Assembly (NCBI GenBank): GCA_029260655.1 | Contig: JAJDCU010000043.1 | Coordinates: 62,001-126,000 of the forward strand | Source of the DNA: Phycisphaeraceae bacterium | Lineage (GTDB): Bacteria; Planctomycetota; Phycisphaerae; Phycisphaerales; Phycisphaeraceae | Length of the DNA stretch: 64,000 nucleotides | Direction of reading: 5' to 3' | Shown here: positions 1-64,000 of the stretch, piece by piece | How the letters are laid out: each line of letters begins with the position of its first letter | How positions within the stretch are numbered: the first letter of the stretch is position 1 | The notes under the pieces: generated by a model | Databases searched by the model: none | What the model was told of the DNA's origin: nothing | The model's input: the letters and a program-made list of their open reading frames with translations, nothing else | Position numbers and translations under genes: made by a program

Positions 1-781
1 GACCAGCATCGTCGTACACAACATCTCCAACCTGCTGGCGCCGCCGGTCTACAGCGAAGGGATCGATTACACCGTGCGCGTCCTGCCCAACCGCGTGGAG
101 CTGCGCCGCGTCGTGACCGGCCGGATCGTCAACGGCGAGAGCGTCGAGATCGACTATATCATCAGCCCCGAGCCGGCCCACGAAACAACGTCCGACACGG
201 TCGGGTTCGGGCTGCGCTACGACATCCGAGAGGGGCCCCTCGCGGGCCTGGCGCTGTACATGCGGCAATTGATAATCGACGAATCCATCAGCAGCGACAG
301 GCCGACCGCCCTGGTCGCTAATTCCCTGGACGAGTTGACGCTGGGCGTGGAATACCGCTTCTGGGTCGTATTCCTCGAGGCCGAGCACATCACCCACGAC
401 AGCGAGATCTCGCCGTTCAAGGAGCTGCGCTTCCAGGCGCTGGCTCACCACCGCCTGTCAGGCAGCGACTCGCTGGACCTGCGAGCTCAGTACACCGAGA
501 CCGACTTCACGGACGAAGACAACGTCGCCAAGCTGCTATCCGCCAGCGGCACGTTGAACCATCAGTTCGACAACAGGCTCTCCGGTCAGCTCGAACTGCT
601 TTGGTATCAGCTAAGCGAAGACATCTCGGAAGACAGCACGTCGTTTGAGCAGAGGCTGAACCTGGACTGGCGTCACCGTCAGACCAGTGTGTTCCTGCAG
701 GTCCGCAACGAGGTATTTGAATCCGATTCGAGTGAAACGACGTCACAATCACTGTTTGCCGGGGTGCGCAGGGCGTTTTAA
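1..781 (+). CDS. Outer-membrane beta-barrel-like protein, C-terminal part
   Basis: The reading frame is open from base 2, so the gene starts before the window and only about 259 C-terminal residues are visible. From about residue 60 the chain shows alternating polar/hydrophobic strands (for example DSLDLRAQYTETDF), no hydrophobic helix, and it ends in an aromatic residue (GVRRAF), as outer-membrane barrels usually do. I see no specific family motif. It lies 22 bases before an NHL-repeat lipoprotein and a multihaem cytochrome on the same strand, so a porin-like or assembly partner in an outer-membrane electron-transfer complex is a reasonable inference. A secreted beta-rich protein of another kind is the alternative. 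Confidence 0.55.
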   Translation, partial: TSIVVHNISNLLAPPVYSEGIDYTVRVLPNRVELRRVVTGRIVNGESVEIDYIISPEPAHETTSDTVGFGLRYDIREGPLAGLALYMRQLIIDESISSDRPTALVANSLDELTLGVEYRFWVVFLEAEHITHDSEISPFKELRFQALAHHRLSGSDSLDLRAQYTETDFTDEDNVAKLLSASGTLNHQFDNRLSGQLELLWYQLSEDISEDSTSFEQRLNLDWRHRQTSVFLQVRNEVFESDSSETTSQSLFAGVRRAF

Positions 782-803
782 GATCAAGACGAGGAAGTCA
801 GCC

Positions 804-1931
804 ATGACAGATACTCAACGTGCTTCGGATCCGCGGCCGCCCCTGCGGGTGTTGGCGTCGGCTCGTCGGGCTTGCGCGCGGCGCTGGGTTTGTTGGCGCT
901 GGATGGTTTTAGTCATGGTGGGGTGGGCCGTAGCCGGGTGCGCCGCGCCCGCGGGCCCGATCTTCCTCGCCCAGCCGGACGACCCGTTCTGGCCTGCGCC
1001 CCCCGAGCTGCCGCGGGTCAGGTACGTCGGGTCGCTGAGCACCGACCAAGACCTGAAGCCGGAAAAATCCTTGTTCACCCGCGTGGGCGAATCCTTGTTC
1101 GGGGACGAAGCGGCGCAGGGGATGCTCAGCCCTTATGCCTTGTGCACCGATGGCGGCGACCGGCTGTTCGTCGCCGACTCCAATGCGCAAGTTGTTCACG
1201 TCTTCGACCTTGCGACGCGCCAATACGCGCGGTGGGCGCCGCCGGGCCCCGATGGCGAGCCGGGGCGTTTCTCCCAGCCCGCCGGCGTGGCGTATGACCC
1301 GGCGGGGCGGTTAATCGTCTCCGACTCGGTCGAGGGCTCGTTGGTGGTGTTTGACGATCAGGGCGTCTACCTCGGTCGGATCGGCGAAGCGTCGCTGAAG
1401 CGCCCGGCCGGTCTCGCGATCGACCCCGATCGCCAACGTCTATTCGTCGCAGACGTACCCACCCATCAGGTCGTGGTGATGACACTCGAGGGTGAGTTGA
1501 TCCGCCGGCTGGGCCAGCGCGGCGCCGGGCCGGGCGAATTCAATTTTCCGACCAACGTCGCCGTCGACAGCGAGGGCCGGCTATACGTCAGCGATTCGCT
1601 GAACTTCCGCGTCCAGATGTTCGACGTCGAACTCCGCCCGACCCGTCAGATCGGCCGCGGCGGCAACCTGCCGGGGTACTTCTCCCAGCCCAAGGGAGTG
1701 TCGGTTGACCAGGACGGGCACATGTATGTGGTCGATGCTCATTTTGAGGCGGTTCAGATCTTCGACGCCACCGGGCGGCTGCTGCTGACCTTCGGGGAAG
1801 AGGGGCGCGGGCCCGGTCAGTTCTGGCTCCCGGCGGGGATCTTCATCGACCCGAGCAACCGGATCTGGATCGCAGACACGTACAACCGGCGCGTCCAGGT
1901 CTTCGACTACCTGGTGGAGGATCAGCCATGA
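804..1931 (+). CDS. NHL-repeat (six-bladed propeller) lipoprotein
   Basis: A protein of 375 residues. A basic N-terminus is followed by a hydrophobic stretch and a lipobox (AVAGC, Cys46), which predicts an exported lipoprotein. ATG 804 follows GAGGAAG; ATG 903 (MVLVMVG) would give a shorter leader and cannot be excluded. Residues about 85-370 hold six repeats of the NHL type, each with a core like YVSDSLNFRVQMFD or WIADTYNRRVQVFD, which build a beta-propeller. Its stop overlaps the start of the multihaem cytochrome gene by four bases, so the two are translationally coupled. Propellers of this kind usually dock partner proteins, and here the cytochrome is the obvious candidate (inference). Confidence 0.85.
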   Translation: MTDTQRASDPRPPLRVLASARRACARRWVCWRWMVLVMVGWAVAGCAAPAGPIFLAQPDDPFWPAPPELPRVRYVGSLSTDQDLKPEKSLFTRVGESLFGDEAAQGMLSPYALCTDGGDRLFVADSNAQVVHVFDLATRQYARWAPPGPDGEPGRFSQPAGVAYDPAGRLIVSDSVEGSLVVFDDQGVYLGRIGEASLKRPAGLAIDPDRQRLFVADVPTHQVVVMTLEGELIRRLGQRGAGPGEFNFPTNVAVDSEGRLYVSDSLNFRVQMFDVELRPTRQIGRGGNLPGYFSQPKGVSVDQDGHMYVVDAHFEAVQIFDATGRLLLTFGEEGRGPGQFWLPAGIFIDPSNRIWIADTYNRRVQVFDYLVEDQP

Positions 1932-3541
1932 ACCGCTTTGTATTCGCCTTGCCCGTGATCCTGATCGCCGCTTCGGTTTATGGCCAGGCAGGCCGCGGCG
2001 CGAGCGTGATCGACACGCCGCACAACCTGTCGGTCTCCGGCCCCGGCGGCGTCCACGCGGTCAGCGAGCAGCGTGTGTGTGTGTTCTGCCACACGCCCCA
2101 CGCCGCCTCGCCGGTTCAGCCGCTATGGAACCGCTTCCAGCCGGTCAACGCGTACACCGTCTATTCCAGCAGCTCGCTGGATGCGATCACGGGCCAGCCA
2201 ACCGGTTCCAGTAAGCTGTGCCTGTCCTGCCACGACGGCACGATCGCGCTGGGCAGCGTGCTCTCGCAAGGCCAGCAGATCCAGATGGCTGGGAGTTTGA
2301 CGACGATCCCGCCGGGCAGCACGAACCTGGGCACGGACCTGTCCGACGACCACCCCGTTTCATTCAGGTACGACACGTTCCTGGTCTCGCGCGACCCCAA
2401 ACTGCGCCCCCCCTCGGGCCTGCCCGCCGAAATCAGGCTGGACGCCAACCAGGAGCTGCAATGCACCGCCTGCCACGACGCCCACGACAACTCGTCCGGC
2501 GGCTTCATGGTCATGAGCAACACCAACTCGCAGTTGTGTACGAGCTGTCACCAGATCCTTTCGACCACCGTCACCGGGCACGAAAACTGCCTGGGCTGTC
2601 ACCAGGTCCACACCGCGCCCAGCGGCCCGTTCCTGATGCAGGGCGTCAACGCACGCGCCACCTGCCTAACTTGTCACGACGGCTCGACCTCGGCGCCGAA
2701 CATCGCCGCGGACATGAGCAAGTCCTCCGTTCACGACACCGACAGTTCCGCCGACCCAATCGATCCGATCCCCGATCACGTGAGCTGCGCCGATTGTCAC
2801 GAGCCGCACACGATGAACACCGGGCAGGCCGCGGCGCCCGACGTGCACCCGAACTTCGGCCAGGTCAGCGGGGTCAGCCTGACCGGGGCCGAAATCGACC
2901 CGGCGCAGTTTGAGTACGAGGTCTGTTTCAAGTGTCACGACGACCAGGCCGCCGTTACGCCGTGGATCAGCCGGTTGGCTGTCCAGAACAACACCCGCCT
3001 GGAGTTCAGCCCGTCTTCGGTGTCTTTCCACCCGGTCGTCACGACGGGGCGCAATAGCGACGTCCCCAGCCTCAAGACAGGCTTGACTCCCGCGAGCCTG
3101 ATCCATTGCACCGACTGCCACGGCTCGGACAACGGCGCCTCGGGCGTCTCCGGGGCGCACGGCTCAGCCTCCCGGCCTCTGCTGGTCGCACGTTACGACA
3201 CTGCAGAGCAAACCTCCGAAAGCGCCTCGGCCTATGCCCTGTGCTATCAATGCCATGAACGCACGAGCATCCTCAACGACGACAGCTTTGAGAGGCACGA
3301 TAAACACGTGCGCGGCGAACGTATCCCGTGCTCGGCCTGTCATGATGCGCACGGGATCAACTCGGCCCAGGGGACCACGACCAATAACAGCCACCTGATC
3401 AACTTCGACAGCACCGTGGCCTTCCCCTCGCCGAAGGCGGGGAACGTTGGGCCGATCTTCATCGATCAGGGCAACCGAGCCGGGACCTGCACGCTCCTGT
3501 GCCACGGAGAAGACCACGACGACGAGAACTACGGCCCCTGA
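1928..3541 (+). CDS. Secreted dodecahaem c-type cytochrome
   Basis: A protein of 537 residues with a signal peptide (MNRFVFALPVILIAASVYG). It has eleven CXXCH haem-attachment sites (CVFCH, CLSCH, CTACH, CTSCH, CLGCH, CLTCH, CADCH, CFKCH, CTDCH, CYQCH, CSACH) and one terminal CX3CH site (CTLLCH), so up to twelve haems. Several sites continue as CHDAH, CHTPH or CHEPH, the doubled-motif style of cytochrome c3/c7-like families. The role is presumably electron transfer in the periplasm or at the outer membrane; no catalytic signature such as that of nitrite or hydroxylamine enzymes is evident. It starts inside the NHL-lipoprotein stop (ATGA) and is followed by a 408-base gap before the cytochrome maturation genes that would supply its haems. 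Confidence 0.92.
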   Translation: MNRFVFALPVILIAASVYGQAGRGASVIDTPHNLSVSGPGGVHAVSEQRVCVFCHTPHAASPVQPLWNRFQPVNAYTVYSSSSLDAITGQPTGSSKLCLSCHDGTIALGSVLSQGQQIQMAGSLTTIPPGSTNLGTDLSDDHPVSFRYDTFLVSRDPKLRPPSGLPAEIRLDANQELQCTACHDAHDNSSGGFMVMSNTNSQLCTSCHQILSTTVTGHENCLGCHQVHTAPSGPFLMQGVNARATCLTCHDGSTSAPNIAADMSKSSVHDTDSSADPIDPIPDHVSCADCHEPHTMNTGQAAAPDVHPNFGQVSGVSLTGAEIDPAQFEYEVCFKCHDDQAAVTPWISRLAVQNNTRLEFSPSSVSFHPVVTTGRNSDVPSLKTGLTPASLIHCTDCHGSDNGASGVSGAHGSASRPLLVARYDTAEQTSESASAYALCYQCHERTSILNDDSFERHDKHVRGERIPCSACHDAHGINSAQGTTTNNSHLINFDSTVAFPSPKAGNVGPIFIDQGNRAGTCTLLCHGEDHDDENYGP

Positions 3542-3949
3542 CCGCGGCTGGGCGCGGGTCGTGTCACATCAATCGATCGAATCGAGGCCCTGCCGTTTAG
3601 CGGCAGGTCGCAGACCTGCGTGAGGGTCCAAAGGGCCAAGGTCGGTGATCTGTGATCGCTCGCTACACAGGTCCATACGGCGCTCGGGGGACACGACTCG
3701 GTTCTCCGCTGTCTCGTCTGCCAGGACTTGGCTGTAACCGACGCGTGGAGTTCCCGGTAACAATTCCTGCTGTCAAGCCCAATTCTCAAGGTTGAGAGTC
3801 GAGCCCCGCCCCTAAAATCCACGCTCCGGCAAGGCCAGCAAGTCGTGTTTATTACATGTCTTGCGTCCGGGATAGACCGCGCGGTGCCCGGCGTGGTCTG
3901 GCACTGGTTTTGCATGTTGTAGGCAGACACTTTAGCGAAGGGACGGGCT
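3542..3949. other. Intergenic region before ccmE
   Basis: 408 bases without a convincing gene. It holds one copy of the GTTTAGCGG palindrome family (listed separately). No clear promoter or terminator was recognised. The moderate size suggests that ccmE starts a separate transcript, although all genes run in the same direction. Confidence 0.5.
3593..3622 (+). repeat. REP-like palindrome, copy 1
   Basis: CCGTTTAGCGG is followed by a perfect hairpin, GCAGGTC-gca-GACCTGC, and then GTG. This is one member of a dispersed family with a constant GTTTAGCGG head and variable but self-complementary arms (other copies near 15000, 15051, 56426 and 61291). Confidence 0.7.
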
Positions 3950-4366
3950 ATGACACACACACGCACCAAGCTGTTGATCGCCGCGGTGGTCCTCACCGCC
4001 TCGGTGGGCTATCTGGCGCTGGCCGGGGTCAAGAGCGGCTGGGTCTACTACCTGCAGGTCGACGCTTTTCTTGAGGATGACACGTACCAGGACCAGCGTG
4101 TGCGTCTGTACGGGCTGGTCGACGATCAAGACATCGAAGCCAGGCCGGCGATGTTGACCGCCCGGTTTAAGCTCAACGGGGAAAGCCGAAGCATCCAGGT
4201 CGCCTACCTGGGGGTGATCCCCGACACCTTCAAGCCCGGTGGCGAGGTCATGATCGAGGGCAAGCTCGATGAGGCTGGCGTCTTCCAGGCCGACGTCCTG
4301 ATGACCAAGTGCGCCAGCAAGTACCAGTCCGAGGAACACGCCAAGCGGCTGGAGGAGGCGTCATGA
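3950..4366 (+). CDS. ccmE: Haem chaperone CcmE, cysteine variant
   Basis: A protein of 138 residues: one N-terminal membrane anchor (about residues 7-26) and an OB-fold periplasmic domain. CcmE receives haem from the CcmABCD complex and hands it to CcmF for attachment to apocytochromes. In the classical protein the haem is bound through a His in an HXXXY motif. Here the corresponding segment reads MTKCASKY, that is CXXXY with Cys121 and Tyr125. A Cys-type CcmE is known from some sulphate reducers and archaea, where it goes with absence of CcmG and CcmH. The stop overlaps the ccmF start (ATGA). Confidence 0.9.
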   Translation: MTHTRTKLLIAAVVLTASVGYLALAGVKSGWVYYLQVDAFLEDDTYQDQRVRLYGLVDDQDIEARPAMLTARFKLNGESRSIQVAYLGVIPDTFKPGGEVMIEGKLDEAGVFQADVLMTKCASKYQSEEHAKRLEEAS

Positions 4367-6441
4367 TCAGCGGGCTTGGCAACCCGAGCCTGACCGCGGC
4401 GGTGTTGCTGGCGGCGGCGGCGCTGTTCACAGCCATCGCGTCGGCGAAGCTAGGTAGCGACAGGATGCTCATCTGGTCACGGCGCTTGCTGTATATCTTT
4501 TGCGCTGCGATTGTCCTTGCCTGCGCCGATTTGATGACGGCGTTGGTCAACAGCGATTTTCACAACGCTTACGTCGCAAGCTACACCGAGCGTGCGCTGC
4601 CGATCGGGTACAAGATCGCCGCCTTCTGGGCCGGTCAGGAAGGCAGCCTGCTGCTGTGGGCGCTGCTGCTGGCGGGGATGAGCGCGGTCGCGGCGATCGG
4701 CTTCCGCAAACGGGCAAGGACCGAGCAGGCGGCGATGCTGGCGGTATTGGCGGTCGTCTGCGGGTTCTTCGCGGCGCTGATGCTGTTCGCCGCCAACCCG
4801 TTCGTTCAGTTGCCGGTTCAGGCGGTCGACGGGCACGGGCTCAACCCGCTGCTGCAAGACCCGTACATGATCGCCCACCCGCCGCTATTGTTCGTCGGGT
4901 ACGCCGGGTACACCGTCCCCTGGGCGATGATGCTCGCCGCCCTGATCGCCGGACGCAGCGACAACCAATGGATCGGCGCGACCCGCCGGTGGCTGATGTT
5001 CTCCTGGCTGTTCCTGACGGTCGGGATCGTGCTGGGCGCCAAGTGGGCGTACATCGAGCTGGGCTGGGGCGGGTACTGGGCGTGGGACCCGGTCGAGAAC
5101 GCGTCGCTGCTTCCCTGGCTCACCGGTACGGCCTTGCTGCACTCGGTGATGGTCCAGCAGCAAAGGGGGATGTTCAAGGTCTGGAACGCCGCGCTGATCG
5201 CGTGCACCTTCCTGCTGTGCATCTTCGGGACCTACCTGACTCGCAGCGGCGTTGTCCAGTCGGTCCACTCCTTCGGCGAATCGGTGATCGGGACGTTTTT
5301 CCTGGTGTTCCTGCTGGTGTGCATATTGCTGAGCGTCGGCGTCGGCATTGCCCGAAGGCGCTTGCTCAAGGGCGAGCAGCCTCTGGAGGACTTGATGACC
5401 AAGGAAGGCGCGTTCCTGGCGCTGAACGTGCTGCTTGTGCTGATGACGCTGACCACGCTGGTCGGGACGGTGTTCCCCCTGATCAGCGGCGTGGTGCTGG
5501 ACGAGCCGGTCAGTGTTGGCGCGGCGTTCTACAACAAGGCCGTCATCCCACTGGCGCTTGTGTTACTCGCGTTGATGTCCGCCGGACCGCTGCTGACCTA
5601 CGGCAAGGACGCGGCGAAAGTGCTTGGGCGCGGGCTGATCGTCCCGGGATTCGCCGCCATCGTGGCCGTGACGGCCGCGGTGAATATGGGCGTGACCAAC
5701 CCCTGGGCCCTGGTATGCACAGCGGTCGCGGCCGTGGCGGTGTTCGCTGTCGCCGTTGCCCTGGTCAAATCCGTCCGGCAGCGAGGGCTGATCCATGATG
5801 ATGAAAGCCCGTTGATCGCCGCGGCCCGGGTTATCGACGGCAGCCACCGGCGCTACGGCGGGCAGGCGATCCATATGGGCATGATTATGTTGATGGTCGG
5901 CGTCGCCGGATCGAGCCTGTTCAGTGTCAGCGAAACGTTCCAATTGCGTGCGGGCGAGTCGGGCACCCTCGGCAAGTACACGCTGAACTTCACCGATCTC
6001 AACGAGACGCGCCACGCCAACTACACCGCCGTCGCGGCACACGTCACGCTGACCGGCCCGGACGGCGCCGAGACGACGATGCACCCGCAGATGCGCTTCT
6101 ACGACAAGACCGAACAGCCCAGCGCCCAGGTCGCGCTGCGGTCGTCGCTTGGGCGCGACGCCTACCTGACGCTGGCCGGTTGGGAAGAAGGCGGAAAGCT
6201 CGTGGCGATCCAGGCGATCATCAACCCCCTGGTCGCGTGGATCTGGATCGGCGGGATCGTCATGACCGCCGGGGCGGTCTTCTGCCTGCTGCCCTGTTTG
6301 CTGCCCGAACCTAAGCCTGTCACCGCGATGTCGCACGCCAGGCCGACCGCTTCGATCTCGCTGACGCTGGCCGGGGACGGCCAATGTATGTCACAAACGA
6401 CTCGCACTCACGCAACCCTCTGCCAGGAGGCACGGACATGA
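4363..6441 (+). CDS. ccmF: Cytochrome c haem lyase subunit CcmF
   Basis: A protein of 692 residues counted from ATG 4363, which is preceded by GGAGGAGG and overlaps the ccmE stop. It is a polytopic inner-membrane protein with the tryptophan-rich haem-handling WWD motif WGGYWAWDPVENASLLPW at about residues 233-250, and long hydrophobic segments before and after. CcmF joins haem from CcmE to the CXXCH cysteines of exported apocytochromes. No ccmH, its usual partner, is found in this operon, so CcmF may act alone or with the uncharacterised gene that follows. The last 40 or so residues are polar and unlike the core. The stop overlaps the next start (ATGA). Confidence 0.95.
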   Translation: MISGLGNPSLTAAVLLAAAALFTAIASAKLGSDRMLIWSRRLLYIFCAAIVLACADLMTALVNSDFHNAYVASYTERALPIGYKIAAFWAGQEGSLLLWALLLAGMSAVAAIGFRKRARTEQAAMLAVLAVVCGFFAALMLFAANPFVQLPVQAVDGHGLNPLLQDPYMIAHPPLLFVGYAGYTVPWAMMLAALIAGRSDNQWIGATRRWLMFSWLFLTVGIVLGAKWAYIELGWGGYWAWDPVENASLLPWLTGTALLHSVMVQQQRGMFKVWNAALIACTFLLCIFGTYLTRSGVVQSVHSFGESVIGTFFLVFLLVCILLSVGVGIARRRLLKGEQPLEDLMTKEGAFLALNVLLVLMTLTTLVGTVFPLISGVVLDEPVSVGAAFYNKAVIPLALVLLALMSAGPLLTYGKDAAKVLGRGLIVPGFAAIVAVTAAVNMGVTNPWALVCTAVAAVAVFAVAVALVKSVRQRGLIHDDESPLIAAARVIDGSHRRYGGQAIHMGMIMLMVGVAGSSLFSVSETFQLRAGESGTLGKYTLNFTDLNETRHANYTAVAAHVTLTGPDGAETTMHPQMRFYDKTEQPSAQVALRSSLGRDAYLTLAGWEEGGKLVAIQAIINPLVAWIWIGGIVMTAGAVFCLLPCLLPEPKPVTAMSHARPTASISLTLAGDGQCMSQTTRTHATLCQEART

Positions 6442-7730
6442 CACGCCTGACACTTACAGCTCTCCTGATCTCCGCCGTCGTATTCGCCGTACCGCCTAAG
6501 TCGCTCGGCGAAGCGCCTCAAACGCAGACCGACAGCGCGCAGGATGACACCGATACCTCATTGCCGCAGGGTCACCCCCAGCTGCCCGCGGACCCTCCCG
6601 AACTGCCGCAGGGTCACCCCGACTTACCGCAGGGCCAGCAGCCTTTGCCGTCCGGCCACCCAAGCGTCCCCGATCAAGCGCCCGGCGCGCCTGCGTCCGC
6701 CATCGGTTCGTTGACACTCAAGGTCGTCCAGGGCACCGAAGGCGGTCCGCCTATCACGGCCGGCGAGTTGGTCGTGTTCCTTTATCACCAGGACAAGCCG
6801 ATCGCCTCGGCGAAAGCGGAAGTGGACGCCACGGGCACGGCGGTGATCGAAGGGGTCCAGCTCACCACGATCGTCCAGCCGGTCGTCACCTTTGATTATG
6901 CAGGCGTGACCTACCAGGCGGCCGGCCGACCGATGGGACCGAGCAATCCCGAGCAGACGATCAGTCTGACCGCGTACGAAGCGACCGACCAGGCGCCGCC
7001 CTGGCAGGTCATGATGCGGCACGTGATGGTCAATCGGATGGGCGAGCACGTGCACGTGACCGAGGTGTGGGCGGTTAGCAACCCGACCGACCGCAGTTGG
7101 ATCGGTACCCTCGCGCCACCCGTCGCCGCCGAGCCGGCCCATACCCAGGACGACGGCCACGGCCACACCCAGGACGCGCAGGCCCACGAGCCCAAAGGCG
7201 TCACGCTTATCTTCCCGCTGCCGGAAGGGTCGATGCACGTGCAGCCGGGCCCGGGGTTTCATAACTGCTGTACACAAGTCCAGCGGGACAAGGTCGTGAA
7301 CACGATGCCGTTGCTTCCGGGGATCAGTGAATACCGGGTGGACTACCTGATCCCGATCGACGCCGGCGAGGTGAGCCTGGCGCTGAGGACCCCGGCGGCG
7401 GTCAAGCACATGATGGTGTTCGTGCCCGACGACGGTTCATCGGTGGACGTGCAGGGCCTTGAGGGCGGCGAGCCGTTCGAGGCCGGCGAGCAGCGGCTAC
7501 GGATCTACAAAGCCAATGACCTGACCGCGGGTCAGGCCGCCACGCTGGTGATCGGGTTCGATAAACCCGCCGCCAGTGACGCAACCTTCACCCAGCCCCC
7601 AGCCCCCGCACAGGCGCTAAACTCGATGAAACTCATCGCCGGCCTGGGCGGTGGCGCGCTGCTGCTGGCCTGCGTGGTTGTGTTGCTTAGGCCAACCAGG
7701 AAGACGACATCACCGCAGCCCGCGGTGTAG
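6438..7730 (+). CDS. Uncharacterised Ccm-operon membrane-anchored protein with LPQGHP repeats
   Basis: A protein of 430 residues from ATG 6438, preceded by CAGGAGG. It has a signal peptide, then a Pro/Gly/His-rich segment at about residues 37-80 with repeats LPQGHPQLP, LPQGHPDLP, LPQGQQPLP and LPSGHPSVP. A beta-rich region follows that resembles carboxypeptidase-regulatory-type domains (FDYAGVTYQAAGRPMG), then an HNCCTQ segment near residue 275, and a C-terminal membrane helix (about residues 395-415) with a short basic tail. I do not recognise a named family. It sits between ccmF and ccmA with a four-base overlap upstream and no gap downstream, so it is probably part of the maturation machinery. 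Haem or metal binding through the repeated His, or the apocytochrome handling normally done by CcmG/CcmH, are inferences. Confidence 0.75.
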   Translation: MTRLTLTALLISAVVFAVPPKSLGEAPQTQTDSAQDDTDTSLPQGHPQLPADPPELPQGHPDLPQGQQPLPSGHPSVPDQAPGAPASAIGSLTLKVVQGTEGGPPITAGELVVFLYHQDKPIASAKAEVDATGTAVIEGVQLTTIVQPVVTFDYAGVTYQAAGRPMGPSNPEQTISLTAYEATDQAPPWQVMMRHVMVNRMGEHVHVTEVWAVSNPTDRSWIGTLAPPVAAEPAHTQDDGHGHTQDAQAHEPKGVTLIFPLPEGSMHVQPGPGFHNCCTQVQRDKVVNTMPLLPGISEYRVDYLIPIDAGEVSLALRTPAAVKHMMVFVPDDGSSVDVQGLEGGEPFEAGEQRLRIYKANDLTAGQAATLVIGFDKPAASDATFTQPPAPAQALNSMKLIAGLGGGALLLACVVVLLRPTRKTTSPQPAV

Positions 7731-8510
7731 ATGGACGAACCGGAGATCAGGCCCGTGACCGTTTTGACCGCACAACCCGCACACGAACGAACCGACGCCG
7801 TGCCCGATACGGCCCGGCTCGCGGTGCGGATGGTGGGGCTGTGCAAGCGATTCGATGAGCGGTGGGTGCTGCGCGACGTCAACCTGGACGTGCCAAGCGG
7901 AACCTACCTGGCGCTCTTGGGTGCTAACGGCGCCGGCAAGAGCACGTTGCTGCACACCCTCGCGATGCTAAGCCCAGCCACGTCCGGCACGCTCAATCTC
8001 TTCGGGTTATCCGCTACGAGGCCAGCACCTGCACTGCGGGCTCGTCTTGGGATGATCGGCCACCAGCCGATGCTCTACCGCGATCTTTCGGCGATCGAGA
8101 ACCTGATCTTCTTCGGCAGGCTCTACGGCGTATCCAGGCCCCGGCAACGCGCTGAGGAAATGCTCGAACGTGTCGGCCTGACCAACCGCGCACGCAGCCC
8201 GGTCAAGACATTCAGCCGGGGCATGGTCCAGCGGCTGGCGATCGCGCGGGCTCTGATGCACGCACCGGACCTGATCCTCGCGGACGAGCCGTTCTCCGGG
8301 CTGGACGTGCCGTCGGTGCTGGCGCTTCAGCGGCTTCTCGCCGAGCTGCACGCCGAGGGCAAGACGATCATCCTGGCCAACCACGACATCGGCCAGAGCC
8401 TTGACCTGGCGCAGCGTGTGGTCGTGCTCCGCAGCGGACAGGTCGTTTCGGACCGCCGGACGCTGGACACCGACACCGACCAGGTCACCCGGGAGGTGAT
8501 CGAGGCATGA
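7731..8510 (+). CDS. ccmA: Haem exporter ATP-binding protein CcmA
   Basis: A protein of 259 residues and a typical ABC ATPase: Walker A GANGAGKST (residues 64-72), signature FSRGMVQR, Walker B LILADEP and the switch His in ILANHDIG. With CcmB it forms the ATPase that releases holo-CcmE from CcmC. The N-terminal 30 residues are not part of the ABC fold, so a later start is possible. The assigned ATG follows directly on the stop of the preceding gene, and the stop overlaps ccmB (ATGA). Placement between ccmF and ccmB-ccmC supports CcmA over other exporter ATPases. Confidence 0.92.
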   Translation: MDEPEIRPVTVLTAQPAHERTDAVPDTARLAVRMVGLCKRFDERWVLRDVNLDVPSGTYLALLGANGAGKSTLLHTLAMLSPATSGTLNLFGLSATRPAPALRARLGMIGHQPMLYRDLSAIENLIFFGRLYGVSRPRQRAEEMLERVGLTNRARSPVKTFSRGMVQRLAIARALMHAPDLILADEPFSGLDVPSVLALQRLLAELHAEGKTIILANHDIGQSLDLAQRVVVLRSGQVVSDRRTLDTDTDQVTREVIEA

Positions 8511-9184
8511 TGCAAGTGATCCAACAGATCGCGCTATTGACCGGCAAGGATCTTCGCGTCGAGGCGCGCAGCCGGCAGACCCTTGGCCTGGTTGTCGTGC
8601 TGGGGATATTAATCGTCGTGGTGCTTGGCCTTGGCCTGGGCCCCCAGCAGGTGGCGTCCGGTCAGGCGGCGACCGCGGTCCTGTGGGTGGCGTACCTGTT
8701 TGGCGGGGTGCTTTGCTTTGAGAAGACGATGGCGGTCGAAAGGCACGACGGAGCACTGGCGGGCTTGATGTTGGCGCCGATCGACCGGGGTGTGATCTAC
8801 GCCGGCAAGTTCATCAGCAACCTCGTGCTGATGGTGGCGTTGGCGCTGGTCGTCACGCCGGTCGCGGTCGTGATGTTCGGGTTCGACCTGTCGGCCGCGC
8901 CGTGGGGCTTTGCTTTAATCATGGCGGGGGGTTTTGTCGGCTTCGCCGCGGTGGGCACACTCTTTGCAGCCGCGGTCAGTTCGAGCCGGCTGCAGGGGGG
9001 GCTGCTGGCGATGGTCGTCTTCCCCGTATCGCTGCCTCTGGTGATCGCATCGACCCAGATGATGTTGCATCTATTCCGTGACGGCGAACCGGTCGGGGGG
9101 GCCGGGCTGGCGGTGCTGCTGGCATTCGATGCGATCTACCTGGTCGTGAGCTGGCTGGTGTTTGAAGTCATCCTCGAACCCTGA
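8507..9184 (+). CDS. ccmB: Haem exporter permease CcmB
   Basis: A protein of 225 residues with about six hydrophobic segments. The cytosolic start (ALLTGKDLRVEARSRQTL) and the segment RHDGALAGLMLAPIDR are characteristic of CcmB. It is the membrane partner of CcmA in the complex that frees haem-loaded CcmE. It is coupled to ccmA by a four-base overlap and lies 10 bases before ccmC. Confidence 0.93.
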   Translation: MMQVIQQIALLTGKDLRVEARSRQTLGLVVVLGILIVVVLGLGLGPQQVASGQAATAVLWVAYLFGGVLCFEKTMAVERHDGALAGLMLAPIDRGVIYAGKFISNLVLMVALALVVTPVAVVMFGFDLSAAPWGFALIMAGGFVGFAAVGTLFAAAVSSSRLQGGLLAMVVFPVSLPLVIASTQMMLHLFRDGEPVGGAGLAVLLAFDAIYLVVSWLVFEVILEP

Positions 9185-9194
9185 GAGACCCGTG

Positions 9195-9899
9195 ATGACC
9201 AAGCTGAAAAAAACTTTGATGACCGGGTACTGGCTCGTAACACTCGCGCTCTTCGCTTTCGCGATCGCGGTGGTATTCGCCTGGACCCCGATCGAAGCGA
9301 CGATGGGCCCTGTGCAGAAGATCTTCTACCTGCACCTGCCGATCGCGATCAACACGTTCCTGGCGTGCCTGGTCACATTCATAGCCAGCGTCGGTTACCT
9401 CTGGCAACGGCGGCAATTCTGGGACGACCTGGCGGTGTCCTCGGCCAAGGTCGCGGTGCTGCTGTGCTCGATCGTGTTGCTGACCGGGATGATCTGGGGC
9501 CACAGCGCCTGGGGCAGGTGGTGGACATGGAGCCCGAGGCTGACATTCAGCCTGGTGCTCTGGCTGCTGTACGTCGCCTACTTGGTGATCCGCCCGTCGA
9601 TCGAATCGCGCGAGCGCCGGGCACTGGTCAGCGCAGTTTACGGCATCGTCGCTTTTCTTGATGTGCCGCTGGTTTACCTGTCCGTGAAGCTGATGCCCGA
9701 TATCCACCCCACGTCGATCCAGCTGGCACCCGAAATGAAGCTGACCCTGTTGCTGTGCTTTGTCTCGGTGACGCTGCTGACGGTCGGGCTGATCGCGGCG
9801 CGTTACCGGCTGCATCGGATCGAATCCGCTGTGGGGGCCGGGCTTGATCTGCCGACGCCGACTAAGGTCCCGATCACACAACCAGGAGACGCCGCATGA
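9195..9899 (+). CDS. ccmC: Haem-handling protein CcmC
   Basis: A protein of 234 residues from ATG 9195 (MTKLKKTLMTGYW); an in-frame upstream start at 9162 would lie inside ccmB. It has six predicted membrane segments. CcmC loads haem onto CcmE. The Trp-rich periplasmic motif reads WGRWWTWSPRLT (about residues 104-115), whereas the family normally has Asp at the position occupied here by Ser (WD.RLT). The conserved loop start MGPVQKIFYLHLP is present. The stop overlaps a short ccmD-like gene (ATGA). Confidence 0.92.
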   Translation: MTKLKKTLMTGYWLVTLALFAFAIAVVFAWTPIEATMGPVQKIFYLHLPIAINTFLACLVTFIASVGYLWQRRQFWDDLAVSSAKVAVLLCSIVLLTGMIWGHSAWGRWWTWSPRLTFSLVLWLLYVAYLVIRPSIESRERRALVSAVYGIVAFLDVPLVYLSVKLMPDIHPTSIQLAPEMKLTLLLCFVSVTLLTVGLIAARYRLHRIESAVGAGLDLPTPTKVPITQPGDAA

Positions 9900-10039
9900 A
9901 CGGGACCGATTACGCCGTCGCCGCCTACCTGATCACGGCCTTGCTCCTGTGGGGCTATGCCGGGTCGCTTTGGTATTCCGGCCTCCGGATGAGAAACACA
10001 GACGCGAACGATGCCGGGCCGAGGAGTGATATGTCATGA
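9896..10039 (+). CDS. ccmD: CcmD-like single-span membrane protein
   Basis: A 47-residue frame from ATG 9896 to TGA 10039. One membrane helix (about residues 7-26, YAVAAYLITALLLWGYAGS) is followed by a polar cytoplasmic tail. CcmD is a small helper that stabilises the CcmABC-CcmE complex; it is poorly conserved, so the identification rests on size, topology and position. The start overlaps the ccmC stop and the stop overlaps the hemA start, both as ATGA, which strongly argues that it is translated. Confidence 0.8.
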   Translation: MNGTDYAVAAYLITALLLWGYAGSLWYSGLRMRNTDANDAGPRSDMS

Positions 10040-11313
10040 CCGTCCTTTTGATCGGCTTAAACCACCGCACCGCGCCCGTCGAGCTGCGCGAACAACTCGC
10101 GTTCAGCAGCGAGGGCGTCGCCACCGCGCTGATGCTGCTGCGCAACCAGTTCCCCCAGTCTGAGGCCGCGATCCTCTCGACCTGTAACCGCGTCGAGATC
10201 CTGATCGCCACCGAAGGCGACAGCCCGACCGAGAAGGACCTGATCTCGTTCCTGGCCCAGGCACGCGACCTTCCGGTGCCGGCGTTCAAGCCCTACCTCT
10301 ACCGCCTGCGTAACGAGAAGGCCGTCCGACACCTCTTCCGCGTCGCCGCCAGCCTGGACTCGATGGTCGTCGGAGAGTTCCAGATCGTCAGCCAGGTCAA
10401 GACCGCCTTCGCCCAGGCTAGCGAACAGGGCACGACCGGCCGGATGCTCAACCGCCTGTTCCACCAGGCTTTCACCACCAGCAAGCGCATCCACAGCGAG
10501 ACCGAGATCGGTAAACGCAAGGTCTCCATCCCCTCGGCCGCGGTGGACATCGCCCGCAGCATCTTCAGCGAGTTCACCGACAAGCACGTCCTGATCATCG
10601 GCGCAGGCGAGATGGCGCAGCTCGTCTGCCAATACCTGCGCAAGGCCGATGCCCGGAACTTCACCGTCACCAGCAGGACCCTGAATAACGCCCGCGCCCT
10701 GGCCAAGGCCTGCGACGGCTCGGCCGTGCCCTACGATCAGCTCGACGAGCAGCTCGCCAACGCAGACATCGTCGTCACCGCGACGCGCTGTCCTAAAGCC
10801 ATCATCACCGCTGACCGTCTCGCAGAAATACAAAAACAGCGCCGCCGGCGTTCGATGTTCATCATCGATCTGGCCGTCCCACGCAATGTCGACCCCGCGG
10901 TGAGCGAAATGGACAGTGTCTTTCTCTACGATATCGATGAGCTTGGCAGGATCGTCGCCGAGAACCAGCAGCACCGGATGAACCAGGTCGACCTGTGCGA
11001 GCGGATCCTCGACGAGGAGATCGACGCGTTCGAGCGCTGGCTCGATGAGAGCAGGGCCCGTCCGATGATCGAGCAGATGTTCACCGACGCCCAGAAAGTC
11101 CACGACCGCGAGCTGGCCGAGCTGTTCGCCGCCTGCCCGTGCCTGAGCGACGAGCAGCGTGACGCGGTCGCGCAGATGAGCCGCCGGCTGATGAATAAGT
11201 ACATGCACCCCTGCGCTTATACCCTCCGCCGCCACGCATCCTCCGGCGCCTCGGCGACGCTCGCCCAGACCCTTCACGCCATCACGCTCAAGCAGCGGCA
11301 TGCGGATGGATGA
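10036..11313 (+). CDS. hemA: Glutamyl-tRNA reductase
   Basis: A protein of 425 residues. The enzyme reduces glutamyl-tRNA to glutamate-1-semialdehyde, the first committed step of C5-pathway tetrapyrrole synthesis. The N-terminal catalytic domain has GLNHRTAPVE and STCNRVEI with the nucleophile Cys50, then GEFQIVSQVK. The Rossmann domain follows (VLIIGAGEMAQL, about residues 178-190), and then the helical dimerisation domain. It is the last gene of the ccm chain and starts inside the ccmD-like stop, so haem supply and cytochrome maturation are coupled at the translational level. Confidence 0.97.
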   Translation: MTVLLIGLNHRTAPVELREQLAFSSEGVATALMLLRNQFPQSEAAILSTCNRVEILIATEGDSPTEKDLISFLAQARDLPVPAFKPYLYRLRNEKAVRHLFRVAASLDSMVVGEFQIVSQVKTAFAQASEQGTTGRMLNRLFHQAFTTSKRIHSETEIGKRKVSIPSAAVDIARSIFSEFTDKHVLIIGAGEMAQLVCQYLRKADARNFTVTSRTLNNARALAKACDGSAVPYDQLDEQLANADIVVTATRCPKAIITADRLAEIQKQRRRRSMFIIDLAVPRNVDPAVSEMDSVFLYDIDELGRIVAENQQHRMNQVDLCERILDEEIDAFERWLDESRARPMIEQMFTDAQKVHDRELAELFAACPCLSDEQRDAVAQMSRRLMNKYMHPCAYTLRRHASSGASATLAQTLHAITLKQRHADG

Positions 11314-11381
11314 CGGATCATATTGACAGGGGGGCAAGCTTGCAGCGCGGTGGCTGTGTGGCGTGGGCGTTGGGGAGGAGG

Positions 11382-11900
11382 TCAGAGCAGGTCTTTCAGC
11401 GGTCGGCTGACCCGATCAAACGCTTTGGCGGGGAGGCTGACGGTATCCCACTTAGCGCTCCTGGGCCGCATGTGCTCGGCGTAGTCAGCCAACCGAACCG
11501 CCAGCACGGCGTACCACCTCTGGTTGTACTCAAAGACCTCGTGGAACAGCGCGTCAGGCGGCTGGGCATCGCACCAGAACAGGAACGCGAACGCCGGGTC
11601 GAAGTCTACCCCGAAGATGCCTTGCCATTTACGCAGGCACTTGACATCGTCGTTGGTGACCCAGTTCTGAAACGCCCGGCCGGTCTTGCCCGTGTGCTTG
11701 CGTCCCTTGACGTCGACCAGGAGGTTCCGCCCGGATTGTGAATAGACGACGAAGTCGAAGCTCTTGAGCTTGGCCTTGGTGCCGGCGAGTTGCCCGGGCG
11801 CGAGGGCGCGTTTGGCTTCGTCGACGGCGACGTAGGGGATGGTGTTAGCACGTAAGTAGTGCTCGAACGCGCGGTCGTAGTGGAACCGCCGGTTGGCCAT
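11382..11900 (-). CDS. HYExAFE-family protein, nuclease-like fold
   Basis: A protein of 172 residues. The N-terminus holds HYDRAFEHYLR, matching the HYExAFE signature of a family I know mainly from planctomycetes. The region KSFDFVVYS..NLLVDVKGRK resembles the core of PD-(D/E)XK nucleases (Asp, then Asp-X-Lys in strands), but no nuclease activity is established and I infer only the fold. It is transcribed opposite to hemA and in the same direction as hisS, 64 bases upstream of whose stop codon its own start lies. The short start context is clear (ATG 11900). Confidence 0.75.
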   Translation of the reverse strand: MANRRFHYDRAFEHYLRANTIPYVAVDEAKRALAPGQLAGTKAKLKSFDFVVYSQSGRNLLVDVKGRKHTGKTGRAFQNWVTNDDVKCLRKWQGIFGVDFDPAFAFLFWCDAQPPDALFHEVFEYNQRWYAVLAVRLADYAEHMRPRSAKWDTVSLPAKAFDRVSRPLKDLL

Positions 11901-11964
11901 GGGGAGATTGTAGGCTAATCCGTAACTGCCGCGGGTTGGGCGGGTGTGGCCTTTAGCGCGCGGG

Positions 11965-13242
11965 TCAGGATTTCAGGTGGGTCGGCAGGTCTTCGGCGGC
12001 GACTTGGGATTGTTCGCCGGTGGCGAGGTTCTTTAGCTGCATGCCGTCGTCATCGAGGATCACGGCGAAGCGGGCGCTGACAACGGCGGCTTCCTTGAGG
12101 AGCTTGCCGACATTGCGGGTCGTTTTGTAGCTGAACCGTGCGTGGATGTTCTGTCGGCGAAGCGAGGTCGCCAGCGCGGGGATACGCCCGGCGGCGTCAT
12201 CGGTCGCGGCGATCAGGAAGACGTCGGGCACGGCCTCGACGCTGTCGGGGACCAGGCCCTTGTCCTGCATGACCAGCGAGATGACGACATCGCCCATCCC
12301 GAATCCCACCGCCGGGGTTGCCGGGCCGCCGAACAGCTCGATCAGCTTGTCGTATCGGCCCCCACCTGCGACGGCGCGCTCTGCGCCGCTGACCTCGTGG
12401 ACCTCGAACACCGTGCCTGTGTAATACGCCAACCCGCGGACGATCCCAAGGTCGTACTCGCACCAGTCGGCGACGCCGAACGCCTGGAGTTGCTCGTCCA
12501 AGGCTTCCAGATCGCGAAGGCTCTCATCCGCGCCGATCACCTGGCCGAGCCTGGCCAATTCGCCGACGCGGTACTTCATCCGCGAGGTCTGCTCGAAACG
12601 GTCGACCCGATCAGCGTCCAGCCCCAACCGGGCGGCGTCCTTGGCGAACTCGGCGGGCTCAACCTTGTCCCGCCGGTCTAGCAGCCCAAACGCATCCAGC
12701 ATCTTGTCGTCCGGCACGCCCAGCTTATTGAGGATGTGCCGAACCGTCTCGCGGTGGCTGACCTTGAACTTCAGGTGCGAAGGCGTCAGGCCCACGCTCT
12801 GGAAAAAATCAACAGCGGTGGCGATGACCTCGGCGTCGGCGCTGGGGCCGTCGACCCCGAGCATGTCGATGTTCCACTGCCAGTGCTCGCGGACCCGGCC
12901 GCGCTGGGGGCGCTCGGCCCGGCAGAGGTTGGGCGTGCAGAACCACTTGATCGGCTTGGGCAGGCTGTTGGCCTTCGCCGCAACCATCCGCGCCAGTGTT
13001 GGCGTGAACTCCGGACGGATCGCCAGCTCCCGGCCGCCACGGTCTTCGAAGTGGAACAACTCCGAGACGATCCCCTCGCCGGATTTGGCTTTGTACAGGT
13101 CAAGCGATTCGTACACCGGGCCGTCCACCTGCTCGAAGCCGTTGCGGATCGACACCCGGCGCCAGGCGTCGGTCAGGTGGTTACGCCAGGCCAGGTCGGC
13201 CGGGTAGAAGTCGCGCGTGCCTTTGGGAGCTTGGAACTTCAT
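11965..13242 (-). CDS. hisS: Histidyl-tRNA synthetase
   Basis: A protein of 425 residues, class II aminoacyl-tRNA synthetase. N-terminal PKGTRDFYP; motif 2 region REHWQWNIDMLG; the histidine-specific loops RGLAYYTGTVFE and GGGRYDKLIELFGG; then a C-terminal anticodon-binding domain (about residues 335-420). The length is normal for bacterial HisRS. Confidence 0.96.
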   Translation of the reverse strand: MKFQAPKGTRDFYPADLAWRNHLTDAWRRVSIRNGFEQVDGPVYESLDLYKAKSGEGIVSELFHFEDRGGRELAIRPEFTPTLARMVAAKANSLPKPIKWFCTPNLCRAERPQRGRVREHWQWNIDMLGVDGPSADAEVIATAVDFFQSVGLTPSHLKFKVSHRETVRHILNKLGVPDDKMLDAFGLLDRRDKVEPAEFAKDAARLGLDADRVDRFEQTSRMKYRVGELARLGQVIGADESLRDLEALDEQLQAFGVADWCEYDLGIVRGLAYYTGTVFEVHEVSGAERAVAGGGRYDKLIELFGGPATPAVGFGMGDVVISLVMQDKGLVPDSVEAVPDVFLIAATDDAAGRIPALATSLRRQNIHARFSYKTTRNVGKLLKEAAVVSARFAVILDDDGMQLKNLATGEQSQVAAEDLPTHLKS

Positions 13243-13341
13243 GCTGAGTCTTAAGGCTTGAGGGAGGAGTAGGAATCTGCACCCCGGACAGTCTTACCTG
13301 TCTTATCTAACCACTAATCACAAACCACCAACAACCACACA

Positions 13342-14229
13342 TCATTTCACCGCCACGATGTACGCGATCCAGCAGGGCTCGCTGCCGGTTTTAGTCGTTC
13401 TGGCCCATTCGCCGTCGCCTTCACCGTCGTCATCGGTGCCTTCCCAATAGACGTGGATCTGGCTGAACCCGGCCTCGGCGAGCAGCTCGCGGACCTCGGG
13501 GATCGTCCAGAAACGCCAGTGATACTCGAACGCACGCTTGAGCTTGCTGCCGTCCTTGAACTTGAAGTGGATGTAGAAGCTGGCGTCGTGGGTGATCGGG
13601 TCGTAGCTGGCCTGCTCCCAGATGTACTTGAAGTTGCCGACCTTGCGGGTGTCTTTCTGATCGTCGGTGATGCACTCGCCCCCGCCCATCATGTCCATCA
13701 CCATGAGGCCTTCATCGGCGAGGTTCGCACGGGCGATCTTGAAGTAGTTCAGCAGCTCGTCGCGTGTCTTGAAGTACCAGAACGAGAAGTTCTGGGCCGC
13801 GAGGACGTCGGCCTTGGGCGTGTTGTTGCTGCGGACGTCGTCCTGGATGAGGATGACCCGCTCCCGCTGGGCGGGCTTGAGCTTGGCGAGGTTGTTGGCC
13901 CGGCCCCAGCTCAGGGGCTCCGAATCCAGGTCAACCCCGTAAGCCGTCCGCCCCGCCTTCTTGGCCCACTCGCAGCAGACCGCGAACGTCCCGCAGAAGT
14001 CCTCACGCAGCACTTTCGGCTTCTTCCCAAAGGCCTCCTTGTAGGCCTGGTCGAAGAAGTCCATCTCGTGCTCGGGCTCCTGGACAGACTTCAGGTACAG
14101 CTTGTACTTGTCGGCCTTGTCGGCGAGCTTCCCGCCTTTTTCCGCTTGCCCCCCGGATTTGGCGGGTTTGCTGGGCTTGCTGGGTTTGCCGGCCGGGCCG
14201 GCCTTCTTTTTCTCGGTAGTCGTGCTCAT
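13342..14229 (-). CDS. Class I SAM-dependent methyltransferase
   Basis: A protein of 295 residues from ATG 14229 (MSTTTEKKK); an upstream in-frame extension would run through the divergent rsmD gene and is unlikely. Residues 5-50 are a Lys/Pro/Gly/Ser-rich low-complexity tail. The SAM-binding motif I is EDFCGTFAVCCEW, followed by the acidic end of strand 2 (AYGVDLDSEPLSWG). The substrate is unknown; the later sequence (VMDMMGGGECI, YHWRFWTIPEVRELL) resembles small-molecule methyltransferases more than rRNA enzymes. It is divergent from rsmD with 42 bases between the starts, so the two may share a regulatory region. Confidence 0.8.
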   Translation of the reverse strand: MSTTTEKKKAGPAGKPSKPSKPAKSGGQAEKGGKLADKADKYKLYLKSVQEPEHEMDFFDQAYKEAFGKKPKVLREDFCGTFAVCCEWAKKAGRTAYGVDLDSEPLSWGRANNLAKLKPAQRERVILIQDDVRSNNTPKADVLAAQNFSFWYFKTRDELLNYFKIARANLADEGLMVMDMMGGGECITDDQKDTRKVGNFKYIWEQASYDPITHDASFYIHFKFKDGSKLKRAFEYHWRFWTIPEVRELLAEAGFSQIHVYWEGTDDDGEGDGEWARTTKTGSEPCWIAYIVAVK

Positions 14230-14271
14230 GTCGGCATCATATAGACTTGGCCAGACCATACAATCACCCCC

Positions 14272-14919
14272 ATGAGAATCATCGCCGGCACACACCGAGG
14301 CAGACGCTTCCTGCCGCCAATAGACGAAAAGACCACACGCCCGATCACCGACCGGGTCAAGCAGAGTCTGTTCGATCGGCTCTGGTCGATGGGGGCGCTG
14401 CCTGAGCCTGCGTCCCCGGACCCCCGGGATGTTGATCAAGCCGACACCCCCGAGCCCGCGGAATCCCAAGAGCCTTTCCATGTACTGGATATCTTCTGCG
14501 GCACCGGGAGCCTGGGGCTTGAGGCCCTGTCACGTGAGGCGGGCTACTGCGTTTTTGTCGATCAGGACCGTGAGGCCGTCAGACGCCTTGAGCAGAACCT
14601 CACAGACCTGGGCCTGGCCGACCGGGCCCGGATCGTCAAGGCCGGCGCCCTGAACCCCATCTGGCTCGCTCAGGTCACGCCCGAGTCCGTCGGCCTGATC
14701 TTCCTGGACCCGCCTTACGCCCTCTCAGAAGACGAACAGGGCAAGCAGGACCTCGCCGGCCTGATGACGAATCTATTAAAGGTCGCCGCCCCCGACTGCA
14801 TGCTGACCTGTCGCACCGCCACGGGCGTCACCCCCAACCCCGTCGACGGCTGGGACGGGCCGATCAGCCACGCTTACGGTTCGATGACGCTGCACTTTTT
14901 CACCCGCCTGGCGGGATAA
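14272..14919 (+). CDS. rsmD: 16S rRNA (guanine966-N2)-methyltransferase RsmD
   Basis: A protein of 215 residues. The start MRIIAGTHRGRRF is typical of RsmD. The SAM motif is LDIFCGTGSLGLEAL and the catalytic N-methyltransferase motif is FLDPPY. An insertion of about 25 Pro/Asp-rich residues (near residues 43-65) precedes motif I. The enzyme methylates G966 of 16S rRNA during small-subunit assembly. Confidence 0.92.
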   Translation: MRIIAGTHRGRRFLPPIDEKTTRPITDRVKQSLFDRLWSMGALPEPASPDPRDVDQADTPEPAESQEPFHVLDIFCGTGSLGLEALSREAGYCVFVDQDREAVRRLEQNLTDLGLADRARIVKAGALNPIWLAQVTPESVGLIFLDPPYALSEDEQGKQDLAGLMTNLLKVAAPDCMLTCRTATGVTPNPVDGWDGPISHAYGSMTLHFFTRLAG

Positions 14920-14999
14920 GCGCGTTGCCCAGGGGCATCCGAGCCGATACGATTCCCCCGGCTCCGATCAAAGCCTTGACCCTGAACATGCCGTGTATC

Positions 15000-15030
15000 C
15001 CGTTTAGCGGGCGATCGCAGATCGCCGTGT
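15000..15030 (+). repeat. REP-like palindrome, copy 2
   Basis: CCGTTTAGCGG is followed by the hairpin GGCGATC-gca-GATCGCC and GTG. It forms an inverted pair with copy 3, 20 bases further on, giving an 80-base composite element between rsmD and ffh with further pairing (GTGTC...GACAC) between the two units. Confidence 0.75.
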
Positions 15031-15050
15031 CCCGGCACACCACCGGGCCG

Positions 15051-15079
15051 ACACGCGGATCTGCGATCCGCCGCTTAAC
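15051..15079 (-). repeat. REP-like palindrome, copy 3 (inverted)
   Basis: Read on the minus strand: GTTAAGCGG followed by the hairpin CGGATC-gca-GATCCG and CGTGT. It has the same head-and-hairpin layout as copy 2 but different arm bases. It ends 33 bases before the ffh start. Confidence 0.75.
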
Positions 15080-15111
15080 ATTGGAGGCACGTTGCACGAT
15101 TAAGGTCCACT

Positions 15112-16617
15112 ATGTTTACCAACCTAAGCGACAAGTTTGAAGGGGCGCTGCGCCGGCTATCTGGGCGGGGCAAGATCAGTGAGGCCAACGTCCGCGAGGC
15201 GATGGACGAGGTCCGCACCGCGCTTCTCGAAGCAGATGCGCATTACGAGGTCGTAGAGGCCTTCACCGAAGCCGTGCTGCAAAAGGCTATCGGCGAGGCC
15301 GTCCTGTCTTCGCTCAAGCCCGCGCAGCAGATGATCGGGATCGTCCACGACGAGCTGGTCCGTGTGCTCGGCGGCGAGGACGACCCGACCAGCGCGGACC
15401 CCAGCGAGCCGGAGGTCCCGCCGATCATGTACGTCCACCCCGGGCCGACCGTCATCATGATGGCGGGGCTGCAGGGCTCGGGTAAGACCACGACCTGCGG
15501 CAAGCTGGCGGGGTATCTTAAGAAGCGAGACAAGAGCGTGATCCTGTGCGCTGCGGACCTTCAGCGCCCGGCGGCGGTGACGCAGTTGCAGGTCCTGGCC
15601 GATCAGGTCCAGGCCGACGCGCCCGGCTCCGGCAGCGTGCACTTCTATGCAGAGCCGGACAAGGTTGCCGAGTACGGCAAGGCGGTCGGGGCCGCGGTCA
15701 CCGTATGCCGAAACGCGCTCAAGGCCGCGAAAGACGCCGACTGTGACGTGTTGATCCTCGACACCGCAGGCCGACTTCACATCAACGACGACCTGATGGG
15801 CGAGCTTCGGCAGGTCAACTCGGCTGTGAACCCCCACCAGATCTACCTCATCATCGACGCCATGACCGGGCAGGACGCGGTCAACTCGGCCAAGGCCTTC
15901 AACGACCAGCTCGAACTCGACGGCGTGGTGCTGACCAAGTTCGACTCGGACACACGCGGCGGCGCGGCGCTATCCGTCAAAAAAATCACCGGCAAGCCGA
16001 TCAAGTTCATCGGCGTCGGTGAGAAGCTCGACGCATTAGAAGAGTTCCACCCCGAGCGGATCGCATCGCGCATCCTCGGGATGGGCGACATCGTTTCGCT
16101 CGTTGAAAAAGCTCAGGAGCAGGTCAGCGAAGAAGAGGCTCTTGCGCTTCAGGAGAAGATGGCCCAGGGCAAGATGACCATGGACGACTTCCTCAAGCAG
16201 CTGCGCATGATGCGCCGCATGGGCTCGATGAAGTCGCTGCTTGGGATGCTCCCGGGCGTGGGCAGCCAACTCAAGGACATCGACCTGGACGACAAACAGA
16301 TCGACCAGACCGAGGCGATCATCCAGTCGATGACCAAGCAGGAACGTCAGGACATCGACGTCCTCACCACCAGCCGGCGCCGACGGATCGCCAAGGGCGC
16401 GGGGGCAGACCAGGCGGCGGTGGGCAAGCTGGTCAAGGGATTCGAGATGGTCTCGAAGATGGGCAAGCAGATGTCCGGGATGGGTGCGCTGTCGAAGATG
16501 AAGGCGATGTCCGGGATGGACCCGGCGATGATGAGCGGGATGGGCGGCATGCCCAGGATGAAGGGCTCGACCAAGCAGAAGTCCAAGTTCAAGCAGCGCA
16601 AACGCAAGCGGCGGTGA
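15112..16617 (+). CDS. ffh: Signal recognition particle protein Ffh (SRP54)
   Basis: A protein of 501 residues. N domain, then G domain with P-loop GLQGSGKTTT, DTAGR and TKFDSDTRGG, then a methionine-rich M domain (from about residue 330) ending in a very basic tail. It binds the signal sequences of nascent membrane and secreted proteins together with SRP RNA and delivers them to FtsY. It carries an acidic insertion GGEDDPTSADPSEPEVPP (about residues 85-102). SRP RNA was not found in the window. Confidence 0.97.
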   Translation: MFTNLSDKFEGALRRLSGRGKISEANVREAMDEVRTALLEADAHYEVVEAFTEAVLQKAIGEAVLSSLKPAQQMIGIVHDELVRVLGGEDDPTSADPSEPEVPPIMYVHPGPTVIMMAGLQGSGKTTTCGKLAGYLKKRDKSVILCAADLQRPAAVTQLQVLADQVQADAPGSGSVHFYAEPDKVAEYGKAVGAAVTVCRNALKAAKDADCDVLILDTAGRLHINDDLMGELRQVNSAVNPHQIYLIIDAMTGQDAVNSAKAFNDQLELDGVVLTKFDSDTRGGAALSVKKITGKPIKFIGVGEKLDALEEFHPERIASRILGMGDIVSLVEKAQEQVSEEEALALQEKMAQGKMTMDDFLKQLRMMRRMGSMKSLLGMLPGVGSQLKDIDLDDKQIDQTEAIIQSMTKQERQDIDVLTTSRRRRIAKGAGADQAAVGKLVKGFEMVSKMGKQMSGMGALSKMKAMSGMDPAMMSGMGGMPRMKGSTKQKSKFKQRKRKRR

Positions 16618-16885
16618 TTCGATAGACTCGCTTTTATTCAAAGCCGCTTGCGGCTTCGCGGCGTATCCTCCTTGCTTCATCCCACATCCATCTATTGCCC
16701 TTGGGCTTATATACCGATAAACTGGTTGACGTTATGAGCGCAACACCCCACATCTCCAGCGTCGCCGTTAGCTGAGGGGACGACCCCCACCATTGCCCTG
16801 CCGATCCCGGCAGCGGTTATCCTTACATCCAATATCTCCCGGACCCCGGCCCGCCGCCGAGGCTTGCCATTATGCGATATCCGAC

Positions 16886-19800
16886 ATGACAACCCCACCA
16901 ACCACCAACCACCAATCACCAACCGCCACCACCGAACTCGCCAAGCAGTACCGGCCCGAGGATGTCGAATCCGATGTCGCCAAACGCTGGCAGGACGCCA
17001 ACGCCTTCCACGCCACCCCCGGAGTCCCGGGAAGTGACGGCAAGCCCTACGCCATCGTCATCCCCCCGCCGAACGTCACCGCGGCGCTGCACATGGGCCA
17101 CGCCCTGAACAACACGCTCCAGGACATCCTCATCCGCTGGCACCGGATGCTGGGCGACAACACGATGTGGATGCCCGGCACCGACCACGCGGGAATCGCC
17201 ACCCAGACCGTCGTCGATAAGCGCCTCCAGGCCGAGGGCGAGCCGGCGCTCAAGGACTACAAAAAGATCGAAGCCGAAGGCGGCGGCGGACGCGAACAGT
17301 TCATTGAAAAAGTCCAAGCCTGGAAAGATGAATACGAAGGCGTCATCACCGGCCAGCTCAAATCGATGGGCTGTAGCTGCGACTGGGAGCGCCAGCGGTT
17401 CACGATGGATCCGACCTGTGCCAAGGCCGTGCGCGAGGCGTTCTTTCGATTATTCAAAGACGGGCTGATCTACCGCGGCAAACGCCTGGTCAACTGGGAC
17501 CCGGTCACACAGACCGCGCTGGCGGATGATGAGGTCGAATCACAGGACGTCGACGGGCACTTCTACTACATGAAGTACCCCGTCATCGACGATGACAACA
17601 AGCCGACCGGCGAGCACGTCACCGTCGCGACCACACGGCCCGAAACCATGCTCGGCGATACGGCTGTGGCGGTGAACCCCCGCGACACCAAGCGCGGCCA
17701 CTTCATCGGCCAGCGCGTCGAACTGCCCATCGTCGGCCGGCACATCGAGATCATCGGCGACGACTACGTCGTCATCCCCGACCCCGATTCCGACGACGCC
17801 AAGGCGAAGATGGCAAGCGGGTTCCTCAAGGTCACACCCGCACACGACCCCAACGACTGGGAGATCGGCCAACGCCAGGCGCTGGACGTCATCAATGTCA
17901 TGGCCCCCGACGGTTCGATCTCCAAGGACCACGGCTGGGACGATTTCGATCACTGGCTGAATAGCAAAACGGCTGACAAGGAAACACTCGACGCGCTGCT
18001 CGGACAGTCGCGCGAGCAGGCACGAAAAACGATAGTCAAGTGGTTCGAGTCCCACGGCCTGCTCGAAGACACCAAACCCTACCGTCATGCGGTCGGGCAC
18101 AGCTACCGTTCGCACGTCCCGATCGAGCCTTACCTAAGCGACCAGTGGTACGTGAAAGTCACCAGCGACCGCCTCCGCGGCGCGGCGATCGACGCGATGG
18201 TGTCCGACCAGCGTGGGGAGCTGTCGGAAACCTATCTCTACGACCGCAAACTATCCCGCGAGCAGGTCGATCATGACCGCCCCGGCATGCTGCGCCCCGA
18301 AGACGCCGACTGGCACGACCAGCTACGCTTCTACCCCGAACGCTACGCTCGCACCTTCCAACACTGGCACGAAAACCTCCGCGACTGGTGCATCTCAAGA
18401 CAACTCTGGTGGGGGCACCGGATACCGGTGTGGTCCAAAATTTTGGACGCTAATTCAGGAATGGAGGCGTTCAAAGAGTCTGCTCGAACTGTAGCGAAGT
18501 TCAGAGACCGAGACGATGTATGTTGTGACGCTTATGGAGTGGTGACGGGATGCCAAATTGACTTTACTCAAGATGAGTATGATGAACCGCTTCATTGCTA
18601 TGTGTGTCTTAAAAGCGATGATGCCGATGTTATTACAGAGCTTGAATCTCGTGGTTTCAAGCAAGACCCCGACGTCCTGGATACCTGGTTCAGTAGTGCC
18701 CTCTGGCCGATGTCGACGCTCGGTTGGCCGGAGGACACGCCGGAGTTACAGACGTGGAACCCGAGTAACGTCCTTTGCACGGCCCGCGAGATCATCACGC
18801 TGTGGGTCTCGCGGATGGTGATGTTTAATACGTACCTGCACGGGAAGCTGCCGTTTAAGGATGTGTTTATCCACGCGATGATCCAGGACGGGCACGGGCA
18901 GAAGATGAGTAAGAGCCTGGGCAACGGGGTCGACCCCAACGACATCATCCACAGCCACGGCTCGGACGCGATGCGGTTCACGCTCACGAGCATGACGACG
19001 CAGACGCAGGACGTGCGGATGCCGGTGGACATGGTCTGCCCGCACACACAGAAGATGTTTACGCCTAAGTTTGTCATCACCGGCACGCACCAGTCGAAGG
19101 TGGCGGCCCCGGTGCAGGATTCGCCGTTTGCCAAGGGCAAGCAGATGGTGTCGAGCTTCGGGTTGGCGACGGGGCAGGCGAAGCCAAGTGAACCCGGGGG
19201 CGATATGCCGCTTGCCCGCAACACCAGCGAGAAGTTCGACTACGGGCGGAACTTCGCGAACAAGCTCTGGAACGCGACACGGTTTGCGCTGACCAAGCTG
19301 GAAGAGGCGGAGGCTAGCGGGGCATCCGGGGGGAGCGGAGGCGCGCCCAATCTGCCGTTGGGTATCGCCGACCGCTGGATCCTCTCGCGGACCGCTCGGA
19401 CGATCGAGGAGGTGAACGCGGCGCTTGAAAACTACGACTTCCACAACTACGCCGGTCGGCTGTACCAGTTCGTGTGGAACGATGTGTGCGACTGGTACAT
19501 CGAGGCGATCAAGCCCACGATAGGCGCCCCCGGAGGCGCGCGGTCTCGGCAGGTACTCGCGGTGGTGCTGGACGTGTCGCTACGGATGCTTCACCCGGCG
19601 ATGCCGTTTATCACCGAACGGCTGTGGGAATCGCTCAGCGCGGTGGCCCCCAAGCGCGGGGTGCGCGGGCTGGACCCGCAAGAAAACGAACTACTCGTTA
19701 CCGCCGACTGGCCCGAAGCAGATCGGGCGCTGGTGGATCTGCAGGCGGAGGAACTGTTCGAACGATTGCGGACGCTGGTGACGATGATCCGCGAGGTGCG

Positions 19801-20209
19801 CACCGCAAACAAGGTCCCGCCGCGCGAGACCGTGGAGGTCTCGGTGATGCTTGCTGAGGAACTGGCCGGGTTGATCGGTCCGCAGCAGGGTCTGGTCGAG
19901 TCGCTGGCGAACGTGAAGGTGGTCGCGATCGGGCCGGAGCTTGAAAAGCCGGCCGACGCGGCGGTGATCGTCCGTCCGTTGGCGGAGGTCTACCTGCACC
20001 ACCAGCTCGACGCCGACGCCGAGAAAACCCGCCTCACCAAGCACCTCGCCGAGGTCACCGGGCAGGTCAAGAACCTGGAAGGCCGGCTGAGCAACGAGAA
20101 ATACACCAGCAAGGCCCCCGCCCACCTCGTGCAGGAGTCGCGCGACAAGCTGGCCGGGCTGGTGCGCGAGCGCGATGCGGTGAAGAAGCAGTTGGAAGAA
20201 TTGGGGTGA
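16886..20209 (+). CDS. valS: Valyl-tRNA synthetase
   Basis: A protein of 1107 residues from ATG 16886; the low-complexity N-terminus (Thr/Pro/Asn) is encoded by an ACC-rich run. Class I motifs: HMGH within PPNVTAALHMGHALN, and KMSKS within GQKMSKSLGNG. The editing domain lies between them, and the C-terminal arm is coiled coil. It is longer than E. coli ValRS. One insertion (about residues 516-592) contains several Cys and is encoded by a sharply bounded low-GC stretch at 18432-18665. A second insertion of about 60 residues follows KMSKS (VCPHTQKMFTPKFVITG onward). The frame is open throughout, so both are translated. Confidence 0.95.
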   Translation: MTTPPTTNHQSPTATTELAKQYRPEDVESDVAKRWQDANAFHATPGVPGSDGKPYAIVIPPPNVTAALHMGHALNNTLQDILIRWHRMLGDNTMWMPGTDHAGIATQTVVDKRLQAEGEPALKDYKKIEAEGGGGREQFIEKVQAWKDEYEGVITGQLKSMGCSCDWERQRFTMDPTCAKAVREAFFRLFKDGLIYRGKRLVNWDPVTQTALADDEVESQDVDGHFYYMKYPVIDDDNKPTGEHVTVATTRPETMLGDTAVAVNPRDTKRGHFIGQRVELPIVGRHIEIIGDDYVVIPDPDSDDAKAKMASGFLKVTPAHDPNDWEIGQRQALDVINVMAPDGSISKDHGWDDFDHWLNSKTADKETLDALLGQSREQARKTIVKWFESHGLLEDTKPYRHAVGHSYRSHVPIEPYLSDQWYVKVTSDRLRGAAIDAMVSDQRGELSETYLYDRKLSREQVDHDRPGMLRPEDADWHDQLRFYPERYARTFQHWHENLRDWCISRQLWWGHRIPVWSKILDANSGMEAFKESARTVAKFRDRDDVCCDAYGVVTGCQIDFTQDEYDEPLHCYVCLKSDDADVITELESRGFKQDPDVLDTWFSSALWPMSTLGWPEDTPELQTWNPSNVLCTAREIITLWVSRMVMFNTYLHGKLPFKDVFIHAMIQDGHGQKMSKSLGNGVDPNDIIHSHGSDAMRFTLTSMTTQTQDVRMPVDMVCPHTQKMFTPKFVITGTHQSKVAAPVQDSPFAKGKQMVSSFGLATGQAKPSEPGGDMPLARNTSEKFDYGRNFANKLWNATRFALTKLEEAEASGASGGSGGAPNLPLGIADRWILSRTARTIEEVNAALENYDFHNYAGRLYQFVWNDVCDWYIEAIKPTIGAPGGARSRQVLAVVLDVSLRMLHPAMPFITERLWESLSAVAPKRGVRGLDPQENELLVTADWPEADRALVDLQAEELFERLRTLVTMIREVRTANKVPPRETVEVSVMLAEELAGLIGPQQGLVESLANVKVVAIGPELEKPADAAVIVRPLAEVYLHHQLDADAEKTRLTKHLAEVTGQVKNLEGRLSNEKYTSKAPAHLVQESRDKLAGLVRERDAVKKQLEELG

Positions 20210-20260
20210 GAGGTTGAGTTTGCGTGTTGCCTTGGGCCGCGGGTGTTACTCTGGCTGTGA

Positions 20261-20366
20261 CCCCGGCTAATGCCCTTCGGGCCATGACCGGGCTTTTGGG
20301 GCAAGGGGGTGGGATCATTATCGCGGGTAATGCCCGGTCATGCGGCGCAGCTGCTTGGCTGGGGTT
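20261..20366 (+). repeat. 106-bp complex repeat, left copy flanking RAYT
   Basis: Direct repeat of 20919-21024 with few differences. Nested inverted repeats: an outer pair CCCCGGCTAA / TTGGCTGGGG (perfect in the right copy), a small hairpin GCCC-ttc-GGGC, an inner pair CATGACCGGGC / GCCCGGTCATG around a G-rich centre, and a second small hairpin. The layout is that of a REP doublet (BIME-like), which small Y1 transposases mobilise. Confidence 0.85.
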
Positions 20367-20374
20367 CTTTAAGA

Positions 20375-20893
20375 TCATTCCGCCCTGAACGTCCAGACCC
20401 ACGCGCCTTGTTCCCGGTGGCGCAGGATGTAGTTGAAGGTATTGATTTGGTGCGTCTTGTCTTTTATCGGCTTGATTCCGCAGCCTTTGGCCCACAATCG
20501 GCCGGGCATCGTTTGGGTGACGGATAACGAGCCGCATCGTTTGATCTTGCCTATGATGGCAGCCACGTCCTGGCGAGGCAGTTTGACCAACATGTGAACG
20601 TGCATCGCGGCAACGCTCACGGCAGCGAGCTGGTGTCCGCGTTGTATGGCATCGTTTGTGATCGCTACGCCGACCGCAGGGCGAAGTGATTCGGAGATCT
20701 TGGCTGATTGTGATTGGAGTTGCTTGCTGTACTTCAATAGCCCCGCGTGTTCGCCGGGCGGCGGCGGGTTACGATGCTCGCCAGAAGAGTGGGTTTTTTC
20801 ATGTCGAGATCGGAAGCCGCGTGGATCGCCGGGGAGCCAGGAGCCGAGTGTGCCGAAGGTGATGTGGAACCAATGTTTGCCCGGGGTTGGCAT
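20375..20893 (-). CDS. REP-associated (RAYT-like) Y1 transposase
   Basis: A protein of 172 residues from ATG 20893; the frame stays open a little further upstream, but those codons lie in the flanking repeat. The start WFHITFGTLGSWLPGDPRGF is typical of IS200-like/RAYT Y1 transposases. The metal-binding HUH site is MHVHMLVKLP. The probable catalytic Tyr is in INTFNYILRHREQG near the C-terminus. Such enzymes cut and join single-stranded DNA at hairpin repeats. Here the gene sits between two 106-bp direct repeats, with a half copy 800 bases away, so the local repeats are probably its substrates (inference). Confidence 0.88.
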   Translation of the reverse strand: MPTPGKHWFHITFGTLGSWLPGDPRGFRSRHEKTHSSGEHRNPPPPGEHAGLLKYSKQLQSQSAKISESLRPAVGVAITNDAIQRGHQLAAVSVAAMHVHMLVKLPRQDVAAIIGKIKRCGSLSVTQTMPGRLWAKGCGIKPIKDKTHQINTFNYILRHREQGAWVWTFRAE

Positions 20894-20918
20894 GGGTGGA
20901 GGGTAGCGTTGATTGAGG

Positions 20919-21024
20919 CCCCGGCCAAGGCCCTTCGGGCCATGACCGGGCTTTTGGGGCAAGGGGGTGGGATCATTATCTCGGGTAAAGCCCGGTCATG
21001 CGGCGCAGCCGTTTGGCCGGGGTC
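20919..21024 (+). repeat. 106-bp complex repeat, right copy flanking RAYT
   Basis: The best-preserved copy: the outer pair CCCCGGCCAA / TTGGCCGGGG and the inner pair CATGACCGGGCTTT / AAAGCCCGGTCATG are both perfect, with GCCC-ttc-GGGC and CGGC-gca-GCCG hairpins between them. It can fold as a cruciform-like structure. It ends 22 bases before the recO start. Confidence 0.88.
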
Positions 21025-21046
21025 GTGTGTGAGTTAAGATGTCTGG

Positions 21047-21787
21047 ATGCCGCGTTTCAAGGACCAGGCCATCTGCATACGTCACATCGACTGGTCGGAG
21101 ACCAGCCAGGTGGTGGTGCTGCTGACGCAGGAGCACGGGAAGCTGCGCGGCCTTGCGAAAGGATCCAAGCGTACAAGTCCAAGTTCGGTGCAGCGGTTCT
21201 CCGGGGGGATCGAGTTATTGACGATGGGTCAGGTCGTGGCGGTGACCAAGCGTACGGCCGAGCTTGCGACGCTGACCGAGTGGGATCTGCAGGAAGATCA
21301 CCACTACCTTCGGCGCGATCTGACGGCGCAGCGGCTGGCGATGTATGCGGCGGACCTGGCGAACGCGATACTGGCGGACGAGGATGCGCACCCGGGGGCG
21401 TTCGCCGCGGTGTCTGAATTTCTTGCCGGGTTGGCCGATGGCGCTGACAGGGGGGCGGCGCTGTTGCGGTTCCAGTGGGCGCTTTTGGAGGACTGTGGGT
21501 TCAGGCCGGAGCTTGGGCGCGATGTGCGGCGGGACGGGCCGTTGGGCAAGGCCAGGGCGTACACATTCGACCCGGTGGCGGGGGGGTTGACGGTCGAGAA
21601 CGGGGTCGCCGACTGGCGTGTGCGAGCCAAGACCGTGGCGCTATTGCGTCGTGTCTTGGAAGGTGAAGATATCAGCGGCGCCGACGCGGATTCGGTCGGG
21701 CGGGCGAACCGGTTGTTGTGCGTGTATGCGCGGGCGATCCTGGATAAAGAGCTGCCGACGATGGGGGTGGTGCTGAATGGGGGGTGA
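21047..21787 (+). CDS. recO: DNA repair protein RecO
   Basis: A protein of 246 residues. The N-terminal OB fold (CIRHIDWSETSQVVVLLTQEHGKL) continues with RGLAKGSKR, the typical RecO start. A helical C-terminal domain follows (LLRFQWALLEDCGFRPEL). The four-Cys zinc site found in some RecO proteins is not present. RecO loads RecA onto SSB-covered DNA with RecR and anneals strands. It lies between copies of the RAYT-type repeat. Confidence 0.9.
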   Translation: MPRFKDQAICIRHIDWSETSQVVVLLTQEHGKLRGLAKGSKRTSPSSVQRFSGGIELLTMGQVVAVTKRTAELATLTEWDLQEDHHYLRRDLTAQRLAMYAADLANAILADEDAHPGAFAAVSEFLAGLADGADRGAALLRFQWALLEDCGFRPELGRDVRRDGPLGKARAYTFDPVAGGLTVENGVADWRVRAKTVALLRRVLEGEDISGADADSVGRANRLLCVYARAILDKELPTMGVVLNGG

Positions 21788-21804
21788 GTGTGCTGGCTAA
21801 GCGA

Positions 21805-21839
21805 CCCCGGCCAAGGCCCTTTGGGCCATGACCGGGCTT
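21805..21839 (+). repeat. Partial copy of the 106-bp complex repeat
   Basis: The left 35 bases of the repeat (CCCCGGCCAAGGCCC ... CATGACCGGGCTT) are present just after recO. The right half is absent or degraded. It shows that the element family was present on both sides of recO. Confidence 0.75.
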
Positions 21840-21867
21840 CCCACGCGGGGGAGTTTTTTGGGGGGGC

Positions 21868-22539
21868 TTAGGGCTCGGTGCGCTGGATGTAGAACATGCT
21901 GTCTGCGGCACGGGGGCCGATCATGTGCCAGCTCAGGGGGACCTTGGGATTCTTGTCGAGGTAGGCCTGGTAGATGCGTTTGCCCCAGGCGTGTTGCCGG
22001 TCGATATTTTTTTCGATGCGTGCGGCGTCGGTATTTGGGATGAACCTGCAGTTGGCGTAGTTCCAGTTGGGGTCGATGCGGACCATGAGGTGTGCTTCGT
22101 CCCACTCGATGGGGTAGCCGTGGACGTGTCCCTCGCCGGTGCCGGGTGTGTGGTACCAGTAGCAGAGGTAGCGGTCCTTGCTGGCGGTGGAGGTGTCCTG
22201 GGTCCCGCCGACCAGCAGGCGGGCGTGGCTGACCCGGACGGGGACAACGCCCCGTTTCCTGCGTGCGATCCAGGGCTTGGCTTCCTGCACGTCGTACAGC
22301 CCGACGTGGGCGTAATCGGCCCGCAGGCGGTCGGTGCAGTTGAGCTTGTTGATCCTCTGATGGCCTGGCACGGGCTTGGGCTCTGGGCGGAGGTGTGTGT
22401 GGTGGACGTAAGGGCCCGGATTGTCCGGCGTGCCCTCTGGCCGGTATGTTATGCTCCCAAAAGGGTTGCCGCATCTTCCCGGCTGTCGGTCGGCTGTCGA
22501 AGAAGCCCAGGCGTAAAGCCCTGTGGAGCGATGGACCAT
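21868..22539 (-). CDS. Hypothetical protein, start uncertain
   Basis: The frame is open from 22626 to 21868. I list it from the in-frame ATG at 22539, but no ribosome site supports this and the N-terminal third overlaps the divergent gene at 22538. The part from about 22440 downstream looks like genuine protein: Trp/Tyr/Asn-rich and mixed in charge (YPIEWDEAHLMV, RIDPNWNYANCRFIPN, KRIYQAYLDKNPKVPLSW). A later non-ATG start, for example GTG near 22371, is possible. I do not recognise a family or function. It ends beside the half copy of the RAYT repeat. Confidence 0.5.
   Translation of the reverse strand: MVHRSTGLYAWASSTADRQPGRCGNPFGSITYRPEGTPDNPGPYVHHTHLRPEPKPVPGHQRINKLNCTDRLRADYAHVGLYDVQEAKPWIARRKRGVVPVRVSHARLLVGGTQDTSTASKDRYLCYWYHTPGTGEGHVHGYPIEWDEAHLMVRIDPNWNYANCRFIPNTDAARIEKNIDRQHAWGKRIYQAYLDKNPKVPLSWHMIGPRAADSMFYIQRTEP
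22421..22450 (+). promoter_or_regulatory. Candidate promoter for the 22538 gene
   Basis: TTGTCC and TATGTT separated by 18 bases, about 85 bases before the ATG. It resembles a housekeeping sigma promoter by eye only. Confidence 0.35.
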
Positions 22540-22948
22540 GAGCGAAACCGCGACGGCCGGCCCGATCACGACGGGCGTGTTGGCAGAAAAGACACCCGAG
22601 AAGATCGTGTTGGCGGTGCCGGGCACGGATTACCGCTTGCACCTTGCCCCCCACGGGCAGGTAGACGCCTCTCTTAACGATCGGATCAGCGGGACAATCC
22701 GCGCCAGCGCCCGGCGTGTGGACGTAATCTTAGCCGGCGGGCGATACATCGAGCCGGTGTTCGGCAGGCCGCGCAGGGTGCAGGGCCGGGTTATCGCCGG
22801 GGACATACGTCAAAACACACTGACCGTGCTCGCCTGTGTCCCGATGACGGTGACCCTGATGCCCAGCCAGCGGGCCGGGAAGTTCGCGGTCGGGCAGATG
22901 GTCAGCTTCGACATCGAGCCCGGCGCGAGCTTTGAGCAGGCTCACTAA
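22538..22948 (+). CDS. Conserved hypothetical protein, beta-rich
   Basis: A protein of 136 residues starting MSETATAG. No signal peptide and no membrane helix. It is almost entirely beta-strand-like, with LAVPGTDYRLHL, ISGTIRASARRVDVI, GGRYIEPVFGRPRRVQGRV and VSFDIEPGASF. The layout suggests a small OB-like or PilZ-like barrel, but I see no PilZ RxxxR/DxSxxG signature, so no function is assigned. It reads toward the UDP-xylose synthase gene 56 bases downstream and may be co-transcribed with it. Confidence 0.65.
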   Translation: MSETATAGPITTGVLAEKTPEKIVLAVPGTDYRLHLAPHGQVDASLNDRISGTIRASARRVDVILAGGRYIEPVFGRPRRVQGRVIAGDIRQNTLTVLACVPMTVTLMPSQRAGKFAVGQMVSFDIEPGASFEQAH

Positions 22949-23004
22949 CGAACCACGCGCTGCTTCACAGCGTATTTACCAGACACGATCCCTGAACCCT
23001 TCCC

Positions 23005-24006
23005 ATGAAACAACGCCTCAAACGCATCCTGGTCACCGGCGGAGCGGGGTTCCTCGGGTCACACCTGTGCGACCGCCTGGTCGAGCGCGGGCACGACGTG
23101 ATCTGCCTGGACAACTTCTTCACCAGCCAGAAGCACAACATCATCCACCTGGTGGGTAAGCCCAACTTCGAGTTGATCCGCCACGACGTGACCCACCCGA
23201 TCTGGCTGGAGGTCGACGAGGTCTACAACCTGGCCTGCCCCGCGTCGCCGGTGCATTACCAATACAACCCGATCAAGACGACCAAGGTCTCGGTCCTGGG
23301 CGCGATCAACGTGCTGGGGATGGCCAAGCGCTGCCGGGCGAAAGTTTTCCAGGCGTCGACAAGTGAGGTTTACGGCGACCCGGACGTCCACCCCCAGCCC
23401 GAATCCTACCGCGGCAACGTCAACCCGATCGGGGTCCGCGCCTGTTACGACGAAGGCAAGCGCGTCGCGGAGACGCTCTTCTTCGACTACCACCGGTCCA
23501 ATGGCGTGAACATCCGCGTCGTCCGTATCTTCAATACCTACGGCCCGCGGATGCACCCCTACGACGGCCGAGTTGTCTCCAACTTCATCCTCCAGGCATT
23601 GAGCAACGAAGACATCACGCTCTACGGCGACGGCTCGCAGACGCGGTCGTTCTGCTACGTCGACGACCTTGTCGAGGGCTTCATCCGCATGATGGATGGG
23701 CCGGATGATTTTGTCGGGCCCGTGAACCTGGGCAACCCCGACGAGTTTACGATCAAGGAACTGGCCGAGACCGTGATCGAGATGACCGGCGCCAAGAGCA
23801 AGCTGGTCTACATGCCTTTGCCCGACGACGACCCGACCCAGCGCCAGCCGGATATCACCCTGGCCAAACAGCGCCTCGGCTGGCAGCCCACGGTCAAGCT
23901 GCGGGACGGGCTGGGCAAGACCATCGATTACTTCAAGTCCATCGACCTGAACAGCTTCCGCCAGCCGACCGATCACACGGCCCACAAGTCTTCAGCCAAA
24001 GGCTGA
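23005..24006 (+). CDS. uxs: UDP-glucuronate decarboxylase (UDP-xylose synthase)
   Basis: A protein of 333 residues, extended SDR family. NAD-binding [14 protein letters not shown] at residues 12-25; [20 protein letters not shown] and the active-site YxxxK in ACYDEGKR; then the C-terminal substrate part ([19 protein letters not shown]). These are the signatures of the enzyme that converts UDP-glucuronate to UDP-xylose for polysaccharide synthesis. UDP-glucuronate 4-epimerases are related, but the CPASP and ACYDEGKR segments favour decarboxylase. Confidence 0.9.
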
Positions 24007-24163
24007 TCAGGCAACGGGCTAGGCGAAATATCAAAAATCCTTTTTCCCCTGCAATAATCCGGGGCCGTTACTGCATTGGTATGAAGGCACGCTGTGATCG
24101 TCCTGTGCTTAACGTTCGCTTGGCGGGCGCATACCTGACGGGGTTTTCCAAGGAGAGGGAAAG

Positions 24164-25066
24164 ATGGGTAAGACTGGGATACTGGTGACATTCTCGGCAG
24201 CGATCGCGTTGGGTTCGGCCGGGGCCTTCGCAGCGCCCCGGGAGGTGCAGTTCAGGTCGGTCGATCTGGCTGAGGGCGTGATTGAGCTACATAACTTCGG
24301 GGCAGTCAATGAGGCGATGGACGGCTGGCAGTTCTGCTCGCACAGCGATCTGGGTGCCCGGCGCTACACCCTCCCAAACGGGCTCAACGGCGTGACCTTG
24401 GACGCCGGAGCTTCTCTTTTTGTCCACACCGCCAACGATGCGCCCACCGGCGATCCCCAACGGGTCAACCTTTCATCGATCGGGGGCAATTGGGCGCTGC
24501 CGATGGACACCGGGCCCTACTCAATCGCGCTGTTTTATCCCAACGGCGGATCGGTCAGCTTCGGCAGCACCGCCGACATGGTGGACCACCTGCAATGGGC
24601 CATCGGCGGCAGTTCAGCGGACTTCAGCGCGAGCTTCCGCAACGCTCAGGCTGTCAGCGCCGGGCTCTGGGACGACGCATCTGCCTGGGTCAATACCGCA
24701 GCCGATTCCGAACTCATCACACTCAACGACACCGCCGGGGGCATCCTGCACGGCGCTAGCGATTACACCGTGTCCATAGCGGCGCTGCTGGGCGATCTCA
24801 ACACCGACGGCTTCGTCGGGATCGAAGACCTGAACCTGGTGTTAAGCAACTGGAACCAGACGGTCTCGCCCCCCGGCGACCTGCTTCAGGGCGACGCCTT
24901 CGACGACCCGCTGAATCCCGGCTTCATCGGCATCGAAGACCTGAACGTCGTGCTGGGCAACTGGAACGCCGGCACCCCGCCCCCGCCCGGCGAAGCCGTC
25001 CCCGAGCCGGCATCGTTGGCGCTGCTGGGGCTGACGGCTTCGGCGGCGCTTCGACGGCGCAGGTAA
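24164..25066 (+). CDS. PEP-CTERM protein with lamin-tail-like domain and dockerin pair
   Basis: A protein of 300 residues preceded by AAGGAGAG. Signal peptide (to about residue 24). Residues 25-130 resemble a lamin-tail domain (VIELHNFG, MDGWQFCSH, LDAGASLFVH). Then come two dockerin-like EF-hand repeats, LNTDGFVGIEDLNLVLSNWN and, less regular, GFIGIEDLNVVLGNWN. The C-terminus is VPEPASLALLGL, a hydrophobic segment and RRRR, a PEP-CTERM sorting signal. It is predicted to be exported and processed by an exosortase-type system. Five other genes here share the same C-terminal cassette. Confidence 0.85.
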   Translation: MGKTGILVTFSAAIALGSAGAFAAPREVQFRSVDLAEGVIELHNFGAVNEAMDGWQFCSHSDLGARRYTLPNGLNGVTLDAGASLFVHTANDAPTGDPQRVNLSSIGGNWALPMDTGPYSIALFYPNGGSVSFGSTADMVDHLQWAIGGSSADFSASFRNAQAVSAGLWDDASAWVNTAADSELITLNDTAGGILHGASDYTVSIAALLGDLNTDGFVGIEDLNLVLSNWNQTVSPPGDLLQGDAFDDPLNPGFIGIEDLNVVLGNWNAGTPPPPGEAVPEPASLALLGLTASAALRRRR

Positions 25067-25158
25067 AACTTTTTTTATACCCCCGCGGGGAGGTTATCCG
25101 CCGGCATGATCCCGCCGCGGTGGTATGCTATCGGGCGTCTCTATATAGGAGTTGTTCG

Positions 25159-25971
25159 ATGGCTGTGAAGACTTCGATGTTTGACCTGACCGGGAAGGTC
25201 GCGCTGGTGACCGGCGGCGCCAGCGGGCTGGGCAAGGCGATCGCCGAGGCGATGATCCGCCACGGGGCCAAGGTGCTCATCGGATCGCGGACCCAGGCGA
25301 AAGTCGACGCGGCCGCCAAGGAGCTCGACGCGATCGCAGACGAGACCGGCGAAGACCCGGTGGCTGCGGGGGTGGCGCTGGACGTGACCAGCGGGGGCTC
25401 GGCCGAACGCGCCGTCCGTAAGGCGGTTGACCTGTTCGGTGGGCTTCACATCGTGGTCAACGCCGCGGGTCACACGGTCAAGAAGCCGACGTTCGACCTG
25501 ACGGCCGATGAGTTCAACGGGCTGTACGACACGCACGTCACCGGGAGCCTTAGGGTCGCCCAGGCTGCCGGCCACATCTTCCGCGAGCAGCACCAGGGCT
25601 GCATCATCAACATCGCCTCCATGGGCAGCTACGTCGACCTGATCGAGGCGGCGGGGTACGCGGCCGCCAAGAACGCGGTGCTGGGGCTGACCCGGTCGCT
25701 GGCCAACGAGTGGGCCAAGTACGGCATCCGGACCAACGCGATCGCGCCGGGGGTGATTCTCACCGACCTGAACCGTTCGTTTGTCGAAGGCACCGACCGC
25801 GGCCGGCGGATCCTCGAGCACACCCCGATGGGCCGGTACGGCACGGGCGAAGAGGTCGCCGGCGCCGCGGTGTTTCTGGCGTCCCCGGCCGGGGCGTTTG
25901 TCAACGGCGAAACGGTCGCGGTCGATGGCGGGTTCCTGGCCTGCGGGATCGGCGACGGCTTCGCGGGCTAG
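25159..25971 (+). CDS. Short-chain dehydrogenase/reductase, gluconate-5-dehydrogenase-like
   Basis: A protein of 270 residues from ATG 25159, preceded by TAGGAG. NAD(P)-binding VTGGASGLGKAIAE (residues 17-30), NAAGH, the catalytic Ser in NIASMGSYVD and YAAAK, then PGVILTDLN and VAVDGGFLACG near the end. The closest-looking group is the gluconate 5-dehydrogenase/2-deoxy-D-gluconate dehydrogenase type of sugar-acid SDR, but substrate cannot be read from sequence. Transcription is probably independent of the neighbouring PEP-CTERM genes. Confidence 0.85.
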   Translation: MAVKTSMFDLTGKVALVTGGASGLGKAIAEAMIRHGAKVLIGSRTQAKVDAAAKELDAIADETGEDPVAAGVALDVTSGGSAERAVRKAVDLFGGLHIVVNAAGHTVKKPTFDLTADEFNGLYDTHVTGSLRVAQAAGHIFREQHQGCIINIASMGSYVDLIEAAGYAAAKNAVLGLTRSLANEWAKYGIRTNAIAPGVILTDLNRSFVEGTDRGRRILEHTPMGRYGTGEEVAGAAVFLASPAGAFVNGETVAVDGGFLACGIGDGFAG

Positions 25972-26202
25972 GCCGTAGACAGGCCCCGAAGCGAGACCCG
26001 ATTTAGAGAAAGCCCTTTACCCGCCTTACCGAGCCCGCTTAACGCACAATCGGAACGGAAAACCGCAAAAAGTCCTTGCCCATTTGGCCCCTTGGGCTTA
26101 TGGTCGAGGGCATAGTTGTGGACGGGGCCACGGAACTACGCAGTACCAGCAGCCAACCGTCCGGGCCGGCGGCAGGTGGATTTGCAACAAGGAGGGTCAC
26201 AG

Positions 26203-27441
26203 ATGCGATTGTCACAATTGACCTTGATCGGTGGGGTGGGCGTGCTGCTGGCCGCTGGAAGCGCCTCGGCGATCAACGTCGACATCGATTACCGGTTTGA
26301 TACCACCAACTTCTTTGGCTCGGGCAACCCCAGCGGCGCGGCGGCCGGGCTACAGGCACGCAATGCGCTGGAGGCCGCCGCCGACTACTTTACCGACATC
26401 CTTGATGACACCTTTAACGGGATCAGCACGCCGGCCCCGTTCTTCAGCCAGGTCTTCAACGGCACAGTGGTCTGGGACTGGACAGCTACCTATACCCATC
26501 CGGCCACCGGGGCGTCGGGATCACTCGTGGATGAGACGATTCTCCCCGATCAATACCTCGTCTTCGCCGGCGCACGCGGCCTTAGCGGCAACACCGCCGG
26601 GATAGGCGGTTCCGGCGGGTTCGACGTCCGCAGCAACCCCAGCGGGGGGTTCACGCAAGGCGAAATCGATCAGCTCAACCAGATCACCGACGACTTCTTT
26701 TCCGACGTCACAACCCGTGGCGAGGTCAGCGGCTTCTCGCGATGGGGCGGGGCGATCTCGTTCGACAGCGACGGCTCCACCACCTGGTCTTATGACCACA
26801 CCGCGGCACCCTCGGGGGGAACCACCGACTTCTTCTCCGTGGCGATCCACGAACTGGCCCACGCCCTGGGCTTTGGTGGCAGCGTCTGGCAGTCACTGGT
26901 CAGCGGCTCGTCATTCACCGGCGCGGCGTCCACCGCTGAGTTCGGCTCGCAGCCCTCTGTGAGTGCGGACGTCTCGCACTGGGCATCGAATACCACCAGC
27001 ACCGTCTTCGGCGGGGCCGCGTCGCAAGAAACGGCGATGGACCCGAGTATCTCCTCCGGCACACGCAAGCTCTTCACCGCCTTAGACGCAGCCGGATTGA
27101 CCGACATCGGCTGGGAAGTGTCCGCGCCGATCATCCTCCTGGTAGGTGACTACAACGCCGACGGTTTCGTCGGGATCGAGGACCTCAACCTCATCCTGGG
27201 CAACTGGAACGCCACCGTCACCGCCTTCGACCTGCTGGCCGGCGACGGCACGGGCGATGGGTTCGTGGGCATCGAGGACCTCAACCAGGTCCTGGGCAAC
27301 TGGAACGCCGGCACCCCGCCCCCGCCGGGTTCGGTCGTGCCTGAGCCGGCGTCGCTGGCCCTGCTTGGCCTGGGCGGGCTGGGGCTGATACAGCGCCCCA
27401 GGCGGGGTAATCGCGGGGTACAGGCTGTCCGGCGGGGTTGA
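26203..27441 (+). CDS. Metzincin-like PEP-CTERM protein with dockerin pair
   Basis: A protein of 412 residues from ATG 26203, preceded by AAGGAGGG. Signal peptide, then a domain of about 300 residues with a zinc-protease helix HELAHALGFGG (about residues 217-227). The third metzincin ligand expected at the end of that motif is Gly here. A later segment, AMDPSISSGTRKLFTALD...DIGW, resembles the Met-turn region of secreted matrixin-like proteins. Two dockerin-like repeats follow (YNADGFVGIEDLNLILGNWN and DGFVGIEDLNQVLGNWN), then VPEPASLALLGLG and a basic tail. Probably a surface protease, or an inactive relative. Confidence 0.8.
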   Translation: MRLSQLTLIGGVGVLLAAGSASAINVDIDYRFDTTNFFGSGNPSGAAAGLQARNALEAAADYFTDILDDTFNGISTPAPFFSQVFNGTVVWDWTATYTHPATGASGSLVDETILPDQYLVFAGARGLSGNTAGIGGSGGFDVRSNPSGGFTQGEIDQLNQITDDFFSDVTTRGEVSGFSRWGGAISFDSDGSTTWSYDHTAAPSGGTTDFFSVAIHELAHALGFGGSVWQSLVSGSSFTGAASTAEFGSQPSVSADVSHWASNTTSTVFGGAASQETAMDPSISSGTRKLFTALDAAGLTDIGWEVSAPIILLVGDYNADGFVGIEDLNLILGNWNATVTAFDLLAGDGTGDGFVGIEDLNQVLGNWNAGTPPPPGSVVPEPASLALLGLGGLGLIQRPRRGNRGVQAVRRG

Positions 27442-27447
27442 CGGGTG

Positions 27448-27456
27448 TGCTATAAT
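27448..27456 (+). promoter_or_regulatory. Extended -10 promoter element
   Basis: TGCTATAAT is a perfect extended -10. No good -35 lies at the usual distance, which extended -10 promoters do not need. The start site would be about 150 bases before the cyclophilin-type gene. Confidence 0.45.
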
Positions 27457-27609
27457 TTAAGCCGGTTATACGGTTTATGCCGTTGGACACGGGCGAGAGG
27501 GGGGCCCTTGGAACACAATCGCGGTCCCAGCGGTTATTTTAGTGGCCCGGCCGGTGGGGTCGGGTAGTCTTGTGGCACACGCCGATTAGGGGCGGTGCGG
27601 GAGAACAAC

Positions 27610-28644
27610 ATGTTTGATAGAAGTGTACGGTTTAGCGCCGCGATCGCGGCGGTGGTGATCTTCACAGCGATGGCTGGGTCTGTCCAGGCGAGCACGATCG
27701 TCAAGATGCAGTTCAGCCTCGGGTTGGCCTCCCCGCCTTTCGACACCGTGTTCCTCGAGCTGTTCGACGACACCCCGGCGACCCAGGCGAACTTCCTGAA
27801 CTACGTCAACGACGGGGACTACAACGGGATCATCATGCACCGGTTGATCGCCGGGTTCGTGCTCCAGGGCGGGGGGTTCACCTGGAACGGCGCGTCGTTC
27901 GACCACATCCCGACCGACCCACCGGTGGTCAATGAGTTTGGCCGATCTAACCTCCGTGGCACGATCGCGATGGCGAAGGTCGGCGGAAACCCCGACAGCG
28001 CGACCAGTGAGTTCTTCTTCAACCTCGGCGACAACTCGGCGAACCTGGATAGCCAAAACGGCGGGTTCACCGTCTTCGCCCGCGTGCTGGGCAACGGGAT
28101 GGACCTGATCGATGCGTTCGCCACCCTGCAGACATTCAGTGTCGCTGCGCTCAGTGACGTGCCGTTGTTTAACGGTAACACATTCCTGGCGATGAACGAT
28201 GTCTCCGTTGTGCAGCTGCGCGTCGGCGACACCGACCTCGATGGGGCCGTGACACAGGCCGACGCAGACCTGCTTACTACCACCCTGGTCGGCGGGACCG
28301 ACGAGCCTCAGTTCGATGTCGACGCCAGCGGCACCACGGACCAGGCCGACCTCGATCTGCTTAACGCATTGCTATTAGGCGATACCAACGGCGACGGGTT
28401 TGTCGGGATCGAAGACCTCAACCTGGTCCTGGGCGCCTGGAACCAGCTAGTCCCGCCGGCTGACCCCGCGGCCGACCCGACCGGCGACGGTTTTGTCGGG
28501 ATCGAAGACCTCAACGCCGTGCTGGGCGCCTGGAACGCCGGTACGCCGCCGCCTCCGGGCGCGCCGGGCGCGATCGTCCCCGAGCCGGTGTCACTTGCCT
28601 GGATGGGCCTGGGCGCGTTAGCGCTGCTGCGCCGGCGGGCGTGA
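27610..28644 (+). CDS. Secreted cyclophilin-type peptidyl-prolyl isomerase with dockerin pair and PEP-CTERM
   Basis: A protein of 344 residues from ATG 27610. Signal peptide to about residue 28. Residues 30-210 are a cyclophilin domain: FDTVFLELFDDTPATQANFL, GIIMHRLIAGFVLQGG, GTIAMAKVGGNPDSATSEFF and VFARVLGNGMDLID. The catalytic Arg (MHR) and the QGG/SEFF pocket segments are present, so activity is likely. After a linker with other EF-hand-like segments come two dockerin-like repeats (TNGDGFVGIEDLNLVLGAWN and DGFVGIEDLNAVLGAWN), then VPEPVSLAWMGLG and RRRA. A prolyl isomerase anchored by PEP-CTERM is an unusual architecture. Confidence 0.88.
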   Translation: MFDRSVRFSAAIAAVVIFTAMAGSVQASTIVKMQFSLGLASPPFDTVFLELFDDTPATQANFLNYVNDGDYNGIIMHRLIAGFVLQGGGFTWNGASFDHIPTDPPVVNEFGRSNLRGTIAMAKVGGNPDSATSEFFFNLGDNSANLDSQNGGFTVFARVLGNGMDLIDAFATLQTFSVAALSDVPLFNGNTFLAMNDVSVVQLRVGDTDLDGAVTQADADLLTTTLVGGTDEPQFDVDASGTTDQADLDLLNALLLGDTNGDGFVGIEDLNLVLGAWNQLVPPADPAADPTGDGFVGIEDLNAVLGAWNAGTPPPPGAPGAIVPEPVSLAWMGLGALALLRRRA

Positions 28645-28836
28645 AACCTAACTGAGAACCCGTTGGGGGATCGTTTAGCCGGGCGTTACCCTCGCCAGCG
28701 CAACCCCTGCGCAGACCTCAGGCCATAGAAACACACAGCTTTTGTTGCACAGCGTGCTTGCCCCAAGCCGCCCGGTGCCGGAATCATGTGCGTTATCCAA
28801 GAAGGCTCAATACAATACGATGATCAGGAGCCAACC

Positions 28837-29124
28837 TTGCCTACACCGCTGACCCAGCCACAGATCGACGACGCCCTGAAACAACTGCCCGGCTGGTCAC
28901 ACGGAGACGACCGGTTGATCCGAAGCTACATATTCGCCGACTTCAACGAGGCGCTGGGTTTCATCGTCCGCGTCGGTCTGCTTGCCGAGCAACACAAACA
29001 CCACCCCGAGCTGTTCAACATCTACAGCACCGTCAAGGTCTCGCTGAACACGCACGACGCCGGGGGGAAGGTGACGCGGAAAGACATCGACCTCGCCAAC
29101 GCGATCCAGAAGCTGAGCTGTTGA
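28837..29124 (+). CDS. phhB: Pterin-4a-carbinolamine dehydratase (PCD/DCoH)
   Basis: I choose the TTG at 28837, preceded by CAGGAG at ideal spacing. It gives about 95 residues (LPTPLTQPQID), the usual size, whereas the in-frame ATG at 28786 adds 17 residues without a ribosome site. Family signatures: LPGWS, FNEALGFIVRVGLLAEQHKH with HHPE, and the C-terminal THDAGGKVTRKDIDLA. The enzyme dehydrates the carbinolamine form of tetrahydropterin, and family members may also act as transcriptional co-factors. No aromatic amino acid hydroxylase is in the window. Confidence 0.9.
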   Translation: MPTPLTQPQIDDALKQLPGWSHGDDRLIRSYIFADFNEALGFIVRVGLLAEQHKHHPELFNIYSTVKVSLNTHDAGGKVTRKDIDLANAIQKLSC

Positions 29125-29132
29125 TGTAAGGG

Positions 29133-29780
29133 GTGCGTGTGGACGAGCTGGCGGCAAAAAATACATCGTGCTGGGTCCTACGGCCAATCGTTTTTTTATT
29201 GGCTTCGATGTCGTTCGCGGGTCTGCTCGGTGAGTTCTATGGCTTGTGGACGATGCGGCGGTTCACGCCTTGGGTATTCCCTCCGGCGGTGGCGGCGCTG
29301 GTGATTATTGCCTGGAAATCCGCCCCCGGGAACGAGCGGCCTAGCCGACCCCGCACCTGGGTCGTGGAAGGTGCGCTTGGCGGGATTGTGTCGGCGGTCG
29401 TTTATGATCTTTATCGCCTTCCGTTTGTGCTGGCCGGCACGCCTCTGTTTGATGTGTTTCCGCAGTTCGGGACGATGATCCTTGGCGGCGAGGCCCCGGT
29501 CCTTTATGCCCAGTTCGTTGGGTGGGTATATCACTTCTCTAACGGTGCTGCGCTTGGAGTCATGTTCCTGGCGGGTATGCCAGGGCGATCACGCAGGTCA
29601 CTGTTTATCGGCGCAATCGCGTGGGCCTGCTGCGTTGAAGCCCTGTTGCTGATGACGCCCTACGCGCAGTTCTTTGGGATCGACTTCAATGGGTGGTTCA
29701 TTTTTTTAACCGCCAGCGCACACATCGTCTTCGGTGTCGCGCTGGGGGCCTGGTGCGCCAGCCGGATCGGGGCGGGATAA
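29133..29780 (+). CDS. Hypothetical multi-span membrane protein
   Basis: A protein of 215 residues from GTG 29133, eight bases after the preceding gene. About five to six hydrophobic segments are visible (WVLRPIVFLLASMSFAGLL, WVFPPAVAALVIIAW, the 86-106 region, FSNGAALGVMFLAG, FIGAIAWACCVEALLLM and the C-terminal span). No family motif was recognised. The close spacing suggests co-transcription with the PCD gene; the functional link is unknown. Confidence 0.7.
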   Translation: MRVDELAAKNTSCWVLRPIVFLLASMSFAGLLGEFYGLWTMRRFTPWVFPPAVAALVIIAWKSAPGNERPSRPRTWVVEGALGGIVSAVVYDLYRLPFVLAGTPLFDVFPQFGTMILGGEAPVLYAQFVGWVYHFSNGAALGVMFLAGMPGRSRRSLFIGAIAWACCVEALLLMTPYAQFFGIDFNGWFIFLTASAHIVFGVALGAWCASRIGAG

Positions 29781-29823
29781 CCCCTGCGCGTGCCGGCTTC
29801 TGACTGCGGTTATACTTCTACCC

Positions 29824-30900
29824 ATGAAGCTGCTTGAACAACTCGTCCTGACCCCCGGCGTGCCCGGCCGGGAACACCGCGTCCGTAAACTGATCCAGTC
29901 GCAGGTCAAAGGCTTGTTCGACGAGGTCCGCACCGATGCGCTGGGCTCGCTGATCTGCGTGCGCAAAGCACGGCCCAAGCCGCGCTCCGGGGGCGGCTCG
30001 CCTAGCAAGAAGAAACCCCTGCGCGTCATGCTTGCGGCGCACATGGACCAGATCGGGTTCATGGTCCGCCACATCGACGACAACGGGTTTCTCCGCGTCA
30101 ATGCCGTTGGTGGGTTCGATACACGCAACCTCTTCGCACGATTGGTCAGCGTCTGCCCTGATGTGAACGACCCAAAGAAGGACCTGCCAGGCGTGATGAA
30201 TCCCGGCGGCAAGCCCGTCCACATCGCCAGCCCCGAAGACCGTAAGAAAGTACCCGAACTGGAGGACCTGGCGATCGACCTGGGCCTGCCCGCTGCACAG
30301 GTCAAGAAGAAAGTCAAGCTCGGCGACATGGTCGTGTTGCAGGCTCCTTTTCAGAAGGTCGGCCAAACGGTTGTGTCCCAGTGCATGGACAACCGGATCG
30401 CTTGCTGGGTCGTGATCGAAGCAATCAAGAAGCTCGCCAAGGCGAAGCACCACAGCTGCGAGGTGCACTGCGTCTTCACCGTGCAGGAAGAGGTCGGCCT
30501 GCGCGGCGCGGGGACGGCGGCGTATGGGATTGAGCCCGATGTCGGGGTCGCGATCGACACCACCCTCTGCTGCGACACCCCCGGCGTGCCCAGCGAGCTG
30601 CGTGTTACCGAGCAGGGCCAGGGCGCGGCGCTGACCGTGATGGACGGCGCCTCGATCGCCGACCTTTCGCTGCTCGAGGAATTCGAGTCGGTCGCGAAGA
30701 AGTCCAAGACCCCGCATCAAAGGTCGATCCTGCCCCGGGGCGGCACCGACGCCGGGGCCGTGCAGCGCGCCGCCGCAGGGGCCCGTACGTTCACCCTCTC
30801 CTGCCCGACCCGCTACATCCACACGGTGACCGAGATGGTCCACCAAACCGACCTGAACGCCTGCCGCGACCTTCTGGCGGCGTATCTGGCGCAGGCCTGA
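29824..30900 (+). CDS. M42-family metallo-aminopeptidase
   Basis: A protein of 358 residues from ATG 29824. Typical M42 start LLEQLVLTPGVPGREHRVR. Metal-site segments: AAHMDQIGFMV (first His/Asp), MDNRIACW, FTVQEEVGLRGA with the catalytic and ligand Glu pair, VAIDTT, and LPRGGTDAGAVQR. The fold alternates a catalytic domain with an inserted PDZ/OB-like domain (about residues 70-165). Members are cytosolic oligomeric aminopeptidases (glutamyl aminopeptidase/FrvX group) or cellulase-associated peptidases. It carries a basic insertion ARPKPRSGGGSPSKKKP near residue 42. Confidence 0.9.
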   Translation: MKLLEQLVLTPGVPGREHRVRKLIQSQVKGLFDEVRTDALGSLICVRKARPKPRSGGGSPSKKKPLRVMLAAHMDQIGFMVRHIDDNGFLRVNAVGGFDTRNLFARLVSVCPDVNDPKKDLPGVMNPGGKPVHIASPEDRKKVPELEDLAIDLGLPAAQVKKKVKLGDMVVLQAPFQKVGQTVVSQCMDNRIACWVVIEAIKKLAKAKHHSCEVHCVFTVQEEVGLRGAGTAAYGIEPDVGVAIDTTLCCDTPGVPSELRVTEQGQGAALTVMDGASIADLSLLEEFESVAKKSKTPHQRSILPRGGTDAGAVQRAAAGARTFTLSCPTRYIHTVTEMVHQTDLNACRDLLAAYLAQA

Positions 30901-31299
30901 TCGGTCGTGCCGGGTTGACGAATACGGTTCACACCGGTCACGGGTATTACAGAGCTTGGTAGAACACCTGCCGCCTGCGGGCAACCCCATCACGAGCATC
31001 CGGCGTCGTGAGTGCCGTACGTCGACCCCCGCGAGGTTCACTTTGGCAGCCGCCGATAACCTCTCATTACCATGGCATAGGGTTTGGGCCTCGTTACCGG
31101 ACTCGATCGGGGGCGGCGTTTTCAAAACACATATCGATAAGGTAGGTAGGACATAGATGTTTTACGTTCAACTACCGATACCAAACAAGTGATAGCTGGC
31201 CCCTTGTGGCCGGCATCTTTGGGTCTTGGTAGATCCAATCTCAACGACTCTGGGTGTGGGTGGCATTGGTGGCGGTGGAGTCCCAGGTAAAAAAAACTT
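30901..31299. other. Intergenic region before the first GGDEF-EAL gene
   Basis: 399 bases with no coding frame I believe. It contains a tRNA-like fragment at 30949-30990 (listed separately) and a small hairpin, TGGCC-ccttgt-GGCCG, near 31197. A run of A stands directly before the ATG at 31300. No riboswitch was recognised. Confidence 0.45.
30949..30990 (+). repeat. tRNA-Pro-like remnant, D-arm and 5' anticodon stem
   Basis: AGAGCTTGGTAGAACACCTG matches the D-arm and the start of the anticodon stem of the intact tRNA-Pro at 41784. It shares the AGAAYAYCTGC variant with the remnant at 38200. The anticodon loop and T-arm are lost. Confidence 0.45.
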
Positions 31300-34200
31300 A
31301 TGAGCGTGTCAGCCCCGTCAAAACGGAGAGCTCTACCGGGACCCTGCGCGGCGTCGAATCCGCTTGGGGACGCGTCGGTCAAGCCCGTCCAGAGGCGCTT
31401 GCTGGTTCCGCTTGTGGCCGTGTTACTGCTGCTGGTCGGCGGATTCTTGGCGGTCTTGCTGCACATGCATCATGAGGGTCTGACGCGATTGAGCCAACAG
31501 GTGCTGAAAGACGCTGCAGACGAGCTGGACGAAGGCCTGACCGAGCAATCTGATGCGATTCATGCCCTCGAAGATACTTTGCTCCGCGATGCGGATCTGA
31601 TTGACGCGATCAAGACACAGGACCGAGATCGCCTGTTTGCAGCGTGTGAAGAAATCTTCACGCAACTCCGAACCAAGCACGGCATCACGCACTTCTACCT
31701 CCACCGCCCGGACCGGGTGAACCTGCTGCGCGTGCACAAACCGAAAAAGAACGGCGACCTCATCGACCGTTTCACCACACTCGAGGCCGAACGGACCGGA
31801 CAGACGACCTCGGGCATCGAGTTAGGGCCGCTGGGCACGTTTACGCTACGGGTGGTTCGGCCTGTCTTCGACGGTGGTGCGCTCATTGGCTACCTGGAGC
31901 TGGGCAAGGAGATCGAGGACATCCTGGGAAATATTTCGGACGAACACGGCGTCGACTTGTCGGCGGTCATCTTTAAGAGAGAACTAGACAGGGAAACGTG
32001 GGAAACGGGCATGCAGATGCTGGGACGCGAGGCCGACTGGGACCACAATGATGAGAAGGTGGTCATCTATTCGTCTCTTGGCCACCTGCCCGACAAGGTC
32101 GGACGTTTATACGGGGAAGGAAACCACACGCACGGAGATGTGACCAATGAAGCGGAATTCAACGGCAAATTGTGGCGGGTCATGGCAAGCCCGCTGTACG
32201 ACGCCGCCGGCGTCGAGGTGGGCGACCTGCTGATTTTCCACGACACCACCGAAGCCGTGGTGTGGTTCTACCGGGTGCTTCTGATGTCGTCAGGGGCGGC
32301 GCTGGTTCTTATGATCGCGCTGATCGGGTTCCTGTACGTCGCGCTGTACCGGATCGATCGGGGCATCCTTGAGAGGGAAGCGGAACTTACGAGTTCGGAG
32401 ACGTTCCAGCGCACGCTGACAGAGACGTCGCCCGATCTTATTTTTGTTTTGGGCCGGGACATGACCATCCGGACGGTGAACCGGCTTCAGCCTGGGAACC
32501 GCAAGGGGGAGATGGTCGGACGCTCCGCGCTGTCACTCGTGTCGCCCGAGCACCAGGACCGTCTGGGCGAGGCATTTTCCCAAGCTCTGGAAACACGGGC
32601 GTTACAGAGCGTGGAGACGAGCGTGCTCCAGCCTGACGGCGAACACTTTTTCTTCAATCGCCTGAGACCGCTACCCGGCGACAGCGAGGAGCACGCCGTC
32701 GTTCTCATCTCGACCGACATCACCGGGCGAAAGAAGGCAGAGCAGCGGCTGCGCGAGAGCGAGAGAGGGCTTAGAGAGGCGCAGCGCCTTGCTCAAGTCG
32801 GAAGCTGGGAATTAGACTTAATCACAGACACGCTTTATTGGTCTGATGAGGTTTACAACATATTCGGCTTGGACCCCGATCAATTCGAGGCGACATACGA
32901 GGCGTTTCTAGATGCTATTCATCCCGATGATCGAACCTATGTACGCAACGCTTATGACGACTCCGTACGAAACAAAACACCTTATGATATCCAGCACCGC
33001 TTGTTGCTAGATGATGGAGCGACACTGAAATTCGTAAGTGAGCGGTGCGAGACACTATATGATGACACCGGTAAAGCGGTACGTTCTATAGGTACTGTTC
33101 AGGATATCACCGAGCGCAAGAGGGTTGAGGAAGAGCTCCGCGACAACAGCGCCATGCTCGTGGGCGCACTGGAAAGAGAAAAGCTCACCACGTCTGAACT
33201 GGAATCGGCGATGAGCCGGCTTAAGGTCGCCGCCACCGCAGATAAACTGACCGGCTTGCCGAACCGCGAGGTCTTTGTAGACCGGCTGGAGCAGGCGATC
33301 AAGCGATCCAAACGTGATGACAGCCGATTTGCCGTGCTCTTCTTCGACTTCGACCGATTCAAGGTCATCAACGACAGCCTCGGGCACAACATCGGCGACG
33401 CCCTGCTGTGCGATATCGCAGGCATCTTCCGACGTGAAGTTCGTGAGTCGGACACCGTGGCCCGGTTTGGCGGCGACGAGTTCGTCGTCCTTCTTGACTG
33501 TCTGGCCGAGTGGTCTGACGCCGACGTCAAGGCCGATCGGCTTCTCGATGCGCTCGCCAAGCCGCATGATATCTCGGGACATCGAATCGTCTCTACCGCC
33601 AGCATCGGGCTGGTGACCAATGAGCGTGCTTACAAGTGCTCGGGAGACATGATCCGCGACGCCGACGCCGCGATGTACCAGGCCAAGGAGGCGGGCAAGG
33701 CCCGGGTTGTCGTCTTCGACCAGGCGATGCACGAGCATGCGCTGAGCCAGCTCAAACTCGAGGGCGACTTGCGCGTCGCGCTGGAAGGCGGGCAGTTCCG
33801 CCTGGTCTACCAGCCGATTGTTGAATTGAATACCGGTGTGGTTTCGGGGTTCGAGGCGCTGCTGCGTTGGGATCATCCGGTGCACGGCCCGATCAGTCCC
33901 TCCGAATTCATCCCGATCGCGGAAGACACGGGCCTGATTCTCAGCATCGGCAAGTGGGTGCTGCGGACCTCGGCCCGTCAGCTCGCCGACTGGAATCAAC
34001 GGCTGGGCCTGGACCGCCGCCTGACGATGAACGTCAATATCTCAAAGCGGCAACTGTTGTCCTCTTCTGTCCTGAACGATGCGCTCGAGTGCATGCGCGA
34101 GTATCAACTGCAACCGAGAGATCTGGAGTTGGAAGTTACGGAAAGCACGATCGCCGACGAGCGGTGTGACGTTGTCTTGCTGCTCCGTGAGCTCCGTAGG

Positions 34201-34539
34201 CACGGCTTCCCGATCGTCATGGATGATTTTGGGACCGGGGTTTCCTCGCTGAGCGCGCTCCATGATTATCCGATTGATGTGTTGAAGATCGACCAGAGCT
34301 TTATCCGTGTTCTTGACAATGACCGTTCGCTTCTGGCGGTTGTTTCTTCGATCACTTCGCTCGCGGAGAACCTGGGGATCCTGACCGTGGCGGAGGGGAT
34401 CGAGTCGCAAGACATCGTCGGGGCGCTGCAATCGATCGAGTGCACATGGGGTCAGGGCTACCACTTCGCCAAACCATTGACCCCGGCGGACGCTGAGGCC
34501 TACCTCATGGACAAGTGCAAGAAGAAGCTATCCGCGTAG
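31300..34539 (+). CDS. dCache_3-PAS-PAS-GGDEF-EAL membrane signalling protein
   Basis: A protein of 1079 residues. Membrane helix at about 35-55; a periplasmic sensor (56-320) with HFYLHRPDRVNLLRVHKP and SGIELGPLGTFTLRVVRPVF, typical of the dCache_3 fold; second helix at about 325-347; two PAS domains (about 370-490 and 500-620); coiled coil; GGDEF domain with intact RFGGDEF and inhibitory RESD (RxxD) five residues before it; EAL domain with GFEALLRW, NVNISKRQL, EVTES, DDFGTG, DVLKIDQSF, AEGIES and GQGYHF. All canonical residues for both c-di-GMP synthesis and hydrolysis are present. The DNA encoding the second PAS (about 32800-33110) is clearly lower in GC. The GGDEF-EAL half is a close duplicate of the gene at 38583. 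Confidence 0.93.
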   Translation: MSVSAPSKRRALPGPCAASNPLGDASVKPVQRRLLVPLVAVLLLLVGGFLAVLLHMHHEGLTRLSQQVLKDAADELDEGLTEQSDAIHALEDTLLRDADLIDAIKTQDRDRLFAACEEIFTQLRTKHGITHFYLHRPDRVNLLRVHKPKKNGDLIDRFTTLEAERTGQTTSGIELGPLGTFTLRVVRPVFDGGALIGYLELGKEIEDILGNISDEHGVDLSAVIFKRELDRETWETGMQMLGREADWDHNDEKVVIYSSLGHLPDKVGRLYGEGNHTHGDVTNEAEFNGKLWRVMASPLYDAAGVEVGDLLIFHDTTEAVVWFYRVLLMSSGAALVLMIALIGFLYVALYRIDRGILEREAELTSSETFQRTLTETSPDLIFVLGRDMTIRTVNRLQPGNRKGEMVGRSALSLVSPEHQDRLGEAFSQALETRALQSVETSVLQPDGEHFFFNRLRPLPGDSEEHAVVLISTDITGRKKAEQRLRESERGLREAQRLAQVGSWELDLITDTLYWSDEVYNIFGLDPDQFEATYEAFLDAIHPDDRTYVRNAYDDSVRNKTPYDIQHRLLLDDGATLKFVSERCETLYDDTGKAVRSIGTVQDITERKRVEEELRDNSAMLVGALEREKLTTSELESAMSRLKVAATADKLTGLPNREVFVDRLEQAIKRSKRDDSRFAVLFFDFDRFKVINDSLGHNIGDALLCDIAGIFRREVRESDTVARFGGDEFVVLLDCLAEWSDADVKADRLLDALAKPHDISGHRIVSTASIGLVTNERAYKCSGDMIRDADAAMYQAKEAGKARVVVFDQAMHEHALSQLKLEGDLRVALEGGQFRLVYQPIVELNTGVVSGFEALLRWDHPVHGPISPSEFIPIAEDTGLILSIGKWVLRTSARQLADWNQRLGLDRRLTMNVNISKRQLLSSSVLNDALECMREYQLQPRDLELEVTESTIADERCDVVLLLRELRRHGFPIVMDDFGTGVSSLSALHDYPIDVLKIDQSFIRVLDNDRSLLAVVSSITSLAENLGILTVAEGIESQDIVGALQSIECTWGQGYHFAKPLTPADAEAYLMDKCKKKLSA

Positions 34540-34555
34540 AAAAGATGAGCGGCTG

Positions 34556-34600
34556 GGCTTGTAAAGCGCCTGCCTTAAGAGCAAGGCATTGAGAATACTC
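34556..34600 (+). repeat. tRNA-Pro-like remnant after the first GGDEF-EAL gene
   Basis: GCTTGTAAAGCGCCTGC, a seven-base loop CTTAAGA and GCAAGG mimic the D-loop and anticodon arm of the tRNA-Pro at 41784, with one stem mismatch. It shares the ATTGAGA continuation with the remnant near 38250. It directly follows the GGDEF-EAL stop. Confidence 0.45.
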
Positions 34601-34685
34601 TTGAGCGTATCTACTGCGCCTCAAGCGTCTGGCACTGCCTGGTAACGCACGCCGCCGCGCGTTTCGGGGCTGGAGCGTTTCCCTG

Positions 34686-34789
34686 TCTTCTACAGCGTCG
34701 TTTTGCAGCAGATCAACCGAGACTTCTATGCTATCCACGCGACAGGTCTCGGTGCTGCGTTTGTGGGGAGACGCTATACCTGTAGAAGA
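34686..34789 (+). ncRNA. Candidate structured RNA or palindromic element
   Basis: One long imperfect hairpin: outer TCTTCTACAG / CTGTAGAAGA (10 of 10 pairs), then CGTC / GACG, GCAGC / GCTGC and ACCGAGAC / GTCTCGGT around a loop of about 21 bases, with bulges between stems. No T-run follows, so it is not a simple terminator. It may be a small RNA, an mRNA 3' element, or a remnant of a mobile palindrome. Confidence 0.4.
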
Positions 34790-34895
34790 AATGAGATAAA
34801 CGGTAAGCCCGAGCGCTACAACTACAGTTGATCAGCTCGAACGATGTGTTGGCGTTACGACGGATCGGATACTCAACTCCGCGTGGGTTTCTGGA

Positions 34896-36602
34896 TCAAA
34901 CCTTGAAACGTCGGACCAACGCCTGGAGCTGCTCGGCCTTGGCCGATAGCTGAGTCGTGGCCTGTGACGCCTGGGATGTTGCTTCGCTGACCTGGCTGGC
35001 AGCGTTGCTGACATTCTGGATGTTTCGGCTGACTTCTTCGCTGGTCGTGGACTGCTGCTCGGCGGCGGCGGCGATCGACAGGATCATGCTCGCGACCTCC
35101 TGGGCCCCGGCCACGATCTGCTCGAGGCTCTGGCCGGCCTGGGTCGCCTTCTCGACACCGACCTGGACCTGATCGGTCCCGGCGTTCATCCGCTCGACGG
35201 CCTGGCTCGTCTCGGTCTGGATCGCGCTGATCGACCCGCCGATCTCCTCCGTGGCCTTGGTCGTCCGGTCGGCGAGCTTACGCACTTCATCGGCGACGAC
35301 CGCGAAGCCGCGGCCATGTTCGCCGGCACGCGCCGCTTCGATCGCTGCATTGAGCGCCAACAGGTTTGTCTGGTCGGCGATGTCGTTGATGACCTCGATG
35401 ATCTGACCGATCTGTTCGCCCCGCTTGCCCAACTCGGACACGCTGGTGGCGCTGGCTGTGACGGCCTCGGAGATGGCTTGCATCCCGTCGATCGTTTCGG
35501 TGACGATCTGTCCGCCCTCGGAGGCGACTTTGCCCGATTCCTTGGCGTTGTCGGCGGCCTCGGCGCTCTTGCGGGCGACTTCGATCACGCTGGCGGACAT
35601 CTGTTCGATCGCGGCGGAGATCTGCGTGACCTGGCCGCTCTGCTCGTTCATGCCCAAAGCCATCTCTTCGCTACTGGCTGCGATCTCGGTCGCGGCGCTG
35701 GCCACGTCGCATGCGGCCTCCGCTACCGACACAATCAACTGGTGTATCCGCTCGAGGAACGTGTTGAACTTCCCTCCGAGCACGCCCAGCTCGTCTTTAC
35801 GACGGACCGTCACGCGCTGGGTCAGGTCGCCCTCACCTTCGGCGATGTCTGTGACCCGATCGATCAGTTCGTGGATTGGCCGGGTCACGCGGCGGTGGAT
35901 CAGGCACGGGACGATCAGCCCGACCGCCAGCCCGATCGCCAGGACCAGGTAGATCCGGCTCAGCGCCTTTTGCGTGTCATCGAGGCTCCCCTGCGCTATG
36001 CCCAGGGTGTCCTGGGCGCGTTGATCGGCGGTGAGACTCAACTCGGCGAAGCCTTCAATCGTCTCCCGCACCGACTCGATCTGCTCGGCCGACAGATCCG
36101 CCTGAGCGACCGCCGTGTTAAGCCCGCCTACCGCCGAACGGAGGATCGGTACGCATTCTTTCTTGATCTGGTCGTAGTTGTCGTCGCTGTCGAAGACGAG
36201 TTGCTCGACGATCATCGCGGTGTCTTCGTCCAACTCGTTGTTGTCGAGTACTTCGCCGAGTTGCTCCGAGATGTTCCCGGTGCTCTCAACGATCCGATCG
36301 ACAGCTCGTTGCAGCAGCAGGAGTTGATCTGCGCCTTCGCGCATCTGAAAGACCAGGTCTTGCTTGACGGACTCGGCGAGTTTGCCGGTGTCCGCGGCGG
36401 ATTCCTGCGCCGCCGCGTTGATCTCCCGTACGTTCTCGGCCAAGCCGCTGACGTCTCGGATCACGCGCTGGCTGCTGGCCTCGACGCCCCAGAACCCGCG
36501 CACGGCCTCCCCGCCCTGGACCGCCAGCACCCCTAGCATCACCCCAAAACCCAAGAACAGAAACTGCCCGATGCCGCCCTTGAACTTAAAGATACCCTTC
36601 AT
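34896..36602 (-). CDS. Methyl-accepting chemotaxis protein
   Basis: A protein of 568 residues from the ATG at 36602, preceded by GGAGG. Membrane helix at 10-30; a helical periplasmic part (about 35-215) of four-helix-bundle type; second helix (about 218-240); HAMP ([20 protein letters not shown]); cytoplasmic coiled coil with the invariant hairpin tip [20 protein letters not shown] and [20 protein letters not shown]. It should signal to CheA/CheW, none of which are in this window. It lies 28 bases after the gene for a protein with two PilJ-type domains and is probably co-transcribed with it. It has no C-terminal CheR-binding pentapeptide (the end is LVRRFKV). Confidence 0.93.
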
Positions 36603-36630
36603 CAAAAATGCCTCCAACGCTACTTCGTTC

Positions 36631-37566
36631 CTACTCGACGGCCGCGACGGCGCCGGTCTTGGCCAATTGCTCGTACATCTTCACAGCCGCGTTCATGTTC
36701 TTCAGCAGCGGCAGGTTCTGCGATGCGACGACCTGAACCTGATCCTGGGTCAGTGCCGCGTCCTGCTTGGCGGCTTCCTGAACCACAACGTAGAAGCCGG
36801 ACCATAGCTCGGAGACCACACCCAACTGTGTGCGGATCGCTTCGTCGGTCGTTCCTGGCAGGTCCAGGTCCGTGTCCCCGTCGAGAAGACCCTTGAGCGT
36901 GCGGTCAAACAGCGAGGCGGACTCGCGCACGTTCAGGCGGTTGTTGTCGGGGTCGGCACCGAGGTAGACCAGCAGGAACTCCTTGCTCATCTTCTGCGTC
37001 AGCATCCGCTGTTTGCCGGCGAGGTTGATCACCACACCCAGCGAGTCCGATCCGGTGAGCACCTTCGAGGCCCTGCGCTCATACATCTTGACGGCCTTGT
37101 TCATGTTCTTCAGGACGGGCAAGTTGTTGGCCGCGATGCTATCGATGTCCTGGGGGGTCGGATCGCTCCCCGAAGCGACCTTCGCCAGCACAGGCTGAAT
37201 CTGCTCGTAGAGCGACTTGGTCGTATCCAGTTGCTTGATGATCAGCTTGTTGGTGGTGGCGGGCAGGCCAACCTCGGCGTCTCCGTCGCGCAGGCCGGCG
37301 AGGGTCTTCTCGAAGAGCTGCATGGTTGCCTGGAGTTGGTCTCGGTTAGCCTGAGGATCGACCTTGGCGGCGATCAGGAAGAACTCCTTGCTCATCTTCT
37401 GGGTCAGCATGCGTTGCCGGCCGGCAAGGTTCAGGATAGTGCCGTACTCCTCGGCGGAGATCTGAGTCTCCTGGGCGTTAGCGCGGCTAGCCGGCAACAG
37501 CATCGCCAGGCTCAGCAAAGGGATCAACAACCACGAAATGGATCGGTGTGTTCGGCTCGCGTTCAT
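36631..37566 (-). CDS. Exported protein with two tandem PilJ-type sensor domains
   Basis: A protein of 311 residues from ATG 37566. Signal peptide (ends near ANAQ, residue 33). It has two repeats of the PilJ/type IV pilus chemoreceptor N-terminal domain: [20 protein letters not shown] (about residues 45-64) and [20 protein letters not shown] (about 175-194). Each repeat ends with [15 protein letters not shown] or [15 protein letters not shown]. There is no membrane helix beyond the signal and no signalling domain. The same helix motif, with its QRMxxQ signature, senses ligands in PilJ- and NarX-like receptors. Being first in an operon with an MCP, it may be a periplasmic sensor partner of that receptor (inference). 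Confidence 0.85.
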
Positions 37567-37740
37567 CGTCTGTATCCTTGATGCCAGGGGTGTCGGGCTC
37601 CGATGCATTTGCCTGCCAGATCCTCCAAGTCTTGTTCGTGAACGGCGCGGGCCGGCTCTTGGACTTGTCGGGTTAACAAACCTGCACACCATGCATCGGC
37701 CAAGCCCAACTTCGGAATAACTGGTATTTTGTGTGCGCAG

Positions 37741-37807
37741 AAAAAAAGTCTCGTCCGGGAGACATTTCGCTGCGGAAACCCGAACTCAGGCGGTGTGATA
37801 AGTCTCC
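37741..37807 (-). terminator. Candidate leader attenuator upstream of the PilJ-MCP operon
   Basis: On the minus strand, GTCTC-ccggac-GAGAC followed by seven T forms a short intrinsic terminator about 175 bases before the PilJ-type start. Upstream, GGAGAC (37807-37802) can pair instead with GTCTCC (37763-37758), which would break the terminator. This is the arrangement of an attenuator, but the stems are only five to six base pairs. Confidence 0.35.
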
Positions 37808-38199
37808 TGGTTGACAGGTACGGGACACGGCCAAGCCCTCACCACCATGACAGATGTTTCCAGGACACACAGTAGAAGTTGGCGGGTCCCTTTTTTTGTT
37901 ACACCGATATCAGAGAGGATCAGCGGGCAAACGAGCGATTGGCGCCCGCGAGCATCGGCTTCGCTCCTGTGCCTGGCGAGCTTGCTGAGCCTGTTGGGTC
38001 AGACACGACATCAGCTTCGGTAGGCTGGCGCCCGGGCTTTTTTGGGGTCCCGCCTCATGCAGGGAATACCGCGGTGGGCCTCCCGCGGTTTACGTACAAA
38101 GTCCAACCGATCGGGTGTCAAGCCAGCCAGGCGTCAGCGGATGCTCAACCCAAGGCACCACCAGTAGGGCTGTAACTACTTGAAATTAAACTATTTAAC

Positions 38200-38262
38200 G
38201 CAGCGTGACGCGACTTGGCTTGGTAGAATATCTGCTCTGGGAGCAGGAAATTGAGAGGCTAC
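38200..38262 (+). pseudogene. Decayed tRNA-Pro(UGG) copy
   Basis: GGCTTGGTAGAATATCTGC, loop TCTGGGA, then GCAGGAAA. The D-loop, a pairing anticodon stem and the TGG anticodon are kept, but the acceptor and T-arms no longer pair. About 30 bases upstream (GGCTGTAACTACTTG ... ATTTAAC) also match the 5' flank of the intact gene at 41784, so this is a duplicated segment that has decayed. Confidence 0.65.
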
Positions 38263-38582
38263 TTGTTCGCTGTCACTCGGAGGCGGACGTGCGCCGTTTC
38301 CGGCACATCATGTAACAGCCGAGGCCAACTGCCACACCTGCGCCACCCGCTGCCCAGACTTGCCGCCCCAGGCGGTCAGCTACGGCACGAACACAGTGTC
38401 TGAATAATCTTAAGGATTCCTCGGCGTACCTGCCCGGCTGTGATACCCCCCGCCCCAGCCCCTTCAAGTGGTGGCGGTAACTACCCGATACGTATCCTCT
38501 ATGAGTGTATAAAAAGATAAAAAGGTATGAAAACTTTTCAGTGCTCTCTATCGCAAGGAAAAGAACAAACCGTCCTTACGAG

Positions 38583-41441
38583 ATGATCGGTAACAAACAC
38601 CATCTTGCCTCGGCATTGATTTATGCCACAACTCTGGCCTTGGGGGTTGGCCTGGTAGCTCTGGTTCGTTTTGACGACAAGCAGAATCAGCGGATCACAC
38701 AAGACTCCTATCTGGCCGAGTCGAGAGCCGAATTTCACGAAGTTGCCGAAAAGGTGGAAGACGTATTCAAGCAGGTCTATCAGTGCTTACGCACGGTAGC
38801 CCGTCTGCCGGGCGTCCGTGAGTTGGACCCGGACGCCAAGAACGCTCTTCAGTTCCACGGCGGGGACGGGCTCGAAAGAAATACACTCCAGGCTATCCAG
38901 GAAATCTACAACAACCTTGGGGTGAACGTGGCGGTGTCAGAACTTTACATCGTCCCGGCGGATCTGGATCCCGACGCTCCGGGATCGAACACCCAAGCCG
39001 CCCGCGAGCCGCTGGCGACCTTCGACCACCTGATCCTTGGCCGCCAAGGGGGGGCCGGCACCGGCGAAGAAGACGAGCCAGTCGAAGTAGAAGAAATTGA
39101 GATATACGAATACCGGTTGATGAAGAAGCAACTTGCGTGGATGAAGAAGCAATTCCCCCACGAAGTCGATATCAATGCCCTGAACTACCCCATGATGGGT
39201 GGGCCGTTGGTCGTCACCTGCGACAACTCTCAGTACGACCCATCGGCCCCGGATGACAAGGATCGATCGGGCCTGATCCTGTCCATACCTTACTATGGCC
39301 CGGACGGTGAGCTGCGCGGCTGCGTCAGCGCGGTCATCCTGACACACACACTGAAAACCCTCTTGCCAAGCGGCAGCTACGCGATCTCAAGCACGGAATA
39401 CGATTACTGTGTGACGCCCCACCAAGACGGGCAGTGGCAGGCATCATACGAGTACGCCAGCGCCGCCCGAGAAGACCCGGACCTGCTCGTGTCGTTGTCC
39501 CATCGGCTTGACGTTCAGAACATGGGCGGGGCCTGGTCACTGTGGCTGGGGCGGCCTGATTCGGACTTCTGGGACAGGTCAGACGTCCGGGCCACCGCCA
39601 AATCGCGTAACCTGGCCTATGGGTTCGTAACATTCATCCTCCTCACCGCGATATTCGGCACATGGTTGGCTCATCGAGGCCGACAGGCCATCATCCGCGT
39701 CAACCGGGGCCTGGAACAGAGCATTATCGCCGTGAAGGAGAGCGAAAGTCGCTACCAGCTTGCGGTGCGTGGTTCCCAGGACGGCTTGTGGGACTGGGAC
39801 CTGCTCAGCGATCAGGTTATTTACGCGCCCCAATGGAAGTGGATGCTCGGGCTTGAAGAGGCGGAGGTCAGTGACAGACCGGACGAGTGGATCAGCCGGA
39901 TCGATCATCGTGACATCGAAGCGTTCAAGCATGAATTCGACAAGCACATGCGAGGCGAAGACACGGTGTTCGAGGTCGAGCTGCGGATGGTCCACAAGGC
40001 CGGTCACACCGTGTGGATGCTCTGCCGGGGCGCGGTGGTGCGTGATGAGCAGGGGCGTGCGATCCGGGTCGCCGGGTCCATGGCCGACATCACCGAGATC
40101 AAAGATGCGCAGGGCAAGCTCCGCAAGGCCGCCGAACACGACCGCCTGACCGACCTGCCCAACCGTGAGCTGTTCAAGAAGCATTTAGAGCAGGCGATCC
40201 ACCGCGCCGAGTTCGACACCGAATTCAAGTTCGCGGTCTTGTTTTTTGATTTCGACCGATTCAAGGTTATCAACGACAGCCTCGGCCACAGCGTCGGCGA
40301 CGCGCTCCTGATCGACATCGCCTCGCAATTCCGGCGTGGGCTGCGCAAGCGCGACGTGGCGGCACGCTTCGGCGGCGACGAGTTCGTCGTCCTGCTGAGA
40401 GACCTCCGTGATTACGACGAGGCCCACCAGACAGCCGACCGGCTTCTGACGACGTTCGCCAAGCCCCACGACCTGATGGGGCATTCGGTCACCTCCACCG
40501 CGAGCGTAGGCCTGGTGAACAACGCCCAAGGCTACACCAACGCCGAAGACATGATCCGCGACGCCGACGCAGCGATGTACCAGGCCAAGGAGGCGGGCAA
40601 GGCCCGGGTCGTCGTCTTTGACCAGGTGATGCACGAGCGGGCGTTGAGCCGGCTCAAGCTCGAGGGCGACTTACGCATCGCGCTGGAAGGCGAACAGTTC
40701 CGCCTGGTCTACCAGCCGATTGTTGAATTGAATACCGGTGAGGTTTCGGGGTTTGAAGCGCTGCTGCGTTGGGATCATCCGGTGCATGGCACGATCAGCC
40801 CCGACGAGTTCATCCCGATCGCGGAAGACACGGGCCTGATTCTCAGCATCGGCAAGTGGGTGTTGCGGACCTCGGCCCGTCAGCTCGCCGACTGGAATCA
40901 CCGGCTGGGCCTGGGCTGCCGCCTGACGGTGAACGTTAATATCTCCAAGCGGCAACTGTTGACATCTTCTATCCTGGACGATGCCCTCGGGTGCATGCGC
41001 GAGTATCAACTTCAGCCGGGAGACCTGAAGCTGGAAGTTACGGAGAGCACGATCGCCGACGACCGGTCTGATGTTGTCCCGCTGCTTCGTCTACTCCGAG
41101 GGCACGGCTTCCCGATCGTCATGGATGATTTCGGGACCGGGGTTTCCTCGCTGAGCTCGCTCCATGAGTTTCCGATCGATGTGCTGAAGATCGATCAGAG
41201 TTTTATCCGTGTTCTTGACCATGACCGATCGCTTCTGGCGGTTGTGGCCTCGATCGCTTTGCTCGCGGAGAACCTGGGCATCCTGACCGTGGCGGAGGGG
41301 ATCGAGTCGAAAGACATCGTCGGGGCGCTGCAATCGATCGAGTGCACTTGGGGTCAGGGTTACCACTTCGCCAGGCCGATGTCCCCGGCGGACGCGGAGG
41401 CCTACCTTCTTGGCACATGCAAGAAGAAACGATCCGCGTAG
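38583..41441 (+). CDS. Membrane PAS-GGDEF-EAL signalling protein
   Basis: A protein of 952 residues from ATG 38583 (MIGNKHHLASAL); a GTG at 38505 would add 26 basic residues, and neither has a strong ribosome site. Membrane helix at about residues 8-30; a periplasmic Cache-like sensor (about 35-350, with LRTVARLPGVREL) unlike that of the other copy; second helix near 365-385; one PAS (about 400-520); GGDEF with ARFGGDEFVVLL and inhibitory RKRD; EAL with GFEALLRW, DDFGTG and the other metal and base residues. The GGDEF-EAL region is nearly the same at base level as in the gene at 31300, so the two arose by duplication followed by sensor exchange. The last bases GGAAAGATGAACGGCTGG after the stop also match. 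Confidence 0.93.
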   Translation: MIGNKHHLASALIYATTLALGVGLVALVRFDDKQNQRITQDSYLAESRAEFHEVAEKVEDVFKQVYQCLRTVARLPGVRELDPDAKNALQFHGGDGLERNTLQAIQEIYNNLGVNVAVSELYIVPADLDPDAPGSNTQAAREPLATFDHLILGRQGGAGTGEEDEPVEVEEIEIYEYRLMKKQLAWMKKQFPHEVDINALNYPMMGGPLVVTCDNSQYDPSAPDDKDRSGLILSIPYYGPDGELRGCVSAVILTHTLKTLLPSGSYAISSTEYDYCVTPHQDGQWQASYEYASAAREDPDLLVSLSHRLDVQNMGGAWSLWLGRPDSDFWDRSDVRATAKSRNLAYGFVTFILLTAIFGTWLAHRGRQAIIRVNRGLEQSIIAVKESESRYQLAVRGSQDGLWDWDLLSDQVIYAPQWKWMLGLEEAEVSDRPDEWISRIDHRDIEAFKHEFDKHMRGEDTVFEVELRMVHKAGHTVWMLCRGAVVRDEQGRAIRVAGSMADITEIKDAQGKLRKAAEHDRLTDLPNRELFKKHLEQAIHRAEFDTEFKFAVLFFDFDRFKVINDSLGHSVGDALLIDIASQFRRGLRKRDVAARFGGDEFVVLLRDLRDYDEAHQTADRLLTTFAKPHDLMGHSVTSTASVGLVNNAQGYTNAEDMIRDADAAMYQAKEAGKARVVVFDQVMHERALSRLKLEGDLRIALEGEQFRLVYQPIVELNTGEVSGFEALLRWDHPVHGTISPDEFIPIAEDTGLILSIGKWVLRTSARQLADWNHRLGLGCRLTVNVNISKRQLLTSSILDDALGCMREYQLQPGDLKLEVTESTIADDRSDVVPLLRLLRGHGFPIVMDDFGTGVSSLSSLHEFPIDVLKIDQSFIRVLDHDRSLLAVVASIALLAENLGILTVAEGIESKDIVGALQSIECTWGQGYHFARPMSPADAEAYLLGTCKKKRSA

Positions 41442-41783
41442 GAAAGATGAACGGCTGGTGCTGATCCTCCCCCGCTTGTTGTGTCGATGTCGATGTTCAT
41501 CCAACGACGTGGCTGGGGTTTCTCAGGCGAGCGGAACCGAAGGGCTTGGGATGGCCTTGGAACTTCCTGCACCAGTGACAGCCTTCCTTGTCCCGGCGCC
41601 GGCTCAACCGCTTGCCGATTTCAGATCCGCCAGGCCGTATGACCTGGGCCTGTTCGGGTCAGCCGCCATGCCGGGTATACTAGAGGCCCTCGGCGGCTTA
41701 CAAGGGAAATCCAACCCGCCCGGCGTCAAAAAAGCATCGGTATTAATGGCTGTAAATGACTTGTAATAAGTAGTTTAACACCG
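41442..41783. other. Intergenic region before tRNA-Pro
   Basis: 342 bases without a believable gene. A TATACT box at about 41673 could serve the tRNA. The last 40 bases resemble the flank of the decayed tRNA copy near 38170. Nothing else was recognised. Confidence 0.4.
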
Positions 41784-41857
<74 letters not shown>

Positions 41858-41985
41858 TTTTTCATAAGGCCGGCCCTTTTGGCGCGGCCTTATCTCATGG
41901 CGAAAAGATGCATCGGGCGGGGCGGATGTGTCGTGTTCATGAAGTGGATTTTACGTGCCGAAGTGCCGCGGAATCCCTCACTCGA

Positions 41986-42330
41986 CTACTTTAGCGCCGA
42001 GGTAAAATCGTGTTTATTGATTTTGACTAGCGCCGCAACCCCGAAGATCGTGCCGATAGGGAAGTTGAATAAGACAATGATGCTACAGACGATGCCGAGC
42101 AAGCGGCCGGTCGCCTTACCCTGACCGCACAGAATGCCGGCGAAGACGGCTAGGGCTGCGAGCACAAGTGAGTAGCCAAGGAAGCTGAACGTCACCACGT
42201 CCCACTTTATGCCACTGCCGTCAGAGATCATCATTACAAGTAAAACGAAGGTTGGGATGAATCCGACGAACGCCACCCCCCACATCATGTTGCGAGCATC
42301 TTTTTGGAAGTACTCGGGACCTTTGTCCAT
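41986..42330 (-). CDS. Small hypothetical membrane protein
   Basis: A protein of 114 residues from ATG 42330. Three hydrophobic segments (about residues 17-36 VAFVGFIPTFVLLVMMI, 45-68 and 75-98 LLGIVCSIIVLFNFPIGTI) and a C-terminal tail. It resembles small DUF4190/TM2-like membrane proteins in layout (FGVAALVKI near the end), but I cannot name a family. Base composition is lower in GC than the neighbours, so it may be acquired. It stands alone between the tRNA and the ABC ATPase gene. Confidence 0.7.
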   Translation of the reverse strand: MDKGPEYFQKDARNMMWGVAFVGFIPTFVLLVMMISDGSGIKWDVVTFSFLGYSLVLAALAVFAGILCGQGKATGRLLGIVCSIIVLFNFPIGTIFGVAALVKINKHDFTSALK

Positions 42331-42439
42331 GCTGCTCTCCGGAAGCCATCTGTTCGACTTAAAAGCACGACGCGCCTTGGAGGCGAGGCATATGTTACCT
42401 GGCTGAATGCCATGTCCGTTAAAAATCAGGGAACCCAGC

Positions 42440-43567
42440 CTACACCGCGACCGCGTCCTTGATCGTCAGGTTCGCGCCGTAGGTCCCCGGCTCAAAGATA
42501 TGGACCTTGTGCATGTCCAGGTACATCTTGATGGGGGTGTCTTCTTTCAACAGCTCGGCCTTGATGCGTGCGACCAGGCGTTTGTCTTCGCTGGTCCGCA
42601 GGTAGACGTCCATGGTGCTTCCCAGGGGTTCGACGACACCGACGGTGAGTTGGATGGCCTGGTCTTCGTTGTTGGCGTCGTCGGTCGGCTTGGGGAACAG
42701 GGCTTCGGGGCGGATGCCGATCACGGCTTCCTGTCCGACTCGGCCCTGACACTGCTGGGCCTGGGCGGGGTCGAGTTTGATCTTGACGCCGCCGCCTTCG
42801 AATGAGACGTCGCCGCCTTCGCCGATGAGTTGGCCGTCGAGGAAGTTCATCGGCGGGGTGCCGACGAACCCGGCGACGAAACGATTGATCGGGTTGTTGT
42901 AGACGTTTAGCGGCGTATCACACTGCTGGATGAGCCCGTCGCTCATGACCACGACGCGGTCGCCGAGGGTCATCGCCTCTTCCTGATCGTGGGTGACGTA
43001 GATGGTGGTGGTTTGCAGGCGGTGGTGCAGGCGCTTCAGCTCCGCCCGTGTTTCGACGCGGAGCTTGGCGTCGAGGTTGGATAAGGGCTCATCGAAGAGG
43101 AAGCACGCGGGATCACGGACGATGGCCCGGCCCAGGGCGACACGTTGACGCTGCCCGCCCGAGAGGGCCTTGGGTTTGCGTTCCAGGAGCTGTTCGATCC
43201 CGAGGATACCCGCGGCATGGCGGACCTTCTTGTCGATCTCATCCTTTGGCATCTTGCGGAGCTTGAGCCCAAAGGCCATGTTCTTGTACACCGTCATGTG
43301 CGGGTACAGGGCGTAGTTCTGGAAGACCATGGCGATGTCGCGGTCCTTCGGGGGCACGTCGTTGACCACGCGGTCACCGATGCGGATCGTGCCCTCGGTG
43401 ATCTCTTCGAGGCCGGCGACCATCCGCAGGGTCGTGCTCTTGCCGCAGCCGGACGGCCCGACCAGGACGATAAACTCCTTGTCCTGGATGTGCAGGGTAA
43501 CATCGTCCACGGCGCGGACGTCGCCTGGGTAGACCTTAACCACATTGTCAATAAGCACTTCCGCCAT
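42440..43567 (-). CDS. Sugar ABC transporter ATPase (MalK/UgpC type)
   Basis: A protein of 375 residues from ATG 43567 ([15 protein letters not shown]). ABC domain: Walker [12 protein letters not shown]-loop [15 protein letters not shown], signature [14 protein letters not shown], Walker [17 protein letters not shown] and switch [13 protein letters not shown]. The C-terminal third is the TOBE/OB regulatory domain of CUT1 importers ([18 protein letters not shown]). No permease or binding-protein gene is nearby, as is common for ATPases that serve several sugar importers. Confidence 0.92.
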
Positions 43568-43724
43568 AAAACACACCTCGTCTCAGAGCCAGTGATACGT
43601 TGATACCGGCCGCGGTACGGTCGGCGGGATCGGGTGCGACCGGGATGAATCCAGTAGCCGCCTGTTCATTTTAGCGGAAAACCCGCCGGCTGTAGAGCCT
43701 GAATATCCAGGCAGATCACCCGGG

Positions 43725-44537
43725 CTATCTCTGCCTTGGGCTGGGCCGACGCACCAGACACACCGAGGCGGCGGCCAGCAACAGGCCCGCGGCCACGGGC
43801 TCGGGCACCACCTGTGAACCTTCCCCGGTTCCGGGCGAGGCTCCGGCGTTCCAATCGGTCAGCACTACGTTGAGATCTTCGATCCCGACATACCCATCCC
43901 AGTTGGGATCGGCGGTTGCGAACGGCGTGGTCGGTTGACCGAAACCGGAAAGGACCAGATTCAGGTCTTCGATCCCGACGAACCCATCCCCCGACAGGTC
44001 GCCGAACAGCGGGATGGTTGCGAACGCGTCGAGCTGGTAGCTGAAGAAATCGCAGCATCCCGGCGTGTTGCGGCCGACCAGGTGAAGACGCTTGTCTTCG
44101 AGGGTGGCGCTGATTGAGACCGGTGCGCCTTGTCCGTCCAGTCCGGTGAAAAGCAGCCCGGCGCCTGGGTTGGTGATATCGAACGCGCCATCAAGTCCCG
44201 TCAGATTCAGCAGGCTGTTCAGGTCGGCCCCACCGAGCAGGCCTTCGCCCAGGAGCGTCGCATTGACATCGACGAACGCCGCGAACGGATCGAGGCTCGG
44301 GATATGCGGCGGGACAAAGCCCTGTTCGTATCCGATCGCCAGCCCGAAGTCGCCCGCGATGGGGTGCATCTCATCAATCCCGGCGAACCCGCCGGTGACG
44401 TGCAGTCGGCTCGTGTCGGTGTCGAACGTGAACTGACGCAGGACGATAGGCGGGATGGCCCAGGCTTGGGCACACACAGACAACAGGACGGTAAACGCAG
44501 CACCTACACGGACGAAGCGGGCTGATAACCGCTGCAT
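43725..44537 (-). CDS. PEP-CTERM protein with dockerin pair, unknown N-domain
   Basis: A protein of 270 residues. Signal peptide (CAQAWA near residue 28). A beta-rich domain of about 150 residues of unknown function (PIVLRQFTFDTDTSRLHVTG...). Then two dockerin-like repeats (LSGDGFVGIEDLNLVLSGFG and PNWDGYVGIEDLNVVLTDWN), and a C-terminal VVPEPVAAGLLLAAASVCLV with a basic tail. The repeats diverge slightly more than in the other five family members. Confidence 0.8.
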   Translation of the reverse strand: MQRLSARFVRVGAAFTVLLSVCAQAWAIPPIVLRQFTFDTDTSRLHVTGGFAGIDEMHPIAGDFGLAIGYEQGFVPPHIPSLDPFAAFVDVNATLLGEGLLGGADLNSLLNLTGLDGAFDITNPGAGLLFTGLDGQGAPVSISATLEDKRLHLVGRNTPGCCDFFSYQLDAFATIPLFGDLSGDGFVGIEDLNLVLSGFGQPTTPFATADPNWDGYVGIEDLNVVLTDWNAGASPGTGEGSQVVPEPVAAGLLLAAASVCLVRRPSPRQR

Positions 44538-44663
44538 GATCGGCCTCCTGATAGGAGAAGCACGACGTCTTCAAGGGCTCATATCGTACCCCCCGGCGCC
44601 TGGATCAGGCAAGGAAAAAACGACTCAAGCACTCTTTGCCATACAGATGGTGATGGTTTCACC

Positions 44664-44700
44664 TATGAAAACGGCTGCCCGCCGTGAAGCGGGCAGCCGT
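44664..44700 (-). terminator. Intrinsic terminator
   Basis: On the minus strand the hairpin ACGGCTGCCCGC-ttcacg-GCGGGCAGCCGT (12 perfect pairs) is followed by TTTTCAT, 35 bases after the stop of the PEP-CTERM gene ending at 44735. Confidence 0.85.
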
Positions 44701-44734
44701 GCTGTTAAAAGTTGTTCAACATGATTCTGGAAGT

Positions 44735-46588
44735 TCAGCGACGACGCCGTAGCATCGCCATGCCGCCCAGACCAAGCAGGGCCAGGGTGGTCGGCTCAGG
44801 CACGACCGAACCGGGTGGGGGCGGGGTGCCCGCGTTCCAGTTGCCCAGGATCTCGTTGAGGTCCTCGATCCCGACGAACCCGTCGCCGGTGCCGTCGCCC
44901 AGCAGCTTGTTGCCCGCGGTGACGGTGGCGTTCCAGTTCTGCAGGACCAGGTTCAGGTCCTCGATCCCGACGAACCCGTCGTCGTTGTAGTCGCCGAGCA
45001 GCCCGCCGGCGCTGGGGTTCAACTCGAACGTGCCGTCAGAGCGTGTCACGGCCACGGTGTCGCCGCCGGGGCCCCAGATGACCACCTGCTCGTCACCGAT
45101 AAAGCCCGAGGGGTCGGGGATGGTGGCGGAGCTGGAGCCGGCATAGAGATTGCCCGCGGCGTCCCAGGTCAGCGCTTTACGCGCACTGCCGTGGTTCACG
45201 GTCATGTCCAGCGGGGTCGTGCCCAGCAGCGGGTTGCCAATCGGGTCGGAGATGTCGAGGATCGGCACGCCGCTGGCGTCCAGGGGGACCAGCAACACGT
45301 CGGCGGTGCCGAGGAACGGGTTGTTGCCGCCGACGGCGCCGACGTCAAGCTCGGTGGCGTTTTGCCGACGGTGCAGCGCCAAGGTGCTGCCATCAGGGGA
45401 GACCTCGACCGTGGTGACGTAGCGGAAGATGTCCTGGATCAAGTCCCACTCGGGGAAGGCGAGGTCGTCGACCGCGCCGTCGAGGCTATTGTCCAGCGAG
45501 AACTGCTTGGAGTTGAACAGGACCGTGGTGAAGGTCGAGTCCATGATCAGGATGCCGGTCTCGTTGCCGTCGTTACGGGCCTGGGTGATGATGAAGTTGC
45601 CCGTGTGGGGGTCGCGTTGCAGGTTGGCATCGACGCCGATGTTCAGGTCGAACAGGATGACCGACCCGTCGGAGTTGACGCCCTCGGTGCTGGCGTCCAG
45701 GACGAGCGTCGGGGCCCCGGTGTAGTTCGAGGTGGTCGTGCCCAGGTCGTAGCGCCAGATATGGTTGCCCGTACCCACGACGCTTGCTTCGAGGTCTTCG
45801 TCGATCGTGTAGAGGACCAGGTCCGTGCCGAGCGTGCCGGTGGTGATCGGCATGCTGACGACCGAGCCGTGGTTCTGACCCACAGGCAGGGGCTGGAATC
45901 CGTTATCACCGTCCAGCAGGAACGCGCCGCTGGTCCCGTCCGGGCTCATCGTTTTCACACCGCCGGTCTGGTCGCCCCAGTCGGCGATGAACAGCGTGTC
46001 GTCTGCGCCAACGGTCATCCGCCACGGGCCGTTGGAGGTGAGGTTCCAGCCTGCGGAGAACAGGCCCCCGCCTGTCCGGGCGGCGGAGGTGTCGTTAAGC
46101 GCCTTGCCATCGATGTCGGTCGCGTCTGCGTTAAGGATGTAGACGCCGTCGCCGCCGGATCGGCCGGTGGCGGTGGGCAGGGCCTGGGCGTTGGCGATGT
46201 AGACCCGGCCGAAGTTCGAGCTGGCGGGGTTCTTGTTGATGGCGATCGACTGGGGCCGCTGGAAATCCAGGAACGGGTTGTTCAGGCTGGTCGAGCTCTC
46301 TGCCCAGCCGGCGGCGGCGCTGTGTGTTACGGTGATCTCGTAAGTCGAGAAAGTGTTCATGTCGAAGTTGTGGGTGCCGGCTGCTGCGGCGGGGAACGTG
46401 ACCGGGTTAGCGCCGTCACGGGTGACCGTGACCAGGTCGGCCGGCTCATTGAGGATGAAGTTAAAGCCGGTGCCGCCGTCCGACGTGACGCTCGAGGCGT
46501 AAGGCACCGCCATCGCCGGGCCGGCGACGGATACGACCGCCGCGGCGGCGACGCAAGCGAGCAGTGTTTTCATGGGGTATCGAGTCAT
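44735..46588 (-). CDS. Large PEP-CTERM protein with propeller-like domain, paralogue A
   Basis: A protein of 617 residues from ATG 46588 (MTRYPMKTLLA), preceded by GGAGGAG. Signal peptide to about residue 26 (GPAMA). A short beta domain is followed by a long region with repeated propeller-like strands (GRVYIANAQ, DTLFIADWGDQTGG, GNFIITQARNDGNETG, GNLYAGSSS), reminiscent of NHL/YncE-like folds. Then two dockerin-like repeats (YNDDGFVGIEDLNLVLQNWN and DGFVGIEDLNEILGNWN) and VVPEPTTLALLGLGGMAML with RRRR. The next gene upstream is a full-length paralogue. Secreted, function unknown. Confidence 0.85.
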   Translation of the reverse strand: MTRYPMKTLLACVAAAAVVSVAGPAMAVPYASSVTSDGGTGFNFILNEPADLVTVTRDGANPVTFPAAAAGTHNFDMNTFSTYEITVTHSAAAGWAESSTSLNNPFLDFQRPQSIAINKNPASSNFGRVYIANAQALPTATGRSGGDGVYILNADATDIDGKALNDTSAARTGGGLFSAGWNLTSNGPWRMTVGADDTLFIADWGDQTGGVKTMSPDGTSGAFLLDGDNGFQPLPVGQNHGSVVSMPITTGTLGTDLVLYTIDEDLEASVVGTGNHIWRYDLGTTTSNYTGAPTLVLDASTEGVNSDGSVILFDLNIGVDANLQRDPHTGNFIITQARNDGNETGILIMDSTFTTVLFNSKQFSLDNSLDGAVDDLAFPEWDLIQDIFRYVTTVEVSPDGSTLALHRRQNATELDVGAVGGNNPFLGTADVLLVPLDASGVPILDISDPIGNPLLGTTPLDMTVNHGSARKALTWDAAGNLYAGSSSATIPDPSGFIGDEQVVIWGPGGDTVAVTRSDGTFELNPSAGGLLGDYNDDGFVGIEDLNLVLQNWNATVTAGNKLLGDGTGDGFVGIEDLNEILGNWNAGTPPPPGSVVPEPTTLALLGLGGMAMLRRRR

Positions 46589-46663
46589 GTGTTCTCCTCC
46601 CAAACAGTTGTGATATGAAACGTCTTTGTACTCAAGAAACGACAGGGTCTATGTAATCACCTC

Positions 46664-46693
46664 ACAACGACCCGCCGAAGGGCGGGCCGTTGT
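46664..46693 (-). terminator. Hairpin after paralogue B, probable terminator
   Basis: ACAACGACCCGCC-gaag-GGCGGGCCGTTGT pairs almost perfectly. No clear T-run follows on the minus strand, so termination may be weak. It lies 60 bases after the stop at 46754, in the same position as the stronger hairpin after paralogue A. Confidence 0.5.
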
Positions 46694-46753
46694 GGTGGTG
46701 TCAATACGGTTGAATCAACGATCGGATTCATTCGTCATAAATACCTCACGGGT

Positions 46754-48583
46754 TCAGCGTCGACGCCGCAGCATCGCCACGCCGCCCAGACCAAGCAAGG
46801 CCAGGGTGGCCGGCTCAGGCACGACCGAACCGGGTGGGGGCGGGGTGCCCGCGTTCCAGTTGCCCAGGATCTCGTTGAGGTCCTCGATCCCGACGAACCC
46901 GTCGCCGGTGCCGTCGCCCGCCAGCTTGTCAAACGGGGTGACGGTGGCGTTCCAGTTGCTCAGGACCAGGTTCAGGTCCTCGATCCCGACGAATCCGTCG
47001 CAGTTGTAGTCACCCACAAGGGCGCCGCAACCGCCGCCGCCGTGGGTCACGCCGTTGATGGTGAACGAGCCGTCGGACCGGGTGGTGGCGCTGGAAGCGC
47101 CGCCGGGGCCGAAGATGGTCACCTTTTCGCTGGAGTTAGAACTGGCGTAGAGGTTGCCGGCCAGGTCCCATTGAGTTTCGGCGCGTGTGTGGTGGTTGAT
47201 CGTGGTCGCGGGCACGCCGGTCACGCCGAGCATCGGGTTGAGCACCGGGTCGGTCAGGTCGAAGACCGGCAGGCCGTTGGCGTCCAAGGGAATCAACAGC
47301 ACGGTGTCGATACCCAGGAACACGTTCTCAGCCGCCGGGCGCCGCCGGTGAATAGCCAGGGTGCTGCCGTCGGGCGAGACCTCGGCGGTCGCGGCCAGCC
47401 GCAGGATATCCTGCACCCCGTCGAACTGCGGGATGAAGATGTCGTCGACGACCTGATCCAGGCTGTTATCCATCGAGAACTGCATGGAGTTCCAGAGGAT
47501 CGTGGACCCGTCGGTGTCGACGATCACCAAGCCGGACTCGTTGCCGTCGTCACGGGGCTGGGTGATGTAGAACTTGCCGCTGTTGGGGTCGCGGAACACG
47601 TCGACGAACACGCCGATGTTCAGGTCCAGGAGGATGGGGTTGCCGTCGGTGGCGCCGAAGTTCGGGTCCAGGTTGACGCCCTCGGTGCTGGCGTCCAGCA
47701 GGAGGGTGGGTGCCCCGGCGAAGTTCTCGGTCGTCCCGCCGACGTTCCAGCTCCACATATGGTTGCCGGTCCCGGCGATGCTGCCGGGCATGTCCTCGTC
47801 CATCGCGTAGACGACCAGGTCGCCCCCGGCGATCGAGCCGGAGACGTTGACCTTGCTGACGATCGAGCCGTGGTTCTGCAAGGGCACGTCCAGTGGGTTG
47901 CCGCTTTCGCCGGCCAGAAGCAGTTTGCCGGACAAGGGGCTGAGGTCGGCGTCGGCGTACTTGATCCCGCCGCTGGCGTCGGACCAGTCGGCGATATACA
48001 CCGTGTCGTCCTCACCGATCGTCAGCTTCCAGGGGGAGTTGCTGCTGAGGGTGAAGTTCAGCCCTGCGTTGCGGGCCTCGGTTGTGTCGTTGGCGTTGAC
48101 GCTGCCGCTTTGCAGACTGCCGTCGGCGTTCATGACGTACACGCCGTCACCCATCTGTCGCAAGCTGACGGTGGGGAAGATGCTGCGGTTGGCGACGTAG
48201 AGCCGGCCGAAGTTCGAGCTGCCGGGGTTCTTGTTGACAGCCATGCCGTTGGCGCGCTCGAACTCCAGGAACGTGTTGCCCACACTCGAGGGGCTCTCAA
48301 CCCAGCCGGCGGCGGCGGTGTGGGTAACGGCGATCTCGTAGTCCGAGAAGCCGTTCATGTCGAAGTTGTAGATGCCGCTGGCGGCCGCGACAATGGTCGG
48401 CATGGCGACACCGTCACGGGTGACGATGACCGAGTCCGCCGGCTCGTTGAGGACGAAGTTAAAGCCGGTGCCGCCGTCGGAGGTCACGCCCGAGGCGTAA
48501 GGCACCGCCATCGCCGGGCCGGCCAACAACAAGGCCGCCGACACAGAAACACACCCCACCAAGGTCTTCATTGGGTATCTCAT
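46754..48583 (-). CDS. Large PEP-CTERM protein with propeller-like domain, paralogue B
   Basis: A protein of 609 residues from ATG 48583 (MRYPMKTLVGC); the ATG at 48592 stands directly against the GGAG, so the second ATG has better spacing. Same layout as paralogue A: signal peptide, VPYASGVTSDGGTGFNF, propeller-like repeats (GRLYVANRS, DTVYIADWSDASGG, GKFYITQPRDDGNESG), two dockerin-like repeats (YNCDGFVGIEDLNLVLSNWN and DGFVGIEDLNEILGNWN), and VVPEPATLALLGLGGVAML plus RRRR. The last 150 bases are almost the same as in paralogue A, much closer than the middle parts, suggesting recent exchange there. Confidence 0.85.
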   Translation of the reverse strand: MRYPMKTLVGCVSVSAALLLAGPAMAVPYASGVTSDGGTGFNFVLNEPADSVIVTRDGVAMPTIVAAASGIYNFDMNGFSDYEIAVTHTAAAGWVESPSSVGNTFLEFERANGMAVNKNPGSSNFGRLYVANRSIFPTVSLRQMGDGVYVMNADGSLQSGSVNANDTTEARNAGLNFTLSSNSPWKLTIGEDDTVYIADWSDASGGIKYADADLSPLSGKLLLAGESGNPLDVPLQNHGSIVSKVNVSGSIAGGDLVVYAMDEDMPGSIAGTGNHMWSWNVGGTTENFAGAPTLLLDASTEGVNLDPNFGATDGNPILLDLNIGVFVDVFRDPNSGKFYITQPRDDGNESGLVIVDTDGSTILWNSMQFSMDNSLDQVVDDIFIPQFDGVQDILRLAATAEVSPDGSTLAIHRRRPAAENVFLGIDTVLLIPLDANGLPVFDLTDPVLNPMLGVTGVPATTINHHTRAETQWDLAGNLYASSNSSEKVTIFGPGGASSATTRSDGSFTINGVTHGGGGCGALVGDYNCDGFVGIEDLNLVLSNWNATVTPFDKLAGDGTGDGFVGIEDLNEILGNWNAGTPPPPGSVVPEPATLALLGLGGVAMLRRRR

Positions 48584-48935
48584 CTCATCCATCTCCAAGT
48601 ACTGAGGAATAAAACGCGTTAATGACTGCGAGCCACACAGGCTCGGATCACCGCCGGTCGGTTGCGCACAACAACCGATCAGCGCAACGGCGGGCCGTCT
48701 CCGGCGCACCGCCGTGATTTCATAATTTTAGGTCCGTCTCTCCCGACATCATCTCTCCCAAGGCCCAACCAGACAGGCAGAGCCAAGATATTTCTCGGTG
48801 GCCGACCAGCCTACATATGGCTGACGCCTACCACGACATGTCTGACACGGCGACGGCCTCCCGCCCTTCGCCGCACCCACATTTTAACCAACCCGCCCCG
48901 GTTTTCCTACCCTAATCGGCCCCAAACGGGACGAA
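48584..48935. other. Intergenic region between paralogue B and a prepilin gene
   Basis: 352 bases with no convincing frame. On the minus strand it contains a CGAGCC-tgtgt-GGCTCG hairpin at 48629-48645 within the probable leader of paralogue B, and two GGGAGAGA direct repeats near 48735-48760. The rest is unremarkable and C-rich. Confidence 0.4.
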
Positions 48936-49799
48936 TCATTGCGTTTGGCCGGCGATGATCGGCGCCTGGCCCGCCGGATCCCAGATCCGGCCGTATTCGA
49001 AGATCCGGGTGGGCTTCACCCTAAACCCGGCTCTAAAACGGTAGATTTCCTCATCCTCTCGGTTACGCAGCTCTCCGTGGCCGTCGGCGAACCCGAAGGC
49101 CGAGGAGTCGTGGTGGTACCACTTGGTCCTGTCCGCAACGCCACTGTTGCCGCCTTGCAGATCGCTCCAGAGGTCTTGGAAGTACCCGTCATTGACACCG
49201 TCCGAACCGGAGTCGGGTTTGCCGCCCTCATCCAGGATGAAGATCAGGTTGGATGGTGAGCGGAACTTATCCGACCAGGGATACCGGATCGTCAACCTGT
49301 TCGGGCCGAGCCCCCGGACCTCCATCGCTGGCTCCATGGAGGTTTCAGCCGGGAACGCCTCACGTACATGGCGATAGATGTGGTGGCTGATCGTGTAGCT
49401 AAGGTTGCTGCTGAGGTGCTCCCACGGGTCGCTGGGGCAGATGTAGATCCCCGGGTCTCCCGCGTAGGAGAAGATACTGCCGTCCGCGATATCGATCGCC
49501 GGGTCGTCGATGCCGTTGCTGAGCATGGGGCCTGAGGGGATCCAGGAACCGCCGTATTTATTCTCTCGATCGACGACATCAAGCTTGGCCCACCCCGGCC
49601 ACCACTGGTTGTTGTCTGTGGCATACGCCACAAACGCCGTGGAGAGGTTCTTGAGGTGGGTCTGGCAGACCACACCCCGCGCCGTCTCACGGGCCGCGCC
49701 CAGTGCCGGCAGGAGGATCCCTACCAGTAGCGCGATGATCGAAATCACCACCAGCAACTCAATAAGCGTAAACGCTGCGATCTTTTTCGGCCTCATCAT
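48936..49799 (-). CDS. Prepilin-like (type II pseudopilin) protein
   Basis: A protein of 287 residues from ATG 49799 ([17 protein letters not shown]). A class III signal peptide with the [18 protein letters not shown] helix follows a short basic leader, as processed by prepilin peptidase. The C-terminal globular part is large for a pilin and ends with the planctomycete-type H-X-DG-like segment [11 protein letters not shown]. Planctomycetes carry many such proteins and their assembly into pili is unproven. A secretion ATPase (FHA-GspE) is encoded 12 kb away. Confidence 0.88.
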
Positions 49800-49905
49800 G
49801 CCGTGTTTCCCTGGCAAGTTATGGATGTACTAACACTTATTCTCGAGCAACCGATCCGACACCGGATCGTTGCGATCTGATTTCAGACCATTGCCCAACC
49901 ATTAC

Positions 49906-49933
49906 ATAATAACTCAGGTTTCGTCGGTGTAAA
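49906..49933 (-). promoter_or_regulatory. Promoter of the prepilin gene at 49799
   Basis: On the minus strand TTTACA and TATTAT are separated by 16 bases, about 107 bases before the ATG, in a locally AT-rich stretch. Confidence 0.55.
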
Positions 49934-50147
49934 CACCTTTTTTGCACATAAGAACTTTAATTGTCGAAATCTCGGGTCTGTGCAGGCTGATATCCCTGGC
50001 GACAGGCATTTTGAGGCCTCCAAGAGGGAATCAGGGGGGCCACAAGCTACGGGTTCTGAACGGGTTGGCCTCCGTCAGACCGATTCGCCGAGAGGGACCC
50101 GGTGCGGTCGCCTCTCCGCATGATGTTATAAAGCACTCTTACTTAAG

Positions 50148-51092
50148 CTATTGCAGGTCCCATTTGTTGTTCAGCGGGAACAGGCCGGCGTCGGTCAGCT
50201 CGTCCTGGCCGTAGGGCTCGTCGGGGTCGACGACGCTAAAGCTGTCGCCGTGGCCGTCGGTCCAGAAGACGTTGACCGCGGACTTGTGCCGGGGGTCGGC
50301 GAAGCCGTACTGGTCACGGCGGTTGGGCGGGTCGGACCGTGGGAACAGGTACCCGACGCCGAAGGTGGCGTCTTGACCTATGCTGGAGTACCGGGTCTCG
50401 TTGGCGTAGTCGCGTGAATCGGTCAGCGTGATCGTGTCTGAGGGCTTGTCGACGTCGCTGGTCCGGGGGGTAATAAGGTACATCGAGGGGCTAAACCCAA
50501 GGACGCCACGGAAGGCAGGCGTATTTTTCCATAATAGGCCCAGGCCGGACCCTAGGAAGTAGGCGTTGTAGCCGTACTCGCTCATGTTCCAGCCGTAATA
50601 CGCGGTGTCCCCGGGAGACTCGCCGGCGGTCATGTCGTCCAGGTCCAGGTTCGGTTTATCGGTGGGGGGGATGACTTCGAAGCTCGGGCAATTAAACGCC
50701 TGGGGCCCGGGGAGATAGCCTTCCAGGACCAGCTTGGAGGTCCACCAGAAACCATCCGTACCGTCGAGCAGAGGCGCTGCGTCGCGTCTTTGTTGTGCGG
50801 CGCGATAGGGCGCCTGCACCCAGCGTGCCTTGTAGATCGGGTAGAAGTCGTCGTTGTCGGCGGTGTAGCTGTAGATGGCGACGCCGATCTGTCGGGAGTT
50901 GCTGAGGGAGACGGCCTTGCGGGCGCTTTCGCGCGCGGCGCCTAAAGCAGGCAGAAGGATCCCAACCAATAGGGCGATGATCGAAATGACCACGAGCAGC
51001 TCGATCAGCGTGAAGGCCCCGCCTCCGCGCCGCGCCGGCTTCGGACGCGCTGTCAACCTAAACCATTGGGTGTCGTGTTTGATGTGGTTCAT
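50148..51092 (-). CDS. Prepilin-like (type II pseudopilin) protein
   Basis: A protein of 314 residues from ATG 51092, preceded by AAAGGAACTGGG. The basic leader ([11 protein letters not shown]) is longer than in the neighbour. The helix [18 protein letters not shown] and the next residues ([15 protein letters not shown]) are nearly the same as in the gene at 49799. The body is unrelated in detail but ends with a comparable [17 protein letters not shown] segment. It has its own promoter and a long structured leader of about 260 bases. Confidence 0.88.
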
Positions 51093-51136
51093 CCCAGTTC
51101 CTTTGTTGTCTGCATCAGCCGTCACCGTAACACCAG

Positions 51137-51235
51137 CACGCCGAACGGCGTGGGCCCGGATATCGCTGCACGCGCTGTCTCATATCCTTTGCGTCTGCCG
51201 TGACCGGCTTCTCTTGCACCGGCTTCGGCAAGGAG
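51137..51235 (-). promoter_or_regulatory. Structured leader RNA, riboswitch candidate
   Basis: Within the 260-base leader on the minus strand: CTCCTTGC / GCAAGAG, GCCG-gtca-CGGC, the string AGACGCAAAG, GGATAT / ATATCC, and CACGCCG-ttc-GGCGTG, then a Shine-Dalgarno AAAGGA. The hairpin followed by GACGCAAAG and a second helix resembles the core of c-di-GMP-I (GEMM) riboswitches, but the GCAAACC and tetraloop-receptor parts are not convincing. I call it structured, not a named riboswitch. Confidence 0.35.
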
Positions 51236-51357
51236 TTTGAAAGGGCCTTTCCCGACCCGTAACAATAGACTTCCGTGACTCGCTAAAAGAGCAAAAACAG
51301 AATCTGGTGGCCTGCGAACGCTGAGAAATAGAAGACCAAGTACAATAACTATAATAT

Positions 51358-51385
51358 ATCATAGACCCATTTTGACGGATTACAA
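51358..51385 (-). promoter_or_regulatory. Promoter of the prepilin gene at 51092
   Basis: On the minus strand TTGTAA and TATGAT are separated by 16 bases in an AT-rich patch. The start would fall near 51351, giving a leader of about 260 bases. Confidence 0.45.
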
Positions 51386-51441
51386 CCCCGTGAGCGAGGA
51401 GATCGAACAAAATCTGGCCCTGCGCGGGGTCAGCGTCAGGG

Positions 51442-52026
51442 TCACGCTCGGCACTGCAGCAGCGTCAGGAATTCTTGATTGCCGCCTTTGCCGCCACGGA
51501 TCGGGGACAGGATGTGATTTAACGTTGTAAATCTCATCTGATCAAGGTCTTGCAGGACTTGATCGGTGACTGCCCGGGCCTGGTCGTCGTCAAGCTTGCC
51601 CTTTCGGCCGGGCCTAAGCGCACGATCTGAAGCCTCGTAGTGCGGCTTGATCAGGCTGATGATCCGGCCATCCGGTTTGCCGCCCAGCCAGCGAGCCGCT
51701 GCGGGAATCGCCAGGCGCTGGGGGGTCCAGCCCAGGTCGACCGTGACCAGGTCGCAGACGGCTAAAGGATCGGTGTGTAAGGCGTTAGACCGTTCGAGGA
51801 CGGTGACACGATCGTCCTGGCGGAGTTTCCAAGCCAGCTCGCCGTAGGCGGTGTCGACGGCATAGACGTGCCGGGCGCCGTGCTGGAGCAGGCAGTCGGT
51901 GAACCCCCCGGTCGAGCAGCCCAGGTCGGCGCAGGTCAGGCCCGTGATATCCAGGCCAAAGGCTTGAATCGCTGCTTGCAGCTTCAGGCCGGCCCGGGAG
52001 GCGTAGGGAGAGGCTTGCTGGCTCAT
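51442..52026 (-). CDS. TlyA-like FtsJ-fold RNA methyltransferase lacking the S4 domain
   Basis: A protein of 194 residues from ATG 52026 (a GTG at 52041 adds five). It aligns by eye with the methyltransferase half of TlyA: SPYASRAGLKL, DLGCSTGGFTDCLLQHGA (SAM motif I), WKLRQDDRVTVLERSNA, SLIKPHYEA and LSPIRGGKGGNQEFL. TlyA proteins methylate 2'-O of rRNA cytidines and normally begin with an S4 RNA-binding domain of about 60 residues, which is absent here. The conserved K-D-K-E-type residues appear mostly present. No S4 sequence is found just upstream in any frame. Confidence 0.82.
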   Translation of the reverse strand: MSQQASPYASRAGLKLQAAIQAFGLDITGLTCADLGCSTGGFTDCLLQHGARHVYAVDTAYGELAWKLRQDDRVTVLERSNALHTDPLAVCDLVTVDLGWTPQRLAIPAAARWLGGKPDGRIISLIKPHYEASDRALRPGRKGKLDDDQARAVTDQVLQDLDQMRFTTLNHILSPIRGGKGGNQEFLTLLQCRA

Positions 52027-52127
52027 CCGGTCATTGTCCACTTGGCAGATGGAGGATCAAAAGATCATCTCGCCGGATTTAACCATGTGAAAAATAGGGG
52101 ATTATCAACTTTTGGCACGGTTTTTCC

Positions 52128-52156
52128 TTGAAGTTTTCCGAGGCATTTTATACCAT
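52128..52156 (+). promoter_or_regulatory. Promoter for the candidate small RNA
   Basis: TTGAAG and TACCAT separated by exactly 17 bases, in an otherwise gene-free stretch. Confidence 0.5.
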
Positions 52157-52162
52157 GTAGGT

Positions 52163-52352
52163 TCAGTTTGTTCCGGGAAGGAGACTGTACGTGCCGACAG
52201 CGGGATTGGGATCATCGTGATCTCCGAATCGGTGACGCAGTGTCTTAATTGTCGGTGTTGAGCCGGCGCATACCATCGGTTTTTGCCATCCTACGGAGGG
52301 ATGCTTGAACGCTGAAACGGCCCGCCCTGTCAGGGGCGGGTCGTATTTTTTT
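52163..52352 (+). ncRNA. Candidate small RNA with promoter and terminator
   Basis: A transcript of about 190 bases is defined by the promoter at 52128 and an intrinsic terminator: ACGGCCCGCCC / GGGCGGGTCGT followed by ATTTTTTT at 52317-52352. Inside are CCGACA / TGTCGG enclosing GGGATCA-tcg-TGATCTC, and CATCC-tacgga-GGATG. Only tiny frames are present (for example nine codons from GTG 52181 after AAGGAG). It does not match tmRNA, RNase P or SRP RNA by eye; 6S RNA is possible on size but not shown. Confidence 0.5.
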
Positions 52353-52403
52353 GCGCGTGTGCATTCACGCGGTCCGGATGCCAACGACATCGGCACGGGC
52401 CAT

Positions 52404-52434
52404 GAAAAAACCCACGCTCATCGAACGTGGGTTT
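52404..52434 (-). terminator. Terminator of the isc operon
   Basis: On the minus strand AAACCCACG-ttcgatga-style loop-CGTGGGTTT is followed by a T-run, 30 bases after the iscA stop. Confidence 0.85.
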
Positions 52435-52463
52435 GGGGGTCGTTTGAACGGTCCGCGTCTCGC

Positions 52464-52796
52464 TCAGGCGGTGAAGCTGCTGCCGCAGCCGCAGCTGGAC
52501 GTGGCGTTTGGGTTGTTGAAGACGAAGCCTCGGCCCATGACCTCATCCTTGAAGTCGATCGTCGTGCCGTTGAGGTAGAGGTAGCTCTTGGGGTCGCAGA
52601 CGACCTTGATATTGTGCTCCTCGAACATCTCATCGGTGTCGCGCTGTTGCTCGGTGAGGTCCAGCAGGTAGCTGAATCCCGAGCAGCCCCCGCCCTTGAC
52701 GCCGACGCGCAGCCGGACGTTCTCGGCATCGAGCTCCTGCTGCTGGATGATGGTCTTAATCTCGCGGGCGGCGGTCTCGGTGAGGGTCAGTGCCAT
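52464..52796 (-). CDS. iscA: A-type iron-sulphur carrier (IscA/ErpA family)
   Basis: A protein of 110 residues. The three conserved cysteines are in GGGCSGFSY and in SSCGCGSSF at the C-terminus, the A-type carrier signature. It accepts Fe-S clusters from the scaffold and delivers them to apoproteins. Last gene of the isc operon; 75 bases separate it from iscU, and a strong terminator follows. Assignment to IscA rather than ErpA is by position. Confidence 0.93.
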   Translation of the reverse strand: MALTLTETAAREIKTIIQQQELDAENVRLRVGVKGGGCSGFSYLLDLTEQQRDTDEMFEEHNIKVVCDPKSYLYLNGTTIDFKDEVMGRGFVFNNPNATSSCGCGSSFTA

Positions 52797-52871
52797 ATCG
52801 TGTTACTCCGGTGTGTCGCGGCCGGGTTGGGGTTCGCCGGCGGCATGTGGGTAGTCAGGTATTGTAGACAA

Positions 52872-53294
52872 TCAGGCCTTGGTGTGTTCTGTTTCGTCGG
52901 CGTGGTCGTGTGCCAGGCCGTTCTTCTCCTGGTAATCGTGGATCGCGCTCTTGATCGCGTCCTCGGCCAGGACCGAGCAGTGGATCTTCACCGGCGGCAG
53001 GCTCAATTCCTGCACGATCTCCGTATTTTTGATCGCCATCGCCTCGTCGAGGGTCCGGCCCTTGATCCACTCGGTGGCGAGGCTCGAACTGGCGATCGCC
53101 GAGCCGCAGCCGAAGGTCTTGAACTTGGCGTCGACGATCTTGCCGGAGTCGTCGACCTGGATCTGCAGTTTCATCACGTCGCCGCACTCGGGCGCGCCGA
53201 CGATGCCCGTGCCAACGTTCTTGGCGTCCTTGTCCAGGCTGCCGACGTTGCGAGGGGTTTCGTAATGGCTTAGAACTTTTTCACTGTATGCCAT
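52872..53294 (-). CDS. iscU: Fe-S cluster scaffold protein IscU
   Basis: A protein of 140 residues. Cluster-ligand cysteines in GAPECGDVMKLQI, KTFGCGSAIASSS and KIHCSVLAEDAIKSAI, the IscU signature, with LPPVK (the HscA recognition site in classical systems) just before the last Cys. The C-terminal 15 residues are His/Glu/Asp-rich. No hscA, hscB or fdx genes lie in this operon. Confidence 0.96.
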   Translation of the reverse strand: MAYSEKVLSHYETPRNVGSLDKDAKNVGTGIVGAPECGDVMKLQIQVDDSGKIVDAKFKTFGCGSAIASSSLATEWIKGRTLDEAMAIKNTEIVQELSLPPVKIHCSVLAEDAIKSAIHDYQEKNGLAHDHADETEHTKA

Positions 53295-53389
53295 GATCTG
53301 TACTCCCGATTCTTGTGTTTATCGCGGTTATTTTGTCTGTGTCATTCAAGCCCATGTTTTGAAAACGTGGGCTTCGATGGCGATTTTAT

Positions 53390-54610
53390 CTAGTGCGCGC
53401 CCCATTCGATGGCGTTGATGTCGATGCCTTCGAGGACCATCTCGTAAAGCGGGCTGAGCTCCAGCAGCTTCTTGACCGCGGTGACGACCTTGTCGATGGT
53501 GTAATCGACCTCTTCCTCGGTGGTGAATCGACCCAGCCCAAAGCGTATCGAGCTGTGCGCGATCTCATCGCCCAGGCCAAGTGCTTTCAGGACGTAGCTG
53601 GGTTCGAGCGATGCGCTGGTGCAGGCCGAGCCGGAGCTGACGGCGATTTCCTTGATGGCCATCATCATGCTCTCGCCCTCGACGTAGGGGAAGCTGATGT
53701 TGGTCGTCTGCGGGATCCGGCGGTCGGGGTGGCCGTTGATCACCGCGTGCTCGAGCTGGCTGGTGATGCCTTGGTCGAGCTTGTCTCGCAGCTTCGATAA
53801 GCGTGCGGATTCCTCAGCCATTTCAAGGCGGCACAGTTCGCAGGCTTTGCCTAATCCGATGATCCCGGTGACGTTGAGCGTGCCGGAGCGCATACCGCGT
53901 TCGTGCCCGCCGCCGTCGATGATCGGGGTCAGCCGGACACGTGGTTTGCGTCGGCGTACGTAGAGGAAGCCGGCACCCTTAGGCCCGTAGATCTTGTGGG
54001 CCGAGCCCGACAGCAGGTCGACCCCGGCGCTATTGACATCGACCGGGATCTTCCCGACCGCCTGGGTCGCGTCGGTGTGCAGCAGCACGCCCTTTTCCTT
54101 GCAGACCTTGCCGATCTCGGGCAGTTCGTTGATCGTGCCCAGTTCGTTGTTGGCCCACATGATCGTGACGAGGATCGTGTCCTCGCGTATCGCTTCGGCG
54201 ACCTGGTCGGCGTAGATCAGGCCGTCTTCCCGGGGCTCAAGCCAGGTGATGTCGTAGCCCATCTTCGCCAGCCGCTTGCACGGGTCCAGCGTCGCCTTGT
54301 GCTCGTGGATGGCGGTGATGATGTGCCGGCCCTTGTCCTTGTACATGTCGGCGACGCCCTTGATCGCCAGGTTGTTCGACTCCGTCGAGCCGGACGTCCA
54401 GATGACTTCCTTGGGGTCCGCGCCGATCAGATCGCCGACCTGCTTGCGCGCGAGCTTGACCCCGTCCTCCGCCTCCCAGCCAAACGGGTGGTTGCGGCTG
54501 GCGGCGTTGCCAAACTTCTCGGTGAAGTAAGGCAGCATCGCTTCCAACACGCGCGGGTCGACCGGGGTCGTGGCGTTATGGTCCATGTAGATCGGCAGCT
54601 TCAGCGCCAT
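53390..54610 (-). CDS. iscS: Cysteine desulfurase IscS
   Basis: A protein of 406 residues from ATG 54610 (MALKLPIYMDHNATTP), preceded by GGAGC. PLP-fold motifs: TSGSTESNN, the catalytic His in ITAIHEHKA, the PLP Lys in SGSAHKIYGPKG, and the active Cys in VSSGSACTSAS, in the long-loop group I arrangement. It removes sulphur from cysteine and passes it to IscU. It lies 22 bases after iscR and 95 bases before iscU. Confidence 0.96.
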   Translation of the reverse strand: MALKLPIYMDHNATTPVDPRVLEAMLPYFTEKFGNAASRNHPFGWEAEDGVKLARKQVGDLIGADPKEVIWTSGSTESNNLAIKGVADMYKDKGRHIITAIHEHKATLDPCKRLAKMGYDITWLEPREDGLIYADQVAEAIREDTILVTIMWANNELGTINELPEIGKVCKEKGVLLHTDATQAVGKIPVDVNSAGVDLLSGSAHKIYGPKGAGFLYVRRRKPRVRLTPIIDGGGHERGMRSGTLNVTGIIGLGKACELCRLEMAEESARLSKLRDKLDQGITSQLEHAVINGHPDRRIPQTTNISFPYVEGESMMMAIKEIAVSSGSACTSASLEPSYVLKALGLGDEIAHSSIRFGLGRFTTEEEVDYTIDKVVTAVKKLLELSPLYEMVLEGIDINAIEWGAH

Positions 54611-54632
54611 CGGTTCGTGCTCCTTAGGTGAA

Positions 54633-55163
54633 TCAAACCCCCACCGGCTCGTGCGCCTGCGGGTTGTTGCTTTCTTTTTCACTGCGACAGGCGCCGCCGG
54701 GCGCGTCGCCTGCAATGTCTGTGGGACCGGTCGGCTCCAAACGGCCCGGATACAGATCCCCCAGCGTCAGCTCCTCCAGGAACCGGGTAATCCGATGGTG
54801 AAGCGAGCGGATCGGGCCCTGGATCGGGCAGTCCTCGGAAAGGTTACAGCCCTGGCCGACGATCGGCAGGCCGTCGGCACATTGCGTCAGGCGGATCGGG
54901 CCCTCCATCGCCGTCACGACCTCCAGCAGCGTCACCCGCCCGGGATCGATCGCCAGTTCGTACCCGCCGCGGGCCCCACGGGTGGACGCCAGGACCTTTG
55001 CCTGGACCAGCTCCTTGAGGATATTCATCAATAGCGGCAGCGGCAGACCGAACGTCCCGGCGATCTGCTTGGCGCTGACGGGCTCACACCCCCGCGCCCG
55101 TCGATCAGCCAGGAAAGCCAGCGCCACCAGGGCGTAGTCGGTTTTTCGTGTCAGATTCAACAT
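54633..55163 (-). CDS. iscR: Rrf2-family regulator IscR
   Basis: A protein of 176 residues. Winged helix at the N-terminus (LTRKTDYALVALAFLA, ISAKQIAGTFGLPLPLLMNIL-like helix-turn-helix at about 28-55). Three cysteines in CADGLPIVGQGCNLSEDC (about residues 95-112) match the spacing class of cluster-binding Rrf2 proteins. It should sense Fe-S status and regulate the operon it heads. A palindrome inside its own promoter (55250-55264) fits autoregulation. The tail beyond about residue 140 is polar and probably disordered. Confidence 0.92.
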   Translation of the reverse strand: MLNLTRKTDYALVALAFLADRRARGCEPVSAKQIAGTFGLPLPLLMNILKELVQAKVLASTRGARGGYELAIDPGRVTLLEVVTAMEGPIRLTQCADGLPIVGQGCNLSEDCPIQGPIRSLHHRITRFLEELTLGDLYPGRLEPTGPTDIAGDAPGGACRSEKESNNPQAHEPVGV

Positions 55164-55243
55164 AATGCCACGCGGGTCTACCCGTCACCGCCTCTACAAA
55201 GCCAATTGATCCTGATTATCAATAACGTCCAACTCGGCACATC

Positions 55244-55272
55244 ATATTAGTACTTCATCAGTACGCTTTCAA
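55244..55272 (-). promoter_or_regulatory. isc promoter with operator-like palindrome
   Basis: On the minus strand TTGAAA and TAATAT are separated by 17 bases, and the spacer contains the perfect inverted repeat GTACT-gatga-AGTAC. The start site would be near 55236, about 70 bases before iscR. The palindrome is a good candidate operator for IscR itself (inference). Confidence 0.65.
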
Positions 55273-55618
55273 ATCAGCTTAGAATCATTCCACAAAAACC
55301 GCATCACCGGACGCCGGCAAAGCCAGGGAAAATTCCATAAAGCATTACCCTGAATGATGTTGAGATCTATCCGGGCTTGGCGATTGAGGATCATGGGTTT
55401 AGCCGGGGGATTTCAGATCCAGGCCAATGAGGCTCGCATGCCTGCCCGGCTGCACCCGTGTATCACACAGCTCCTGGCCCCGATGGGCATACGATGCGGC
55501 CGATCCCGTTTTCCACTATAAAACCCGTCTCGATCGGCAGCCGAAAGACGCGCCCCCGTCGGGGGTCGGCGAACGGGTCGGCGGCAAGATGTAACTGTCA
55601 TTCAGTGGGAAACACGCC
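55273..55618. other. Intergenic region upstream of the adenylate-kinase-like gene
   Basis: 346 bases without a believable gene, between the divergent isc promoter and the kinase gene. A weak GTTTAGCC...GGAT-ttcag-ATCC element at about 55396-55422 may be a decayed member of the REP-like family. TATAAA at about 55517 could be a -10 box for the downstream gene. Confidence 0.35.
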
Positions 55619-56236
55619 ATGCATCGTTACAAGTCCATCCTCCTCTTCGGCGCCCCAGGGGCCGGCAAAGGCACCCAGGGCCAGGTCCTCGGCCGGATCC
55701 CCGGCTTCTACCACTGCGCCTGCGGCGATGTCTTCCGCAACCTGGACATCACAAGCGAACTGGGCAAGGCCTTCTTCGACTTTAGCTCCAAGGGCCAACT
55801 CGTCCCCGATGAAATCACCGTCAAGATGTGGGCGGAAAACATCCACGCACACACGGTCATCGGCGACTACAAGCCCACAAAAGACCTGCTCATCCTCGAC
55901 GGGATCCCACGCACCATCGAGCAGGCCAAGATCATGGATGGCTACATCGATGTCCTCAACGTCATCCACCTGATGTGTAACGACGAGAACGAGATGTTTC
56001 AGCGCCTCAAGCGCCGGGCGCTGAAGTCCAACCGCCACGACGACGCGGACGAAAAAGTCATCCGCAATCGCTGGCAGGTCTACGAACGCGAAACCGCACC
56101 CGTCCTCCAGCACTACCCAAGCGACATCGTCCACGACATCGACTCGATCGGCTCCCCCGCGCACGTCATGCACGACATCCTCGACGTCGTCGTCCCCGTC
56201 CAGGACAAGCACTTCGCCGCGTTTATCGACGACTGA
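55619..56236 (+). CDS. Adenylate-kinase-family nucleoside monophosphate kinase
   Basis: A protein of 205 residues. P-loop FGAPGAGKGTQ (residues 10-20), NMP-binding CGDVFRNLDI, the IPRT motif in LILDGIPRTIEQA, and an arginine-rich lid region (QRLKRRALKSNRHDDADEKVIRNR split around the lid). The usual adenylate kinase LID zinc loop is replaced by a short stretch. It transfers phosphate between ATP and a nucleoside monophosphate, probably AMP; specificity cannot be fixed. A standard adk may exist elsewhere, since the sequence departs from the ribosomal-operon type. Confidence 0.85.
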   Translation: MHRYKSILLFGAPGAGKGTQGQVLGRIPGFYHCACGDVFRNLDITSELGKAFFDFSSKGQLVPDEITVKMWAENIHAHTVIGDYKPTKDLLILDGIPRTIEQAKIMDGYIDVLNVIHLMCNDENEMFQRLKRRALKSNRHDDADEKVIRNRWQVYERETAPVLQHYPSDIVHDIDSIGSPAHVMHDILDVVVPVQDKHFAAFIDD

Positions 56237-56425
56237 TACGGATCCGATTTGCCCTCGTGCGTTCACACAAAAACAAAGCTCTTGTTCGTTGAACCTGGGC
56301 GGCGGTGATGCCTGAGGTTATTGCGGGATGCGTATGACACGCCTTCACTGGCGTATCGCTCGAATCTTGGCACTGATGTTACACGACGGGTCGCATACCC
56401 GCGTGTTGTCCCAAAGCGCAAGGAT

Positions 56426-56451
56426 TGGCGATTCAGGATCGCCCGCTAAAC
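56426..56451 (-). repeat. REP-like palindrome, copy 4
   Basis: On the minus strand GTTTAGCGG is followed by GCGAT-cctga-ATCGC. It has the same head as the other copies, and its arms are again complementary although different in sequence. It lies 42 bases before the second cysteine desulfurase gene. Confidence 0.65.
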
Positions 56452-56492
56452 AGAACAGCACGACTTAGGATCACACCCTAGAATCATGCGTC

Positions 56493-57722
56493 ATGGACAC
56501 GGTCTATCTGGACAACAACGCGACCACGAAGCCGGCCGATGAGGTCGTCGAGGCGGTGCGTCAGGTCCAGGCCGAGCTCTGGGCCAACCCGTCCAGCGTC
56601 CACAGGTTCGGACAGTTAGCCAGGCACAAGCTCGAGTTGGCCCGGGCGTCGGTCGCCGCTTTGATCGGCGCTCAGCCCCGTCAAATCGTCTTCACCTCCG
56701 GGGGGACCGAGTCGAATAACCTCGCGATCCAAGACGTGCTCGGAAGTGGTGGCCAAGACGCATCCGATGGCGTGCTGATCACCAGCCGGGTCGAACATTC
56801 AGCGGTGCGCGAACCGGCGGAAGAATTCGGGAAGGTCGGCACGACCGTTTGGCTGCCAGTCGGCGCCGGGGGTGTGATCGATCCTCAGGCTGTGGCGGAT
56901 GCGCTGGAGCAACACGCCGACGCGCCCGGCCCGATCCTGGTCAGCGTGCAATGGGCGAACAACGAGACCGGCGTGATCCAACAGGTCCGGCAGATCGCCC
57001 AAGCGATAGATGATGCCCGTCAGCGCAGCGCCGATCGCAGACCCGGCCGGGCGAGGGTGACCCTGCACGTGGACGCCTGCCAAGCGGTGGGCAAGCTGCC
57101 GGTGGATGTTCTGGCCGCGGGCGTCGACCTGTTGACGTTGTCCAGCCACAAGCTGCACGGGCCCAAGGGGGTGGGGGCCTTGTATGTCCGCGGGGGCCTT
57201 CGTATCCGTCGTCAGATGCACGGCGGGCCGCAGGAACTTCAGCGTCGAGGCGGCACGGAGAACACCGCCGGGATCATCGGGCTGGGCGTCGCGGCTGAGC
57301 TGGCCCAAGAGTTCCTGGCGGACCGTGCGAGGATCGAGAGGTTGACGGCGCTGCGCGACCATTTCGAACAGTCGGTGCTTCAGGCCGTCCCGGGCTCGTT
57401 GGTCAACGCCCCACCGGGGCCTGGGGCTGGCGGCGAGCGGCTATGGAACACCAGCAATGTTGCTTTCCCGGGCCTGGAGTCCGAAGCGATCCTGATGGGG
57501 CTCAGCGAAAACCGCGTGTGCGCCTCGGCGGGGGCGGCCTGCTCCAGCGGGTCGCTGGACCCCTCGCCGGTGCTGCTGGCGATGGGCGTGCCCGAGCCCG
57601 CGGCGCACGGGTCGGTGCGGTTTTCATTGAGCCGGCTCACCCAAGCCGATGAGATCGACCGGGCGGTTGAGGTGATCCCCCTGGTGGTGCGTCGGCTTGA
57701 GCGGGTGATGCCGAACCCCTAG
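56493..57722 (+). CDS. Second cysteine desulfurase (NifS/IscS family)
   Basis: A protein of 409 residues. MDTVYLDNNATTKP at the start, FTSGGTESNN, RVEHSAV with the catalytic His, PLP Lys in LSSHKLHGPKG, and the active Cys in SAGAACSSGS. It is clearly paralogous to IscS (53390) but divergent, and it is not next to scaffold genes. Possible roles are sulphur supply for tRNA thiolation or cofactors. No mnmA or similar partner is adjacent. Confidence 0.92.
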   Translation: MDTVYLDNNATTKPADEVVEAVRQVQAELWANPSSVHRFGQLARHKLELARASVAALIGAQPRQIVFTSGGTESNNLAIQDVLGSGGQDASDGVLITSRVEHSAVREPAEEFGKVGTTVWLPVGAGGVIDPQAVADALEQHADAPGPILVSVQWANNETGVIQQVRQIAQAIDDARQRSADRRPGRARVTLHVDACQAVGKLPVDVLAAGVDLLTLSSHKLHGPKGVGALYVRGGLRIRRQMHGGPQELQRRGGTENTAGIIGLGVAAELAQEFLADRARIERLTALRDHFEQSVLQAVPGSLVNAPPGPGAGGERLWNTSNVAFPGLESEAILMGLSENRVCASAGAACSSGSLDPSPVLLAMGVPEPAAHGSVRFSLSRLTQADEIDRAVEVIPLVVRRLERVMPNP

Positions 57723-57799
57723 CCACACACCGGGCTTTACCTTGGGCCGATCATGCCGCACAATAGCGGTTTGTCTGTGTGGTTAATGGTGGTCACTTC

Positions 57800-60049
57800 A
57801 TGCAATCGATGACGTGGACGATGTCCCGGCTCGGCAGCCGTTTCAACCTGCTGTTCGAGCCGTACAAGAACCGGGTGATGCACTCGGCGGTCGGGCGGTT
57901 CCTGGATCAACCCCTTGACTTGATGGTCGGGCTGATCGAGCCCGACGGCACGCACCGTGTCTTGCCATTCACCACCGAAGGCACGCCCCTGGCCAACCCC
58001 GAGCAGTTCGAGCGGATGAACTCGGTCACGTTCCGTGGCTACAGTGAAAAACACAACCTGCGATTCGAGTTCAACGTCCACGCGGTGTTCTACCCACAGG
58101 ACGAGCGGCTGTGCATCATGCCGGCATTTTATTTGGAGATGCGGGTTAATCCCGTGCACCGTATCCGCTGGCACAGCGTGACCAAGCCGCCTCAAAAAGT
58201 GAAGCTGTTCATCCGCCTGGGCCGATCGGACACCACCGTCACAGCCTCCCCCGACGCCGACGACACACCCGGCTCGATCGATCTGGCCTATACCAATTCA
58301 CTGACGCCTCAAAACGATCAATTCACCATGCCTGACGGTGTGGGCGACGGGCCGCAGCGCCGCGTGAACGTCCGCGAAAGGATTGTGAGCCTGAACAAGG
58401 GGTGTGAGGTCACCGAATGCGGACAAGGGCTGATCTACGAACTGCCCGTCACGGAATCGGGCAGCGGGACCAAGTGGCGTCTTGTCTGGGGCGCACACGT
58501 CGCCGACCCCGTCTTGAAAGTTAAGCACCGTGGCGGGATACACGACGCCGCGTTCCGATACAACAACGCCTGGGCCGACCTCGACCAGGTCATTCACGAG
58601 GCGATCGAAACCCGAGACCAGCGTCTGGCGCTGTCCAGGCGTTTTGAAAAGCTGCTCGAACAAGCCCCGCTGGATACCGCGCAGTCGCACCTGCTCGCTC
58701 AGAGCTTCCAGGGTTGGCTAAGCAACACCTTCTGGTGCGACATCCAGGAAGAGGACGGAGGCCGCGCCGAGTGGTTTAGTGTTTGGGAAGGCTCGTGTGC
58801 TTACCTGGGCACGCTCGATGTCGAGTACAACATCGCGCTTCTGTACCTGACACTCTGGCCGAAGTTACTGGGTGTTCAGTTCGCGCAGTGGGCCGAGCAG
58901 GTGAAGCCACACGAGGCGTCCGGTGGCAGCTACCTCAGCCACGACCTGGGCGCGGGCGTCGACGCCACCGGGCAGGCCTACCCCCACGACATGGAGGTCG
59001 AGGAGAACTGCAACTTCCTGCTGCTCTTGCAGGCGTACACCCACTGGACCGGCCGGACCCGCGTCGCCAAGGCTCAGGCCGACCTCGTCGCCCGATTAGC
59101 CAAGTACCTGATCTGGAGCGACCGTGACCAGACGGGTTTCCCCTCAGAGGGCGTAGCCAACACGATCGACGACGCCAGCCCCGCTATCCAATCCGCACGC
59201 AAGCAGACCTACCTGGCGGTCAAACGCCTCGCCGCCCTCAAGGCCGCCGCGGGCCTGCTGGGCCTCGTCGACCGGCACGAGCTTTCCCAACAGTGTGACG
59301 AGCTGGCCGACGCCGACCTGAGAAAAGTCGAGCAGGCCGCCTGGCTGGACGACCACTACGGCGTGTGCGTCGATAAGTCCACCGTCGGCGTCATCGACGT
59401 GTGGACCGGCAAGCCCCTGCCCTACGACACCCTCCCGGGCTGGGACGCCTACTCGATCTACACCGGCAACGGCCTGCTGCTGCCGCACATGGTCGGCCGG
59501 CCCGACCTGCTCAACCGCAAACGACTGCGAAGCGACCTCGCCAGCGCACAACGCGAAAACGCTTCACGCTACGGCTGCGGACACACCTCCGCCGAAACAG
59601 ACAACGTTTGGATCAGCCAGAACCTCTGGCGCGACACCCTCGCGCAGTACATCGGCCTGCGCCCCTTGTCCCCGCAGTACTACTGGGACATGCAGGTCAT
59701 GAGCAACACCGGCCCCAACTCCATGGGCTTCACCGATACCTACATCAACAACTATCTTTGCTTCAACCCGCGCGGCATCGCCGTCATCGGACACCTCCTC
59801 GCCGCGCCGCGGCTGATCATCGACCGCCTGGCGCCCGGCGGGGCCTACATCACCGTCGACCCCGATCGACACAAGCCACAGCGCTGGCCGCTATTGCCCC
59901 TGGCCGACTGGAAGGCCGGCAAGATCCCCGTCTGCGTCATCGATCACAAGGGACGGGTCACCATCGAGGGACAGATCGACCCCGTCATCGTCCACGGCAA
60001 CCAGCCCGACCCCGACCCCACCCCCAGCGGCACGCGACTGATCGGATGA
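57800..60049 (+). CDS. Large hydrolase-like protein with alpha/alpha-barrel features
   Basis: A protein of 749 residues from ATG 57800, preceded by GGTGG; a GTG at 57779 adds seven residues. No signal peptide. The N-terminal 240 residues are beta-rich (FRGYSEKHNLRFEFNVHAVFY). From about residue 300 there are helical repeats with SFQGWLSNTFWCDIQ, EGSCAYLGTLDVEYNIALLY, LSHDLGAGVDATGQAYPHD, EVEENCNFLLLLQAYTHWTG and WDAYSIYTGNGLLL. The beta-domain plus six-hairpin layout and the DLG/VEENCN segments recall DUF1793-type glutaminases and inverting glycosidases such as GH52. I cannot fix the family; carbohydrate hydrolysis is an inference. Confidence 0.6.
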   Translation: MQSMTWTMSRLGSRFNLLFEPYKNRVMHSAVGRFLDQPLDLMVGLIEPDGTHRVLPFTTEGTPLANPEQFERMNSVTFRGYSEKHNLRFEFNVHAVFYPQDERLCIMPAFYLEMRVNPVHRIRWHSVTKPPQKVKLFIRLGRSDTTVTASPDADDTPGSIDLAYTNSLTPQNDQFTMPDGVGDGPQRRVNVRERIVSLNKGCEVTECGQGLIYELPVTESGSGTKWRLVWGAHVADPVLKVKHRGGIHDAAFRYNNAWADLDQVIHEAIETRDQRLALSRRFEKLLEQAPLDTAQSHLLAQSFQGWLSNTFWCDIQEEDGGRAEWFSVWEGSCAYLGTLDVEYNIALLYLTLWPKLLGVQFAQWAEQVKPHEASGGSYLSHDLGAGVDATGQAYPHDMEVEENCNFLLLLQAYTHWTGRTRVAKAQADLVARLAKYLIWSDRDQTGFPSEGVANTIDDASPAIQSARKQTYLAVKRLAALKAAAGLLGLVDRHELSQQCDELADADLRKVEQAAWLDDHYGVCVDKSTVGVIDVWTGKPLPYDTLPGWDAYSIYTGNGLLLPHMVGRPDLLNRKRLRSDLASAQRENASRYGCGHTSAETDNVWISQNLWRDTLAQYIGLRPLSPQYYWDMQVMSNTGPNSMGFTDTYINNYLCFNPRGIAVIGHLLAAPRLIIDRLAPGGAYITVDPDRHKPQRWPLLPLADWKAGKIPVCVIDHKGRVTIEGQIDPVIVHGNQPDPDPTPSGTRLIG

Positions 60050-60185
60050 CCGAGGGCCGAGCAAATCGCGAGAAAAAATACCTCCCTGGTACTATCCGTC
60101 CAGTGCCGCGGTCTATACTTCACAGCCGAGTTGATGCGCCAGGCCGCGCAGGTACCCAAAACGAATCGTATTAAAGGAATACCCC

Positions 60186-60596
60186 GTGACGAACACCCCC
60201 TCAAAGAGCCTAACCTTCGCCGTCATGACTGTCACCGCCCTGGCCCTGGGCGGCTGCCAGCACAACGCAGGGCACGAAGCAAACACGGACGATCCGAACC
60301 AACGAGCCCAGTCGGCGATGCAGCGTTACATCGATCAGCACACTATCAACGGCGTCACACACTACTACGACTCGGTCGAGGGCCGGATGCTCCGGCTCAC
60401 ATTCGACTATCTCCATGACGGCGTGAAAGAAAAAGGGCCCTACCGAGTCAGCTGCGCCGACTTCAAGGACCAGTTTGGCCGAACACTCGACTTCGATTAC
60501 CTCGTGATCGAGGCGGACGGGTCATACCGGGTGACTCAGGCCCTGCTGCATAAAGTCAACGGCAAAAAACGCGACTACGACCCAACCAAAGAGTAG
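60186..60596 (+). CDS. Small hypothetical lipoprotein
   Basis: A protein of 136 residues from GTG 60186, preceded by AAAGGA at good spacing. Lipobox LALGGC (Cys near residue 24). The rest is soluble and mixed in charge (YIDQHTINGVTHYYDSVEGR, FGRTLDFDYLVIEADGSYRV), with a repeated His/Tyr segment but no known motif. Secreted and lipid-anchored; function unknown. It is 136 bases downstream of the hydrolase-like gene. Confidence 0.8.
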   Translation: MTNTPSKSLTFAVMTVTALALGGCQHNAGHEANTDDPNQRAQSAMQRYIDQHTINGVTHYYDSVEGRMLRLTFDYLHDGVKEKGPYRVSCADFKDQFGRTLDFDYLVIEADGSYRVTQALLHKVNGKKRDYDPTKE

Positions 60597-60611
60597 TCTC
60601 TCGGCGTCAAC

Positions 60612-60632
60612 TCACGGCCACAACCGCCGTGA
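60612..60632. terminator. Possible bidirectional terminator hairpin
   Basis: TCACGGC-cacaacc-GCCGTGA lies between the convergent lipoprotein and pyrE genes. No T-run is present on either side, so strength is uncertain. Confidence 0.35.
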
Positions 60633-60639
60633 CGTGGGG

Positions 60640-61173
60640 CTACCCATCGATCCCCATGCCCGACTTCGTCAGCAGGCTGTCGAACTCATACCCCGCCGAT
60701 ACGATGTTCTCGCGCGCGCCTTCCTGGCGGTCGATCACGGCGATGATCTTGACGACCGTGGCGCCCATCTCGCTAAGCGTCTGCGCCGCTTCGAGCACCT
60801 GGCCGCCGGTCGTGGCGATGTCTTCGAGGATCACCACGCGGTCGCCTCGGTTGATCAGGCCCTCGACCTGCTTGGCGGTGCCGTAGTCCTTTTTCTGGTT
60901 GCGGATCAGCACGAAAGGCTTATCTGCCGCGATCCCCGTGGCGCTGACCAGCGGGACCCCGCCCAGCTCCGCGCCCGCCAGCCGATCGACCCCGCCGGGG
61001 ATATCGGCGATCTTTTCGGCGAAGCGCTGAGCCAGGGCCTTGAGGATGTCCGGCTGGGTCTGGAACAGGTACTTGTCCAGGTAGAACGAGCTGATCCGTC
61101 CGGAACGCAGCCGAAACGAACCGCGCAGCAGGGCCGCGTCCTTGATCCGCTGGGTCAGTTGTTCGTCGGTCAT
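60640..61173 (-). CDS. pyrE: Orotate phosphoribosyltransferase
   Basis: A protein of 177 residues. LLRGSFRLRSGRISSFYLDKYLF at the start is split by the orotate-binding Ser/Gly/Arg segment; AGAELGGVPLV; and the PRPP-binding motif VVILEDIATTGGQ. The enzyme joins orotate and PRPP to give orotidine 5'-phosphate in pyrimidine synthesis. Slightly short of the E. coli protein but complete. No other pyr gene is adjacent. Confidence 0.94.
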   Translation of the reverse strand: MTDEQLTQRIKDAALLRGSFRLRSGRISSFYLDKYLFQTQPDILKALAQRFAEKIADIPGGVDRLAGAELGGVPLVSATGIAADKPFVLIRNQKKDYGTAKQVEGLINRGDRVVILEDIATTGGQVLEAAQTLSEMGATVVKIIAVIDRQEGARENIVSAGYEFDSLLTKSGMGIDG

Positions 61174-61290
61174 GCCGGGAGTGTAGGGCGTGTCGGCGTC
61201 ATCGGAAAGCCCCGGCCGAGCGCCGGCCAGTCTCAGAGCGCATCGCGCAACTCACACAGCCGATTTCAACAACGCGCGGATGAACGCCAA

Positions 61291-61322
61291 CGCGCGGATC
61301 TGTGATCCGCCGCTAAAACGGC
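61291..61322 (-). repeat. REP-like palindrome, copy 5
   Basis: On the minus strand GCCGTTTTAGCGG is followed by the hairpin CGGATC-aca-GATCCG and CGCG. It lies between pyrE and the FHA-GspE gene. Confidence 0.7.
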
Positions 61323-61403
61323 AAGCCTGCGCGCCGAGGATCTGATTGATCGGTGTTGCGGACGTGGGCGTTGGTGATGCAGGAGGGTTTTGCAGGATGC
61401 GGG

Positions 61404-63164
61404 TCAATCCATCCCGATGACGCGGTCGACTTCTTCGATCGAGGTTTCGCCGCGGATGACCATGTCGTAGCCGCCTTCCTTGAGGCTGGTGAACATGGTC
61501 AGGTCGATGGCCTTTTTGATCGCGGCGATGTCCGGGTTGTTCATGACGACGTCGCGAAGGGCGTCGTTGGTGGTCAGCAGCTCGTAGATGCCTTTTCGCC
61601 CGGCGTACCCTGTGCCGAAGCACTTGGGGCAGCCGACGGGCATGTAGATCTTGTCGATCCCGGTGACGCTGCGTCCCATCCGCAGGACCTGCTCGGGGGT
61701 GGGCCGTTTGGGGGCCTTGCAGTGTTCGCAGAGCTGGCGGGCGAGCCTCTGGGCGAGGACCAGGTTGAGCGTGGACGCGACGAGGTAGGGCTCAACACCC
61801 AGGTCCAGCAGGCGGAAGATGGTCCCGATCGAGTCCTTGGCGTGGACGGTGGACAGGACCAGGTGCCCGGTGCTGGCGGCCTGCATCGCGGTGGTGGCGG
61901 TGTCCTTGTCACGGATCTCGCCCAGGACGATCACATCCGGGTCCTGCCGCAGGCACGACCGCAGCAGCATGTGGAAGCTGTGGCCCTGGTCTTCCGCGAC
62001 GGGGATCTGGGTCACCCCGGCGACCTCGTATTCGATCGGGTCCTCGATGGTGATGACGTTGCGCATGTTCACGTCGATCTGACGCAGGGCCGCGTACAGG
62101 GTCGTCGTCTTGCCGGACCCGGTCGGCCCGCAGTTGAGGATCATCCCGGTGTTTTGCTTGGTGATGTCCCGGATCCGTGTGTACATCCAGTCGGGCATCC
62201 ACAGGTCGGCGAGCTTCTGCGGCGCGTTGTGCGGGTCGAGCACGCGGATGACAAGCTTCTGGCCGAACATCGAGGGGGTAAAGCTGATGCGGTAGTCGAC
62301 CCGCCGGTCCGGGACCCGCACGGAGAAGTGGCCTTCCTGGACGATCGCTTTTTTGGAGATGTCGATGTCGCCGAGGATCTTGATCAGGCTGGCGAGCCGG
62401 CGGTACATCTCGGTATCGACCTTGGAGACCTCGACCATCGCGCCGTCGATCCGCAGGCGGACCAGCCCGCCCTCGCGCTTAGGCTCCATGTGGATGTCCG
62501 AGGCGCCCGAGCGGATACACCCGAGCATCAGCAGGCGTACGACGTCGATGGCCTCGGCGGTCGCGTCCTTGGAGCGTGCCGCGCCCCCGGCGGCGCCGTG
62601 GACGGTCTTGCCGCGTGCGTTGATCAGGGCGACCTCCGCCAGCCCGTAGGGCACGTCCCGCCCGACCTTCAATAACGCGGTAAACGATCCGATCCCGTAC
62701 CTGCCCCCGCCGACGACAGGGTCGACCTCGTCCTCATCGAGGATGATCGGCGCCGCGTCTTCGATATCGATCCCCTCGTCCCCGGAGAGGGTGTCGGAGG
62801 ACCGGCTGCCGGCCTGCCGAGGGTCCCTGCCCGGGAGCTGGCCTGGCGCGACCGCGACGGTCTGCCCGTCGTCGATGAACTTGACCGGGGTGCCGCCGAC
62901 CAGGAACAGGACGCCCGATCGCAGCACGACCGAGACGATGTCCAGCCCGTCCATCTTCGTGCCGTTACGCGAATCCAGGTCGCGCAGGACATACCCGCTG
63001 GGGGTGCTCTCGATCTGGCAGTGGTGCCGGCTGATGAGCTTGTCGTCGTCGATGGTGACGGAATTGCTTGCGTGTCGGCCTATGGTGACCTTGCTCTTGG
63101 CGAGGTTGCACCGTTTGATGCCCGAGCGAGAGTGTACTTCCAGGTGCGCCATAGCCGTGTGCAT
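61404..63164 (-). CDS. FHA-domain fusion of a GspE/PilB-type secretion ATPase
   Basis: A protein of 586 residues from ATG 63164 (an ATG four codons later is possible). Residues 10-95 are an FHA phosphothreonine-binding domain (VTIGRHASNSVTI, ISRHHCQI, DLDSRNGTKM). After an acidic linker comes the GspE/PilB ATPase: DIHMEPKREGGLVRLRIDG, Walker A GPTGSGKTTT (about residue 325), the Asp box ITIEDPIEYEV, Walker B VIVLGEIRDKDTA, the His box STGHLVLSTVHAKD, and the four-Cys zinc knot CEHC...CPKC. It powers assembly of type IV pili or type II pseudopili, and FHA replaces the usual N-terminal domain. The prepilin-like proteins at 49-51 kb are possible substrates. Confidence 0.92.
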   Translation of the reverse strand: MHTAMAHLEVHSRSGIKRCNLAKSKVTIGRHASNSVTIDDDKLISRHHCQIESTPSGYVLRDLDSRNGTKMDGLDIVSVVLRSGVLFLVGGTPVKFIDDGQTVAVAPGQLPGRDPRQAGSRSSDTLSGDEGIDIEDAAPIILDEDEVDPVVGGGRYGIGSFTALLKVGRDVPYGLAEVALINARGKTVHGAAGGAARSKDATAEAIDVVRLLMLGCIRSGASDIHMEPKREGGLVRLRIDGAMVEVSKVDTEMYRRLASLIKILGDIDISKKAIVQEGHFSVRVPDRRVDYRISFTPSMFGQKLVIRVLDPHNAPQKLADLWMPDWMYTRIRDITKQNTGMILNCGPTGSGKTTTLYAALRQIDVNMRNVITIEDPIEYEVAGVTQIPVAEDQGHSFHMLLRSCLRQDPDVIVLGEIRDKDTATTAMQAASTGHLVLSTVHAKDSIGTIFRLLDLGVEPYLVASTLNLVLAQRLARQLCEHCKAPKRPTPEQVLRMGRSVTGIDKIYMPVGCPKCFGTGYAGRKGIYELLTTNDALRDVVMNNPDIAAIKKAIDLTMFTSLKEGGYDMVIRGETSIEEVDRVIGMD

Positions 63165-63341
63165 TGTACGGGCGGACAGGCCGTTACGACAATCTCGGCC
63201 GATCAGGTTTCTTGCGGGCGATTAACGGGAAGCTGATGCATAGGGGACACATCTTGGCCGTTTACCCCCCGCCGACCACGGCAGGCCACGGGACTTGATC
63301 TACCCGACCACACAGGGGGGCTCACTACGCTGCACGGTCAG

Positions 63342-64000
63342 TTATATGGCCTTGGGCTGGCGTTCCTGCTCGACCAGGTCGTCATAGGTCTCGCGCCGGC
63401 GGATGGCCGTGGCCTTGCCGCCGTCGACCAGGATCTCGGCGGGGCGGGGCACGGCGTTGTAGTTGCTGGCCATCACCATGCCGTAGGCCCCGGCGGTGAA
63501 GAAACACAAACCGTCGCCGCGCTTCAAAGGCGGGAGCCTGCGTCCGGCGGCGAGTGTGTCGCTGGTCTCGCAGATCGGGCCGACCACGTCATAGGTCTCA
63601 AGCCCGGGCAGGTCCATCTCCTGGGCGCGCTTGGCCGGGACGTGCTCGGGCCCGACCGCGGTAGGCCAGGCGAAGTGGAAGCCCTCGTAGAAGGACGGTC
63701 GGATCAGGTGGTGCATCCCCGTATCCACAATCGCGAACGTCTTGCTCCCGCCGACCTTGATGTACTGCACCTTGCAGGCCAGCACGCCCGCGTTGCCGGA
63801 GATCGTCCGCCCGGGCTCGATGATCAACCGAAGATTCTTGCCGCGCAGCAGCGGGACGATCTGGTCGGCGTAGGTCTGGTAGGACGGGCTCTTGCCCGAT
63901 TCGTAATCCGCGGCGTACCCCCCGCCGATGTCCAGCGTGTCGATGGTGAAGCCGTCGGCGCGCAGGGCGTCGATCATCGCAAGCGCCTTGCTGATCGCCT
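63342..64000 (-). CDS. lysA: Diaminopimelate decarboxylase, C-terminal part
   Basis: The gene runs off the right edge: about 219 C-terminal residues are visible and the N-terminal PLP-Lys region lies outside. Signatures: LDIGGGYAADYESGKSPSY (alpha/beta barrel, PLP phosphate Gly-rich loop), IIEPGRTISGNAGVL, VDTGMHHLIRPSFYEGFH, GPICETSDTLAAGRRLP with the catalytic Cys (CETSD), and the C-terminal GAYGMVMASNYNAVPRPAE. The enzyme makes lysine from meso-diaminopimelate and acts as a dimer. Confidence 0.93.
   Translation of the reverse strand, partial: AISKALAMIDALRADGFTIDTLDIGGGYAADYESGKSPSYQTYADQIVPLLRGKNLRLIIEPGRTISGNAGVLACKVQYIKVGGSKTFAIVDTGMHHLIRPSFYEGFHFAWPTAVGPEHVPAKRAQEMDLPGLETYDVVGPICETSDTLAAGRRLPPLKRGDGLCFFTAGAYGMVMASNYNAVPRPAEILVDGGKATAIRRRETYDDLVEQERQPKAI

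Follow-up and report, generated by a model that had tools for sequence, protein, structure and literature searches.

How haem is attached to apocytochromes by System I*, in which CcmG and CcmH are lacking, is an open question, and one so far approached in terms of components that are missing. It arises again in a Phycisphaeraceae genome (3.52 Mb in 83 contigs, 95.2% complete): the window, that is, the whole 64,000-nucleotide stretch analysed (contig C43, 62001-126000), holds an operon of this kind. Does that operon itself encode a candidate for the missing partner? System I* was reportedly described by Allen 2006 and Goddard 2010. It combines a Cys-type CcmE with the absence of CcmH and CcmG, and is known from archaea and sulphate reducers and, later, from Chloroflexi and Firmicutes (PMC3601427); that of D. 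desulfuricans functions in E. coli without CcmG or CcmH (PMC3601427). The features of the window that bear on the question are these:

804 to 1931, + strand: NHL-repeat protein of the cytochrome cluster (NHL, 2.3e-34)
1928 to 3541, + strand: multihaem cytochrome with 11 CXXCH motifs by count, a likely substrate (Paired_CXXCH_1, 7.6e-25)
3950 to 4366, + strand: ccmE, haem chaperone of the Cys type, 138 aa (Pfam CcmE)
4363 to 6441, + strand: ccmF, haem lyase, WWD motif intact (WGGYWAWDPVEN; CcmF_C, 1.1e-55; Cytochrom_C_asm, 1.4e-36)
6438 to 7730, + strand: unnamed conserved System I* gene, provisionally 'ccmX', 430 aa, between ccmF and ccmA
7731 to 8510, + strand: ccmA, ABC ATPase (ABC_tran, 8e-31; operon position conserved)
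8507 to 9184, + strand: ccmB, membrane subunit (Pfam CcmB, 4.6e-26)
9195 to 9899, + strand: ccmC, variant WWD motif (Cytochrom_C_asm, 1.4e-25; TIGR01191 ccmC, 6.4e-28)
9896 to 10039, + strand: ccmD-like gene, 47 aa, one TM helix, overlapping ccmC at its stop and hemA at its start
10036 to 11313, + strand: hemA (glutamyl-tRNA reductase), closing the overlapping run with a four-base overlap with ccmD

The protein of 3950-4366 scores 86.2 bits (2e-24) against Pfam CcmE, whose cut-off is 24.6. Its motif is MTKC(121)ASKY(125), read on as MTKCASKYQ, with Cys121 encoded by TGC at 4310-4312 and Tyr125 by TAC at 4322-4324; Cys121 aligns with the Cys of 2KCT, the Cys-type CcmE of Desulfovibrio vulgaris, which is the best PDB match and closest solved relative. 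The codons and this alignment bear out the earlier note, which had read CXXXY (Cys121, Tyr125) in place of HXXXY. A search of the genome for CcmE returned only this single copy, of the Cys type, and no HXXXY form as in canonical System I. The locus thus has a CcmE-family protein with Cys for the haem-binding His, and CcmA, B, C and F encoded together, as System I* demands.

The gene order is ccmE-ccmF-[unnamed 6438-7730]-ccmA-ccmB-ccmC-ccmD-hemA; stop and start overlap by four bases at E/F, F/unnamed, A/B, C/D and D/hemA. The NCBIfam nrfE/ccmF family matches ccmF at 465 bits, under the model's cut-off, and the ccmA models and all ABC subfamily models match 7731-8510, likewise under theirs. Neither Pfam nor NCBIfam gives a convincing match to the 47-aa ORF behind ccmC; most relatives have a comparable short ORF there, and several have a hemA homologue downstream of ccmC. 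The earlier note had listed ccmE, F, A, B, C and a ccmD-like gene; all of these, the one-helix ccmD-like ORF included, are present, but it had left out the gene at 6438-7730, inside the operon. Elsewhere in the class, in a genome where that gene was not detected (G222, L044:8374-9912), a single 512-aa ORF reads as a CcmA-CcmB fusion.

Neither ccmG nor ccmH, which the note had missed in the operon, was recognised in the rest of the genome. A CcmH search that succeeds in E. coli, Caulobacter, Thermus and Deinobacterium gave no match anywhere in this genome, nor any CcmH with the LRCXXC of canonical System I, and no small membrane-anchored CXXC protein of the CcmG kind was seen among the Redoxin matches, one Pfam family being searched in a genome 95% complete. 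These matches number three: a peroxiredoxin, a 443-aa TlpA-like protein (WCQPC) and a redoxin-TPR protein without CXXC, none of them CcmG-like. How apocytochrome thiols are kept reduced, raised as a question by the earlier note, is less open than was implied: the genome encodes the TlpA-like WCQPC thioredoxin and, on C77, a 682-aa DsbD with N-terminal domain, TM domain and C-terminal thioredoxin, so candidate reductants exist; ResB of System II is present as well, on C3. A DsbD_TM match on C75 was rejected as CcdA, being a DsbD_2 protein adjoining cbb3-oxidase-like genes. C1 has a further cytochrome-assembly match at a contig end, and the CcsA partner of ResB is probably split across the contig ends of C1 and C3. 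Beside ResB, at the start of C3, an ORF (L142:39-1409) has a CcsA-linked-like N-terminal part and a strong GcpE match at its end, and is probably a chimeric contig end.

Is the Cys type peculiar to this organism? In a sample of the class, CcmE is found in 24/298 genomes and reads CXXXY in 24/24; alignment of the window CcmE with 23 class relatives shows CXXXY in all. A phylum sample, from whose motif count the weakest CcmE matches were left out, has CcmE in 41/392 genomes, and each of the 24 further loci read carries CXXXY (24/24) and adjoins ccmF. Planctomycetota loci read from unselected samples are thus CXXXY in 48/48; the Cys type is therefore not peculiar to the window, and these counts suggest that it is the prevailing, perhaps the sole, Ccm form in Planctomycetota. 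Loci from a contig scan for near relatives were kept out of the counts because the scan selected for TKCASKY; the nearest named relatives that it found are Phycisphaeraceae MAGs, at 75% CcmE identity. CcmH over the cut-off was found in 0/298 class genomes, and a CcmH gene inside a Cys-type operon in another planctomycete (G299, L180) and also in Poribacteria. A literature search, with most subscription journals outside its reach, found no paper on Ccm type in Planctomycetota. The guess of a probable planctomycete was right, the source belonging to Phycisphaerae with Phycisphaeraceae MAGs nearest. The accompanying claim that the finding broadens the system was overstated: this is the known System I*, and CXXXY is normal in this phylum. 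Retention of ccmD, offered as part of the novelty, broadens nothing, since D. desulfuricans already has ccmD and needs it (PMC9084895).

With the System I* of Desulfovibrio the window shares a CXXXY CcmE, CcmABCF, the lack of CcmH and its nearest solved CcmE; a ccmD-like gene is present and no CcmG was recognised. It departs from that system in its motif, CASKY where CPSKY is commonest, in an operon without a TPR CcmI, in the 6438-7730 gene between ccmF and ccmA, and in Ser for Asp in the WWD motif of CcmC. Archaeal Ccm, as in M. acetivorans, whose CcmE requires its Cys (PMC9084895), is likewise CXXXY and without CcmH/CcmI, but archaea lack ccmD and M. acetivorans CcmF is two genes, whereas the window has a ccmD-like gene and a CcmF of one gene. 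Homologues of CcmA, B, C, E and F, with a CcmD-like protein, are shared with canonical System I (E. coli CcmABCDEFGH), from which the window differs in having no HXXXY, no CcmH/CcmI and no recognised CcmG. Absence of CcmH is frequent but not definitive: CcmH is retained in roughly a third of Cys-type bacteria (PMC3601427), with which the CcmH genes in the Cys-type operons of G299 and Poribacteria agree. System II (ResB/CcsA), at another locus of the same genome, performs the same task with different components.

What stands out is the gene at 6438-7730, translationally coupled to ccmF through the overlap of its start codon with the stop codon of ccmF. Its product has a signal peptide, LPxGHPxL repeats at 42-80, beta-domains at about 88-373 and a C-terminal TM helix at 390-417, and matches nothing in Pfam or NCBIfam. 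Nearly all class loci have a homologue in the same place, between ccmF and ccmA (L032 and L037 have two tandem diverged copies). Profile A1 found homologues in 21/24 CcmE genomes of the class versus 1/274 without CcmE, the sole match there being marginal (Fisher p=5e-28, a value to be read knowing that related genomes are non-independent and that the positives, not the negatives, helped build the profile); the three CcmE genomes in which the gene went undetected are G037, G222 and G007. Beyond the class, homologues picked up with the class profile follow ccmC in Pirellulaceae and CcmH in Poribacteria and adjoin ccmF in Chloroflexi, and the gene is absent from the System I* loci of Desulfonatronovibrio and Neomarinimicrobiota. 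In the phylum sample profile A4 matched in 70 genomes, mostly through the CarboxypepD_reg-like domain alone (profile positions about 24-90), and such matches were discounted; strong long matches occur in nine genomes, of which eight have CcmE and the ninth, G336, has its ccm genes on a contig end.

An AF2 model of the protein has pLDDT mostly >90 over 88-373, except for a loop at about 220-250. In relatives the first domain is similar to CarboxypepD_reg, and the best PDB matches of the model are Ost1/ribophorin I of the oligosaccharyltransferase and the beta-domains of M1 aminopeptidases, with low whole-chain TM-scores; a viral fold library gave nothing useful. The CcmH-family domain with its Cys pair (PF03918) was looked for and not found, the protein having no Pfam match and no invariant Cys, and a TPR periplasmic domain of the CcmI family was likewise not found, in the absence of a Pfam match and with a model that is beta-rich. 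A hidden thiol reductase was rejected: the Cys pair 277-278 occurs only in some relatives, and no Cys is invariant. The LPxGHPxL repeats were rejected as a functional core, since only about half of the class homologues have them and the other clades aligned have none.

A link to the haem lyase comes from two other Planctomycetota, G405 (L176) and G336 (L177), in which the homologue, cut by the contig end in L177, starts with a CcmH-like N-terminal domain. In L176 this domain reads CPAYCEGTVLQKC...GTPDNMIIAHFAEKYGVHVL, the layout of CcmH. By sequence alone the likeness is weak, at 7 bits with the CcmH HMM; hhalign, run against the CcmH of Poribacteria, L179 and L180, returns a probability of 45% and E=2.2e-4, ten column shuffles serving as control giving 3.3e-3 or worse. 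The predicted fold of the 91-residue domain, from an AF2 model built from two sequences (pLDDT 73.7), matches P. aeruginosa CcmH (2HL7) with prob 1.00 and E. coli CcmH (2KW0) with prob 0.97; no other PDB entry exceeds prob 0.06. At the level of sequence and predicted fold, then, the unnamed family is fused to a CcmH-like domain and is therefore linked to the CcmF/CcmH synthase. Like CcmH/CcmI (NrfF/NrfG), which form the haem lyase on its apocytochrome side, the gene sits near ccmF, and in other lineages a CcmH domain is fused to its homologues or precedes them; unlike CcmH/CcmI, the window protein has no CcmH domain, conserved Cys or TPR, and is beta-rich, with CarboxypepD_reg-like and M1-peptidase/ribophorin-like folds. 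A separate CcmH coexists with it in Poribacteria, and the family is therefore not a simple CcmH substitute everywhere.

The reading that we favour, and hold to be reasonably probable, is that of an intact System I* operon with a previously unnamed subunit placed at CcmF in the CcmH/CcmI position, for apocytochrome handling or as a scaffold; the role of this protein is proposed from genomic association. By analogy with studied systems, CcmC, aided by CcmD, would present haem to CcmE, where Cys121 would hold it with Tyr125 as iron ligand; CcmAB would free holo-CcmE, and CcmF would join the haem to apocytochromes, foremost the multihaem cytochromes encoded next door. The 6438-7730 protein, anchored by its C-terminus with its beta-domains in the periplasm, might hold or guide apocytochromes beside CcmF. 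Having no conserved Cys, it would not itself reduce thiols; a general DsbD and TlpA/ResA-like route is the most likely reductant. As it tracks the system class-wide and is fused to a CcmH-like domain in relatives, the family offers a concrete candidate for the partner that is missing on the apocytochrome side.

The cytochromes next door suggest another employment for the protein. Upstream, from C43 52001 to 65541 (window 3541; L050), lie NHL proteins and multihaem cytochromes with 11, 13, 12, 4, 5 and 11 CXXCH motifs. A protein of 682 aa in this cluster, which ends at window 781 and has a C-terminal Phe and no Pfam match, looks like an outer-membrane beta-barrel; the cluster looks like a porin-cytochrome conduit. 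Homologues of the 682-aa protein lie near ccm in 31/54 locus records, some of them duplicates from one genome. The 6438-7730 protein could thus serve the export or assembly of these cytochromes rather than haem attachment, and multihaem cytochromes, NHL proteins and the beta-barrel-like protein do adjoin ccm in most Phycisphaerae loci. The gene, however, lies inside the ccm run and outside the cytochrome cluster, Pirellulaceae and Poribacteria keep it with ccm where no cytochrome/NHL cluster was detected, and the CcmH fusion points to the synthase; we regard this employment as improbable.

A plain System I* as in Desulfovibrio, in which CcmABCDEF suffice and the protein is an accessory, for instance a stabiliser of CcmF with no part in apocytochrome handling, has more to commend it, though we judge it unlikely. 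Function of the D. desulfuricans system in E. coli without CcmH or CcmG speaks for it (PMC3601427), as do the Desulfonatronovibrio and Neomarinimicrobiota loci and the few class genomes from which the gene is missing. Against this stand its near-strict co-occurrence in the class, its retention across phyla despite changed gene order, and the homologues fused to a CcmH-like domain. That the operon is silent or decaying, with the resident System II maturing all c-type cytochromes, we consider very improbable: ResB and the further assembly match at the C1 contig end are there, and Ccm is sporadic in the class (24/298), but no gene is broken, most of them overlap by four bases, diverged relatives keep both motif and gene order, and in most of these the operon adjoins multihaem cytochromes.

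A second departure lies in CcmC, whose WWD motif reads WGRWWTWSPRL in the window, with Ser at the position of E. coli D126, one of the most conserved residues of the WWD motif, which crosslinks to haem once replaced by Cys (PMC12077264). Of the locus records, 43, representing about 34 distinct loci and nearly all from Phycisphaerae, have Ser or Thr at this position; loci outside that class, along with one or two divergent members of it, have Asp or Glu. Mapped on a quick version of the CcmF tree the Ser/Thr label takes three changes, and its origin may be single. Going by the residue, the change from Asp could mean altered haem handling, and its natural occurrence offers a second handle on the role of this position. 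Taken with the favoured reading, it leads us to a bolder and frankly tentative one: that the 6438-7730 family is a hitherto undescribed core subunit of the Cys-type synthase, a beta-sandwich apocytochrome holder working with CcmF, with a CcmH domain alongside in other lineages and none in Phycisphaerae, where the CcmC WWD Asp, highly conserved otherwise, has also been lost. Should this be true, haem loading and haem transfer would both differ from those of the Ccm systems studied so far.

Among the cytochrome genes, two further ORFs (L050:4299-5369 and L145:5357-6517) have a thioredoxin-like region that lacks CXXC, followed by TPR repeats; because the second scores 42.9 bits against Pfam TPR_CcmH_CycH, whose cut-off is 42, the two may be CcmI-like apocytochrome chaperones.
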